DNA of 37,907 nucleotides from a virus: positions 1 to 37,907 of IMG/VR virus record IMGVR_UViG_3300045110_000328; one strand, written 5' to 3'. A program made the translations under genes and the position numbers. Under the pieces are notes generated by a model that saw nothing but the letters and a program-made list of their open reading frames with translations, was not told the origin of the DNA and did not search any database. How positions within the stretch are numbered: the first letter of the stretch is position 1; each line of letters opens with the position of its first letter. Below are positions 1 through 37,907 of this stretch, in pieces.

Positions 1-28
1 CCTTGCCGTTGGGGCTCCGGGCGGGGGC

Positions 29-50
29 GGCGCCCGTTGTGGGGGGCGCC
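29..50. terminator. GC-rich hairpin at the left edge
   Basis: GGCGCCC (29-35) and GGGCGCC (44-50) form a 7-bp stem around an 8-nt loop. No U-tract follows, as is usual for terminators in very GC-rich bacteria. It lies 13 nt before a second, stronger hairpin and outside any convincing gene. A terminator for something entering from the left is the simplest reading. Confidence 0.4.
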
Positions 51-62
51 CCGGCCGGGCTC

Positions 63-90
63 CGGCGTCTGCAAGCCGTTGCAGACGCCG
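63..90. terminator. Perfect 12-bp hairpin with GCCG tetraloop
   Basis: CGGCGTCTGCAA (63-74) and TTGCAGACGCCG (79-90) are perfect inverted repeats around a 4-nt loop. The stem is long and uninterrupted. It ends 22 nt before a TACGAT box (113-118), so it covers the area just upstream of where a -35 element would lie for the ORF at 125. It could be a terminator or a protein-binding palindrome; the sequence does not decide. Confidence 0.55.
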
Positions 91-112
91 AGCATGCGGA
101 CGGCGGCCTTCG

Positions 113-118
113 TACGAT
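113..118 (+). promoter_or_regulatory. TACGAT -10-like box, leaderless spacing
   Basis: TACGAT ends 6 nt before the ATG at 125, the same box and spacing as at the well-formed promoter before the XRE gene at 1587. No TTGACA-like -35 is seen at 16-18 nt upstream. Only weak support stands alone, but the match of box and spacing is notable. Confidence 0.35.
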
Positions 119-124
119 GCGGGG

Positions 125-301
125 ATGGCGCGACGCGGCACCGAGAAGAGCATCCTCATCCCGATCACGATGCTCGAAGCGTGGGCGCGCGACCTCGAAG
201 AGTCACGCCGCCTCGCGAGCGAGGGCGATCAGCGGCGGGCCGATGAGCAGCTCGTCGGCGTGATCCGCGCCGTGCGGCTCGCCGCCGACCAGCACCGCTA
301 G
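125..301 (+). CDS. Small hypothetical protein, 58 aa
   Basis: This is an ATG-started ORF of 58 residues, beginning MARRGTEKSILIPITMLEAW and ending in a charged helical stretch. It is rich in E, R, A and D and predicted helical, with no Cys, no membrane segment and no recognisable family. There is no clear Shine-Dalgarno site. A TACGAT box 6 nt upstream suggests a leaderless start. Its TAG stop (299-301) overlaps the stop of the convergent lipoprotein gene (298-300). Codon use is strongly GC3 and consistent with a real gene, but the function is unknown. Confidence 0.5.
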   Translation: MARRGTEKSILIPITMLEAWARDLEESRRLASEGDQRRADEQLVGVIRAVRLAADQHR

Positions 302-795
302 GTGGCGCAGGCCTTCGTGAACGCGGCATGCGCAGCCGGCATCTTCACATCACGCGTCTGCGTCAACGCCTTATCACGCGCCACGACCTGCTCATCCTGG
401 CTGATGACCGCTATCACGTACTCCTCGAACGCCTGCGACGCCGCGCCCGTCTCCGTCGACAACAGCGCCATCGCCGAGGCGCACTTCGCATTCGCGGCGC
501 TGACCGTCGCGTCGTAGACCGCCGACCATGCCCGGTACTGCGCCGCATCCGCCACCTGCGCCGCATGAATCAGCACTAGGCACGCCTGGTCGACGGTCGC
601 GGCGAGACAGCCTTGTTGCACCGCGACACCCTTCTGCGCCGCCGTCTCGTACTGCTGCTGCGCTTTCAGCATCGACGCATAGGCAGCCGGCGTCATCGGC
701 GGCGTGGGCGTGCTCGAGCCGCCGCATCCCGCCACCACCACGCCCACAGCGGCGAGGCCGGCGAGCAGGATCAAGAGGCGGGGCGGAGTTTTCAT
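298..795 (-). CDS. Lipoprotein, 165 aa
   Basis: Starting at the ATG at 795, the protein has an N-terminal signal of the lipoprotein type: MKTPPR, a hydrophobic run, then the lipobox V-A-G-C with Cys24 followed by GG. The mature part opens with a Ser/Thr/Pro linker and is otherwise Ala-rich and helical, with Cys residues that could form disulfides. The open frame continues upstream to 1005, but that extension would bury the signal peptide, so the internal ATG is chosen. The mature protein should sit on the outer face of the membrane. Prophage lipoproteins often act in superinfection exclusion or host conversion; that role is inference. The gene is convergent with the 58-aa ORF and stands alone on the minus strand. 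Confidence 0.75.
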   Translation of the reverse strand: MKTPPRLLILLAGLAAVGVVVAGCGGSSTPTPPMTPAAYASMLKAQQQYETAAQKGVAVQQGCLAATVDQACLVLIHAAQVADAAQYRAWSAVYDATVSAANAKCASAMALLSTETGAASQAFEEYVIAVISQDEQVVARDKALTQTRDVKMPAAHAAFTKACAT

Positions 796-1008
796 CAGGA
801 TCCCACTGTACTCCGTGCTGCAAGCCGTCTCGTTGTGGGAAACCCGTATACCCGCACCGAGCGGCACCGCGACGAAGCCACCATCTGAGGCATAGCAGCG
901 TAACCAGCCACCCCGTACGCTAGAAACGCAGTCCCCACCGCGACCGAGGCGCGGACAACCCCAGGGAGCCCCCCATGACGGGCCACCTCGATCGCGAGCA
1001 CGCACTGA
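796..1008. other. Non-coding gap between two minus-strand genes
   Basis: This is the upstream region of the lipoprotein gene. On the minus strand a TACAGT box ends 9 nt before the ATG at 795, a possible -10 element without a good -35. On the plus strand an AGGGAG precedes an ATG at 975 that opens a 63-aa frame, but most of that frame is antisense to the HTH gene and I do not accept it as a gene. No other structure was seen. Confidence 0.4.
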
Positions 1009-1494
1009 TCACGGCGGCGTTCCTGGCCGCGGCAGGCGTGATCTGCTCGGCCGAGGCCGGCCGGCGCGCCGCTTCGGTTCCAGCTCCGCCGCCTCATCGT
1101 GATCGGCACCGCGCTCGAGCCCTGCGCGAGCTCGATCTCCGCGCAGCTCGTCGCGCAGCTCGCTGACGGCCGCCTCGATCCGCGCCAGCGTCGCCTCGAT
1201 CTGCTCGAGCCGATCAGCCTGCGGCGCCGGCTCGACGACGTCCGGGACGGCCTGGCCGCCGGACCTGAACCCCCTACCGAGCGGCCCCTGCGTCTCGCCG
1301 AACACGTCGAGCAGCGCCTGGTAGTGCTCCGTGTCAGGCAGTCCACCCTTGCCCGCCCACTTCTGCACGAGCCGCAGCTGGACATCGAGCTTGACCGCGA
1401 GCTCCTGCCATGTCGCGTAGCCGGCTTTCTCACGTTCCGCCTTGAGCCACGCGACGAACCGCTTCTTCACCTCTGGGTCAGTCCGCCTCGCCAC
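1009..1494 (-). CDS. HTH DNA-binding protein with coiled-coil tail, 161 aa (repressor/antirepressor candidate)
   Basis: It starts at a GTG at 1494. Residues about 1-65 look like a small helix-turn-helix domain: a charged first helix (VKKRFVAWLKAEREKAG), then WQELAVKLDV and LRLVQKWAGKG in the positions of the two HTH helices. Residues about 85-120 form a heptad-like helix (LEQIEATLARIEAAVSELRDEL) suited to dimerisation. The tail is basic and Pro/Arg-rich. It is transcribed away from the XRE gene at 1587 across a 92-nt divergent region. The palindrome at 1504-1524 overlaps its likely -10 (TACCGT, 1507-1502, 7 nt from the GTG). It is one half of the probable lysogeny switch; which member is the repressor cannot be told from sequence. 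Confidence 0.65.
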   Translation of the reverse strand: MARRTDPEVKKRFVAWLKAEREKAGYATWQELAVKLDVQLRLVQKWAGKGGLPDTEHYQALLDVFGETQGPLGRGFRSGGQAVPDVVEPAPQADRLEQIEATLARIEAAVSELRDELRGDRARAGLERGADHDEAAELEPKRRAGRPRPSRSRLPRPGTPP

Positions 1495-1503
1495 CTAGCC
1501 AAC

Positions 1504-1524
1504 GGTACGCCAGCGTGGCGTACC
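1504..1524. promoter_or_regulatory. 21-bp palindromic operator candidate
   Basis: GGTACGCCA (1504-1512) and TGGCGTACC (1516-1524) are perfect 9-bp arms around GCG. The site is 10 nt upstream of the GTG of the leftward HTH gene and overlaps its TACCGT box, while it lies 27 nt upstream of the rightward -35. This placement fits repression of the leftward gene by a dimeric HTH protein, with possible effects on the rightward promoter. I saw no second copy in the window. Confidence 0.65.
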
Positions 1525-1551
1525 CCGCACCGTCCCTATTGGCGCGTCACA

Positions 1552-1580
1552 TTGACACGCCACTACAACGCGCCTACGAT
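1552..1580 (+). promoter_or_regulatory. Sigma-70 type promoter TTGACA-17-TACGAT, leaderless
   Basis: A perfect TTGACA (1552-1557), a 17-nt spacer and TACGAT (1575-1580) lie directly before the ATG at 1587. The start site expected 6-7 nt after the -10 box falls on or next to the A of the ATG, and there is no Shine-Dalgarno site. A leaderless mRNA is therefore likely. This is the best-formed promoter in the window and should drive the XRE gene and the early operon. Confidence 0.8.
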
Positions 1581-1586
1581 GGCGTT

Positions 1587-1892
1587 ATGGACGCACTCGC
1601 AAACCGGCTCCGCGAGGCACTCAAAGAGCGTCACGTCTCGCAGGAGGCGCTCGCCCGTGCCTGCCACGTTTCGCTGCGCACCGCCCATAGGTGGGTGAAC
1701 GGCGATGCGCAGCCCCGCTACGGCGAACTGCTCGCGATCGCCAAGGCGCTCAACATCGACATCGACGAGCTCGTCGCCGACGCCGACCCCGAGGCAGCCC
1801 GCCGTAGGCAGTTCGCCGCACGCATCAGCACCCCCGAGGGCCTGAAGGCGGCTCTCATCGATGCGCTGTCTCCGGCTGAGATCGCGGCATGA
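1587..1892 (+). CDS. XRE/Cro-CI family transcriptional regulator, 101 aa
   Basis: Residues about 5-60 form a typical XRE helix-turn-helix: LREALKERHVSQEALARACH, then VSLRTAHRWVNGDAQPRYGE, and a third part LLAIAKALNIDIDELV that matches the usual 'la..l.vsl.eL' end of the domain. The C-terminal 40 residues are charged and helical. The start at 1587 is chosen over the upstream in-frame codon at 1515 because it sits at the expected transcription start of a strong promoter and gives a domain of normal length. Its stop overlaps the next start (ATGA, 1889-1892). It is probably the Cro/CI-like member of the switch and the first gene of the rightward early operon. Confidence 0.8.
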   Translation: MDALANRLREALKERHVSQEALARACHVSLRTAHRWVNGDAQPRYGELLAIAKALNIDIDELVADADPEAARRRQFAARISTPEGLKAALIDALSPAEIAA

Positions 1893-2425
1893 ACGTGAGC
1901 CGCCTCGAGAAGCTGCTGCGCGAGGAGATGCTGTACCAGGACGAGCATCAGCGTCGCCGCTACGTTCGCAGCCTATGCGCGAGCGCAATCAGACGAGGAG
2001 TCCTCGTCCGGCAGCCGTGCGAGCAGTGCGGAAGCTCGGGACAGTTCAACGGCCGAGAAGGCGTCCACGCACACCATGACGACTACTCGAAGCCGTTCGA
2101 GGTGCGGTGGCTCTGCCACTTCCACCACGTGAGCGGTCCGCTCGCACTCAAAGCCGCGGCGTATGCGAGTTCGGTGCGGCGGCGGCACGAGGAGATCGTG
2201 CTTCTGGCCGGCGAGAACCCCTTCGCCGGGTGGGGCGCGCGCCAGTACGAGCGTGTCGCAGACCTGTTCCAGCGCACCGTCGGCGAGGCATGGACTCCGA
2301 CGCTCGTAGCGCCACCCCGCCGCCCCTATCTCTGCCACAGGCTTGCGCCCCTGCGGGTGCTTGAGGATCGTGTTCGGCCGGGTGCGGCCGTCACGCCTCC
2401 TCGACTCCCAGGCGGCGCGGCGTGA
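1889..2425 (+). CDS. HNH-like zinc-binding protein, 178 aa
   Basis: The centre carries a Cys/His cluster of phage HNH style: CEQCG, then VHAHHDDYSKPFEVRWLCHFHH. HAHH-x2-Y-S-K-P and WLC-x2-HH resemble the HNH proteins often found scattered in phage early regions. The first 40 residues are basic and helical. The last 45 residues are Pro/Arg-rich and have less regular codon use. It starts inside the stop of the XRE gene and its own stop overlaps the next GTG (2422). It may be a nicking or homing-type endonuclease or a DNA-binding zinc protein; the catalytic Asn is not evident to me. Confidence 0.6.
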   Translation: MNVSRLEKLLREEMLYQDEHQRRRYVRSLCASAIRRGVLVRQPCEQCGSSGQFNGREGVHAHHDDYSKPFEVRWLCHFHHVSGPLALKAAAYASSVRRRHEEIVLLAGENPFAGWGARQYERVADLFQRTVGEAWTPTLVAPPRRPYLCHRLAPLRVLEDRVRPGAAVTPPRLPGGAA

Positions 2426-2610
2426 CACCCGAGAGCGACGACCCGACGGTGCGCACCACGCTGGTCGCGCGCAACGTCGAGCTGCACGACGGCGACCACG
2501 CCGACGTCGCCATCCGGATCCTCAGCGACGGCACCATGACCGCCCAGGTCCGTCTCGCCTACGGCCGCAGCGCATGGTCGCCACCGGTGCAGCTGCACGA
2601 GCAGCCCTGA
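2422..2610 (+). CDS. Small hypothetical protein, 62 aa
   Basis: This GTG-started ORF overlaps the previous stop by GTGA, the translational-coupling pattern seen throughout this operon. The product is acidic at the N terminus and then alternates hydrophobic and polar residues (TTLVARNVELHDGDHADVAI and a later TAQVRLAYG), which predicts a small beta-rich domain. I recognise no family, Cys cluster or membrane segment. It is followed after 3 nt by the next gene. Confidence 0.6.
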   Translation: MTPESDDPTVRTTLVARNVELHDGDHADVAIRILSDGTMTAQVRLAYGRSAWSPPVQLHEQP

Positions 2611-2613
2611 GTC

Positions 2614-3174
2614 GTGTTCGACTGGACCCACAGCGAGTTCGTCGCGCACGCCAAGGACGCCGCCGAGGTCGCCACCAGCGTGCTGCGTGACGACCTCGCG
2701 TTGCCGTCGCTGCTGCTGTTGCAGCCGGCCGATGAGGATGCCGTCGCGGGGACGCCGTTCGAGTCGTGGTCGGACGGGATGCCGTTCATCGCCGCGGGCG
2801 GCCCGATTGGGCCCGCGCTCGGCCTGTGGGAGTACGCGATCAGCCGCACCCAGGCGGCGCGGTGCGCGGTGGTGGTGTTCGCGAACCTGGTCGACGTCCA
2901 GGTGGCGCACCTGAGCGTCGCAGAGGTGCGCGAGATCCTCCGCGACCCGCACCGCGCGGCTGCGATCACCGGCCCCGGGACGCTGCGCGAGGTGTGCCAG
3001 CTGGTGGTGCTCGACCCCAGCCATAACCAGCCGCTGGCGTTCCAGGCGGGCGTGATCCGCGGCGCGTCGGACGCCGGCGAGGTGCTGCTCGGCGCGTGGC
3101 TTCACGACGACTCGGAGTTCGTCTCGCACCTCACTGACCGGCTCTCCGGCGCGCTCCGGCGCGTCGACTCCTAA
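2614..3174 (+). CDS. Hypothetical early protein, 186 aa
   Basis: This is a GTG-started protein of mixed alpha/beta composition. Visible features are an acidic N-terminal region, a Gly-rich GGPIGPALGLWEYAISRTQA segment, a hydrophobic strand RCAVVVFANLVDVQVAHLS and a C-terminal helix. It has no signal peptide, membrane helix or metal cluster. It lies directly upstream of the gp3-like and Cas4-like genes in the same operon, so a recombination-related accessory role is possible but not shown. I do not recognise the family. Confidence 0.65.
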   Translation: MFDWTHSEFVAHAKDAAEVATSVLRDDLALPSLLLLQPADEDAVAGTPFESWSDGMPFIAAGGPIGPALGLWEYAISRTQAARCAVVVFANLVDVQVAHLSVAEVREILRDPHRAAAITGPGTLREVCQLVVLDPSHNQPLAFQAGVIRGASDAGEVLLGAWLHDDSEFVSHLTDRLSGALRRVDS

Positions 3175-3195
3175 CCCCTCCGGAAGGACTTCTCG

Positions 3196-4263
3196 GTGGC
3201 GACCACCGGACCCGCCCGACTCTCCGTTCCACTCCCGGACGACGCGCGGCCGCCGCGGATCGGCAAGATCCGCCTCGGCCACTCGGTCGAGACGGACAAG
3301 ACGACCGACTGGGGTGCGGCCATCACCCGCGCCGTCGCGGATGACCACTTCGTGGTGTCGGCCGACGACGACGGGATCACGCTGCCGGAGACGGTGGCGG
3401 CGTTCACTGCCATCTACGGCGCCGAGCCGCGACAGCTGCGGGCGATGCTGCTGGGTGACACGCCGGAGGCGAACCTGGAGGGCGCCTACCGGCTGTACGG
3501 CACCAACAAGCTGAAGCGCCGGTGCGACGGCGTCACCTGCTCGGAGCGGTCCGCGACCGGCGGGTGGGCCGAGCAGCCGTGCGTGTGCCTGGCCGGAAAG
3601 GGCGTCGTCGGGGCCGACTGCAAGCTGACGTTCACGCTGCAGATGCTGCTGCCGGAGGTGCCCGGGTTCGGGATCTGGCAGCTCGACACCGGCTCGGAGA
3701 TCTCGGTGCGGCGGATGACCGGGTTTCTGCGCACCGCGCACACGCTGCGCGGCACCCTCACCGGGCTGAAGTTCGACCTGCTGCTGGTGCCGGTGCAGGT
3801 CGCGCCCGGCGGCACTGCAAAGACCGTCTACGTGCTCGACCCGCGGGTGCTCGACCTTGCGCCGGCTGCCGCGCTCGAAGACGGCAACGGCCAAAGGGCC
3901 GGCTACGAGTTGCCGGCGCCGATCGCCGACGACGTCCGCGACGACCTCTTGAACGTCGACGCCGACGGCACCGACGGCACCAGCGATGAGCCCGATCCGG
4001 TGCTGGTCGCGCGGCTCCGCGACGAGCTGCACGCACTGCCGCCCGCCGCACGCACCGCCGCGCGTGAGGTGCTGACCGCCGCCGGGATCGTGACGGCGGC
4101 TGATCGGACGCTGGCAGCGGTCGCGATCGCGCTGCTGCGCGAGTTCGGCGACGTCGCCGCGGACGATCTCGGCGGCGTCATCCGGAAGGTCGAAGTCGAC
4201 CTCGCCGCGGGCGCCGCAAGCGCCGACGCCGACGCGTCGGCGAGCCAGCAGGAGCTGTTGTGA
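3196..4263 (+). CDS. Gp3/recombination-directionality-factor-like zinc protein, 355 aa
   Basis: The protein has the hallmarks of the actinophage family related to phiC31/phiBT1 Gp3, often annotated 'hydrolase or metal-binding protein': YRLYGTNKLKRRCDG, a Cys-rich loop with CVC and a further Cys (residues about 110-140), then the conserved LQMLLPEVPGFGIWQLDTGS followed by a VPVQVAPGG strand. The C-terminal third (about 240-355) is acidic and Ala-rich, likely flexible. GGAAGG precedes the GTG start at 3196. In phiC31 the family member reverses a serine integrase, but here the only integrase seen is a tyrosine recombinase, so a replication/recombination role is at least as likely. The stop overlaps the start of the nuclease gene. 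Confidence 0.7.
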   Translation: MATTGPARLSVPLPDDARPPRIGKIRLGHSVETDKTTDWGAAITRAVADDHFVVSADDDGITLPETVAAFTAIYGAEPRQLRAMLLGDTPEANLEGAYRLYGTNKLKRRCDGVTCSERSATGGWAEQPCVCLAGKGVVGADCKLTFTLQMLLPEVPGFGIWQLDTGSEISVRRMTGFLRTAHTLRGTLTGLKFDLLLVPVQVAPGGTAKTVYVLDPRVLDLAPAAALEDGNGQRAGYELPAPIADDVRDDLLNVDADGTDGTSDEPDPVLVARLRDELHALPPAARTAAREVLTAAGIVTAADRTLAAVAIALLREFGDVAADDLGGVIRKVEVDLAAGAASADADASASQQELL

Positions 4264-5192
4264 TGGCCGCGCGGCAGCTCACCGGCGTCAGGTGGAGCGC
4301 GGCGGTGCTCTGCCCGCGGATGGCGGCGTATCAGGGGTTGAAGGCGCCGCACGGCGTGCACGACCAGGTGACGCTGCGGCGCTTCAAGCGCGGCAACGCG
4401 TGGGGCCAGATCATCCGCGACGAGCTCGCCACCAGCCTCCGAGAGCGTGGCGAGCGGCCCGTCTCCGAGGCGGAGATCCTGTGGCCGGCCAAGGCGCCGG
4501 TCGGGATCGGGCACGCCGACCTGTACCGGCCCCGCACACGGCAGATGGTGGAGATCTTCTCGACGGATGGCACCGGCTACCCGGCTCGGAAGGGGATCCA
4601 GGTCGCCGGATACGCCGTCAATCACCGCAAGGCGGACAACGCCAGCGTGCTGGTCGTCGACCGGGTGACGGGCGACGAGGCCTCCTACGACGTCGACCTC
4701 GACGCGCTCGAGCCGCAGGTACGCGCGATCGAGACCGCCGTCGTCGACGCGCTCTCGGGCGGCGAGTTGCCGGAGCGCGTCACGTATGCGCCGTGGGCGT
4801 GGCCGTGCTCGGAGTGCGTGTTCGCCGAGCACTGCTGGGCCGACTGGGAGCCGGTGCCGCTGGCGCAGATTCCGGGCGCCGTCGACGACGCCGCTCGCCT
4901 CGCCGACGCGGAGGACGCCGTCTCCGCTGCCCGCCGCGACGTGAAGGCGCTCGAGCAGGCGCGGGCGGCGATCCGCGACCGTCTGCGGCCGCTCACTCCA
5001 GCCGGCGAGACCGTCGCGGCCGGCGAGATCTCGCTGCGCCGCACCGAGGTCGCGGGCCGCACCACCTTCGCGCTCGGCGACTACCAGGCGGCTGGGCACC
5101 GGCTGCCGCGCCGCGCCCGCGCGTTCATCTCGGAAGGCGCCGGCTCGGAACGCTGGACCGTCAAGCGGACACCTGAGGAGGCGACGTCGTGA
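4263..5192 (+). CDS. Cas4/RecB-like PD-(D/E)XK nuclease with Fe-S cysteines, 309 aa
   Basis: The Cas4-like layout is visible: an N-terminal Cys17 in VLCPRMAAYQ, GHADLY with Asp86, VEIF with Glu97, QVAGY with Gln113 and Tyr117, and a C-terminal triad PCSECVFAEHC (Cys182, Cys185, Cys191) that with Cys17 would hold a 4Fe-4S cluster. The lysine usually two residues after the motif Glu is Phe99 here. Residues about 205-245 form a helical linker and the end is an extra domain of unknown role. ATG 4263 is preferred over GTG 4260 because GGAG (4251-4254) is better spaced. It should act on DNA ends in phage recombination, paired with the gp3-like protein upstream. Confidence 0.75.
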   Translation: MAARQLTGVRWSAAVLCPRMAAYQGLKAPHGVHDQVTLRRFKRGNAWGQIIRDELATSLRERGERPVSEAEILWPAKAPVGIGHADLYRPRTRQMVEIFSTDGTGYPARKGIQVAGYAVNHRKADNASVLVVDRVTGDEASYDVDLDALEPQVRAIETAVVDALSGGELPERVTYAPWAWPCSECVFAEHCWADWEPVPLAQIPGAVDDAARLADAEDAVSAARRDVKALEQARAAIRDRLRPLTPAGETVAAGEISLRRTEVAGRTTFALGDYQAAGHRLPRRARAFISEGAGSERWTVKRTPEEATS

Positions 5193-5662
5193 GACGCCGC
5201 ACCGCCGCCGTCGCCGGCCTGGTCGCCGCCGCGGTCACGCTCGGCGCGCCCGGCGCGGCCGGCGCGGCGCAGGCCCGCGTCCACCACCTCACCATCAGCG
5301 ACGTCGTCCGCATCGCGCACGGCAACCCGTTCGCATGCGACCTGCCACCGAAGGGCCGGCTCGGCTGGAAACAGCTGCACTGCATTACCCGCGTCGTGTT
5401 CCGCCGCGAGCCGTGGCTCGGCCGCGAGGCGGACCTGATCATCGGCTGCGAGTCCGGGTGGGATCGGTGGGAGGTCACCCCGCCGTATAGCGCGAGCGGG
5501 TTGGCGCAGTTCCTGCCGAGCACATGGGCTCGGCTGCCGCGCCGCATCTCGCGCCACAGCGTGTACCACGCCGTCTGGAACGTGATCGGGATGCGGTACC
5601 TGCGGCTCCAGGACGGATCCTGGGTCGAGTGGTCGTGTGCCTCGATCGTGGGCGTCCGATGA
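5189..5662 (+). CDS. Secreted lytic-transglycosylase-like protein, 157 aa
   Basis: GAGGAGG precedes the GTG. The N terminus is a signal peptide: MRRR, a hydrophobic stretch, and an Ala-rich cleavage region near residues 26-28. The mature part has the SLT/lysozyme-fold signature: the Glu88 of GCESGW (catalytic position) and GLAQFLPSTW, with two Cys (50 and 65) that could form a disulfide. The protein should cut or bind peptidoglycan outside the membrane. It is unusual in an early operon, between a nuclease and small membrane proteins. Possible roles are local wall remodelling in lysogens or exclusion; both are inference. Confidence 0.8.
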   Translation: MRRRTAAVAGLVAAAVTLGAPGAAGAAQARVHHLTISDVVRIAHGNPFACDLPPKGRLGWKQLHCITRVVFRREPWLGREADLIIGCESGWDRWEVTPPYSASGLAQFLPSTWARLPRRISRHSVYHAVWNVIGMRYLRLQDGSWVEWSCASIVGVR

Positions 5663-5799
5663 TCCGGGGACCGCTCGACGGGCCCGGCGCCGGCGTCCGC
5701 CGCTACCGGTGGTTCGACGGGCTCCGGTTGTCGATCGCGCTGGTGTTCATCGGCGGGCTGCTGCTCGGGCTGCTGCTCGGCCAGTGGGTGACGCTATGA
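5659..5799 (+). CDS. Small single-pass membrane protein, 46 aa
   Basis: The ATG at 5659 overlaps the previous stop (ATGA). A polar, Arg-containing N terminus of about 20 residues is followed by one strong membrane helix (SIALVFIGGLLLGLLLG) and a five-residue end. The positive charge before the helix predicts N-in, C-out. No family is recognised. Its coupling to the secreted transglycosylase suggests a related envelope role. Confidence 0.65.
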   Translation: MIRGPLDGPGAGVRRYRWFDGLRLSIALVFIGGLLLGLLLGQWVTL

Positions 5800-6035
5800 G
5801 CAGCGTCCAGTATCCCCGCGTCCGCCCAGGCACCCCGGTGCGGTTCACCCGCACCGGCGGCTCGGTCGACGGCGATCCGGCCGAGATCGAGTCGGGCACC
5901 GGCACCTACGTGCGAACGCTCGCGCCGTCGTGGGGCGTGACGCTGTGGATCATCGAGCGGCTCGACGAGCATCGCGGCCTGGTCGAGACGTCGCTGGTGC
6001 CGGAGTGGGGCGACACCATGGAGCCGGCATCGTGA
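5796..6035 (+). CDS. Small hypothetical protein, 79 aa
   Basis: It starts with ATGA overlap at 5796. The sequence is beta-like and soluble: RPGTPVRFTRTGG, then ATG-rich DNA coding for GTYVRTLAPSWGVTLWIIERL and a charged end. It looks like a small barrel or SH3-like fold but I cannot assign it. It sits between two membrane proteins of the same operon. Confidence 0.6.
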   Translation: MSSVQYPRVRPGTPVRFTRTGGSVDGDPAEIESGTGTYVRTLAPSWGVTLWIIERLDEHRGLVETSLVPEWGDTMEPAS

Positions 6036-6175
6036 CCAGCCCGATGCTGATCGTCGGCGTGATCCTGGCCTGCTGCGTGGTCGCGCTGATCCTGGTTGAC
6101 GTCGGCCTCATCGCCGGCCTCACCGCAACCCTGGTGCTGGTCGGCACCGCCGCCCTGATCGGACGCCGCGCATGA
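6032..6175 (+). CDS. Small double-pass membrane protein, 47 aa
   Basis: The GTG at 6032 overlaps the previous stop. Almost the whole product is hydrophobic: LIVGVILACCVVALILVDV, then LIAGLTATLVLVGTAALIG, ending GRRA. This is one long or two short membrane helices with a basic cytoplasmic end. No family is recognised. Its stop overlaps the next ATG (6172). Confidence 0.6.
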   Translation: MTSPMLIVGVILACCVVALILVDVGLIAGLTATLVLVGTAALIGRRA

Positions 6176-6384
6176 GCACCCGGATTCACCTGCGGGAGCT
6201 GGGCGGCCCCAACATCGTCGTCCGCGAAAGCGTGGAGGACGTCGTCGAGCGCCTCACGCTGGCGCTGCACGGCTACCCACACCCTGCGCTGGTCGCGTTC
6301 ACATCCGTGTACGAGCACCGCACCGACCCGACCATTTACGTCAATGCGCGCGCTGTAGCGAGCGTCGAAGCCGAGGAGACCTAG
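6172..6384 (+). CDS. Small hypothetical protein, 70 aa
   Basis: It starts with ATGA overlap. The pattern RIHLRELGGPNIVVRESVED, a helix (VVERLTLAL), then a strand-turn-strand end with PTIYVNARAVASVEAEE looks like the small phage proteins that carry 'I-x-V-N...I-x-x-I' beta hairpins. It is cytoplasmic, acidic and of unknown function. The next gene starts on the base after its stop. Confidence 0.6.
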   Translation: MSTRIHLRELGGPNIVVRESVEDVVERLTLALHGYPHPALVAFTSVYEHRTDPTIYVNARAVASVEAEET

Positions 6385-6696
6385 ATGCCGACCCGAGACC
6401 GCACGCCCGACCAGGCCGCCGACGTGATCGCCGCCTCCCACCGCGAACTGGTCGCCGCCGCCGCCGCCCTCGAGGCGTACGTCGTCAAGGCCGCCGACTG
6501 CCCCCAGCACGTCCGCGACGAAGCCGCCCGCGTACACCGCTCCGTCGCAGCCGAGGCAGCGCTGCTGGGCGAGCTGTTGCCGAGCATGCGACAGCGCGCC
6601 GACACTCCCCAGGCCAAGAAGGCGCGCGCCGCCCGCGAGGCCGCCTCGATCACCCGTGGCGGCCGCTCGCTGCCCGACATGTCCGTTCATGGCTAG
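6385..6696 (+). CDS. Helical hypothetical protein, 103 aa
   Basis: The start ATG directly follows the previous stop. Residues about 8-70 are Ala-rich amphipathic helices (a helical hairpin is likely), and the last 30 are basic (KKARAAREAAS and RGGRS). It has one Cys and no membrane segment. It could be a small nucleic-acid-binding or regulatory protein, but there is no recognisable family. It overlaps the following HTH gene by 8 nt. Confidence 0.6.
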   Translation: MPTRDRTPDQAADVIAASHRELVAAAAALEAYVVKAADCPQHVRDEAARVHRSVAAEAALLGELLPSMRQRADTPQAKKARAAREAASITRGGRSLPDMSVHG

Positions 6697-6898
6697 CGAG
6701 CGGTTCCCGGAGCTCGTCACTGCCCGCACGCTGCGCGAGGAGACAGGCCTGCCCGACTCCACCGTCCGCGCGATCATCCAGCGCGCCGTCCGCGACGGCA
6801 ACTGCACGCCGATCAAGACGATCCGGACGGTGATGTTCCGCCGCGACGAGCTCGCGCCGTACTTCGGCCTCGACCGTCAGTCCGGAGGCAGCACGTGA
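6689..6898 (+). CDS. Small winged-helix/HTH protein, excisionase candidate, 69 aa
   Basis: After the first few residues, LVTARTLREETGLPDSTVRA followed by IIQRAVRDGN forms a helix-turn-helix, and TVMFRRDELAPYFGL resembles the C-terminal strand/helix of MerR-like excisionases that read 'rRy.ypr.dvl.yl'. The ATG at 6689 is used because an upstream in-frame start at 6656 would lie deep in the previous gene. Its last 22 nt overlap the 3' end of the convergent integrase gene. Size, fold and position fit Xis, although a simple regulator is also possible. Confidence 0.6.
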   Translation: MASERFPELVTARTLREETGLPDSTVRAIIQRAVRDGNCTPIKTIRTVMFRRDELAPYFGLDRQSGGST

Positions 6899-7956
6899 GC
6901 GTAGACGTTCAGCGTCGTCGCCGGCCGCGAGTGGCCGACGCGCGCGGCGACCATGATCGGGTCCCACCCGGCATGCATCAGCCGGCTGATGTGCAGGTGC
7001 CGGAAGTCGTGCGGCGAGAAGTGCCGCACCTTCGCCCTCACACACCCGCGGGCGAGCGCCGCGGCGATCGCGTCGCTGTTCCGCCCGCCAAGCACGTACC
7101 GGCTCGTCCCGCGGCTACTGGCCGGCGTGTCGAGCAGCGCCACCAGCTCGGGCGGGTACTCGGGCAGGTCGTCGACCCACCGCCGCGCGCTCGGCGTCTT
7201 CCCGCTCGCGACCCGGAACCGCGCCCGGCGCCCATCACGATCCTCCCACCGCAGCATCGTCGCCTCACTGATGCGGAGGCCCGAATGCTCGAGCAGCACC
7301 AGCGCGATGTGCGTGTCGTCGTCGAGGCGCGGATAGAGCTTCGCGAGCTCGGCGCGGCTCGGCAGCCGAAACTCGGCCTGGTCGGCGCGCGGGTTCCGAA
7401 CCCGCCGGTCGCGGACCGGGTTCGGTTCGACGCCGGCATGGTCGAGGATCTGCGCGAGCGCTCTCCGGTACTTCGGGAGCGCGCGCGGCTCAACGCCACC
7501 GTCGGCGAGGCCGACCAGCCACGCCTGTACCTCGTCCGTGGTGATCGCCCGGACATCGCGGCCGCGGAACCCGCGCTCGGCGTGCCGGCTGACCGCGGTG
7601 TAGGTCGCGACGGTCGCGGGCTCCAGGTCGACGAGACTCGCGAGCCACGCCTCCCGCGCGTCACTGATCACGAGTCGGCGGGTGGTGACGCGGTGCCGCT
7701 GCAGCGTCTCGATCGTCGGCGTGACGCCCTCGTCGAGCATCATCCGCGCACGCGCGGCGACCAGGTCGGCCGCGTCCCTTGCCGGGTACGACCCGAGGTG
7801 CACGATCGGGTCGTAGCGGCCGGAGGTCATGCGGACGTGGAACCGCTCGGAGCCGTCCTTCAGCTTCCGGCTGACGACGTTGATACTGGCGATCGTCGTG
7901 CCTCCATCGTGTCGCGACCACCCGCAGAGAGCCCGCGGAGCCGCATCATTGCTCAC
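6877..7956 (-). CDS. int: Tyrosine site-specific integrase, 359 aa
   Basis: The full catalytic set is present: Arg228 in HSGLRISEATML, Lys253 in SGKTPSARRW, His316 and Arg319 in SPHDFRHLH, His342 in VGHSRPATT, and the nucleophile Tyr352 in LNVYAHVL. Residues about 25-90 are an arm-binding-type N-terminal domain with strands, and 95-180 the SAM-like core-binding domain. Length is normal for phage integrases. The GTG at 7956 is the only reasonable start. It is transcribed against the early operon and its 3' end overlaps the Xis candidate. The 158-nt upstream region and the start of the gene hold four copies of a 10-mer that could be Int sites. Confidence 0.95.
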   Translation of the reverse strand: MSNDAAPRALCGWSRHDGGTTIASINVVSRKLKDGSERFHVRMTSGRYDPIVHLGSYPARDAADLVAARARMMLDEGVTPTIETLQRHRVTTRRLVISDAREAWLASLVDLEPATVATYTAVSRHAERGFRGRDVRAITTDEVQAWLVGLADGGVEPRALPKYRRALAQILDHAGVEPNPVRDRRVRNPRADQAEFRLPSRAELAKLYPRLDDDTHIALVLLEHSGLRISEATMLRWEDRDGRRARFRVASGKTPSARRWVDDLPEYPPELVALLDTPASSRGTSRYVLGGRNSDAIAAALARGCVRAKVRHFSPHDFRHLHISRLMHAGWDPIMVAARVGHSRPATTLNVYAHVLPPD

Positions 7957-8101
7957 ATCGTTGGTAGTCGCGCAGCCGTCCGACGGTTGGCGCGGGGACG
8001 GTGGATCCTCGCAGATCTCGCAGTTCTACGCACGCGTGGAGTGGGTAGTTTCGGGGGTCGTCGTGCCTGCGTCGTGCCTCGGCCGCGTGACCGTCGTGCC
8101 T
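7894..8101. repeat. Four copies of CGTCGTGCCT (Int arm sites or operators)
   Basis: Identical 10-mers lie at 7894-7903 (inside the 5' end of int), 8059-8068, 8070-8079 and 8092-8101, all in the same orientation; two of the last three continue with C. Three are packed within 43 nt, just before the GTG at 8115. Arm-type integrase sites are short direct repeats beside int, which fits. Binding sites for the HTH protein encoded at 8115, or for the Xis candidate, fit equally well. A TTCTAC-16-TAGTTT pair (8021-8048) just upstream is a weak promoter candidate. Confidence 0.6.
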
Positions 8102-8114
8102 CAGAGGCGACGCA

Positions 8115-8837
8115 GTGATCGCCTACTGCCCCACCTGCCGGCAGGACGCGGTCCTGAACGACGCCGGCCGCTGCAGTTGGTGCGACACCCCCAGCCACGC
8201 TGACGTCGCCGACAAGCCGCGACGCGGCGGCGGCGGGCCCGGTGCGCGGTGGCTGACCGAACCGCAGCTGCGCGCCGCCCACCGCGCGCACGTCGACGGC
8301 GAGAGCCTCAACAGCATCGGCAAGCGACTCCTCGTCGAGACGCGGTACACGAGCCTGTATGGCGTCGTCGCGGCGTTGTCGGGCGAGTGGAAGCGCCGCG
8401 GCTGGTTCGTCCGCGACCGCATCGAAGCGTGCGTCGCGGCGTCCACCATCCACGGCCGCGCGCGGCGCGGCGCGAACCGCGACCCCGAGTACAAGCGCGA
8501 GTGCCGCCGCCGCACCGGGAAGCTGCTCGACCGGCCGCAATGCGCGGCGCTGACCATCCACGGCCGGCCGTGCCGGCGCCGCGCGCTCGCCACAGGGCCG
8601 CTCTGCTGGAACCACGCGCACCCGGAACAGAGCCGCGAGACCGCAGATGCGATGCGCGCCCGACGGCCGCTCCGCCGCCGCGTCTGGATCGTGAAGGCTC
8701 GCCGCTGCGACGAGCTCCGCGCTGAGGGCCTGACGTGGCGCGAGATCGCCGACCAACTCGGCTACGCCAGCGCGGCGAGCGCCCACTCGATGGCGCGCCA
8801 GGCGCGCCGCATCGACCAGCGGAGGGCCGCTGCGTGA
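8115..8837 (+). CDS. Zinc-ribbon plus HTH DNA-binding protein, 240 aa
   Basis: There are three parts. Residues 1-25 are a zinc ribbon (YCPTCRQ and CSWC). Residues about 135-165 hold a second metal motif of the type C-x-A-x-T...G-x-P-C-R-R...C-x2-H (CAALTIHGRPCRRRA, then CWNH). The C-terminal 40 residues contain an HTH (LTWREIADQLGYASAASAHS). The middle is strongly basic. GTG 8115 is the start, with AGAGG upstream. As the first gene of the replication operon, directly behind the 10-mer repeats, it is a good candidate for a regulator or origin-binding protein. I do not recognise the exact family. Confidence 0.65.
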   Translation: MIAYCPTCRQDAVLNDAGRCSWCDTPSHADVADKPRRGGGGPGARWLTEPQLRAAHRAHVDGESLNSIGKRLLVETRYTSLYGVVAALSGEWKRRGWFVRDRIEACVAASTIHGRARRGANRDPEYKRECRRRTGKLLDRPQCAALTIHGRPCRRRALATGPLCWNHAHPEQSRETADAMRARRPLRRRVWIVKARRCDELRAEGLTWREIADQLGYASAASAHSMARQARRIDQRRAAA

Positions 8838-9076
8838 GCCCGACGTATCTCGACCCCGACAACGGACGGAGACTCCGTGCTGCTTCGCATCCTGCTCGCC
8901 CTGGACGCGCTCTACCTGCTGCTGCCGCCTCGCTACGTGGGCGGGTAGCGGACGACCTCGAGCCGGCCGAGTGGTGCGCGCAGTGCGGTGCGCCGCTCGG
9001 CTGTGCGTTCCTCGAGACGATCGACGGCCGCGCCATCTGCTGCGCGTCGTGCCCGGACTGCGAGTGCGGCTCGTGA
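8834..9076 (+). CDS. Small Cys-rich (zinc) protein, 80 aa, N-terminal part doubtful
   Basis: The GTG at 8834 overlaps the previous stop. Residues about 46-80 are a convincing metal-binding unit (EWCAQCGAPLG, then ICCASCPDCECGS). The preceding stretch (codons about 14-38) uses codons unlike its neighbours (CTA, AGA, GGA, many CCT/GCT), whereas another frame at 8877-8948 reads with good third-position GC as a 23-residue hydrophobic peptide with its own GGAGA. Either the N-terminal part is poorly conserved linker or a frameshift/nested gene lies here. Function is unknown. Confidence 0.5.
   Translation: MSPTYLDPDNGRRLRAASHPARPGRALPAAAASLRGRVADDLEPAEWCAQCGAPLGCAFLETIDGRAICCASCPDCECGS
8877..8948 (+). 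CDS. Possible nested 23-aa hydrophobic peptide
   Basis: GGAGA (8868-8872) lies 4 nt before a GTG that opens MLLRILLALDALYLLLPPRY and three more residues. All codons end in G or C except two, in contrast to the overlapping frame. It could be a tiny membrane peptide, or the true N terminus of the zinc protein joined by a -1 shift near its end. Support is by codon pattern and ribosome site only. Confidence 0.3.
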   Translation: MLLRILLALDALYLLLPPRYVGG

Positions 9077-9543
9077 AGCACGGAACGCTCGCCGGCTACA
9101 ACTACCACCACTGCCGGTGCGACGAGTGCCGGGCCGCGAAGCGCGCGTGGGTCGCCGCGCATCGAAAGCCGGCCGCTGAGGCGGAGCGCCGGCGGCGCTA
9201 CAAGGAGCGGCACGGCGGCACCTTCGTCGACTGTGGCGCTCTTACCGCTGTGCACCGCAAAGGCGTCACCGCAGAACGATGCGATCCATGCCGACGCGCA
9301 TTCAAGGCACCCGAGCACGGCCACCTCAGCCGCTACCGCGCAGGCTGCCGATGCACTGAATGCCGAGCTGCCAATGCGGCGTATACGCGCGCGTGGTGGC
9401 GAGCACATCATGAACCGCGCGCCATCCCGGAACATGGCACGCGAGCGCGATACACCAGAGGCTGCCGGTGCGACGAGTGCGGTGCAGCAAACAGCGCCTA
9501 CCGCCGGGCACGGTACGCGCGCGGGATGGGACGCGCGTCGTGA
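9073..9543 (+). CDS. Tandem HG..Y..GCRC..C repeat protein, 156 aa
   Basis: Four copies of a roughly 30-40 residue unit are visible: HGTLAGYNYHHCRCDECRAA, a degenerate second copy ending CDPCRRAF, then HGHLSRYRAGCRCTECRAAN and HGTRARYTRGCRCDECGAAN. Each full unit reads H-G-x3-x-Y-x3-C-x-C-x2-C-R-x-A-x3-Y and could bind a zinc ion with His and three Cys. Linkers are very basic. The single unit is common in small actinophage proteins; a tandem array looks like a nucleic-acid-binding rod. GTG 9073 overlaps the previous stop and the next start overlaps its end. Function is unknown. Confidence 0.65.
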   Translation: MKHGTLAGYNYHHCRCDECRAAKRAWVAAHRKPAAEAERRRRYKERHGGTFVDCGALTAVHRKGVTAERCDPCRRAFKAPEHGHLSRYRAGCRCTECRAANAAYTRAWWRAHHEPRAIPEHGTRARYTRGCRCDECGAANSAYRRARYARGMGRAS

Positions 9544-9914
9544 CCGAGCAGCTCGCCATCGACCAGGTCGACGCCGTGTCGCCGCGCCCGAAGACGGCGC
9601 GCGAGCGCGCGCTCGAGCTGACCGACGGCCGCGGCTACTGGCGCACCGTCGACGAGGCGATCGCCGCGCAGTGGCCGTGGTGGCGTGAGCGCGTTCGCCG
9701 CGGCGACTGGCCACCACGACCTGCCGACCGCGCCTCGCGCCGACGCCATCACGCGTCGACGCCGCCGGCCGGCACGGCGGCGACGCCTCCCACCCGGGCC
9801 ATCGGGGACCGGGACGCGGACCGGGTTCAACCGGCCGCGACGCCCACGGCTATGGGCGTGGTCGAGGCGTCGCCGCCAACCACCCGAAGGGCCGCCAGGG
9901 GAGAGTCGCAATGA
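9540..9914 (+). CDS. Hypothetical protein, 124 aa
   Basis: It is coupled by GTGA overlap on both sides. Residues about 15-60 look folded, with TARERALELTDGRGYWRTVD followed by EAIAAQWPWWRERVRRGDW; the aromatic and basic pattern suggests a small DNA-binding helix pair. The rest is Pro/Arg/Thr-rich and probably disordered. No family is recognised. It is part of the replication operon. Confidence 0.55.
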   Translation: MTEQLAIDQVDAVSPRPKTARERALELTDGRGYWRTVDEAIAAQWPWWRERVRRGDWPPRPADRASRRRHHASTPPAGTAATPPTRAIGDRDADRVQPAATPTAMGVVEASPPTTRRAARGESQ

Positions 9915-10195
9915 CCACGCAGGCGCACCACAACCTCCGCAACAACCTCGCCGGATGCCTCGACCTGATCCTCGGCAACGAACCGCATCCCGCCGAGCTG
10001 GAGACGATCGACGCGATCCTCGCCGTCCTCACGGCCACGCCCCTGTCGGTGATCCTCGACGCCACCAGCCGCACCTACCGCGAAGGATGGCTTCGCGACG
10101 CGCACGGCCACTGGTGGGCATCGGCGGGCAGTCGGCGGACGGAGACACCGGTGCTGGTGGTGGACAACCCCGCAGCCGACGAGGCGGCACCGTGA
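9911..10195 (+). CDS. Hypothetical protein, 94 aa
   Basis: The ATG overlaps the previous stop. The N-terminal half is helical (HNLRNNLAGCLDLILGNEPH, then ELETIDAILAVLT) and the second half has an aromatic patch (YREGWLRDAHGHWWAS). It is soluble and of mixed charge. It has no metal motif and no known family. It is coupled to the next gene by GTGA at 10192. Confidence 0.6.
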   Translation: MTTQAHHNLRNNLAGCLDLILGNEPHPAELETIDAILAVLTATPLSVILDATSRTYREGWLRDAHGHWWASAGSRRTETPVLVVDNPAADEAAP

Positions 10196-10533
10196 CGTAC
10201 GACCCGAAGCGCGACTCGCTGCCCGAGTACCTCGTCCGCTCGTCGTGGCCCGGCGGGTTGCGACTCGATCCACCAACGATCCGAAGCGAGGCACTCGACG
10301 ACGACGCGTACCTGATCGCGCTCGTGTCGGAGGCGTGGCGCCTGAACTTCGGCTGGTGGGGCTCGATGGAGTACATCGGCACCGGCACGTGCGAGCGCGT
10401 CGAGGCCGCACGGCGCGGCCGCCACAAGGCGAAGCTGCGGCACGAGGCCGAAGGGTTCCTGCGCGCGATCGACCTGCTGATCGCCGTCCCCGCGCCGGTG
10501 GGCGTCTCCGCAGCCGACGAGGCGCCGCGATGA
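10192..10533 (+). CDS. Hypothetical protein, 113 aa
   Basis: It starts at the GTG overlapping the previous stop. Residues about 35-95 are helical: DDDAYLIALVSEAWRLNFGW, WGSMEYIGTGTCERVEAARR and a basic helix before FLRAIDLLIAV. The size, the position before RusA and the helical make-up fit an accessory replication protein, but no family can be named. Confidence 0.6.
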   Translation: MTYDPKRDSLPEYLVRSSWPGGLRLDPPTIRSEALDDDAYLIALVSEAWRLNFGWWGSMEYIGTGTCERVEAARRGRHKAKLRHEAEGFLRAIDLLIAVPAPVGVSAADEAPR

Positions 10534-11009
10534 CGCTGTTCGCCGAACCCGCCCCCGACGACGCCGGCGAACTTGTGCTGGAGGTGCGCGGCAAGCCGCA
10601 ACCAGCCGGATCGAAGTCCGCGTTCGTCCGCGCCGGCCGTGCCGTCGTCGTCGACGCCAACCCCAAAAGCCGGCCCTGGAAAGACCAGGTCGCACAGGCC
10701 GCCGCCGACCTGATGGCCGGCCGCGCGCTGCTGGAGGGCCCGCTCGAGGTCGAGATGCGGTTCTACATCACCCGCCCCCAGTCGCACTACGGCAGCAAGG
10801 GCCTGAACGCCAAGGGCCGCGCCCATCCCCGCCCCGTCACCCGGCCCGACCTCCTGAAGTGGGCCCGTGGCTGCGAGGACGCCCTCACCTCCGTGGTCTG
10901 GCGCGACGACAGCCAGATCGTCACCGAGGTCCTCTCCAAGCACTACGGCGAGGTGCCCCGCGCCGTCGTCGTGATCCGCCAACTCCACACCGGAGGAGCC
11001 GCCGCATGA
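10530..11009 (+). CDS. rusA: RusA-family Holliday junction resolvase, 159 aa
   Basis: The RusA layout is clear: a first strand with GKPQPAGSKSAF, a middle strand VEMRFYITRP, then RPDLLKWARGCEDALTSVVW and RDDSQI with a following VTEVLSKHYG strand. Asp107, Asp117 and Asp126/127 are present. In E. coli RusA the first motif is D-x-D (Asp70, Asp72); here the second position is Leu109, as in some actinophage members. The enzyme would cut four-way junctions arising during phage replication and recombination, before packaging. ATG 10530 overlaps the previous stop. Confidence 0.85.
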   Translation: MTLFAEPAPDDAGELVLEVRGKPQPAGSKSAFVRAGRAVVVDANPKSRPWKDQVAQAAADLMAGRALLEGPLEVEMRFYITRPQSHYGSKGLNAKGRAHPRPVTRPDLLKWARGCEDALTSVVWRDDSQIVTEVLSKHYGEVPRAVVVIRQLHTGGAAA

Positions 11010-11356
11010 ACGCCATCAAGACCGCCGCCTCCAGCGCGCTGGTCGCACCCGAGCAGCTGATCCTGATCGACGGCTACACCATCACCAAGGCCCGCCTCGC
11101 CGTCGCCGGCTCAGCACTCCTCTACCTCGCCGACGACGAGCACCGCGCGCTCGCCGAAGACGCCAAGCTCGGCGCCCCCTGCGAGATCACCATCACCGTC
11201 GCCGGCCACCAACTGCGCTGCCTCGGCTACCTGAAAGCCTCCGGCGGCCAGGTCACCGGCAAAGAGGGCGCCATCCGGATCCTCACCGTCAAGCTCGAGT
11301 CGACCCTTGGATCCGACGGCGAACCGGTCGACGGCGACCTCGGCGACGACGAGTAG
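11006..11356 (+). CDS. Hypothetical replication-operon protein, 116 aa
   Basis: GGAGGAG stands upstream of the ATG at 11006, which also overlaps the RusA stop. The middle is beta-rich and regular: LILIDGYTITKARLAVAGSA, CEITITVAGHQLRCLGYLKA and ILTVKLESTL, ending in a short acidic tail (DGEPVDGDLGDDE). An acidic C-terminal tail after a beta domain recalls single-strand binding proteins, but no OB-fold signature is clear. The family is not recognised. Confidence 0.6.
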   Translation: MNAIKTAASSALVAPEQLILIDGYTITKARLAVAGSALLYLADDEHRALAEDAKLGAPCEITITVAGHQLRCLGYLKASGGQVTGKEGAIRILTVKLESTLGSDGEPVDGDLGDDE

Positions 11357-11369
11357 CCGCCGCTCGACT

Positions 11370-11819
11370 ATGCCCAACCCGATCGGCACCCGGGACGACT
11401 ACGAGCTACCGCACGATGGCGTCTGTCCATCGTGCGGAGCACCGCTCGAGGTCGCGACAGCTCCGCCGCCACACCACGCGCAGGCCGTCTGCATCGACTG
11501 CGGATTCGGCGGAGAGCCGGTGCATCGCGGCTGGCTGCGGGACCCTCTCAAGCCCGACGCCGGCCGGGCCCGGCGCGACCACAACACGGCCTGGCGCAGC
11601 CATCACACCGACCCCGATGGTGGCGTCACCTGCGCCTGGTGCCTGGCGTCCAGTCGTGACAAGCAGTGCGCGTTCGACGTTGACCACATCGTCCCGCTCG
11701 GCCCCCCGCACGGCGGCATCGACGAGCTCTCCAACACCCGGATCCTGTGCGCCGACTGCCACCAGAAACGCCATGCCGACGTCCGCGCCGTCGAGCATCT
11801 CCTTCGGAGCCCCATCTGA
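11370..11819 (+). CDS. HNH endonuclease with N-terminal zinc ribbon, 149 aa
   Basis: Residues about 18-46 carry CPSCG and CIDCG, a zinc ribbon. Residues about 88-140 are a full HNH: CAWC, then FDVDHIVPL, the central IDELSNTRILCADCH and the final HAD. The DHI-x-PL...N...C-x2-C-H order includes the metal and general-base His and the structural Asn. ATG 11370 is chosen since the longer frame would overlap the previous gene. It lies directly before the primase gene and probably has a free-standing or replication-linked endonuclease role. Confidence 0.8.
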   Translation: MPNPIGTRDDYELPHDGVCPSCGAPLEVATAPPPHHAQAVCIDCGFGGEPVHRGWLRDPLKPDAGRARRDHNTAWRSHHTDPDGGVTCAWCLASSRDKQCAFDVDHIVPLGPPHGGIDELSNTRILCADCHQKRHADVRAVEHLLRSPI

Positions 11820-11822
11820 ACC

Positions 11823-14132
11823 ATGTCCGCCGCGCCGATAGAGCAGGCCCTTCTCACCGCCGCCGTCCGCTACGCCAGCCGCGGCTACCCGGTCTTCCCC
11901 TGCCATCACCCCACGCCAAGCGGCGGCTGCTCGTGCGGCGATGTTGCCTGCGGCAACATCGGCAAGCACCCCCGCACGATCAACGGCCTGAAGAACGCCA
12001 CCACCGACGAAGACCAGGTGCGGGCCTGGTGGGCGAAGTGGCCGGACGCGAACATCGGCCTGCGCTGCGGCGGCCAGGAGCGGCTCGTGATCCTCGACGT
12101 CGACGACCCCGACGCCGCCACCACACTGCCGGCGCCGCTGCCCGCCACCTACACCACGCAGACCGGCCGAAATGGCGGCAGCGGCCGCCACTACTGGTAT
12201 CGCCTGCCGGACGGCGTCACGCTCACCAACAGCCGCGGCGCGCTCCCCGACAAGATCGACATCCGCGGCGACGGCGGCTACGTGATCGCGCCACCTAGCC
12301 TGCACGCAACCGGAGAGCGCTACCGCGTCGCCGAGCGCCGCAAGATCGCCGAGCTGCCGGCCATGATCGTGCAGCTCACCGCCGCCGCCAAGCGGGCCTC
12401 AGTGCCGCCGCGGACACCGCCGCGAGAGTGGCTCGACCAGGACGGCACCAGCTACGGCCGGCGCGCCCTCGACGCCGAGACCGCACTCGTCGCTCGCGCC
12501 GCCGAAGGCACCCGCAACGAGCAGCTGAACCGGTCCGCGTTCAGCCTCGGCCAGCTCGTGGCCGGCGGAGAACTCGCCGAGGACGCGACCGTCCAACGGC
12601 TCGAGGCCGCCGCTGCCGCCTGCGGACTTCCCGACGCGGAGGCGGCCAGCACCATCCGCCGCGCGATCGCCGACGGCGCCCAGCAGCCACGCAGCGCCCC
12701 CGCCACGCCACCACACGCACCGCCGCCGGCCGCGCCGGCGTCCTCGGACGACGATGACCTGCCGCTCATCGACGCGCGCCGCACCTGGCACCGCACCGAC
12801 TACGGCAACGCCGAGCGGCTCGTCCACTACCACGGCCGCAACCTTCGCTACGTCGCCGCCTGGCGCGCATGGCTGGCATGGGCCGGCAGCCGCTGGCGGC
12901 GCGACGACGACCAGGCCGTCCGCGACGCCAAGAACACCGCCCGGCAGATCTTCCACGAAGCCGCCGACGAGCCCAACGAGAAGCAGCAGAAGGCGATCAC
13001 CGCGTTCGCATTCGCGAGCGAGGCCAACGCGCGGATCCGCGCGATGCTCAGCATGGCCGAGTCCGAGCCCGGCGTCGGCATCACCCCCGACCAGCTCGAC
13101 GCCGACCCCTACCAGCTGAACACCCCCACCGGCACCATCGATCTACGCACCGGCCATGCCCAGCCGCACCGCCGCAGCGACCTGATCACCAAGCTCGCGC
13201 CCACCACCTACCAGCCAGCCGCCGGCGCCGACTTCTACCAGGCGTTCCTGCGCCGCATCTTCGCCGACGACGACGACCTGATCGCGTTCGTGCAGCGGAT
13301 CGCCGGCCTCAGCATCCTCGGCACCACGTCCGAGCGGATCCTGCCGATCTGCTACGGCTCCGGCGCCAACGGCAAGTCGACGCTGCTCGAGCTCTGGCAG
13401 CGGGTGCTCGGCGACTACGCCGACGCCGCCGACGCCGACGCGCTGCTGCTCACCCGCCGCGACGCCGGCGCCAACACCCCCGAGCTCGCCGACCTGCACG
13501 GCCGCCGGCTCGTCGTCACCGCCGAGACCAGTCAAGGCCGCAAGCTCAACGTCGCCCGCGTCAAGGCCATCACCGGCGGCGACTCGATCCGCGCCTGCCG
13601 CAAGTACGAGAACCCGTTCACGTTCACCCCCAGCCACACCATCTGGCTCGTCACCAACCACCGGCCCAGGATCACCGACGACGGCGACGCGATCTGGAGC
13701 CGCGTCCACCTGATCCCGTTCAACGTCACCTTCCCACCGGCCGAGCGCATCCCCCGCGTCGAGCTCGACCAGCGGCTCGACCAGGACGGGCCCGGCATCC
13801 TCAACTGGCTCGTGAAGGGCGCCAGCGACTACCTCCGCCACGGCGTCGGCGAAGCGCCCGCCAGCGTCCGCGTCGCCACCTCAAGCTACCGCCAATCCGA
13901 AGATGTGCTCGGCTCGTTCCTCGCCGACACGACCGATCCCAGCGTCACCGAGAACACCTCCTCGAGCGTCCTCTACCACGCCTACAAGGCCTGGTGCGAC
14001 GACCGCGGCGAACGCCCCGGCGACGTCCGCAACTTCGCCGAACAGATGGAAGCCCGTGGCTACGAACGGCACCGCAAAGACGCCGGCGTCGTCTGGCTCA
14101 ACCTCGAACTCCGAGCCCGGAAAGTCCTGTAG
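11823..14132 (+). CDS. Primase-polymerase / SF3 helicase fusion, 769 aa
   Basis: The N-terminal part (about 5-200) is a bifunctional primase-polymerase domain: YASRGYPVFPC at the start, a Cys-rich insert, LVILDVDDPD with the catalytic acids near 89-97, GGSGRHYWYRLP, and KIDIRGDGGYVIAPPS. A linker rich in Ala/Pro (about 280-310) leads to a D5_N-like region and an SF3 helicase: Walker A GSGANGKSTL near 511-520, Walker B-like HGRRLVVTAET, and motif C IWLVTNHRPRI. The last 100 residues are a winged-helix-like end. This is the phage replisome core, making primers and unwinding DNA. The hairpin and repeat cluster beginning at its stop codon is the likely origin. Confidence 0.92.
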   Translation: MSAAPIEQALLTAAVRYASRGYPVFPCHHPTPSGGCSCGDVACGNIGKHPRTINGLKNATTDEDQVRAWWAKWPDANIGLRCGGQERLVILDVDDPDAATTLPAPLPATYTTQTGRNGGSGRHYWYRLPDGVTLTNSRGALPDKIDIRGDGGYVIAPPSLHATGERYRVAERRKIAELPAMIVQLTAAAKRASVPPRTPPREWLDQDGTSYGRRALDAETALVARAAEGTRNEQLNRSAFSLGQLVAGGELAEDATVQRLEAAAAACGLPDAEAASTIRRAIADGAQQPRSAPATPPHAPPPAAPASSDDDDLPLIDARRTWHRTDYGNAERLVHYHGRNLRYVAAWRAWLAWAGSRWRRDDDQAVRDAKNTARQIFHEAADEPNEKQQKAITAFAFASEANARIRAMLSMAESEPGVGITPDQLDADPYQLNTPTGTIDLRTGHAQPHRRSDLITKLAPTTYQPAAGADFYQAFLRRIFADDDDLIAFVQRIAGLSILGTTSERILPICYGSGANGKSTLLELWQRVLGDYADAADADALLLTRRDAGANTPELADLHGRRLVVTAETSQGRKLNVARVKAITGGDSIRACRKYENPFTFTPSHTIWLVTNHRPRITDDGDAIWSRVHLIPFNVTFPPAERIPRVELDQRLDQDGPGILNWLVKGASDYLRHGVGEAPASVRVATSSYRQSEDVLGSFLADTTDPSVTENTSSSVLYHAYKAWCDDRGERPGDVRNFAEQMEARGYERHRKDAGVVWLNLELRARKVL

Positions 14133-14246
14133 GGATGCTACATCTGCAGGCTAAATCCCCACTTCTTAGCTTGGTCCCCTCGTGAAGGACCAACTTAGAG
14201 GGGGACCCTACAGGGTCCTACATCCTACAGGCAGCTCGGAGACGGC
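14126..14246. other. Repeat and hairpin cluster, replication origin candidate
   Basis: This short gene-free segment is visibly less GC-rich than its surroundings. It holds CCTGTAGG (14126-14133), CTACATCTGCAGG (14138-14150), a 7-bp hairpin TTGGTCC/GGACCAA (14171-14177/14187-14193), a hairpin GGACCC-TACA-GGGTCC (14203-14218), and CCTACAGG at 14207-14214 and 14224-14231, the last within CTACATCCTACAGG, which resembles 14138-14150. Repeats plus lower GC right behind the primase-helicase gene fit an origin. A terminator/regulatory region for the operon is the alternative. Confidence 0.5.
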
Positions 14247-14336
14247 GTGACGCGTGACCGCGCCGCACTCGTCATCGGCATGCTGATGCTGGCGCTCATC
14301 GTCGCGCTCGGCCTGGTGTGGATGGCGACACCGTGA
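14247..14336 (+). CDS. Micro membrane protein, 29 aa
   Basis: GGAGA precedes a GTG that opens MTRDRAALVIGMLMLALIVA followed by LGLVWMATP. It is one membrane helix with a basic, N-in start. The stop overlaps the next GTG (14333). Codon pattern and coupling support translation. Function is unknown. Confidence 0.5.
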   Translation: MTRDRAALVIGMLMLALIVALGLVWMATP

Positions 14337-14626
14337 ACCGCGACCGCGTCGCCGAGATCGCGGTCGAGATCCTCGACCAGGACGAGCTCGAGGCGTGGGC
14401 GATGCGCACCGCCGGCATGACCTACAGCGAGATGGCCGCGCTGTACGATGCCGAGCAACGGCACCGCAGCCGCGCCACCCTTCACCGCGCCTACCAGTCG
14501 GCGACACGGAAGCTGCGAGCCCACCTCGAGGAGCACCCGGATGCGCAGCGACCCGCCGCTCGACGTCGACGCAAGGCGCCTGCGCTACCGGTTCCAGCCG
14601 CACCCCGACCCCACCCGCGCCGTTGA
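14333..14626 (+). CDS. Sigma-70 region-4-like HTH protein, 97 aa
   Basis: It starts at the GTG overlapping the preceding stop. Residues about 18-65 read AWAMRTAGMTYSEMAALYDA, then RATLHRAYQSATRKLRAHLE, a helix-turn-helix of the sigma region 4 or LuxR type with a recognition helix that ends in K-L-R. The tail is basic and Pro-rich and overlaps the next gene. Sitting just before the late promoter it is a good candidate for a late-gene activator. It could also be a small terminase-like HTH. Confidence 0.55.
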   Translation: MNRDRVAEIAVEILDQDELEAWAMRTAGMTYSEMAALYDAEQRHRSRATLHRAYQSATRKLRAHLEEHPDAQRPAARRRRKAPALPVPAAPRPHPRR

Positions 14627-14789
14627 ATCCGCGATCGGCCAGGTCGTCGCCGACTACCTGCAGCCACGCGCCGTGGAGCGCGAGGACCCGACCATCGGGA
14701 ACGAGCAGCTGATCCGCGGCATCCCCGCCGTCGGCCACGTCCGCGGCGCGATCCACCGCACCACACCCGGCTACAACCTGTTCGACTAG
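14541..14789 (+). CDS. Small hypothetical protein, 82 aa
   Basis: GAGGAG lies 8 nt before the ATG. The gene overlaps the end of the HTH gene by 86 nt in another frame. The product contains LDVDARRLRYRFQPHPDPTR, a helix AIGQVVADYL and a Gly-rich end (GHVRGAIHRTTPGYNLFD). It has no motif that I recognise. It is the last gene before the late promoter. Confidence 0.55.
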   Translation: MRSDPPLDVDARRLRYRFQPHPDPTRAVESAIGQVVADYLQPRAVEREDPTIGNEQLIRGIPAVGHVRGAIHRTTPGYNLFD

Positions 14790-14791
14790 CG

Positions 14792-14800
14792 TGCTAGACT
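14792..14800 (+). promoter_or_regulatory. Extended -10 promoter TGC-TAGACT, late promoter candidate
   Basis: TG (14792-14793) plus one base plus TAGACT (14795-14800) form an extended -10 element; no good -35 is seen at 17 nt. Transcription would start near 14807, exactly where a stem-loop begins. It is the only promoter-like site between the replication operon and the 22-kb packaging and structural operon. Confidence 0.5.
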
Positions 14801-14807
14801 CGGCCTC

Positions 14808-14883
14808 GTCGTGTAGCCCATCACACGACCTGGCTGAATGAACGCCCAGCGCCCGACCTGTGCCTCGGCACGGCCGGGCGTTC
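14808..14883 (+). ncRNA. Two-stem-loop leader of the late operon
   Basis: Stem-loop 1 pairs GTCGTGT (14808-14814) with ACACGAC (14823-14829). Stem-loop 2 pairs GAACGCCC (14840-14847) with GGGCGTTC (14876-14883) and holds an inner GTGC-CTCG-GCAC hairpin (14860-14871). Both would be at the very 5' end of the transcript from the extended -10 box. Stem-loop 2 is followed by TTCGTCGTTCC, so it could be a terminator. A cis-acting antitermination leader of the HK022 put type (two adjacent stem-loops at the transcript start) is an alternative. Both readings are inference. Confidence 0.5.
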
Positions 14884-14902
14884 GTCGTTCCAGCCCCCGA
14901 CC

Positions 14903-15265
14903 ATGGCTGTCCTGAAGCCCTGCCGCACCCCCACCTGCACGACGCTGGTGCCGCTCGGTGCTGCCCGCTGCGCCCGTCACACCGCACTGCACGCCTCGAG
15001 CAGGCCGGGCCGGCACCCGTCCACCCGCCACGGCTACGGCCGCGCACACTGGCACCGCGTCCGCCGCGCCCGCCTCGCACTCGCGAACGGCCAGTGCGAG
15101 CTGCGACTCGACGGCTGCACCCATCGCGCCACCACCGTCCACCTCGACCCGCGCCGCAACGCCGACCACGACCACGCCCACCTCAGCGACTGCCAAGCAG
15201 CGTGTGCCCACTGCCACGGCGTCGTCGACGGCGGCCGCTCCTCGACCACCTTCACCACCCGATGA
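14903..15265 (+). CDS. HNH endonuclease of the packaging module, 120 aa
   Basis: The N terminus holds C-x3-C and C-x2-H pairs (CRTPTC and CARH). The core is a basic region followed by CELRLDGCTHRATTVHLDPR, then ADHDHAHLSDCQAACAHCHG; this matches the short HNH proteins that precede terminase genes, with D-H-x-H and C-x2-C-H metal ligands. In HK97-like phages the HNH protein works with the terminase in cos cleavage, which is established for HK97 gp74 and relatives. The location directly before the cos candidate and terS fits that role. Confidence 0.8.
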   Translation: MAVLKPCRTPTCTTLVPLGAARCARHTALHASSRPGRHPSTRHGYGRAHWHRVRRARLALANGQCELRLDGCTHRATTVHLDPRRNADHDHAHLSDCQAACAHCHGVVDGGRSSTTFTTR

Positions 15266-15516
15266 CGACCACCACCCCCCACCCCCCGCTGCGCGCCTGG
15301 GACTCGACGCAGGCCGCCGCCGGCTGGGACTCGACCCCAGGCCGGGGGCATCAAAAAATCGCTCTCCAAGGCGCCCCCCACCGCAGCACCTCCAACTCGA
15401 TCGCGATTTTTACGTGTTCCAAGTGGTATTCGGCTGTTTGTGTGTCCTCGCCGGCTGTGGGGTCGAGTCTCAGGGCTGGCCGGGTGGGGTCCGACCCCAG
15501 GGCTGGAGGGGTTTAG
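15266..15516. other. Intergenic cos/pac candidate
   Basis: This gene-free stretch before terS has an AT-rich inverted repeat, AAAAATCGC (15354-15362) and GCGATTTTT (15403-15411), rare in such GC-rich DNA. It is flanked by four related motifs: GACTCGACGC (15301-15310), GGGACTCGACCCC (15326-15338), inverted GGGGTCGAGTC (15459-15469), and the palindrome TGGGGTC-C-GACCCCA (15485-15499). Repeated motifs around a special site just upstream of terS are how terminase-binding (cosB/pac) regions look. The exact cut site cannot be read from sequence. Confidence 0.55.
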
Positions 15517-15975
15517 GTGCCGGGGCCTCCTCCGAAGCATCCGTCGCGGCGGCGTCGGCAGAATGCGGATCCGGTGCCGGGCAAGAAGTTGTCGGAGTCG
15601 GCGCCGCGGCGGAAGCGGCCGGCGACGCCGGTGGGGTTGTCGCCGGCGATCGGTCGGTGGTGGCGGCTGGTGTGGGCGTCGCCGATGGCGGCGGTGTGGC
15701 TTGCGGCGGATGTGCCGGCGCTGGAGCGGTTGGCGCGGCTGCTGGATAAGCGGGAGCGGGGTTCGGGGCCGGCGGCGGAGTTGGCGGAGATCCGGCAGCT
15801 CGAGGACCGGTTCGGGCTCTCGCCGTTGGCTCGGCGGCGGTTGCAGTGGGAGGTTGATCGGGCGCGGGATGTGGAGCTCGCGGCGCGGGCGGCGGCGGCC
15901 GAGGCAGCGCCCGATGCGGCGCCGGGCGCCGATGACGGGGATGGGCGCTACCTGCGGGCGGTGGAGTCGTCGTGA
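15517..15975 (+). CDS. terS: Terminase small subunit, P27-like, 152 aa
   Basis: GGAGGGG precedes the GTG. The N terminus is basic and Pro-rich (PPPKHPSRRRRQNADPVPG), as in P27-family small terminases that begin 'GRPPKP...R.r.N'. Residues about 40-120 are helical with WWRLVWASPMAAVWLAADVP, the typical part, then ERLARLLD and a coiled helix. The Ala-rich acidic tail is probably flexible. It should recognise the packaging site just upstream and stimulate the large subunit. The stop overlaps the terL start. Confidence 0.8.
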   Translation: MPGPPPKHPSRRRRQNADPVPGKKLSESAPRRKRPATPVGLSPAIGRWWRLVWASPMAAVWLAADVPALERLARLLDKRERGSGPAAELAEIRQLEDRFGLSPLARRRLQWEVDRARDVELAARAAAAEAAPDAAPGADDGDGRYLRAVESS

Positions 15976-17528
15976 ACCTTGAGCGGACGCTGGGGCCGGG
16001 CGTGATCGAGTGGATCGAGGCGAACCTGGTGCACGGCCCGGGCGACGTGCAGGGCCAGCCGATCCGGCTCGACAACGACCAGGTGGCGTTCGTGCTGCGG
16101 GCGTACGCGATCGACGATGCCGGGCGGCGGCTGGTGCGCCGCGGCGTGTACTCGCGGCCGAAGGGGCGGGCGAAGTCGGAGCTGGCGGCGATGCTGGCGT
16201 GTGCGGAGGCGCTGGGCCCGGTCCGGTTCGCGTACTGGGGGCGGGATGGGCGGCCGGTCGGGCGGCGGGTGACGGCGCCGCTGGTGGTGTGCGCGGCGAC
16301 GGAGGAGGGGCAGGCCGACAACGTCTACGGCGCGGTCTACTTCATGCTCACGGAGGGGCCGATCGCGGCGCTGCCGGTGCTGGATGTGGGGCTGACGCGG
16401 ACGTATCTGCCGGGCGGTGGGAAGATCATGCCGATCACCGCCAAGGCGTCGTCGAAGGATGGCGGGAAGGAGACGTGGGCGTGCTTCGATGAGACGCACC
16501 TGTATGTGACGCCGGAGCTGCGGCGGCTGCACGAGACGATTCGCCGGAACCTGACGAAGCGCGCCGGCGCGGAGCCGTGGTGCATGGAGACGACCACGAT
16601 GTACGCACCGGGCGAGAAGTCGGTGGCGGAGTTCTCGCACCGGTACGCCGAGCGGATCGCGGCCGGCGACGTCGTCGACGACGGGTTCCTGTTCGATGCG
16701 CGGCAGGGGCCGATGGTCGCCCGCGACGCGACCGACGCGGAGCTGGTGGCGGCGCTCGAGCAGGCCTATGGCGAGGCGGCGGCGTGGACCGATCTGGATC
16801 GGAAGGTGGCCGAGTTCCGCGATCCGCAGAACGACTGGGGCGACCTGGTGCGGTACTTCCTGAACGTGCCGATGGAGCGCACGTCGGGCCGGTGGATCAC
16901 GGATGAGGCGTGGGCGGCGTGCCTCGGCTCGTCGGAGATCCCAGCGTTGGCGGACGTGGTGCCGGCGGTGGATGCGGCGCACACGCGCGATACGACGGCG
17001 GTGGTGTGGACCTGGCGATCGCCGGACGGGCGACTGGTGCAGCGCGGCCGGGTGTGGTCGTGCGTGGAGTCAAAGCCGCACGACGTGTTCGTGCCCGGCG
17101 GCCGGTTGGATAACGACCTGGCGCGCGACTTCATCCGCGACGAGCTCGCCGAGCGGTACACGGTGCGGCTCGTGCTCGGCGACGAGCGGTACTTCCAGGA
17201 TCAGCTGCACGAGTTGTCGGAGTCGGGGATGACGGCGGTGGAGCTGGCGCAGGGGTCGTCGCAGATGGGTGCGGCGTGGGACGAGTTCTACGGCCACGTG
17301 CATTCGGGGTCGACGCCGCGGCTTGAGCACAACGGCGATGCGGTGTACCTGGCGCATGTCCGGAACGCGGTCGGGGTGAAGACGGAGCGGGGCTGGAAGG
17401 TGTCGAAGAAGAACTCGGAGACGAGCCCGATCGACGCCGTCGCGGCGGGCGCGATGAGCGCGTGGGGTGCCGTGCACGCCGCGGAGCTCGAGCCGGAGCC
17501 GGCGTTCACGTGGGGGCCGGCGCGGTGA
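15972..17528 (+). CDS. terL: Terminase large subunit, 518 aa
   Basis: The ATPase half has a Walker A-like SRPKGRAKSE (61-70) followed by a helix, and Walker B WACFDETHLY with Asp173 and Glu174. The nuclease half begins with VVPAVDAAHTRDTTAVVW (Asp334 and Asp340), followed by LVLGDERYF and a last acidic site in SPIDAVAAGAMSAW. Length is normal. It pumps DNA into the prohead through the portal and cuts concatemers. The GTG at 15972 overlaps the terS stop. Order terS-terL-portal-protease-capsid is the HK97 pattern. Confidence 0.93.
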   Translation: MNLERTLGPGVIEWIEANLVHGPGDVQGQPIRLDNDQVAFVLRAYAIDDAGRRLVRRGVYSRPKGRAKSELAAMLACAEALGPVRFAYWGRDGRPVGRRVTAPLVVCAATEEGQADNVYGAVYFMLTEGPIAALPVLDVGLTRTYLPGGGKIMPITAKASSKDGGKETWACFDETHLYVTPELRRLHETIRRNLTKRAGAEPWCMETTTMYAPGEKSVAEFSHRYAERIAAGDVVDDGFLFDARQGPMVARDATDAELVAALEQAYGEAAAWTDLDRKVAEFRDPQNDWGDLVRYFLNVPMERTSGRWITDEAWAACLGSSEIPALADVVPAVDAAHTRDTTAVVWTWRSPDGRLVQRGRVWSCVESKPHDVFVPGGRLDNDLARDFIRDELAERYTVRLVLGDERYFQDQLHELSESGMTAVELAQGSSQMGAAWDEFYGHVHSGSTPRLEHNGDAVYLAHVRNAVGVKTERGWKVSKKNSETSPIDAVAAGAMSAWGAVHAAELEPEPAFTWGPAR

Positions 17529-17686
17529 GCGGCCGGACGTACCACCGACGCTACGGCTACCGGTGGCGGCACGCCGTCGTCGCTGAGATCTGGTGGCGGC
17601 TGGAGCACTGTCGGGTAGGCGCGGTCGAGCGGTTCGCGTATCCGCGGCGGAAGGCCGCTGAGCGTCGAGGAGCGCAGGCCCGATGA
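17525..17686 (+). CDS. Small basic protein between terL and portal, 53 aa
   Basis: It overlaps both neighbours (GTGA at 17525, ATGA at 17683), so it is certainly in a translated position. The product is rich in Arg, His, Trp and Tyr (RTYHRRYGYRWRHAVVAEIW, then WRLEHCRVGAVERF) and strongly basic. It may bind DNA at the packaging vertex. Small ORFs in this place are common in related phages, but the function is unknown. Confidence 0.55.
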   Translation: MSGRTYHRRYGYRWRHAVVAEIWWRLEHCRVGAVERFAYPRRKAAERRGAQAR

Positions 17687-19074
17687 GGCTGTGGGCGGTC
17701 GTGACGGCGCCGGTGCGGGCCGTGAAGGCGCTCACCCAGATGCTGTTCGCCCGCGCGCCGGCGACGGCGTCGTGGCTGTTCCGCGGGATCCCGCCCGACT
17801 TCCTCGACGAGGTCGGCGACGGCACCTCCTCGAGCACCGTGATGGCGCCGCTGTTGTGGATCGCGCGGACGTTCCCGGAGGCGCCGCCGATGCTGTGGTC
17901 GGTCGACCCGGACGGGCACGAGCAGCCGGCCCGCGACCATCCGATGCTGCGGCTCTTGCAGCGCCCGAACGGGCACTACACCGGCCCGATCCTGTGGATG
18001 GCGACGATGACGGACTACAACATCGACGGCAACGCGTACTGGCTGTTGGTGCGCGACCAGACTGGGGTCGTGCGGGAGATGTGGTGGGCGCCGAGCTGGA
18101 TGGTGACGCCGTGCGGTGATGACACCGAGCTGATCACGCACTACGAGTACCGGCCGAGCGGCGCGCCGCTCGAGCTGCGCGTCGACGACGTCGTGCACTT
18201 CCGGTTCGGGCTGGACGCCGACAATCCCCGCAAGGGCTACTCGCCGCTGAAGAGCGTGCTGCGGGAGATCTTCACCGATGACGAGGCGGCCCGCTTCACG
18301 GCGTCGCTGCTGCGGAACATGGGCGTCCCGGGCCTGATCGTGAGCCCGGATGGCGGCACCGCCGGCACCGACGACGTGCAGGCCACGAAGGAGTACTTCA
18401 AGGAGGCGTTCTCGGGTGACCGGCGCGGCGAGCCGCTGGTGATGCGCGGCCCGACCAGCGTCGCCCAGTTCGGCTTCTCGCCCGAGCAGCTGTTGCTGCG
18501 CGAGTTGCGGCGGATCCCGGAAGAGCGCGTGTCGGCGGTGCTGGGTGTGCCGGCGATCGTCGCGGGCCTCGGCGCCGGCCTTGACCGTTCCACGTTCACG
18601 AACGTCGACTCGGCGAAGCAGATGGCGTACGAGGCGAACCTGATCCCGTCGCAGCGGATCCTGGCGGAGGACATCCGGTTCCAGCTGTTGTCGCAGTGGG
18701 TCGGCAAGGACGGCGTCTATGCGTGGCGGTTCGCGTTCGATCTGACGAAGGTGCGGGTGCTGCAGGCCGATCAGGACAAGCTGATGGCGCGGATGGCGGC
18801 GGGCGTCGCCGGCGGCCTCGTGAAGCGGTCCGAGGGCCGCCGCGCGGTCGGGCTGGAGCCGGCTAGCGACGGGTCGGATGACGTGTATCTGATTCCGATC
18901 AACATCGCCGAGGTGCCGGCCGACCCGAGCAAGCCGGTGCGGACGTTCCACGGCAAGACCGGCGGCCCGCCACCAGGCGGCGACGACACCGGCCAGGCAC
19001 CCGGCAAGACGCCCGCCGCGGCACTGCTCAGCGCGACGAGCTCGAATGGGGATGGAGGAGACCACGGTGAGTGA
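17683..19074 (+). CDS. Portal protein, HK97 family, 463 aa
   Basis: Typical portal features: HPMLRLLQRPNGHYTG near 85-100, TDYNIDGNAYWLLVRD, WMVTP, then DDVVHFRFGLDADNPRKGYSPLKS split by short spacing, and ERVSAVLGVPAIVAGLGAGL near 285-305 with the following FTNVDSAKQMAYE. The C-terminal 40 residues are Gly/Pro-rich. It forms the dodecameric ring through which DNA enters. The C-terminal coding end overlaps the start of the protease gene. Confidence 0.92.
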   Translation: MRLWAVVTAPVRAVKALTQMLFARAPATASWLFRGIPPDFLDEVGDGTSSSTVMAPLLWIARTFPEAPPMLWSVDPDGHEQPARDHPMLRLLQRPNGHYTGPILWMATMTDYNIDGNAYWLLVRDQTGVVREMWWAPSWMVTPCGDDTELITHYEYRPSGAPLELRVDDVVHFRFGLDADNPRKGYSPLKSVLREIFTDDEAARFTASLLRNMGVPGLIVSPDGGTAGTDDVQATKEYFKEAFSGDRRGEPLVMRGPTSVAQFGFSPEQLLLRELRRIPEERVSAVLGVPAIVAGLGAGLDRSTFTNVDSAKQMAYEANLIPSQRILAEDIRFQLLSQWVGKDGVYAWRFAFDLTKVRVLQADQDKLMARMAAGVAGGLVKRSEGRRAVGLEPASDGSDDVYLIPINIAEVPADPSKPVRTFHGKTGGPPPGGDDTGQAPGKTPAAALLSATSSNGDGGDHGE

Positions 19075-20299
19075 CCACAAGCGCGGCCGCGAGTCCAAGT
19101 ACCGGCACGTCGCCGAGTTCGCGTACTCGACGCCGTGGGCGATCCTGCCCGAGAAGCTGGAGGCGATCGCCGAACTACTCGAGTTGCGGATGAGCGGCGC
19201 GCGGCTGACGCCGGATGAGATCGAGGCGCGGCTGGGCGCCGCACCGCCAGCGCGGCCGGCGCCGCGCACCGGCGCGGTGGCGGTGATCCCGCTGTACGGC
19301 ACGATCATCCCCCGCGCCGACATGTTCAGCGAGATGAGCGGTGCGACCAGCGCCGAGGCGTTCGGCGCCTCCGTGCAGGCCGCCGCGGCTGATCCGGCGG
19401 TGGGAGCGATCCTGATCGACGTCGACTCGCCGGGCGGCGCGGTCAGTCTGATCCCCGAGACCGCGCAGATCGTCGCCGACGCGGCGCTCCAGAAGCCGGT
19501 GGTCGCGATCGCGAACACGCTGATGGCGAGCGCCGCCTACTGGCTGGCGTCGCAGGCGTCGGAGGTCGTGATCACCCCGAGCGGGATGGCCGGGTCGATC
19601 GGGGTGCTGGCGATGCATGCCGACAACAGCGCCCGGCTGGAGCAGATGGGCGTCGACGTGTCGCTGATCCACGCCGGCCAGTTCAAGGCCGAGGGGAACC
19701 CGTTCCAGCCGCTCACCGACGAGGCGCGCGCCGACATCCAGGCGAAGGTGGACGAGTTCTACGGGATGTTCGTGGACGGCGTCGCGCAAGGCCGCGGCGT
19801 CGCGGCGAGCATGGTCCGGGACGGGTTCGGGCAGGGCCGCGTCGTCACCGCCGCGGAAGCCGTGAAGGCCGGGATGGCGGACCGCGTCGCGACGTTCGAC
19901 CAGACCGTCGAGGAGCTGCTCGTCCGCGCCTCCGCCGATGCGGGACCCGGAGCGCACCAGGGCGGCGCGCCACCCGGCGCCGCGACCATCACCGAGACCG
20001 ATCCCGAGGCCGCGACGAGCGGCCTTTCGTTTGTCCGCGAAGCGATCGCCGTGCGTGACACGGCGACCAGCCTCGCACGCCGTGCCTCCTCGCTTGCCGA
20101 GGTGAAGCGGGGCCGCCTGACGGCGGCCAAGCGCGACGCGCTCGAAGACGCCTGCGACGGCCTCGCCGCCGCCACCACGGCGATCACCGGGCTGCTCGCC
20201 GAGACCGACCCGGCGCGTGACGCCGGCCGCGCCGCGCTCCTCGACGCCGAGTTCGCGGAGATGGAGCGCACCCTCATCGAGACAGGAGCACGACCATGA
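19067..20299 (+). CDS. Capsid maturation protease, S49/SppA type, with scaffold-like tail, 410 aa
   Basis: GGAGGAG (19054-19060) places the start at the GTG at 19067. The SppA fold is visible: IPLYGTIIPRADMF, ILIDVDSPGGAVS, the nucleophile Ser155 in MASAAYWLAS and the base Lys207 in GQFKAEGNPF. Residues about 285-410 form a separate helical part (SLARRASSLAEVKRG, LIETGARP at the end) that may serve as scaffold; there is no separate scaffold gene. It would assemble and trim the prohead, cutting the N-terminal part of the major capsid protein encoded next. Confidence 0.9.
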   Translation: MSDHKRGRESKYRHVAEFAYSTPWAILPEKLEAIAELLELRMSGARLTPDEIEARLGAAPPARPAPRTGAVAVIPLYGTIIPRADMFSEMSGATSAEAFGASVQAAAADPAVGAILIDVDSPGGAVSLIPETAQIVADAALQKPVVAIANTLMASAAYWLASQASEVVITPSGMAGSIGVLAMHADNSARLEQMGVDVSLIHAGQFKAEGNPFQPLTDEARADIQAKVDEFYGMFVDGVAQGRGVAASMVRDGFGQGRVVTAAEAVKAGMADRVATFDQTVEELLVRASADAGPGAHQGGAPPGAATITETDPEAATSGLSFVREAIAVRDTATSLARRASSLAEVKRGRLTAAKRDALEDACDGLAAATTAITGLLAETDPARDAGRAALLDAEFAEMERTLIETGARP

Positions 20300-21552
20300 G
20301 CAAGCTGACCGATCTGCAGGGCCAGCTCGAGGAGCGCCGGACGAAGCTGAAGGCGATCTTCGACCAGGCCGGCCCCGACCGCGACATGGCGAAGGTCACC
20401 CTGATCCAGGGCGATTCGACCGCCAAGGTGGAGGAGATCCGCAAGCTCGACGCGGAGCTGAACGACCTGTTCATGCAGATCAAGGCCGAGAAGGACGGCG
20501 CCGACGAACTGGCCGCGATCAAGCGCCGCAACGACCAGTTCGACGCCGTCGACCGGCCGCCGATCCACCCCACCGACCCGAACCGCAAGGCGCACAGGGA
20601 CGAGCCGGCGAAGTCGCTCGGCCAGCTGTTCGTGGAGTCCGACGCCTACAAGATGCGGCCGGCCGGGATGGGGTACGGGCCGCAGTCGGTGCTGGACGTC
20701 GGGCCGGCCGAGATCGGCGCGGCGATCTTCAAGCGCACCGCCGGCTGGGCAGCCGAGTCGCTGCGCACCGGCACCGTGGTGCCGTTCGCGACCCGCCCGA
20801 TCCAGGTCACCGACCTGTTCTCGACGGCGGTGACCGACTCGGCGCTGGTGGTGTACATGGAGGAGACGACGTTCACGAACGCCGCTGCGGAGCGCGCAGA
20901 GGGCGCCGTCTACGCCGAGTCGGCGTTCGCGCTGACGCAGCGCACCCAGTCGGTCGAGACGGTCGGCACCGCGGTGCCGGTCACCGACGAGCAGCTCGCC
21001 GACGTCGCGCAGGCCCGCTCCTACCTGGACGGCCGCGTCGAGTTCGCCGTCCGTCAGCGGCTCGACTCGCAGCTGTGCAACGGCACCGGCGTGACGCCGC
21101 TGATCCTCGGGATCCTGAACGCCACCAACCTGCAGACGCAGGCGAAGGGCGCCGACCCGACGCCGGACGCGATCTACAAGGCGATGCAGAAGGTGCGCGT
21201 CACCGGCCGCGCGTTCCCGTCGGCTCTGATCATCCACCCGGACGACTGGACCGACATCCGGCTGCTGCGCACCGCCGACGGGATCTACATCTGGGGCGCG
21301 CCGTACGACCCGGGCCCGGACATGATCTGGGGCATCCAGGTCGCGCAGTGCGACGCGATCGCCGTCAACACCGCCATCGTCGGCGACTTCTCTCCGATGA
21401 TGGTGCAGCTGTACGTCCGCAGCGGCCTGGTGATCCAGGTCGGCTACGTGAACGACGACTTCCGGCTCGGTCAGCAGACCATCCGCGCCGGCGTCCGCGT
21501 CGCCAACGTGATCTATCGCGGATCCGCGTTCAGCACCATCACGGGTATCTGA
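20296..21552 (+). CDS. Major capsid protein, HK97 fold, 418 aa
   Basis: Residues 1 to about 85 are a charged coiled coil (the delta/scaffold-like domain), followed by a Pro-rich linker where the protease should cut. The mature part has ESLRTGTVVPFATRPIQVTD, VVYMEETTFTN, SVETVGTAVPVTDEQLADV, VRQRLDSQLCNGTG, and a C-terminal GDFSPMMVQLYVRSGLVIQV, in the order of HK97-type capsids. ATG 20296 overlaps the protease stop (ATGA). A strong hairpin follows the gene and may adjust the ratio of capsid to downstream products. Confidence 0.93.
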   Translation: MSKLTDLQGQLEERRTKLKAIFDQAGPDRDMAKVTLIQGDSTAKVEEIRKLDAELNDLFMQIKAEKDGADELAAIKRRNDQFDAVDRPPIHPTDPNRKAHRDEPAKSLGQLFVESDAYKMRPAGMGYGPQSVLDVGPAEIGAAIFKRTAGWAAESLRTGTVVPFATRPIQVTDLFSTAVTDSALVVYMEETTFTNAAAERAEGAVYAESAFALTQRTQSVETVGTAVPVTDEQLADVAQARSYLDGRVEFAVRQRLDSQLCNGTGVTPLILGILNATNLQTQAKGADPTPDAIYKAMQKVRVTGRAFPSALIIHPDDWTDIRLLRTADGIYIWGAPYDPGPDMIWGIQVAQCDAIAVNTAIVGDFSPMMVQLYVRSGLVIQVGYVNDDFRLGQQTIRAGVRVANVIYRGSAFSTITGI

Positions 21553-21573
21553 GCCAACCCCTGAACACCGGCT

Positions 21574-21604
21574 CCCGCCGGCCGCCAACCAGGTGGCCGG
21601 CGGG
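21574..21604 (+). terminator. 13-bp hairpin after the capsid gene
   Basis: CCCGCCGGCCGCC (21574-21586) pairs with GGTGGCCGGCGGG (21592-21604) around AACCA, with one G-T pair. There is no T-tract. It lies between the capsid stop and the ribosome site of the next gene, so it may be a partial terminator or an mRNA-stabilising structure. Confidence 0.7.
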
Positions 21605-21626
21605 ATGCAGATAGGAGATCCACGTC

Positions 21627-22061
21627 ATGCCAATCATCGACGCAACAGTCGCTGAGGGAATGCCGGGCCCGCGGCTGAAGACGGCCATGGGCGTGTACGA
21701 CTTCGCGGTCGACGGCGGGGCGGTGAGCACGATTCCGCTGATGGGAGCGGCGCTGATCCCGCTCGGTGCGACGATCGTCGGCGGGTACGTCGACGTCGTC
21801 ACGCAGGTCACGTCGGGCGGCGCGGCGACGCTCGCGATCCAGGTCGAGGCGGCGAACGACATCCTGACCGCCGTTGCCGTCGCGTCGTGGACGGTCGGCC
21901 GCAAGAACATCCTGCCCGCGCAGCAGTCGGGCGCGCTGACGGCGTCGACGCTCGTCCGCACGACCGCGCTGCGCGACATCTCGCTGGTGGTCGGCGCGTT
22001 CGCGCTGACGGCCGGCAAGTTCAAGGTCGTGCTGTTCTACCAGGACCCGCTCGGAGGCTGA
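21627..22061 (+). CDS. Beta-rich head protein (decoration or fibre candidate), 144 aa
   Basis: AGGAG precedes the ATG. The product is almost all beta-strand-like with many small residues: GVYDFAVDGGAVSTIPLMGA, VVGGYVDVVTQVTSGGA-like repeats, and KFKVVLFYQDP at the end. There are no Cys or membrane helices. Its place directly after the capsid gene, and its fold, suggest a capsid decoration or head-fibre protein, which is inference. The stop overlaps the next start region. Confidence 0.6.
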   Translation: MPIIDATVAEGMPGPRLKTAMGVYDFAVDGGAVSTIPLMGAALIPLGATIVGGYVDVVTQVTSGGAATLAIQVEAANDILTAVAVASWTVGRKNILPAQQSGALTASTLVRTTALRDISLVVGAFALTAGKFKVVLFYQDPLGG

Positions 22062-22063
22062 TG

Positions 22064-22459
22064 ATGGCGTTCAAGGTGATCCTCGACGACGGCCGTCAGG
22101 ACGTCGTCACCGTCTCGCAGCGGCTGTGGCTGACCGCCGACCGCGACCGGGTGGTGGCCGATGGCGATCCGGAGGCGGCATTCCTGCTCGTCGTCGCCGG
22201 CGGAGAGCTGGACCGCTCAGAGGCGGAGTGGCTGGGCCTGGTGAGTGCCGAGCCGGCAGCCGACGACGAAGCCGGCGGCGAGGCCGGCGGCGGGCTGGAC
22301 GCGATGAAGGTGGCCGACCTGCGGCAGCTGGCGGACGAGCTCGGCGTCGACCATGCCGGACTGAAGAAGGCGGAGCTGGTGGAGGCGCTCGAGGCCGCCA
22401 CCAAGGCCGCCTCGAGCGACGACGACGGCGATGCCGGCGATGGCGGCGCGGCGGCCTGA
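22064..22459 (+). CDS. Head-region protein with SAP/HeH-like C-terminal motif, 131 aa
   Basis: CGGAGG (22052-22057) favours the second of two adjacent ATGs. The first 60 residues are a small mixed domain (FKVILDDGRQDVVTVSQRLW). Residues about 85-115 read MKVADLRQLADELGVDHAGL and KKAELVEALEAA, a helix-extended-helix of the SAP/HeH/Rho_N type, often found at the end of phage head-completion proteins. The tail is acidic. Such motifs bind nucleic acid or partner proteins; the exact role is unknown. Confidence 0.6.
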   Translation: MAFKVILDDGRQDVVTVSQRLWLTADRDRVVADGDPEAAFLLVVAGGELDRSEAEWLGLVSAEPAADDEAGGEAGGGLDAMKVADLRQLADELGVDHAGLKKAELVEALEAATKAASSDDDGDAGDGGAAA

Positions 22460-22875
22460 TGGCGTCGTCGGTGGAGCCGGAACCGCTCGCCTGGCGGGGC
22501 AAGCTGGAAGGCGTCGACGATGCCGGCGAGGTGCGCTGCGTGCTCGAGCGTGACGAGGCCGGCTGGATCGTGGTGGTGCGTGGCGTGGCGGTGAACGACG
22601 CCGGCCAGCGGTACGAGTGGCTGCGGCAGAACCTCGTCGATGGGCAGCCGGCGGTGCACACGACGCCCGAGGATGCGCTGGTCGCGGCTGCCGAACTGGT
22701 GCCGCAATTCGCGATCGAGCACGAGGCGGCCGAGGCGGAGCGCCGCACCGCCGAGGCCGACACGGCGGCGCAGGTCAAGGCCGAGGCCGAGACCGCGGCG
22801 CTCGCGCAGGCCGAGGAGGCGGCGGCGCCGGTCGAGGGACTGGATCAGCCGCCGCCGGCGGCGGGGAAGGCCTGA
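22459..22875 (+). CDS. Hypothetical head-tail region protein, 138 aa
   Basis: It is coupled on both sides by overlapping TGATG. The first half is a small beta-containing domain (WRGKLEGVDDAGEVRCVLER, then GWIVVVRGVAVNDAGQRYEW). The second half is a long Ala/Glu helix (AEAERRTAEADTAAQVKAEA) with a Pro tail, probably a coiled coil. No family can be named. Its position between capsid and connector genes suggests a minor structural or assembly role. Confidence 0.55.
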   Translation: MASSVEPEPLAWRGKLEGVDDAGEVRCVLERDEAGWIVVVRGVAVNDAGQRYEWLRQNLVDGQPAVHTTPEDALVAAAELVPQFAIEHEAAEAERRTAEADTAAQVKAEAETAALAQAEEAAAPVEGLDQPPPAAGKA

Positions 22876-23495
22876 TGGCGGCCGGCGACCTGACGACGCT
22901 GGTGCTGGTGCGCAACTACCTGAAGAAGGCCGCCGGCACCGAACTCACCGACGACACGCTGCTGGCGCAGTTCATCTCGGACGCGTCGACGGCGATCGAG
23001 TCGTACACCAACCGCGACCTCGTCGACAAGCCGGGCGTCACCCGCACCGTCACCGTCGCCGCCGACCTCCACGTGCGGCTGGTCGACCTGCGCCGGTATG
23101 ACCTGCGCACCGCGACCACCGTCACGTACGACCCGGACGGCGTCGCGACGGTGCTGACTGCGGCCCAGTACCGGCTGGAGCCGGTCGACAAGACGCGGAT
23201 CGGCACCTATCTGCAGCTGCGGCTCGGGGTGAGCGTGAACCGCGGATCGGTCGCGTCGCATCAGTTCGGGTCGACGCCGATCCGGATCGTCGGCGACTGG
23301 GGCCCGACGGTGACGCCGAACGACGTGCAGCACGCGTGCACGATCACCGCCGCGCTGTGGTATCGGCGCGAGGTGGCGGCGCGCGGATCCGGCAACCCCG
23401 ACCTCGACCTCGACAGCGGCTCCTCGCGGCCGCTCGCGCTCCCCGGCGCCGCAATGCGGCTGCTGGCGCCGTACACGCGGACGGTGCTGGCCTAG
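22875..23495 (+). CDS. Head-tail connector, gp6-like, 206 aa
   Basis: The N-terminal helical part LTDDTLLAQFISDASTAIES followed by YTNR is the signature of gp6/YqbG-like connectors, with later strands and a C-terminal WYRREVA helix. These proteins form the ring below the portal. The length is greater than HK97 gp6 because of a beta-rich middle (about 60-125). It is preceded and followed by one-base overlaps of stop and start. Confidence 0.75.
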   Translation: MAAGDLTTLVLVRNYLKKAAGTELTDDTLLAQFISDASTAIESYTNRDLVDKPGVTRTVTVAADLHVRLVDLRRYDLRTATTVTYDPDGVATVLTAAQYRLEPVDKTRIGTYLQLRLGVSVNRGSVASHQFGSTPIRIVGDWGPTVTPNDVQHACTITAALWYRREVAARGSGNPDLDLDSGSSRPLALPGAAMRLLAPYTRTVLA

Positions 23496-23611
23496 TGGCG
23501 ACGCTCGAGCTCCGCCGACCACCGGTCGAGTGGCCGCTCGTCGCGCCCTCGGCGCCGGTCGTGATCGTCCGTGACGGCCGCGTGGTGTGGACCGGGCGGG
23601 TGGTGCGCTGA
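23495..23611 (+). CDS. Small hypothetical protein, 38 aa
   Basis: The GTG overlaps the preceding TAG and its TGA overlaps the next ATG, so it fills the space between two head-tail genes exactly. The product has a strand pattern (PVVIVRDGRVVWTGRVVR) that resembles a beta hairpin. In related phages this slot often encodes a head-tail stopper; here it is far too short for that, so it may be a remnant or a small accessory piece. Confidence 0.45.
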   Translation: MATLELRRPPVEWPLVAPSAPVVIVRDGRVVWTGRVVR

Positions 23612-24054
23612 TGCCGAGCGTGACGATGAAGATCGACACCAGTCATACCACCGCCGCCCTCCAGGCCGCCGCCAGCGCCGCCCAGCGGGAAGCCGTGAAG
23701 GGCGTCCGCATAGCCGCCAAGCAGGTGGCGCTGCCGATCGTGCAGCGCGAGGTGCACGGCAAGCTGCCGGGCACCACCCACGCCGGTGCGACCCAGAATG
23801 GCGCCTACGTCGAGCAGCGCCACCCGGGCGCTGCGATCGACGAGTTCGGCGGCACCCGCTCCGACGAGATCCTGCCCACCAATGCGCGCGCCCTGTCGAC
23901 GCCGGCCGGGCCGCGCGCCGCGGTGCGCGGCAAGCGCACCTACCGCGCGTCGCACGCGCTGCAGCGCGCCGCGCAGCATGCCGCGCCGGCGATGGAGGAG
24001 CCGATCAAGAAGGCCGTGCTGGACGCCTACCGGCCCTACTTCGAGATCGCCTAG
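23611..24054 (+). CDS. HK97 gp10-like neck/tail-completion protein, 147 aa
   Basis: The protein starts KIDTSHTTAALQAAASAAQR and continues with a helix into KQVALPIVQREVHGKLPG, the pattern of HK97 gp10-like proteins. The middle has GAYVEQRHPGAAIDEFGGTR and the end a helical DAYRPYFEIA. It would join head and tail or complete the tail. The next gene starts directly after its stop. Confidence 0.65.
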   Translation: MPSVTMKIDTSHTTAALQAAASAAQREAVKGVRIAAKQVALPIVQREVHGKLPGTTHAGATQNGAYVEQRHPGAAIDEFGGTRSDEILPTNARALSTPAGPRAAVRGKRTYRASHALQRAAQHAAPAMEEPIKKAVLDAYRPYFEIA

Positions 24055-24492
24055 ATGCCCGGCACGCTGACCAGCCTGACCACGCTGCGCGACACGCTCG
24101 CGACATTCCTCGGCCAGATCGCGGGGCTGAAGGTGTATCCGAATGGTGGCGCGACGCTGGACACGTTGCCGGCGGTCGAGGTGAAGCTGCCGCGGATCGA
24201 GCGGGTCAGGCCGGACGAGGCCGAGTCGGAGCTCGGCACCGTCACGTGGCGCACGTTCTGGCCGCTGCGGGTGTACGTCGCCGCCGACGACATCCCGACC
24301 GCCGCCGATCAGGCGCTGCAGATGCTGGCGCTGATCGTCGCGAAGTTCGACGCCAACGAGACGCTCGGCGATCCGGGCGTGAACCTGTACTGCCGCGTCA
24401 CGGAAGCGCGCGAGTCCGACCCGGCGCCGTTCGGCGACTCGAAGCCGACCCGCGGCTACGAGCTGACGCTTGCCGTGATCCAACTGCTCTAA
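24055..24492 (+). CDS. Tail terminator candidate, 145 aa
   Basis: A helix LTTLRDTLATFLGQIAGLKV is followed by strands PAVEVKLPRI, the WPLRVYVAADD segment and a helix QALQMLALIVA, ending RGYELTLAVIQLL. This alpha/beta order is that of tail-terminator (gpU/gp11-like) proteins and the gene is in the correct slot before the tail tube. Identification rests on order and secondary structure rather than a strict motif. Confidence 0.6.
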   Translation: MPGTLTSLTTLRDTLATFLGQIAGLKVYPNGGATLDTLPAVEVKLPRIERVRPDEAESELGTVTWRTFWPLRVYVAADDIPTAADQALQMLALIVAKFDANETLGDPGVNLYCRVTEARESDPAPFGDSKPTRGYELTLAVIQLL

Positions 24493-24510
24493 CCGACGAA
24501 GGAGATCCTG

Positions 24511-24900
24511 ATGTCGACCACCAAGCCCAGCAAGGGGGCAGGCGCCGCCACGGCCGCGAAGGGACTGGTGCTGAACCTGCCCGGCGCGCCGAACACGTGG
24601 CACACCGTGGACGGCTTCGACGCGCTGTTTCACCCCGAGCATCCGACGCTGCTCGACGACGCCGGCATCAGCGTGGAACGCGCGAAGGCCGCGCATGAGG
24701 CGCCCGGCACGCACCTGGAACTGGTCGACGTCGCCGATCCGGACGCCGCCCGCGCCGTCTACGCGGAGGCGATCGGCCACAGCCGGGTGGGCGTGCTGGA
24801 CGCGATCGACCACAAGCGCATGACGACGCCCGGCGACGTCGCGCAAGCCCGCGCCGAGCTCGCGATCGAGCCGGTCACGACCCCCGAGAAGAAGGAGTAG
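24511..24900 (+). CDS. Hypothetical tail-region protein, 129 aa
   Basis: AAGGAG lies before the ATG. The product starts with a basic Ser/Ala/Gly region, then VLNLPGAPNTWHTVDGFDAL, HPTLLDDAGISVERAKAAHE and an acidic-basic end. It has no membrane segment or metal motif. It sits between the tail terminator and tail tube. It may be a tail accessory protein, but no family is recognised. Confidence 0.55.
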   Translation: MSTTKPSKGAGAATAAKGLVLNLPGAPNTWHTVDGFDALFHPEHPTLLDDAGISVERAKAAHEAPGTHLELVDVADPDAARAVYAEAIGHSRVGVLDAIDHKRMTTPGDVAQARAELAIEPVTTPEKKE

Positions 24901-24903
24901 GCG

Positions 24904-25938
24904 ATGGCCCGCAGCTACGTCGAGGCGCGATTCGAAGCCGGCACCGCGCCCGGCACCGAACTGGCCATCGCATCCGCGTTCGGCGCCAAGACGATCTACT
25001 TCCCGGCCGCCAGCTTCGAGCACAACCAGAACCCCAGCCCGCTCAACCGCAACGACGAGATGCGGGGCGTGAACGAGCCGCTGCGCACCTTCCAGGAGTT
25101 CTTCGAGCCGGACTGGAAGATGAGCCTGCGGATGTACCCCGACTCGCTCGCGTTCCTCCTGAAGGCGCACCTGGGCGCGCCCGTCACCACCGCCGGCAAC
25201 GGCGTCATCACCGACGCCGACGCGGTTGTGATCCCGGCCGGCGCGTTCCGGCACGTGTGGGACGCCCCGTACGCGGTCGGCACCACCCCGCAGACGTGCG
25301 CGTTCCGGGTCGGCGACCCGGACGATGCGATGTTCTACGAGGTGCGCGGCGCGACCGTCGAGAAGCTCTCGATCAAGATGCCGAACAGTGGCGGCGGCCA
25401 GATCGACGTGTCGGGCAAGGCGAACTACATCACGCAGATCGCCGACCCGGTGCTGACCCCGGCGTACGAGTCGCTCGCGATCGCGCCGTTCATGTACTCG
25501 CATGCCGGCCTCACGTGGCTGACCGGCTCCGGGCTGTGCGACACGATCGGCGTCGACATCGACAAGAACGTCGACCACCAGCGCACGTTCGGGGGCGGGT
25601 CGAAGTGGCCGAACCTGGTCGAGCACGGCGACGGCGTCGTCACCATCAACGGCGATTTCACCGCCCGGCGGATCGACGTCGACGACTGGAACGCGATGAT
25701 CGCCGACACCCGCTTCACCGCGCTCCTGAAGTGGATCCACACCGCGATCATCGCCACCGCCTACCCGTACAAGGTGTACGTGCAGGCACCGAACACCAGC
25801 GCGCAGCTCGTCAGCGGCGGTCCGGCGGCGCTCACGAACACGAAGCGGACGCCGGCCAGCTGGAACTTCCAGTTCACCCGCGACGCCGCGCAGAGCTGCT
25901 CCATCTCCGTGATCAACGCCACGGCCGCCTATGTCTGA
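24904..25938 (+). CDS. Major tail tube protein, 344 aa
   Basis: The position before two tail-chaperone frames and the tape measure, and the beta-rich sequence, identify it. Visible parts are TIYFPAASFEHNQNPSPLNR, FFEPDWKMSLRMYPDSLAFL, a middle GQIDVSGKANYITQIADPVL and the end SCSISVINATAAYV. Tail tube proteins of this lineage share the alternation of strands and the T-P-A-S-W-N-F-Q-type end. The stop lies inside the next gene. Confidence 0.75.
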   Translation: MARSYVEARFEAGTAPGTELAIASAFGAKTIYFPAASFEHNQNPSPLNRNDEMRGVNEPLRTFQEFFEPDWKMSLRMYPDSLAFLLKAHLGAPVTTAGNGVITDADAVVIPAGAFRHVWDAPYAVGTTPQTCAFRVGDPDDAMFYEVRGATVEKLSIKMPNSGGGQIDVSGKANYITQIADPVLTPAYESLAIAPFMYSHAGLTWLTGSGLCDTIGVDIDKNVDHQRTFGGGSKWPNLVEHGDGVVTINGDFTARRIDVDDWNAMIADTRFTALLKWIHTAIIATAYPYKVYVQAPNTSAQLVSGGPAALTNTKRTPASWNFQFTRDAAQSCSISVINATAAYV

Positions 25939-26464
25939 TCCGGACGTGTGGGCGGCGCCCCGCACGAGGGAGCACACGTTCTCGACCGGCCGCACCGCGA
26001 CGCTCAGGCGTGACCTGCCGATGCGCGACCTCGTCCGCCGCGGCGTCTGGGATGACGAGCTCGCCGCGGCGCTGGCGCTGGCACTGGACAACGCGCTGGA
26101 GGATGAAGCGCTGGCGGTGCGGTTGTGGGACGCGGTCGTGATGGGGATGTTCGTCGACCCGCAGATCGTCCCCGACGACCAGGTCGACGCTGCAGCGCGC
26201 CGGTTCCCGATCAGTGTGCTCGCCGACGCGGAGATGGACGAGACGGTCGCGGCCGCGTTCGGAGGGCCGGCCAGTGCAGCCTCGTTTCCTGACGTCGGAG
26301 CTGATGAGCCGGGTGCTGGAGGCGGCGACGATGTGGCGGACGCCACCGTCACGACTGGTGGGGCTCGAGCAGGGAAGCGTCGCAGCGCTGGCGCTCGACG
26401 TCCGCGCGGCAGCGGCGCTGCGGCACAAGGCGCCGATGGCGGGCGGGGAACCTCGGCTGCGTGA
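25931..26464 (+). CDS. Tail assembly chaperone, upstream frame, up to 177 aa
   Basis: The first 115 residues are a helical domain (RRDLPMRDLVRRGVWDDELA, then DEALAVRLWDAVVMGMFVDP) typical of the G-type chaperone. From about residue 115 the frame becomes Gly/Asp/Ala-rich and overlaps the downstream chaperone frame by 191 nt. It binds the tape measure protein during tail assembly and is not in the virion, by family knowledge. It overlaps the tail tube stop by 8 nt. Confidence 0.7.
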   Translation: MSDPDVWAAPRTREHTFSTGRTATLRRDLPMRDLVRRGVWDDELAAALALALDNALEDEALAVRLWDAVVMGMFVDPQIVPDDQVDAAARRFPISVLADAEMDETVAAAFGGPASAASFPDVGADEPGAGGGDDVADATVTTGGARAGKRRSAGARRPRGSGAAAQGADGGRGTSAA

Positions 26465-26513
26465 CCGGGCGGAGCCGCGGAGTGCGACGCTGGAGGAGGT
26501 GCTGAGTGGCTAG
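26274..26513 (+). CDS. Tail assembly chaperone, second frame (T-like), 79 aa or more
   Basis: The segment TMWRTPPSRLVGLEQGSVAA and the following ALALDVRAAAALR matches the usual 'W...PS.llGi.dp..a..lDea.al' of second chaperone frames. GGAGGG (26261-26266) lies 7 nt before the GTG at 26274, supporting independent translation. The frame is open back to at least 26214 and is +1 (or -2) relative to the first chaperone, so a programmed frameshift fusion is the alternative. The tape measure start overlaps its end by 8 nt. Confidence 0.7.
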   Translation: MQPRFLTSELMSRVLEAATMWRTPPSRLVGLEQGSVAALALDVRAAAALRHKAPMAGGEPRLRDRAEPRSATLEEVLSG

Positions 26514-28842
26514 CGGCGGCGGGGTGCGGATCCCGGTCACGATGGACACCTCCGACGTCGCGCGCGGCACGCGCGACACGATCAAGCACCTGGACACCGT
26601 CAACCGGGCAGCGTCCCGCTCGAACGCGGACGCGGCGAAGGGCAGCACGAAGGCGCTGAGCGGGATCCTGCGGATGGTCGAGACCGGGAAGGTGTCCGCA
26701 AAGGGCCTCGACAAGATCGGCAAGAGCGCATCCGGCCTGCTCGGCGGCCTCTCGTCGATCGGTGTCGGACTCGGGCTCGGCGCGTTGCCGGCGTTGAGTG
26801 ACCTGGCGGTGTTCGCGATCGGGAGGATTCGCGAGAGCCTGATCCCGCTCTCGAAACGGGTCAGCGATGTCGCCGCTGCGCTCGACGATCTGAATGCCAA
26901 GCAGCTCGCGTTCACCGATGCGCAGCTTGGCGTGGTGGACGCGGACAAGGCGCTGGCGGATTCGCTGGACGCCTTCTCGAAGGCGCAGGCGGACGCGGCG
27001 GCGGCATCCGCCGAGCACGCGGCAGCGTTGAAGGGTCGTGTGGTCGACACCGACAAGGTGTCGAAGGCGGAGCTGCGGTACCACAGCGCGATCCGCGCCG
27101 TGGCGGCGGCGCAGATCACCCAGAACACCGCGACGCGAGCGGTCGCGAAAGCGATCAAGGATCACGGGTCCGGATCGAACGAGGCCGCGAACGCCGAGGA
27201 CCGGCTCGCGAAAGCCGGGCTGCGGGTGAAGGACGCCCAGGAGAAGGAGAAAGCGGCGCTGAGGGACCTGAGGAAGGAGAAGCACGGCCATAAAGCGACG
27301 ACGGAGGAACTCGCAAAGAGCACCGCCAAGGAGAACGAGGCGATCCAGAAGGAGAAGGACGCAGCGATCGCCGCCGCGCACGCCCAGGTCGGCGTCCAGA
27401 AGGCTGCGGATGGCGTCCGGAAGGCGCATGCAGCGGTGACGGCGAGCACCGCCACGTTCAACGACAAGCTGAAATCGCTCACCGCCACCGCGATGGCGCA
27501 CAACCGGCACATGACGTACGCCGCGAGCGGCGCGAAGGTGATGTCGACCAACACGAAGAAGGCCGCGGACGACGTCGCGGCGGGACTCAGGACCTGGGCG
27601 GCGTCGCAGAATGACCTGAACCCGGCCGTCGCGGAGGGTGCCCGCCGCGCCGCCGACCTGATCGAGAAGACGCACAAGATCCCGAAGAACCTCTCGACCG
27701 TGTTCGCAGCGCCCGGCCTGGCGGAAGCCAACAAGGCCACCGACCTGTACCAGCAGCTGCTCGACGACATTCGCAACGGCGGGCCGGTCAAGACGCCCGT
27801 CACCGCGCCCGGCCTGAACGCCGTATTCGGCATGGCGATCAACCTCGGCCACGCGTTCGACAATCTGCAAGGCCGCGTGGTGTCGACGACGATCGTCACC
27901 AACCAGGTGATCCACCAGCACACCACCGGCGTCCCGGCATCCGGCGCGCGCGTCGCCGGCCGCGGCATCCGCGTCGCCGGCCGGTTCGACGCGGCCGATG
28001 ACGTGCCGATCATGGTCAGCCGTGGCGAGGTGATCCTGAACCCGCGGCAGCAGATGCTGGTCGACGCGGGGATGACGATCGACGGCGCCTTGGCCGCCAC
28101 CGGAGCGCCGACGATCCGCGCCGGCGCCGGGCACGCGGGTGGTGGGTGGCCGCACCGCAAGCACAAGGAGAAGGCGGCGGACTTCCACAGCCGCGTGGTC
28201 GACTACGCGTCCGGGCTCGAGCAGCGCACCGAGGATCACTGGGACACGCTTCTGCAGGACTACGACGCCGCGACAGCGCGGGAACAGCAGATCGCCAGCC
28301 GTGGCGGCGGCACGTACTCGCCGGCGCGGCTGGCGGTGCGCGACAGGGGCGCCCTGAGCATCATCGACCGGGAGATCACGCGGCTGCGCGCCCTGAAGCG
28401 CGTGTTCCACAAGCACAAGGTGTCGACGCATGACATCGACCGGAAGCTGCACGACCTCGCACAGACGCGGCTCGATCGGCAGACCGACCTCGGCGACGCG
28501 CAGTACGACGTCGCCCACCCAGCAGCGGCGGACGCTGCTGGCGGCGGCGGCGCCGCCGGTCCTGATCCGTTCACGGTGCAGCGCGCGACGGACGCCGGCT
28601 TCGCAGCCGGTCTCGGCCGCGCCGTCGGGTACGTGTTCGGCGGCTCCGGCGACATCGGCTCGGGCGGCGCGAACGCGCTCGGCGCGGCAGGGAGCGTCGG
28701 GACCCTGCATGTCGCGAACGTCGTGATCAAGAACACGCCTGCGAACACCACCCAGCTCGCCGCGGCCGGCAACACCGGCAACGCCCTCGTGAACCGCGGC
28801 CGCGTCTACACGCCGAGAGTCGGCGCCGCGTTCGGACGCTGA
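26506..28842 (+). CDS. Tape measure protein, 778 aa
   Basis: This is the longest helical protein of the tail operon. A hydrophobic segment (LLGGLSSIGVGLGLGALPAL, about 78-97) is followed by long Ala/Lys/Asp/Glu coiled coils (about 120-330). The region about 470-540 is Gly-rich with VAGRFDAADDVPIMVSRGEV, a common tape-measure motif, and the C-terminal third is helical with Gly loops. It fixes tail length and is ejected with DNA. No lysozyme or peptidase motif is evident. Length would give a tail of about 115-120 nm by the usual rule. Confidence 0.88.
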   Translation: MASGGGVRIPVTMDTSDVARGTRDTIKHLDTVNRAASRSNADAAKGSTKALSGILRMVETGKVSAKGLDKIGKSASGLLGGLSSIGVGLGLGALPALSDLAVFAIGRIRESLIPLSKRVSDVAAALDDLNAKQLAFTDAQLGVVDADKALADSLDAFSKAQADAAAASAEHAAALKGRVVDTDKVSKAELRYHSAIRAVAAAQITQNTATRAVAKAIKDHGSGSNEAANAEDRLAKAGLRVKDAQEKEKAALRDLRKEKHGHKATTEELAKSTAKENEAIQKEKDAAIAAAHAQVGVQKAADGVRKAHAAVTASTATFNDKLKSLTATAMAHNRHMTYAASGAKVMSTNTKKAADDVAAGLRTWAASQNDLNPAVAEGARRAADLIEKTHKIPKNLSTVFAAPGLAEANKATDLYQQLLDDIRNGGPVKTPVTAPGLNAVFGMAINLGHAFDNLQGRVVSTTIVTNQVIHQHTTGVPASGARVAGRGIRVAGRFDAADDVPIMVSRGEVILNPRQQMLVDAGMTIDGALAATGAPTIRAGAGHAGGGWPHRKHKEKAADFHSRVVDYASGLEQRTEDHWDTLLQDYDAATAREQQIASRGGGTYSPARLAVRDRGALSIIDREITRLRALKRVFHKHKVSTHDIDRKLHDLAQTRLDRQTDLGDAQYDVAHPAAADAAGGGGAAGPDPFTVQRATDAGFAAGLGRAVGYVFGGSGDIGSGGANALGAAGSVGTLHVANVVIKNTPANTTQLAAAGNTGNALVNRGRVYTPRVGAAFGR

Positions 28843-31589
28843 TGGCGCGACTCGTCCTGCAAGCAATCAGGGGCGGCCAGCCGGGCGGCGTCACGATCCT
28901 GAACGGCACCACCATCACCGGCTACTCGCTGCTGGACGCGATCGGGTGGGGCAACTACGCAGCCGACATCGTCTACTCCACCCGCAAAGACGGCGTCGCG
29001 ACCGCCACCGACTACTCGCTGCCGCCACGCTCGGTCGCGATCCCGATCCGGTTCATCGGCGCGTCGTGGGCCGCCGCCAACACGCTGATCAACACGCTCG
29101 GAAAAGAGGTCGAGGCGATCAAGCGCAGCGGCGGCAAGCTCACCTACCAGGCGACGCCGGCGACGATCCCCATCTACCTAACGGTGCGCGGCGCGACGCT
29201 GACGGGCACCGACATCGTGTCGAACCGGTACGAGATCCACTACCGATCGGACGGCACGCTCAGCCTCATCTGCGACCCCGCCGCGGTCGGCGATCCGATG
29301 GGGTTCCGCGACGACTTCACCATCGACACGACCGCGAACTACACCCAGGACGCTGGCGCGTTCGCCATCTCTGCCGGCAGCCTCGGGTACGGCTCGGTGG
29401 GCGCGAAGCGGTTCCGGCACACCGCCTACAACTACGCGTATACGAACGTCCAGATCACGATCAAGATCACCACCGGCTCGACCGTCGCGTCGGCTGACTG
29501 GGCGGTGATGGCGCGCTGCCAGGGCTCGGCGGACACGGCGCTGCTTGCCAGGATCCAGGGGTCGGCGACGAACCTGGTGTCGGTTGCGACGGTCAAGGCC
29601 GGCACTATCGCGACGCTCGCGTCGGCCGCGTTCACGCCTGCCGTCACCACCAGCTACTGGCTCCGGCTGCGGCTCGAGGGTGCGCGGGCGACGGCGGAGG
29701 TGTTCACCGCCGAACCGAAGCCGCTCGACGTCGCCGCCGCGTCGGCAACGTTGCCGCTGACCGCGGCGGATCAGCAGGCGTTCGTGAGCGGCGCATGCGG
29801 CGTCCGTGTGAACGTCGTCGCGACGGGCGAGCGGTTCGACGACTTCGACGTGCGGCCGAACACGCACCGGCTCACATCGCCCGACGTGCTGCACCTGACC
29901 GGTATCCCCGGCGACCTCCCCGCACTCGTCACGAGCGAGGTGACGGTACCGGCAGCGCTCGCAACGCAGGCCTCGTTCGGCGGCGTGTTCTGGGCTGAGC
30001 GCCAGCGGAAGGTGAACCTCGTCTGGAACGGCAACCTCGAGCAGACCGCCAGCGGCACCACCACGGGCTGGTTCAACACCGCCGTCACCGGCGTGATCGC
30101 CGCCGCCGCCGGCTCCGGCCCGACCCGCAACGCGACGCTCGGCAAGTACGGCTCCGCGTGCGTCGAGTTCCTCACCACCGCCGTCGCGAACCAGGGCCTC
30201 AACTTCCCGCTGCCGCGCCGGTTCAACAACGGCCAAACGTACGTCGCGATCGGCTGGCTCCAATCCGCCGCCGGCGTCGGCTCCGCAGACTTGCTGCTGG
30301 GCGCGAACGGCGACCTCGGCACCACTGCCGCATCGGCGTTGACAGCCGCGTTCTCGTTCCGCTCGTGCGTGTGGACGCCGACCGCTGATCGCGACATCGC
30401 CTACCTCTGCCCACGCCACGTCGCAGCGACCGCGGAGACGGTGCGTGCCGATGGGATGGGCGTGTTCGAGGCGACCCCGCAAACCCAGAACGGCGGCATC
30501 ACCAACGTCGCCACGGCGATGCCGCTGACGGCGGTGCCGCCGGAAGGCAATCCCGCGTTCCCGTGCATCTACCTGCTCGAGCCGGGCACCGCCAACCAGG
30601 AGCTCGTCCGCGCCACCGCCGCCGACGCGACCGGGCTGATCCTGACCATCGACCGCGGCTGGGACGGCACCACCGCTGTCGCGCACGCCACCGGCACCGC
30701 CGCGTACGCGCTGCCGGGCTACTGGTTCGACGCGAACAGCGACGGTGTGCACGGCACGATGCTGGACGTGATCGGCCTCGCGAACCCGGTCGGCGTCGGC
30801 GGCGTCACGCGCATGACCGCGGACGCGTCGATGCGCAGCGGCTTCGCGGGCGTGTCGAGCACCACCATCACCACCGCCATCGTGTCCGTGCTCGTCGACC
30901 CTTCGGCGTGTATCCCGCCCGACTTCACGAACGACGAGCTGCTCGTCGAGGTGTGGCTGCGCTACTCGTGCAGCGCGAACGCTCCCGCTCCCCGCTTCAC
31001 CACCCTGACCGTCGGCGAGGACGCCGTGTCGGCGTCCCGGTACGACCTCGAGAATGGCTCGGGTGGGCTGAGCGTCGTCGCGCCGACCGGTGCGACGTGG
31101 CGGTTCGTGAGGGTCGGCGTCGTCCCGATCCGGTACGCCGACTCGACGCAGCGCCGTCGTGTGCAGGTCTGGATGCAGTACGACATCACGTCGATCGGCA
31201 CGGCGATCAGCTTCGACTATCTGATGCTGGTGCCGGCCGGGCAGCGCGCGACGACGCCGACCGGCCGCGCCAATGACGCGAACTACCCCGACTTCCTGCC
31301 GACCATCAGCCTCCAGCAGACGCGACGATGGACATCCGACCTCGTGAGCGAGGCGGGGATCGCCAGGGAGACGATGCTGTTCGGCAACTCGAACCCGCAG
31401 GGCGGCATCATCTGCCCCACCGCCGTCACGTTCCCGGCCGCGAACGCGGACGTGATGGTGAAGCTGTCGAACCTGGTGCCGAACAATCCCGCGGGCGCTG
31501 CGGACGGCGCCGAGGCGCTGAGCATCGCAACGGATGCGACGATCACGGCCACCTTCAACGTCCAGCCAAGGTTCCTGACGCTCCGCTAG
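28842..31589 (+). CDS. Large distal tail protein with lectin/carbohydrate-binding-like domains, 915 aa
   Basis: Residues 1-150 look like a distal tail (Dit)-type start (VTILNGTTITGYSLLDAIGW, then LPPRSVAIPIRFIGASWAAA). Residues about 154-340 are a Con A/LamG-like beta domain (FRDDFTIDTTANYTQDAGAF, ending GERFDDFDVRP). A second module at about 394-545 begins VWNGNLEQTASGTTTGWFNT, the style of CBM4/9-like folds. The rest is beta-rich, with another similar module near the end. These domains likely bind host wall polysaccharide. One-base overlap with the tape measure gene. Confidence 0.8.
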   Translation: MARLVLQAIRGGQPGGVTILNGTTITGYSLLDAIGWGNYAADIVYSTRKDGVATATDYSLPPRSVAIPIRFIGASWAAANTLINTLGKEVEAIKRSGGKLTYQATPATIPIYLTVRGATLTGTDIVSNRYEIHYRSDGTLSLICDPAAVGDPMGFRDDFTIDTTANYTQDAGAFAISAGSLGYGSVGAKRFRHTAYNYAYTNVQITIKITTGSTVASADWAVMARCQGSADTALLARIQGSATNLVSVATVKAGTIATLASAAFTPAVTTSYWLRLRLEGARATAEVFTAEPKPLDVAAASATLPLTAADQQAFVSGACGVRVNVVATGERFDDFDVRPNTHRLTSPDVLHLTGIPGDLPALVTSEVTVPAALATQASFGGVFWAERQRKVNLVWNGNLEQTASGTTTGWFNTAVTGVIAAAAGSGPTRNATLGKYGSACVEFLTTAVANQGLNFPLPRRFNNGQTYVAIGWLQSAAGVGSADLLLGANGDLGTTAASALTAAFSFRSCVWTPTADRDIAYLCPRHVAATAETVRADGMGVFEATPQTQNGGITNVATAMPLTAVPPEGNPAFPCIYLLEPGTANQELVRATAADATGLILTIDRGWDGTTAVAHATGTAAYALPGYWFDANSDGVHGTMLDVIGLANPVGVGGVTRMTADASMRSGFAGVSSTTITTAIVSVLVDPSACIPPDFTNDELLVEVWLRYSCSANAPAPRFTTLTVGEDAVSASRYDLENGSGGLSVVAPTGATWRFVRVGVVPIRYADSTQRRRVQVWMQYDITSIGTAISFDYLMLVPAGQRATTPTGRANDANYPDFLPTISLQQTRRWTSDLVSEAGIARETMLFGNSNPQGGIICPTAVTFPAANADVMVKLSNLVPNNPAGAADGAEALSIATDATITATFNVQPRFLTLR

Positions 31590-31593
31590 CAGC

Positions 31594-33678
31594 ATGGCGA
31601 AGGATCTGGTCGTCATCGTCACCCCGCCGGGCGGCACCATCACGCAGCTCGGCTCCGACCTGGCGCGCGGCGTGTGGGTGGAAGGCGCCTCGTGGGAGCA
31701 CTCGCTCGCCGATCATGGCGCGCTCCGGGCCCAGTTCACGCTGCGGCGCCGTGCCGAGCAGGAATGGCCGGACCTGCAGCCGTTCACGCCCGTCGTGATC
31801 ATGAAGAGTGGCTCGGTGGCGTGGACCGGGCGGATTCAGGAGACGCCGACGATCCGCGGGATGGAGAACCTGATCACCGTCCAGTGCGAGGGGTGGCCGA
31901 TGCACCTCAAGGATGATGTGCTGCAGAAGGTCTTCGTCCACAACGACCTCACCGCGTGGGCTGACGCGCGCACGAAAGGGGTCAGCCTCGCGTCGTGGCG
32001 ACCAGTCGGGTACGAGGTTGATGTCGGGTCTGGCAACATCCGGATCGCCGTCGCCACCGTCGCAGGCGCGGACGTGCTCGGCGGCGTCGTGATCGACGCC
32101 GGCCCCTACTCCACCATCAAGAGCGCCATCGTGACGTATGTCGGCGGCGGCGTCGCGAACCTCGACCTGCGGATCGCCGGCACTGATGGTTCCGTGGCCG
32201 GCGCGCTGGCGGACGTCGCGAACCTCGACCCGACACCGATCGCGACCGTTGCCACCACCGTCGTGAACGTGTTCCCGACCGCGCACCGCTTCGTCCATAT
32301 CTACGCGCGGTCGGTCGCTGCGATCCCGGCGGGCGACACCGCGTGGGTGTCGATCTCGAACATCATCCTGTTCGCCGACGACACCGCCTACCGGGCCGGC
32401 TCCGTCAGTGTCCTAAAAGCGTCGCAGATCATCGCCGCGGTGCTGCCATACGCCCCCAAAATCAGCCAGTCCACGGCGGGGATCTCAACTACGAGCTTCG
32501 GGATCCCGCACTTCGTCGGCCCCGCCACCGCACCCGCCGACTACATCGACGCCGCCAACGCCTACCACCTGTACCAGTGGTTCCTGGAAGACGATGCCGC
32601 CGGCGGCCCGCCGAGCCTCGTGTTCCAGCCGATCCCGACATCCCCCACGCTGGTCGCGAATGTCGGCGCCGGCATCGTCTACGAAGACGCGTCCCGCAAC
32701 GACGGCGGCGACATCTACAACCGCGTCATCGTCGACTCCACCGACGCCGCCGGCAATAACGCACTCGAGGAACGGATGACCGCCACCCTGCCGGCAGCGA
32801 TCGCCGACCCGGACGTCGCGTTCGACACACCCTCGACGGTGCAGCCGAGCGCGAACGCCGCGAGCTTCGACACCGACACCAGCGGATGGCTCACCTCGAC
32901 AGGGACACTCGTCCGCGACACCGGCGTGTTCGACACGGCGCCGGCGAGTGGCCGGTGGGGAACCGACGTCAGCGGCATCATGCGATCCGACATCGTCAGC
33001 ATCCCCGGGCTGACCGTCGGCAAGACGTACCAGTTCACGTACCGGATCCGTGCCGCCGCGACGTGGACGACGGGATCGGCACAGGCGACCATCACCGACG
33101 CAGCGTCGGTGGCCACCTATGCACAAGACGTGTTTACGAACAGCATCGGCGTTGCGTTCATCACGAAAACCCTGACGTTCAAAGCAGCCGTTTCGACGAT
33201 CCGGTTCTTCGTCAGCAACGTGGCCGGCCTGAACGTCAGCACCAACATCCTGTACCTCGACTCGATCCGGATCATGGAATCGCGGCCCACCATCGTCGAC
33301 CGGCAGGGCTTCCAGCGTACCCGCGTCCTCACCACCAGCTCGCGTCTCACGGCGGCGGCGGCGGATCAGATCGGCGACGTGTTCCTGCAAGCCCACCGCT
33401 TCACCCCGCTGCGCGGCACGCTCACCGTGCAAGGAGCCGCGCTCCGCACCGTGCAGGGCGACGTGCCGATCCCCGCCCCCCTCGTCGCACGCTACCTCGG
33501 CGCCGCCGTCCTGATCAACGAGACCGACTTCGACCTCGGCGGCATCGGCCGCGTCGGGAACATCGCCAACGTCGCCTACGACGAAGCATCCGACACCGCG
33601 ACGGTGGCGATCGATACGAGGAAGGACTTCGTGGACGCGCTCCTGGCGCGCCTGGCCGTGTTCACCGGGGGCTCGTGA
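31594..33678 (+). CDS. Tail-tip/minor tail protein with inserted carbohydrate-binding-like module, 694 aa
   Basis: The first 110 residues are a baseplate-type start (WEHSLADHGALRAQFTLRRR, VAWTGRIQETPTIRGMENLI), resembling proteins of the siphovirus tail tip. At about 120-260 and 418-565 there are two inserted beta modules; the second reads ASFDTDTSGWLTSTGTLVRD and GLTVGKTYQFTYRIRAAA, a CBM-like jelly roll. The tail-tip domain resumes near the end (DRQGFQRTRVLTTSSRLTAA). It follows the Dit-like gene after 4 nt. It probably contributes to host recognition. Confidence 0.75.
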   Translation: MAKDLVVIVTPPGGTITQLGSDLARGVWVEGASWEHSLADHGALRAQFTLRRRAEQEWPDLQPFTPVVIMKSGSVAWTGRIQETPTIRGMENLITVQCEGWPMHLKDDVLQKVFVHNDLTAWADARTKGVSLASWRPVGYEVDVGSGNIRIAVATVAGADVLGGVVIDAGPYSTIKSAIVTYVGGGVANLDLRIAGTDGSVAGALADVANLDPTPIATVATTVVNVFPTAHRFVHIYARSVAAIPAGDTAWVSISNIILFADDTAYRAGSVSVLKASQIIAAVLPYAPKISQSTAGISTTSFGIPHFVGPATAPADYIDAANAYHLYQWFLEDDAAGGPPSLVFQPIPTSPTLVANVGAGIVYEDASRNDGGDIYNRVIVDSTDAAGNNALEERMTATLPAAIADPDVAFDTPSTVQPSANAASFDTDTSGWLTSTGTLVRDTGVFDTAPASGRWGTDVSGIMRSDIVSIPGLTVGKTYQFTYRIRAAATWTTGSAQATITDAASVATYAQDVFTNSIGVAFITKTLTFKAAVSTIRFFVSNVAGLNVSTNILYLDSIRIMESRPTIVDRQGFQRTRVLTTSSRLTAAAADQIGDVFLQAHRFTPLRGTLTVQGAALRTVQGDVPIPAPLVARYLGAAVLINETDFDLGGIGRVGNIANVAYDEASDTATVAIDTRKDFVDALLARLAVFTGGS

Positions 33679-33896
33679 CGCGCGACTCGCTCTTCGGCCG
33701 GTTCGCGGCCGGCGTGTTCACGATCCTCGTCCTGTACGGCTGCGCGATGACCGGCGTCGTGCTGTACGGCGACCCGTCGCTCGCGTCGAAGATGATCAGC
33801 GGATTCGGAACGATGTTCGCCGGCGTGCTCGGCCTCGGCACCGGCTACCTCCTGGGCACCGCCACGGCGGCGAACGGGAGAACCGACGGCCGCTGA
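33675..33896 (+). CDS. Small two-helix membrane protein, 73 aa
   Basis: The GTG overlaps the previous stop. Two membrane helices are visible (FAAGVFTILVLYGCAMTGVV and TMFAGVLGLGTGYLLGTATA) with short soluble ends and an Arg-rich tail. The size and topology are holin-like. It lies ahead of, not beside, the endolysin, so it may be a holin, antiholin or membrane accessory. Its TGA overlaps the next ATG. Confidence 0.6.
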   Translation: MTRDSLFGRFAAGVFTILVLYGCAMTGVVLYGDPSLASKMISGFGTMFAGVLGLGTGYLLGTATAANGRTDGR

Positions 33897-34237
33897 TGCC
33901 GATCTGGGTCGGCACCGTGCTCGCCGCGCTCTTGGTGGCCGGTGGCGGCGCCGGCGGGTTCCTGGCGTTCTGGAACCGCAAGCCCGACCTGGCCTCCAAG
34001 ATGGTCGCGCAGGCCGCCGCCGTCGTCGACACGATGGAGGCGCTGAACGCGCAGCTGCGGGCCGCGCTCGGCGACACCCAGATCGCGCTCGCGTCCGCCG
34101 TCGCGGAGCTGAAACGCTCGCAGGAGCGCGAGGACCGGCTGACCACCGAGGTGGCGGCGCTGCGCAGCGACGTCGCCCACCTGCAATCCGTGATCGAGAG
34201 GGGGTTCACCGGGCATGGAGCCGGAACGGTCGACTGA
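33896..34237 (+). CDS. Membrane-anchored coiled-coil protein, 113 aa
   Basis: An N-terminal membrane helix ([20 protein letters not shown]) is followed by FWNRK and a long coiled coil (about 35-100) with regular heptads ([20 protein letters not shown]). The Arg/Lys after the helix predicts the coil in the cytoplasm. It overlaps the collagen-like gene by 23 nt. It may be part of the lysis control group (spanin or antiholin-like), but the family is unknown. Confidence 0.6.
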
Positions 34238-35000
34238 TCTCGTGGTGGCTGCCACCGGCGACGTGTCCGACGCCGTCCACCAGGCCAAGATGGGCCAGCA
34301 GCTGCAGGCGCAGCGCACCCACCGGGCGCTGGTGCTGATGACGCTCGCGCTGGCGGTGATCGCGATCGTCGCGGGCCTGTCGATGCTGCTCACGATCCGC
34401 GCCACCCACGACGTCACCAGCCGCAATCGCGACCTGGCGATCGAGGCGCAGGTGAAGGCGACCCGGTCGCAGCTGGCGGCGAACCAGGCGAAGATCGACG
34501 CGGCGCAGGCGGAGACGCGTGCGAACGCTGCCCGGATCGTGTCGATCGCCTCGCAGCAGAAGAACGCCGCCACCATCCGCTGCCTGACCCTGAAAACGCG
34601 GCGTCAGGTAGCGCGCTGCCTCGGCGCCCAGCCGGGCGCGCCGGGCAGGCCGGGCGCGCCGGGTGGGGCGGGCACGCCCGGCCCGGTCGGCACCGCCGGC
34701 GTGAACGGCCTGCCGGGACTGAGCGGCCGTCCCGGCCCCGCCGGTGCGGTCGGTGCCGCTGGCAGTGTCGGCGCGGCCGGTCAGACGGGCGCTCAGGGCG
34801 ATCAAGGCGCCACAGGAGCCACCGGCGGTGGCGGCGCGACGGGCGACACAGGGCCTGCTGGGCCTGCTGGGCCCCCTGGACCGGCCGGGCCGCAAGGCCC
34901 GCAAGGCGACCCCGGCCCGCAAGGCCCGCAGGGCCCAGCCGCCGGCACCCTGACCTGCACCACCGCCGACCAGGTGACGTTCACCTGCGTCCCCGCCTAA
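34215..35000 (+). CDS. Membrane-anchored collagen-like protein, 261 aa
   Basis: Residues about 39-61 are a membrane helix preceded by QRTHR, predicting N-in/C-out. Residues 62-120 are a coiled coil. Residues 141-240 are 33 to 34 uninterrupted Gly-X-Y triplets ([11 protein letters not shown], later [18 protein letters not shown]), a collagen-like triple helix. Cys123 and Cys135 precede and Cys248 and Cys258 follow the collagen part, so interchain disulfides are possible. The protein would project as a trimeric stalk from the cell surface, or be a tail fibre with a membrane-like segment. It is in the late operon after the tail tip genes. Confidence 0.85.
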
Positions 35001-35022
35001 CCGCCACCGAAGGGAGACCTCG

Positions 35023-35118
35023 ATGCCGCTGCTGACCACCATCTCCACGGGCACGCTGATCACGATCGCCGTGGTGCTGGCGATCCTGTGCATGGTCGTG
35101 TGGCTCGTCCGCCGCTAG
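35023..35118 (+). CDS. Micro membrane protein, 31 aa
   Basis: AGGGAG lies before the ATG. The product MPLLTTISTGTLITIAVVLA followed by ILCMVVWLVRR is one membrane helix with a basic C-terminal end, which predicts N-out/C-in. It is followed by a classic terminator. It may regulate the holin or be a small envelope peptide; no family. Confidence 0.55.
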   Translation: MPLLTTISTGTLITIAVVLAILCMVVWLVRR

Positions 35119-35147
35119 ACCCGCCGCCGCACCCCCACGCACGCCGC

Positions 35148-35173
35148 GAAAGCCGCCCCTCCAGGCGGCTTTC
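35148..35173 (+). terminator. Intrinsic terminator
   Basis: GAAAGCCGCC (35148-35157) and GGCGGCTTTC (35164-35173) are a perfect 10-bp inverted repeat around CCTCCA, followed by ATCGTCCTC. The A-rich/T-rich bases at the outer end of the stem match Rho-independent terminators. It separates the structural part of the operon from the lysis genes. Confidence 0.8.
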
Positions 35174-35215
35174 ATCGTCCTCGACTCGCAACCCAATTTG
35201 AAGGAGGCACCCACT

Positions 35216-35479
35216 GTGCCCGTCCGCCGCAAGGTGCAAGCCGGCGCGCTGGGAGGCGCGCTCGGCATCATCCTGGTCTGGATCCTGTCCGGCCCGGCAG
35301 GGCTCGACGTGCCGCCCGAAGTGGGCGCTGCGATCTCGACCGTGACCGGAGCCGCGCTCGGCTGGCTGGTGCCCGAATCCCAGCAGGACCTCCCGCAGAT
35401 GGCGCCGGCGGCTCCCGTGCCGGCGCCGGACGCGGCGATCCCCGACGAACCGATGCCGGCCGACCCAGGAGCCCCGTGA
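35216..35479 (+). CDS. Holin candidate, 87 aa
   Basis: AAGGAGG (35201-35207) is 8 nt from the GTG at 35216, preferred to the TTG at 35198. Two membrane helices are visible (GALGGALGIILVWILSGPAG and VGAAISTVTGAALGWLVP) with a basic N terminus, then a Pro/Ala/acidic tail. A GALGG..G..L.W...G start and position directly before the endolysin are typical of actinophage holins. It would form membrane lesions releasing the endolysin. Its stop overlaps the endolysin ATG. Confidence 0.75.
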   Translation: MPVRRKVQAGALGGALGIILVWILSGPAGLDVPPEVGAAISTVTGAALGWLVPESQQDLPQMAPAAPVPAPDAAIPDEPMPADPGAP

Positions 35480-36246
35480 TGGCAAACCGCGTGCTCGGCC
35501 TCACCTCGCCGCACATGCACGGCGACGATGTGAGGGCCCTCCAGAGGGCGCTCAAGACGAACGCCTTCCACAAGGACTACATGCCTGACGGGAAGGTCGA
35601 CGGGGTGTTCTCGACGTTCACCGCGCAGGGCGCCTACCGCGCCCAGTACTGGCTCGGCTACGCCACCCCCAGCCACAAGGCCGGCACACCGCTGGTCGCC
35701 TACCTCTCCGGCAAGCGACCGCTGACGGTGGCGATGACCGCGAAGCGCAAGGCGCGCATCGACGCCTACCAGGCCGCCCATCCGCTCCGGCTGCGGGCGT
35801 TCGAGTCGGCGAAACGGTTCGTCGGCACGAAGGAGTCGCCGGCCGGATCGAACCGGCAGAAGTTCGGCGTCTGGTACGGCTGGAACGGCGTCGCCTGGTG
35901 CGCGATCTTCGTGTCGTACAACTACGCCTCCGCCGGATCGAAGATGACCGCGCGGATGAAGCGGTGGGCGTACTGCCCGTACCTGTGGGCGGACGCCCAC
36001 GCAGGCCGGTTCGGCCTGTCGGTCACCCGCAGCCCGCAGCGGGGCGACATCGTCATCTACGGCAAGACGCTGCCGCACCACACCGAGCTGTTCGACGAGT
36101 GGATCGTGCCCGGCAAGACGTTCGCGACGATCGGCGGCAACACGTCGCCAAACGACATGTCCAACGGCGGCGAGGTGCACCACTACGACGCCTCGAACCC
36201 GCGCACGATGAGCGACGTCGCCGGGTTCGTGCACCTGGCGGCGTGA
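35479..36246 (+). CDS. Endolysin: peptidoglycan-binding domain plus CHAP-type amidase/peptidase, 255 aa
   Basis: Residues about 8-78 form a PG_binding_1-like domain (DDVRALQRALKTNAF, KVDGVFSTFTAQGAYRAQYW). The rest is a CHAP/NlpC-like cysteine hydrolase: RFVGTKESPAGSNRQKFGVW, Cys141 in GVAWCAIFVSYNY, RGDIVIYGKTLPHHTELF with His200/201, and Asn221 in IGGNT. The Cys-His-Asn set fits catalysis. There is no signal peptide, so it depends on a holin. The ATG at 35479 overlaps the holin TGA. Confidence 0.9.
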   Translation: MANRVLGLTSPHMHGDDVRALQRALKTNAFHKDYMPDGKVDGVFSTFTAQGAYRAQYWLGYATPSHKAGTPLVAYLSGKRPLTVAMTAKRKARIDAYQAAHPLRLRAFESAKRFVGTKESPAGSNRQKFGVWYGWNGVAWCAIFVSYNYASAGSKMTARMKRWAYCPYLWADAHAGRFGLSVTRSPQRGDIVIYGKTLPHHTELFDEWIVPGKTFATIGGNTSPNDMSNGGEVHHYDASNPRTMSDVAGFVHLAA

Positions 36247-36677
36247 TGGCGACCGACTTCTACGATCACCCGACCTGGGGCGCCTTCGCCCACCAGCTGC
36301 TGCTCGAGCTCGGCGTGCCGCGGACGGACAAGAACATGGTCGCTCTGCTGGCGTGGTTCGCGGCGGAGAACACGCCCGCCCGCTACAACCCGCTCGCCAC
36401 CACCCGCCCGTGGCCGCGCTCGACCCGGTTCAACAGCGCCGACGTGCGCAACTACCCGAGCCTGCGCGCGGGCATCGGCGCCACGCTCGCCACGATCCGG
36501 CTGACGCCGTACGCCCCGATCAGGGCCGCGCTGAAGGCGGGCGACAGCGTCCAGCGCGTCACGCACGCGATCGAGGCGTCGCCGTGGTCGGGCAACCACT
36601 ACGCGCCCGACGGGCTGCCGTGGCGAGCCGTCAACGACAACCCCGGCCACTTCGGCTCGAAGCCGGTCGGGATGTAA
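36246..36677 (+). CDS. Second cell-wall enzyme, lysozyme-like, 143 aa
   Basis: The motif ALLAWFAAENTPARYNPLAT (about 28-47), RFNSADVRNYPSLRAGIGAT and later AIEASPWSGNHYAPDG belong to the lysozyme-like family seen in actinophage endolysins and tape-measure proteins; Glu36 is in the position of the catalytic acid. It has no signal peptide. It directly follows the CHAP enzyme with a one-base overlap, so the two probably act together as glycosidase and peptidase. The identity as a muramidase or transglycosylase is inferred. Confidence 0.75.
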   Translation: MATDFYDHPTWGAFAHQLLLELGVPRTDKNMVALLAWFAAENTPARYNPLATTRPWPRSTRFNSADVRNYPSLRAGIGATLATIRLTPYAPIRAALKAGDSVQRVTHAIEASPWSGNHYAPDGLPWRAVNDNPGHFGSKPVGM

Positions 36678-36686
36678 GCGAGCACC

Positions 36687-37022
36687 GTGACGAGAGACTG
36701 GGTCGTGCCGGCGATCATCCGGGCCGTCCACGACGGAGACACGGCGACGGTCGATGCCGATCTGGGCTGGACCATCACCTACCGCGTGCACGTCCGGATC
36801 GCCCACATCAACGCGCCCGAGCTGACGACGCCGGCAGGACTCGTCGCCAAGACGGCGGCGCTCGAGCTGCTGCCGCTGGGATCGACCGTGACGCTCACCT
36901 CCCATTCGCTCGACAAGTACGGGCGGACACTCGGATCGCTGACGCTCAAGGACGGCTCGGACTTCGCCGTGGCGATGATGGCGGGCGGGTTCGCGGTCCC
37001 GTACGAAGGCGGTCCCCGGTGA
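36687..37022 (+). CDS. Staphylococcal-nuclease-like protein, 111 aa
   Basis: The SNase layout is complete: AIIRAVHDGDTATV (Asp18 equals nuclease Asp21), VRIAHINAPEL (Arg37 equals Arg35, Glu45 equals Glu43), then DKYGRTLG with Arg80 (equals Arg87). The calcium ligand Asp40 is Asn42 here. There is no signal peptide. It may degrade DNA or RNA late in infection, or have a structural binding role. It is coupled to the next gene by GTGA. Confidence 0.8.
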   Translation: MTRDWVVPAIIRAVHDGDTATVDADLGWTITYRVHVRIAHINAPELTTPAGLVAKTAALELLPLGSTVTLTSHSLDKYGRTLGSLTLKDGSDFAVAMMAGGFAVPYEGGPR

Positions 37023-37219
37023 GCGACTGGATCTGGCTGCTGCTGATCGTGCCGGTCGTGATCTTCGAGCTGGTGTGCGCATTCGTGAAGCGCCGCCCCG
37101 CGCGCACCATCTCGGAGAACGTGCGCGGCTGGGAGAAGGGCCGCTGGTACGTGCGCGTCGTGTTCGGCGCGCTGATCGTGGTGCTGTTCCTGCACATCGT
37201 TTGGCCAGGGTGGTGGTAA
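37019..37219 (+). CDS. Two-helix membrane protein, 66 aa
   Basis: The GTG overlaps the SNase stop. Helix 1 is WIWLLLIVPVVIFELVCAFV, then a basic KRRPARTISENVRGWEKGRW loop, then helix 2 (VVFGALIVVLFLHIVW). The basic loop suggests both ends outside and the loop inside. It is a second holin or holin-partner candidate. No family is recognised. Confidence 0.65.
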   Translation: MSDWIWLLLIVPVVIFELVCAFVKRRPARTISENVRGWEKGRWYVRVVFGALIVVLFLHIVWPGWW

Positions 37220-37444
37220 ATGACGAGGGTCGGCAGCCGCTGCCCGCTGCACGGCCGCACCGTCGCCGGCAAGCACCTCCACGACCCCTGCTCGTGCCTC
37301 GACCAGCACCACTTCAGCGCCGCCCTCGGCGAGGCCTGCGACCGCTGCGGCGCCCAGCGCTGCACCACCACCCGCACCGCCGGCACCATCCGCCAGCGCT
37401 GCACCCGACATGCACTGCACGGCCGGCGCCACCTCTACCGCTAG
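37220..37444 (+). CDS. Small Cys/His-rich protein, 74 aa
   Basis: The ATG follows the previous TAA directly. There are eight Cys and many His: CPLHG, PCSC, a later EACDRCGAQRC and QRCTRHALHG. This could bind two zinc ions. It is basic and probably binds nucleic acid. It is the last gene of the late operon and ends at a hairpin. Function is unknown. Confidence 0.55.
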   Translation: MTRVGSRCPLHGRTVAGKHLHDPCSCLDQHHFSAALGEACDRCGAQRCTTTRTAGTIRQRCTRHALHGRRHLYR

Positions 37445-37461
37445 AGCTCGCCGACGAGCTC
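37444..37461 (+). terminator. Hairpin at the end of the late operon
   Basis: GAGCTCG (37444-37450) and CGAGCTC (37455-37461) form a 7-bp stem around CCGA, starting in the stop codon of the last gene. There is no T-tract. The next 180 nt hold no gene, which supports termination here. Confidence 0.6.
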
Positions 37462-37644
37462 CAGACGGGAGCCTGCACCAGTCGATCCGAGCCGCGCCTA
37501 GGCGATGCCGTCCGATCGGGCTGGCAGACTCACGGCCGTGAGCGCACGGACGTCGCACCGGGCCCGATCAGGATCGTGAGGGCCAGGGCCGTGCAGAAGG
37601 CTCGCAGCGGCATGGTCCGGACAGGTGTACCGTTCGGAATCTGG
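37462..37644. other. Gene-free stretch between late operon and tRNA
   Basis: No convincing ORF, ribosome site or repeat was seen in these 183 nt. If the tRNA-like gene is an attachment site, the phage-host junction lies at or just left of 37645. Confidence 0.5.
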
Positions 37645-37721
37645 TGGTGCCCCCGGGAGGATTCAAACCTCCGACCGGCCCTACGACCAATAGGCTGCTC
37701 TATTCGCTGAGCTACGGGGGC
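37645..37721 (-). tRNA. Divergent tRNA-Thr(GGT)-like gene with encoded CCA
   Basis: On the minus strand GCCCCCG pairs with CGGGGGC (7 bp), followed by A73 and encoded CCA. The D arm is GCTC/GAGC with an 8-nt loop AGCGAATA. The T arm is GGAGG/CCTCC with loop TTTGAAT. The anticodon loop TTGGTCG reads GGT (Thr, codon ACC), and G1-C72 and C2-G71 fit Thr identity. Odd points are the missing G19, C at 37 instead of a purine, one extra base around the anticodon stem, and T for C at 56. It may be a degenerate, chimeric or phage-altered tRNA. Its 3' end faces the phage genes. Confidence 0.7.
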
Positions 37722-37734
37722 GTGTGACCACCTA

Positions 37735-37770
37735 GCCGGGTCGTCCTGCCATGACGCGGGGCGACCCGGC
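37735..37770. terminator. Hairpin upstream (5') of the tRNA
   Basis: GCCGGGTCG (37735-37743) and CGACCCGGC (37762-37770) form a 9-bp stem with an 18-nt loop. It lies 14 nt beyond the 5' end of the tRNA. It could terminate leftward transcription from the right or be part of a tRNA promoter region; weak evidence either way. Confidence 0.4.
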
Positions 37771-37826
37771 AGCCACTCTACAGGTCGGTCCCCCGGGTAC
37801 GGCCATGCGCGCGCCGGTCACCCGTG

Positions 37827-37832
37827 TAGGCT
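37827..37832 (+). promoter_or_regulatory. TAGGCT -10-like box
   Basis: TAGGCT ends 5 nt before a GTG (37838) and 25 nt before the ATG of the right-end ORF. The surrounding TAGGCTCGGCC resembles TAGACTCGGCC at the late promoter. No -35 is recognisable. Confidence 0.35.
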
Positions 37833-37857
37833 CGGCCGTGCGCGCTGTGCCTCGCCC

Positions 37858-37907
37858 ATGACCGAGGTGCTCCCGGCCGGCGCGGCGCCCCGTTTCTGGG
37901 GCGCCCA
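37858..37907 (+). CDS. Start of an ORF cut by the window end
   Basis: The ATG opens MTEVLPAGAAPRFWGA and continues off the window. A GTG at 37838 gives a 7-codon frame whose TGA overlaps this ATG, a coupling pattern. It may be the first host gene beyond the prophage end; too little is present to name it. Confidence 0.4.
   Translation, partial: MTEVLPAGAAPRFWGA

Follow-up and report, generated by a model that had tools for sequence, protein, structure and literature searches.

A membrane-anchored collagen-like phage protein that most likely belongs to the lysis module

The stretch of viral DNA analysed here, called the window (37,907 nt, positions 1 to 37,907 of IMG/VR record IMGVR_UViG_3300045110_000328), encodes a membrane-anchored collagen-like protein of 261 amino acids (34215-35000, plus strand, as for all features of its lysis region given below). 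This protein is most likely a membrane protein of the lysis module rather than a fibre. We assign a probability of about 0.5 to the more specific reading that it is a late protein of the host membrane, is not part of virions and aids envelope disruption or release beside a small membrane partner, a holin and an endolysin. For computational evidence, the arguments against a virion fibre are strong, and those for the exact role in lysis are moderate. The architecture, the partner, the cassette context and the separate inheritance were computed, and the absence of a relative from the virion of phage ArV2 was taken from the published work on that phage.

Architecture of the collagen-like protein

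The open reading frame begins with an ATG start codon that is backed by alignment with a relative on another viral contig (L002). A preliminary description of the window, made from the sequence alone, had reported this frame with an N-terminal membrane helix. We found the same coordinates and place the transmembrane (TM) segment at residues 39-57 (34329-34385; Kyte-Doolittle 2.62). An Ala-rich, long predicted helix outside the membrane follows (residues 58-124; 34386-34586). It had been taken for a coiled coil, and structure prediction indeed gives a long helix over residues 5-124. However, a Fourier test of residues 62-122 revealed no 3.4-3.7-residue periodicity above shuffled sequences (p = 0.90), so that a coiled coil is not shown. 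Just N-terminal of the collagen region, a Cys123...Cys135 motif lies in a predicted helix-turn-helix (34581-34619). The collagen region itself is an unbroken series of exactly 34 Gly-X-Y triplets (residues 141-242; 34635-34940), in agreement with the 33 to 34 perfect triplets counted before. Shuffling the protein 20,000 times gave longest runs of 2.7 triplets on average and of at most 9. The tip is a predicted beta hairpin with Cys248 and Cys258 (34950-34988). The protein matches the Pfam Collagen family (PF01391, E = 1.6e-13), which places it among the collagen-like proteins, as well as phrog_1806 (collagen like minor tail, E = 2e-18).

In the AlphaFold2 model of a single chain (mean pLDDT 60), the better part comprises the helices 5-124 and 129-135, and the hairpin 246-258 is of modest confidence. 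The collagen region is unmodelled, as expected for one chain. The predicted strands E246-249 and E255-258 form the hairpin that holds Cys248 and Cys258. Positions 123, 135, 248 and 258 are the only cysteines of the protein, and Cys123 and Cys135 are invariant across eight aligned relatives. The flanking cysteine pairs of the preliminary description are therefore present, but the trimer lock proposed for them finds no support in the monomer model. Because the pairs sit in a predicted helix-turn-helix and a predicted beta hairpin, each looks a better fit to an intrachain disulfide than to an interchain lock.

The membrane topology was deduced from hydropathy and modest charge differences. In 22 of 25 members the N-terminal side of the TM segment is more positive than the C-terminal side; of the other three, two are balanced and one shows the opposite. 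In the window protein the flanks carry +3 before and +2 after the segment, a margin of one charge, by which an N-in/C-out orientation is weakly indicated.

Relatives, rod length and tips

The preliminary description had pointed to lysis regions of other phages as a place to look for TM-collagen proteins, and the architecture does recur: no fewer than 18 distinct loci on viral contigs have it, as do 14 isolate phages of Arthrobacter and Microbacterium that were inspected (genes of 13 translated; PeggyLeg03 by annotation only). The close relatives (L002, L003, L068, L082, L084, L085 and L087, with L068 and L086 on one contig) carry a C-L...C...QPGAPG motif before the collagen region and two cysteines at the end. 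L005, L075, L091, L140 and further contigs share this layout but little of the sequence. Of these, L140 is a prophage in a Micrococcales MAG and the one useful prophage from a profile search of genome contigs, which otherwise returned mostly unrelated bacterial collagens. The window gene, like a tail gene, gave no tblastn or blastn matches among isolate phages, probably because low-complexity filtering hides the collagen region. The isolate phages were reached instead with queries from the remote relatives L140 and L091 and with the tip of phage Maja, and the matches in the tip region belong to phages of Arthrobacter and to Microbacterium phage R1. Their genes are usually annotated as minor tail protein, and otherwise as tail fiber protein, lysin B, membrane protein or hypothetical protein. 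The TM-collagen gene of R1 (L177:2982-3617) is the one annotated as lysin B, while the same type of gene is called "minor tail protein" elsewhere. A description of TM collagens in lysis cassettes was not found in the open-access literature.

Collagen rises by 0.286 nm per residue. The collagen regions of 21 collagen-type members span 78-131 residues (mean 106), which corresponds to 22-37 nm, about 30 nm on average. In Zaheer, MrSmee, Sarge and Constance (L184, L185, L186 and L187), the rod consists largely of repeats of about 30 amino acids, each with a Cys pair and a short piece of collagen. Since these repeats replace much of the collagen, conservation may apply to the rod and not to collagen in particular.

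Of 92 N-terminal residues, 90 are identical in the proteins of phages Cole and Maja, against only 10 of 33 aligned residues in their tips. Cole gp22 (L175:2877-3614) and Maja gp21 (L176:2841-3623) thus combine near-identical anchors with differing tips, as if recombination swaps tips. We also considered whether the type of endolysin tracks the type of tip. This was rejected, as Zaheer has Maja's class of tip, yet the start of its endolysin resembles that of Cole.

The upstream partner and the lysis genes

The most constant companion of the TM collagens, absent from the preliminary description, is a single-TM gene directly upstream. In the window it encodes 113 amino acids (33896-34237) and overlaps the collagen gene by 23 bp. 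Under an automatic rule, a single-TM gene of 60-140 amino acids adjoins or overlaps upstream in 16 of the 18 distinct TM collagens that could be scored for an upstream gene. The rule missed L005 and L192 owing to gene-calling and length limits; on inspection both have a suitable upstream frame, which brings the count to 18 of 18. Among 20 scorable collagens without a TM segment, a convenience sample with unmatched hosts, no single-TM upstream neighbour was observed (0/20 against 16/18 by the rule; Fisher p = 7e-9). All 18 TM collagens carry at least two cysteines, which fits an oxidising place outside the cytoplasm, whereas the collagens without TM mostly carry none or one.

The partner comes in two orders, TM then helix or helix then TM. 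In both orders the helix side is usually the more positive one, which suggests that the helix would be cytoplasmic. The window partner has its TM segment at residues 7-25, with a charge of 0 before and +2 after, followed by a predicted helix at 30-106. The basic residues after the TM segment suggest an N-out/C-in orientation. In length (92-150 amino acids), single N-terminal TM, basic residues after it and extended helical domain, it corresponds to LysF1b-like proteins. It contains no cysteine and hence no lipobox, unlike the outer-membrane lipoprotein of two-component spanins. The partner of another locus (L264) has weak matches to holin and hemolysin PHROGs.

The partner-collagen pair has holins and various types of endolysin as neighbours. 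In the window, the partner is preceded by a small membrane protein of 73 amino acids (33675-33896) for which no family match was found. Small membrane proteins and lysis genes had been noted downstream, and this is borne out by a single-TM peptide of 31 amino acids (35023-35118), an 87-amino-acid holin (35216-35479; phrog_9284, E = 1e-10) and an endolysin (35479-36246; phrog_9589, E = 8e-10, with sub-threshold matches to CHAP and the peptidoglycan-binding PG_binding_1). A two-TM protein of 66 amino acids follows at 37019-37219. Elsewhere in the window, a tyrosine-integrase-like gene (minus strand, 6877-7956) and, close to the right end, a tRNA-Thr (37645-37721) indicate that the phage is probably temperate, possibly with host flank in the window. 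From the high GC content and the hosts of the relatives, its host is probably a high-GC, actinobacterial bacterium.

Surface decoration, exclusion or a part in lysis had been offered as roles, and a part in lysis is now the best supported of these. Decoration and exclusion remain as its leading rival, one that we consider unlikely. Anchored rods would coat the infected cell and its debris late in infection and block receptors, so that progeny would not re-adsorb and other phages would be excluded. An exposed rod as long as the wall is thick, the tip of which can be exchanged as in Cole and Maja, would suit such a role, and so would gene positions that are compatible with late expression. On the other hand, no match to a defence family was found, and this reading would need an extra explanation for why the gene is consistently coupled to a LysF1b-like partner and to lysis genes.

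Inheritance apart from virion genes

The contig that carries L002 (G003) was compared, at a threshold of E 1e-3, with every called window protein of at least 40 amino acids. The partner is 59% identical, the collagen-like protein 69%, the holin 73% and the two-TM protein, which is encoded by the last membrane gene of the cassette and by the gene that ends the lysis region of G003, 83%. Also common to both are a 58-amino-acid gene, a repressor-like gene, a small DNA-binding-like gene, an integrase (31%) and a probably secreted protein (70%). The latter (5189-5662 in the window, 157 amino acids, N-terminal hydrophobic segment) looks by eye like a secreted transglycosylase. In G003 it is located within the lysis region, between collagen and holin; its place in the window is distant from the lysis genes and beside a nuclease-like gene. 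None of the terminase, portal, protease, capsid and tail genes of the window was matched in G003 at this threshold; the collagen-like protein is thus shared with G003 while no virion gene is, and it was not inherited with tail genes. The window capsid protein is absent from the contigs G004 and G005 too and, among eight records searched, was matched in a single virus record. The neighbours of the pair in L003 are an endolysin and the large terminase subunit, not tail genes. In the Arthrobacter phages, the block of partner, collagen, endolysin and holin sits between tail genes.

Evidence from the ArV2 virion

In Arthrobacter phage ArV2, ORF19-22 are the partner, the collagen protein, the endolysin and a two-TM holin-like gene. 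The collagen protein, gp20 (L174:3338-4114), has the same architecture as that of the window and offers several tryptic peptides of usable length. Table 2 of the virion mass spectrometry lists ORF15-18 and ORF23-24 and omits ORF19-22 (PMC4205034). The text of this paper is inconsistent: one sentence has gp20 detected and another places ORF21 in the virion, while Table 2 contains neither and the closing paragraph calls gp20 not detectable (PMC4205034). Given this inconsistency, we regard the table as strong but not final evidence against a place in the virion.

Most annotations and PHROG 1806 would make the protein a virion fibre, whose hydrophobic segment would have to pack into the tail. The doubt already voiced about a fibre is strengthened by the lysis-gene context, by the shared cassette in G003, whose virion genes are unrelated, and by the ArV2 table, and we judge this reading distinctly improbable. 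It draws on PHROG 1806 and 18350, both of which match from the TM region onward, although the phrog_1806 profile itself probably takes in TM-anchored members. Tail genes are nearby in many phages, and low abundance or poor recovery, as suggested by the ArV2 authors, could account for the missing peptides (PMC4205034). Against it stand the inheritance with lysis genes in G003, the ArV2 relative missing from Table 2, the position of the L003 pair beside the terminase, and a real TM segment with conserved cysteine pairs. Trixie gp7, a collagen without TM and with one cysteine, shows the contrast.

A proposed role in lysis

In the lysis role that we favour, an N-terminal signal anchor would hold the protein in the host membrane, N-in/C-out. 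Outside the membrane, the helix would lead into a triple-helical collagen stalk whose tip would be disulfide-bonded, and the putative trimer would project roughly 40 nm. This should be enough to cross an actinobacterial wall, the thickness of which was taken from general knowledge. The protein, presumably expressed late, would work beside the partner with its cytoplasmic helix and LysF1b-like topology, the holin and the endolysin. After the holin and the endolysin have acted, the rod may help to disrupt outer envelope layers or to release progeny, as proposed for LysZ, a single-TM, N-in/C-out lysis protein (PMC13056207). The window protein likewise combines a single TM segment, a predicted N-in/C-out topology and a place in the lysis module. 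This envelope-disrupting step is suggested by analogy with LysZ and by the LysF1b-like partner, and deletion of LysF1b causes a severe lysis defect (PMC13056207). Two observations weigh on the other side. Arthrobacter hosts have no outer membrane, so that membrane fusion of the spanin type has no target, and a strict ruler is at odds with the range of 22-37 nm and with the Cys-rich repeats that replace much of the collagen in some relatives.

A sensor or regulator of lysis timing seems to us the least probable reading. Its outside tip would sense superinfection or the envelope state, and the pair would control the holin in the manner of T4 RI and holin T. Such a role accords with a two-gene membrane pair that has an outside tip and a cytoplasmic helix, with the exchange of tips between Cole and Maja and with the altered lysis timing caused by LysF1b (PMC13056207), but a known regulatory domain is absent and a 30-nm rod is unnecessary for holin control.

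As a tentative generalization, phages of Gram-positive actinobacteria might possess lysis rods that span the wall and consist of a collagen triple helix, a counterpart of spanins in the absence of an outer membrane, with exchangeable tips and a cytoplasmic partner; this class would so far have been filed as tail fibres. By default, collagens of phages are classed as fibres. Should the present set consist of membrane-anchored lysis proteins, a widespread class of actinobacterial phage proteins would be misnamed, and the poorly understood final step of lysis through thick walls would gain a testable component. The Arthrobacter phages Cole, Maja and ArV2, which carry such genes, are culturable.

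Comparison with known systems

LysZ of the Corynebacterium glutamicum phages CL31 and Cog is likewise a single-TM lysis protein of actinobacterial phages, predicted N-in/C-out and with its bulk outside the membrane (PMC13056207). The likeness lies in these described features, and LysZ differs in its 177 amino acids, in having no collagen reported and in its mycolic-acid hosts (PMC13056207). The LysF1b-like proteins of the mycobacteriophages Girr and NBJ resemble the partner in their length of about 92-150 amino acids, one N-terminal TM with basic residues after it, predicted N-out/C-in topology, extended charged helix and short gene overlap. In F1 phages, however, the companion is the two-TM LysF1a and not a collagen protein, and some partners in our set have the helix first and the TM last. 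These C-terminal-TM partners resemble XhlA of the Bacillus prophage PBSX, a small helix-then-TM membrane protein in a lysis cassette, which differs in lacking a collagen companion. With spanins (Rz/Rz1 and u-spanins), the pair shares an overlapping two-gene unit in a lysis cassette and would share a rod that is anchored in the inner membrane and reaches outward. Here, however, the partner is no outer-membrane lipoprotein, an outer membrane is missing in the hosts Arthrobacter and Microbacterium, and the rod is collagen. The collagen-like minor tail proteins of phages (PHROG 1806, PF01391) share the collagen repeats and a profile match over most of the protein, whereas the window protein is set apart from them by its TM anchor, its cysteine pairs, its inheritance with the lysis module and a relative that is missing from the ArV2 virion table.
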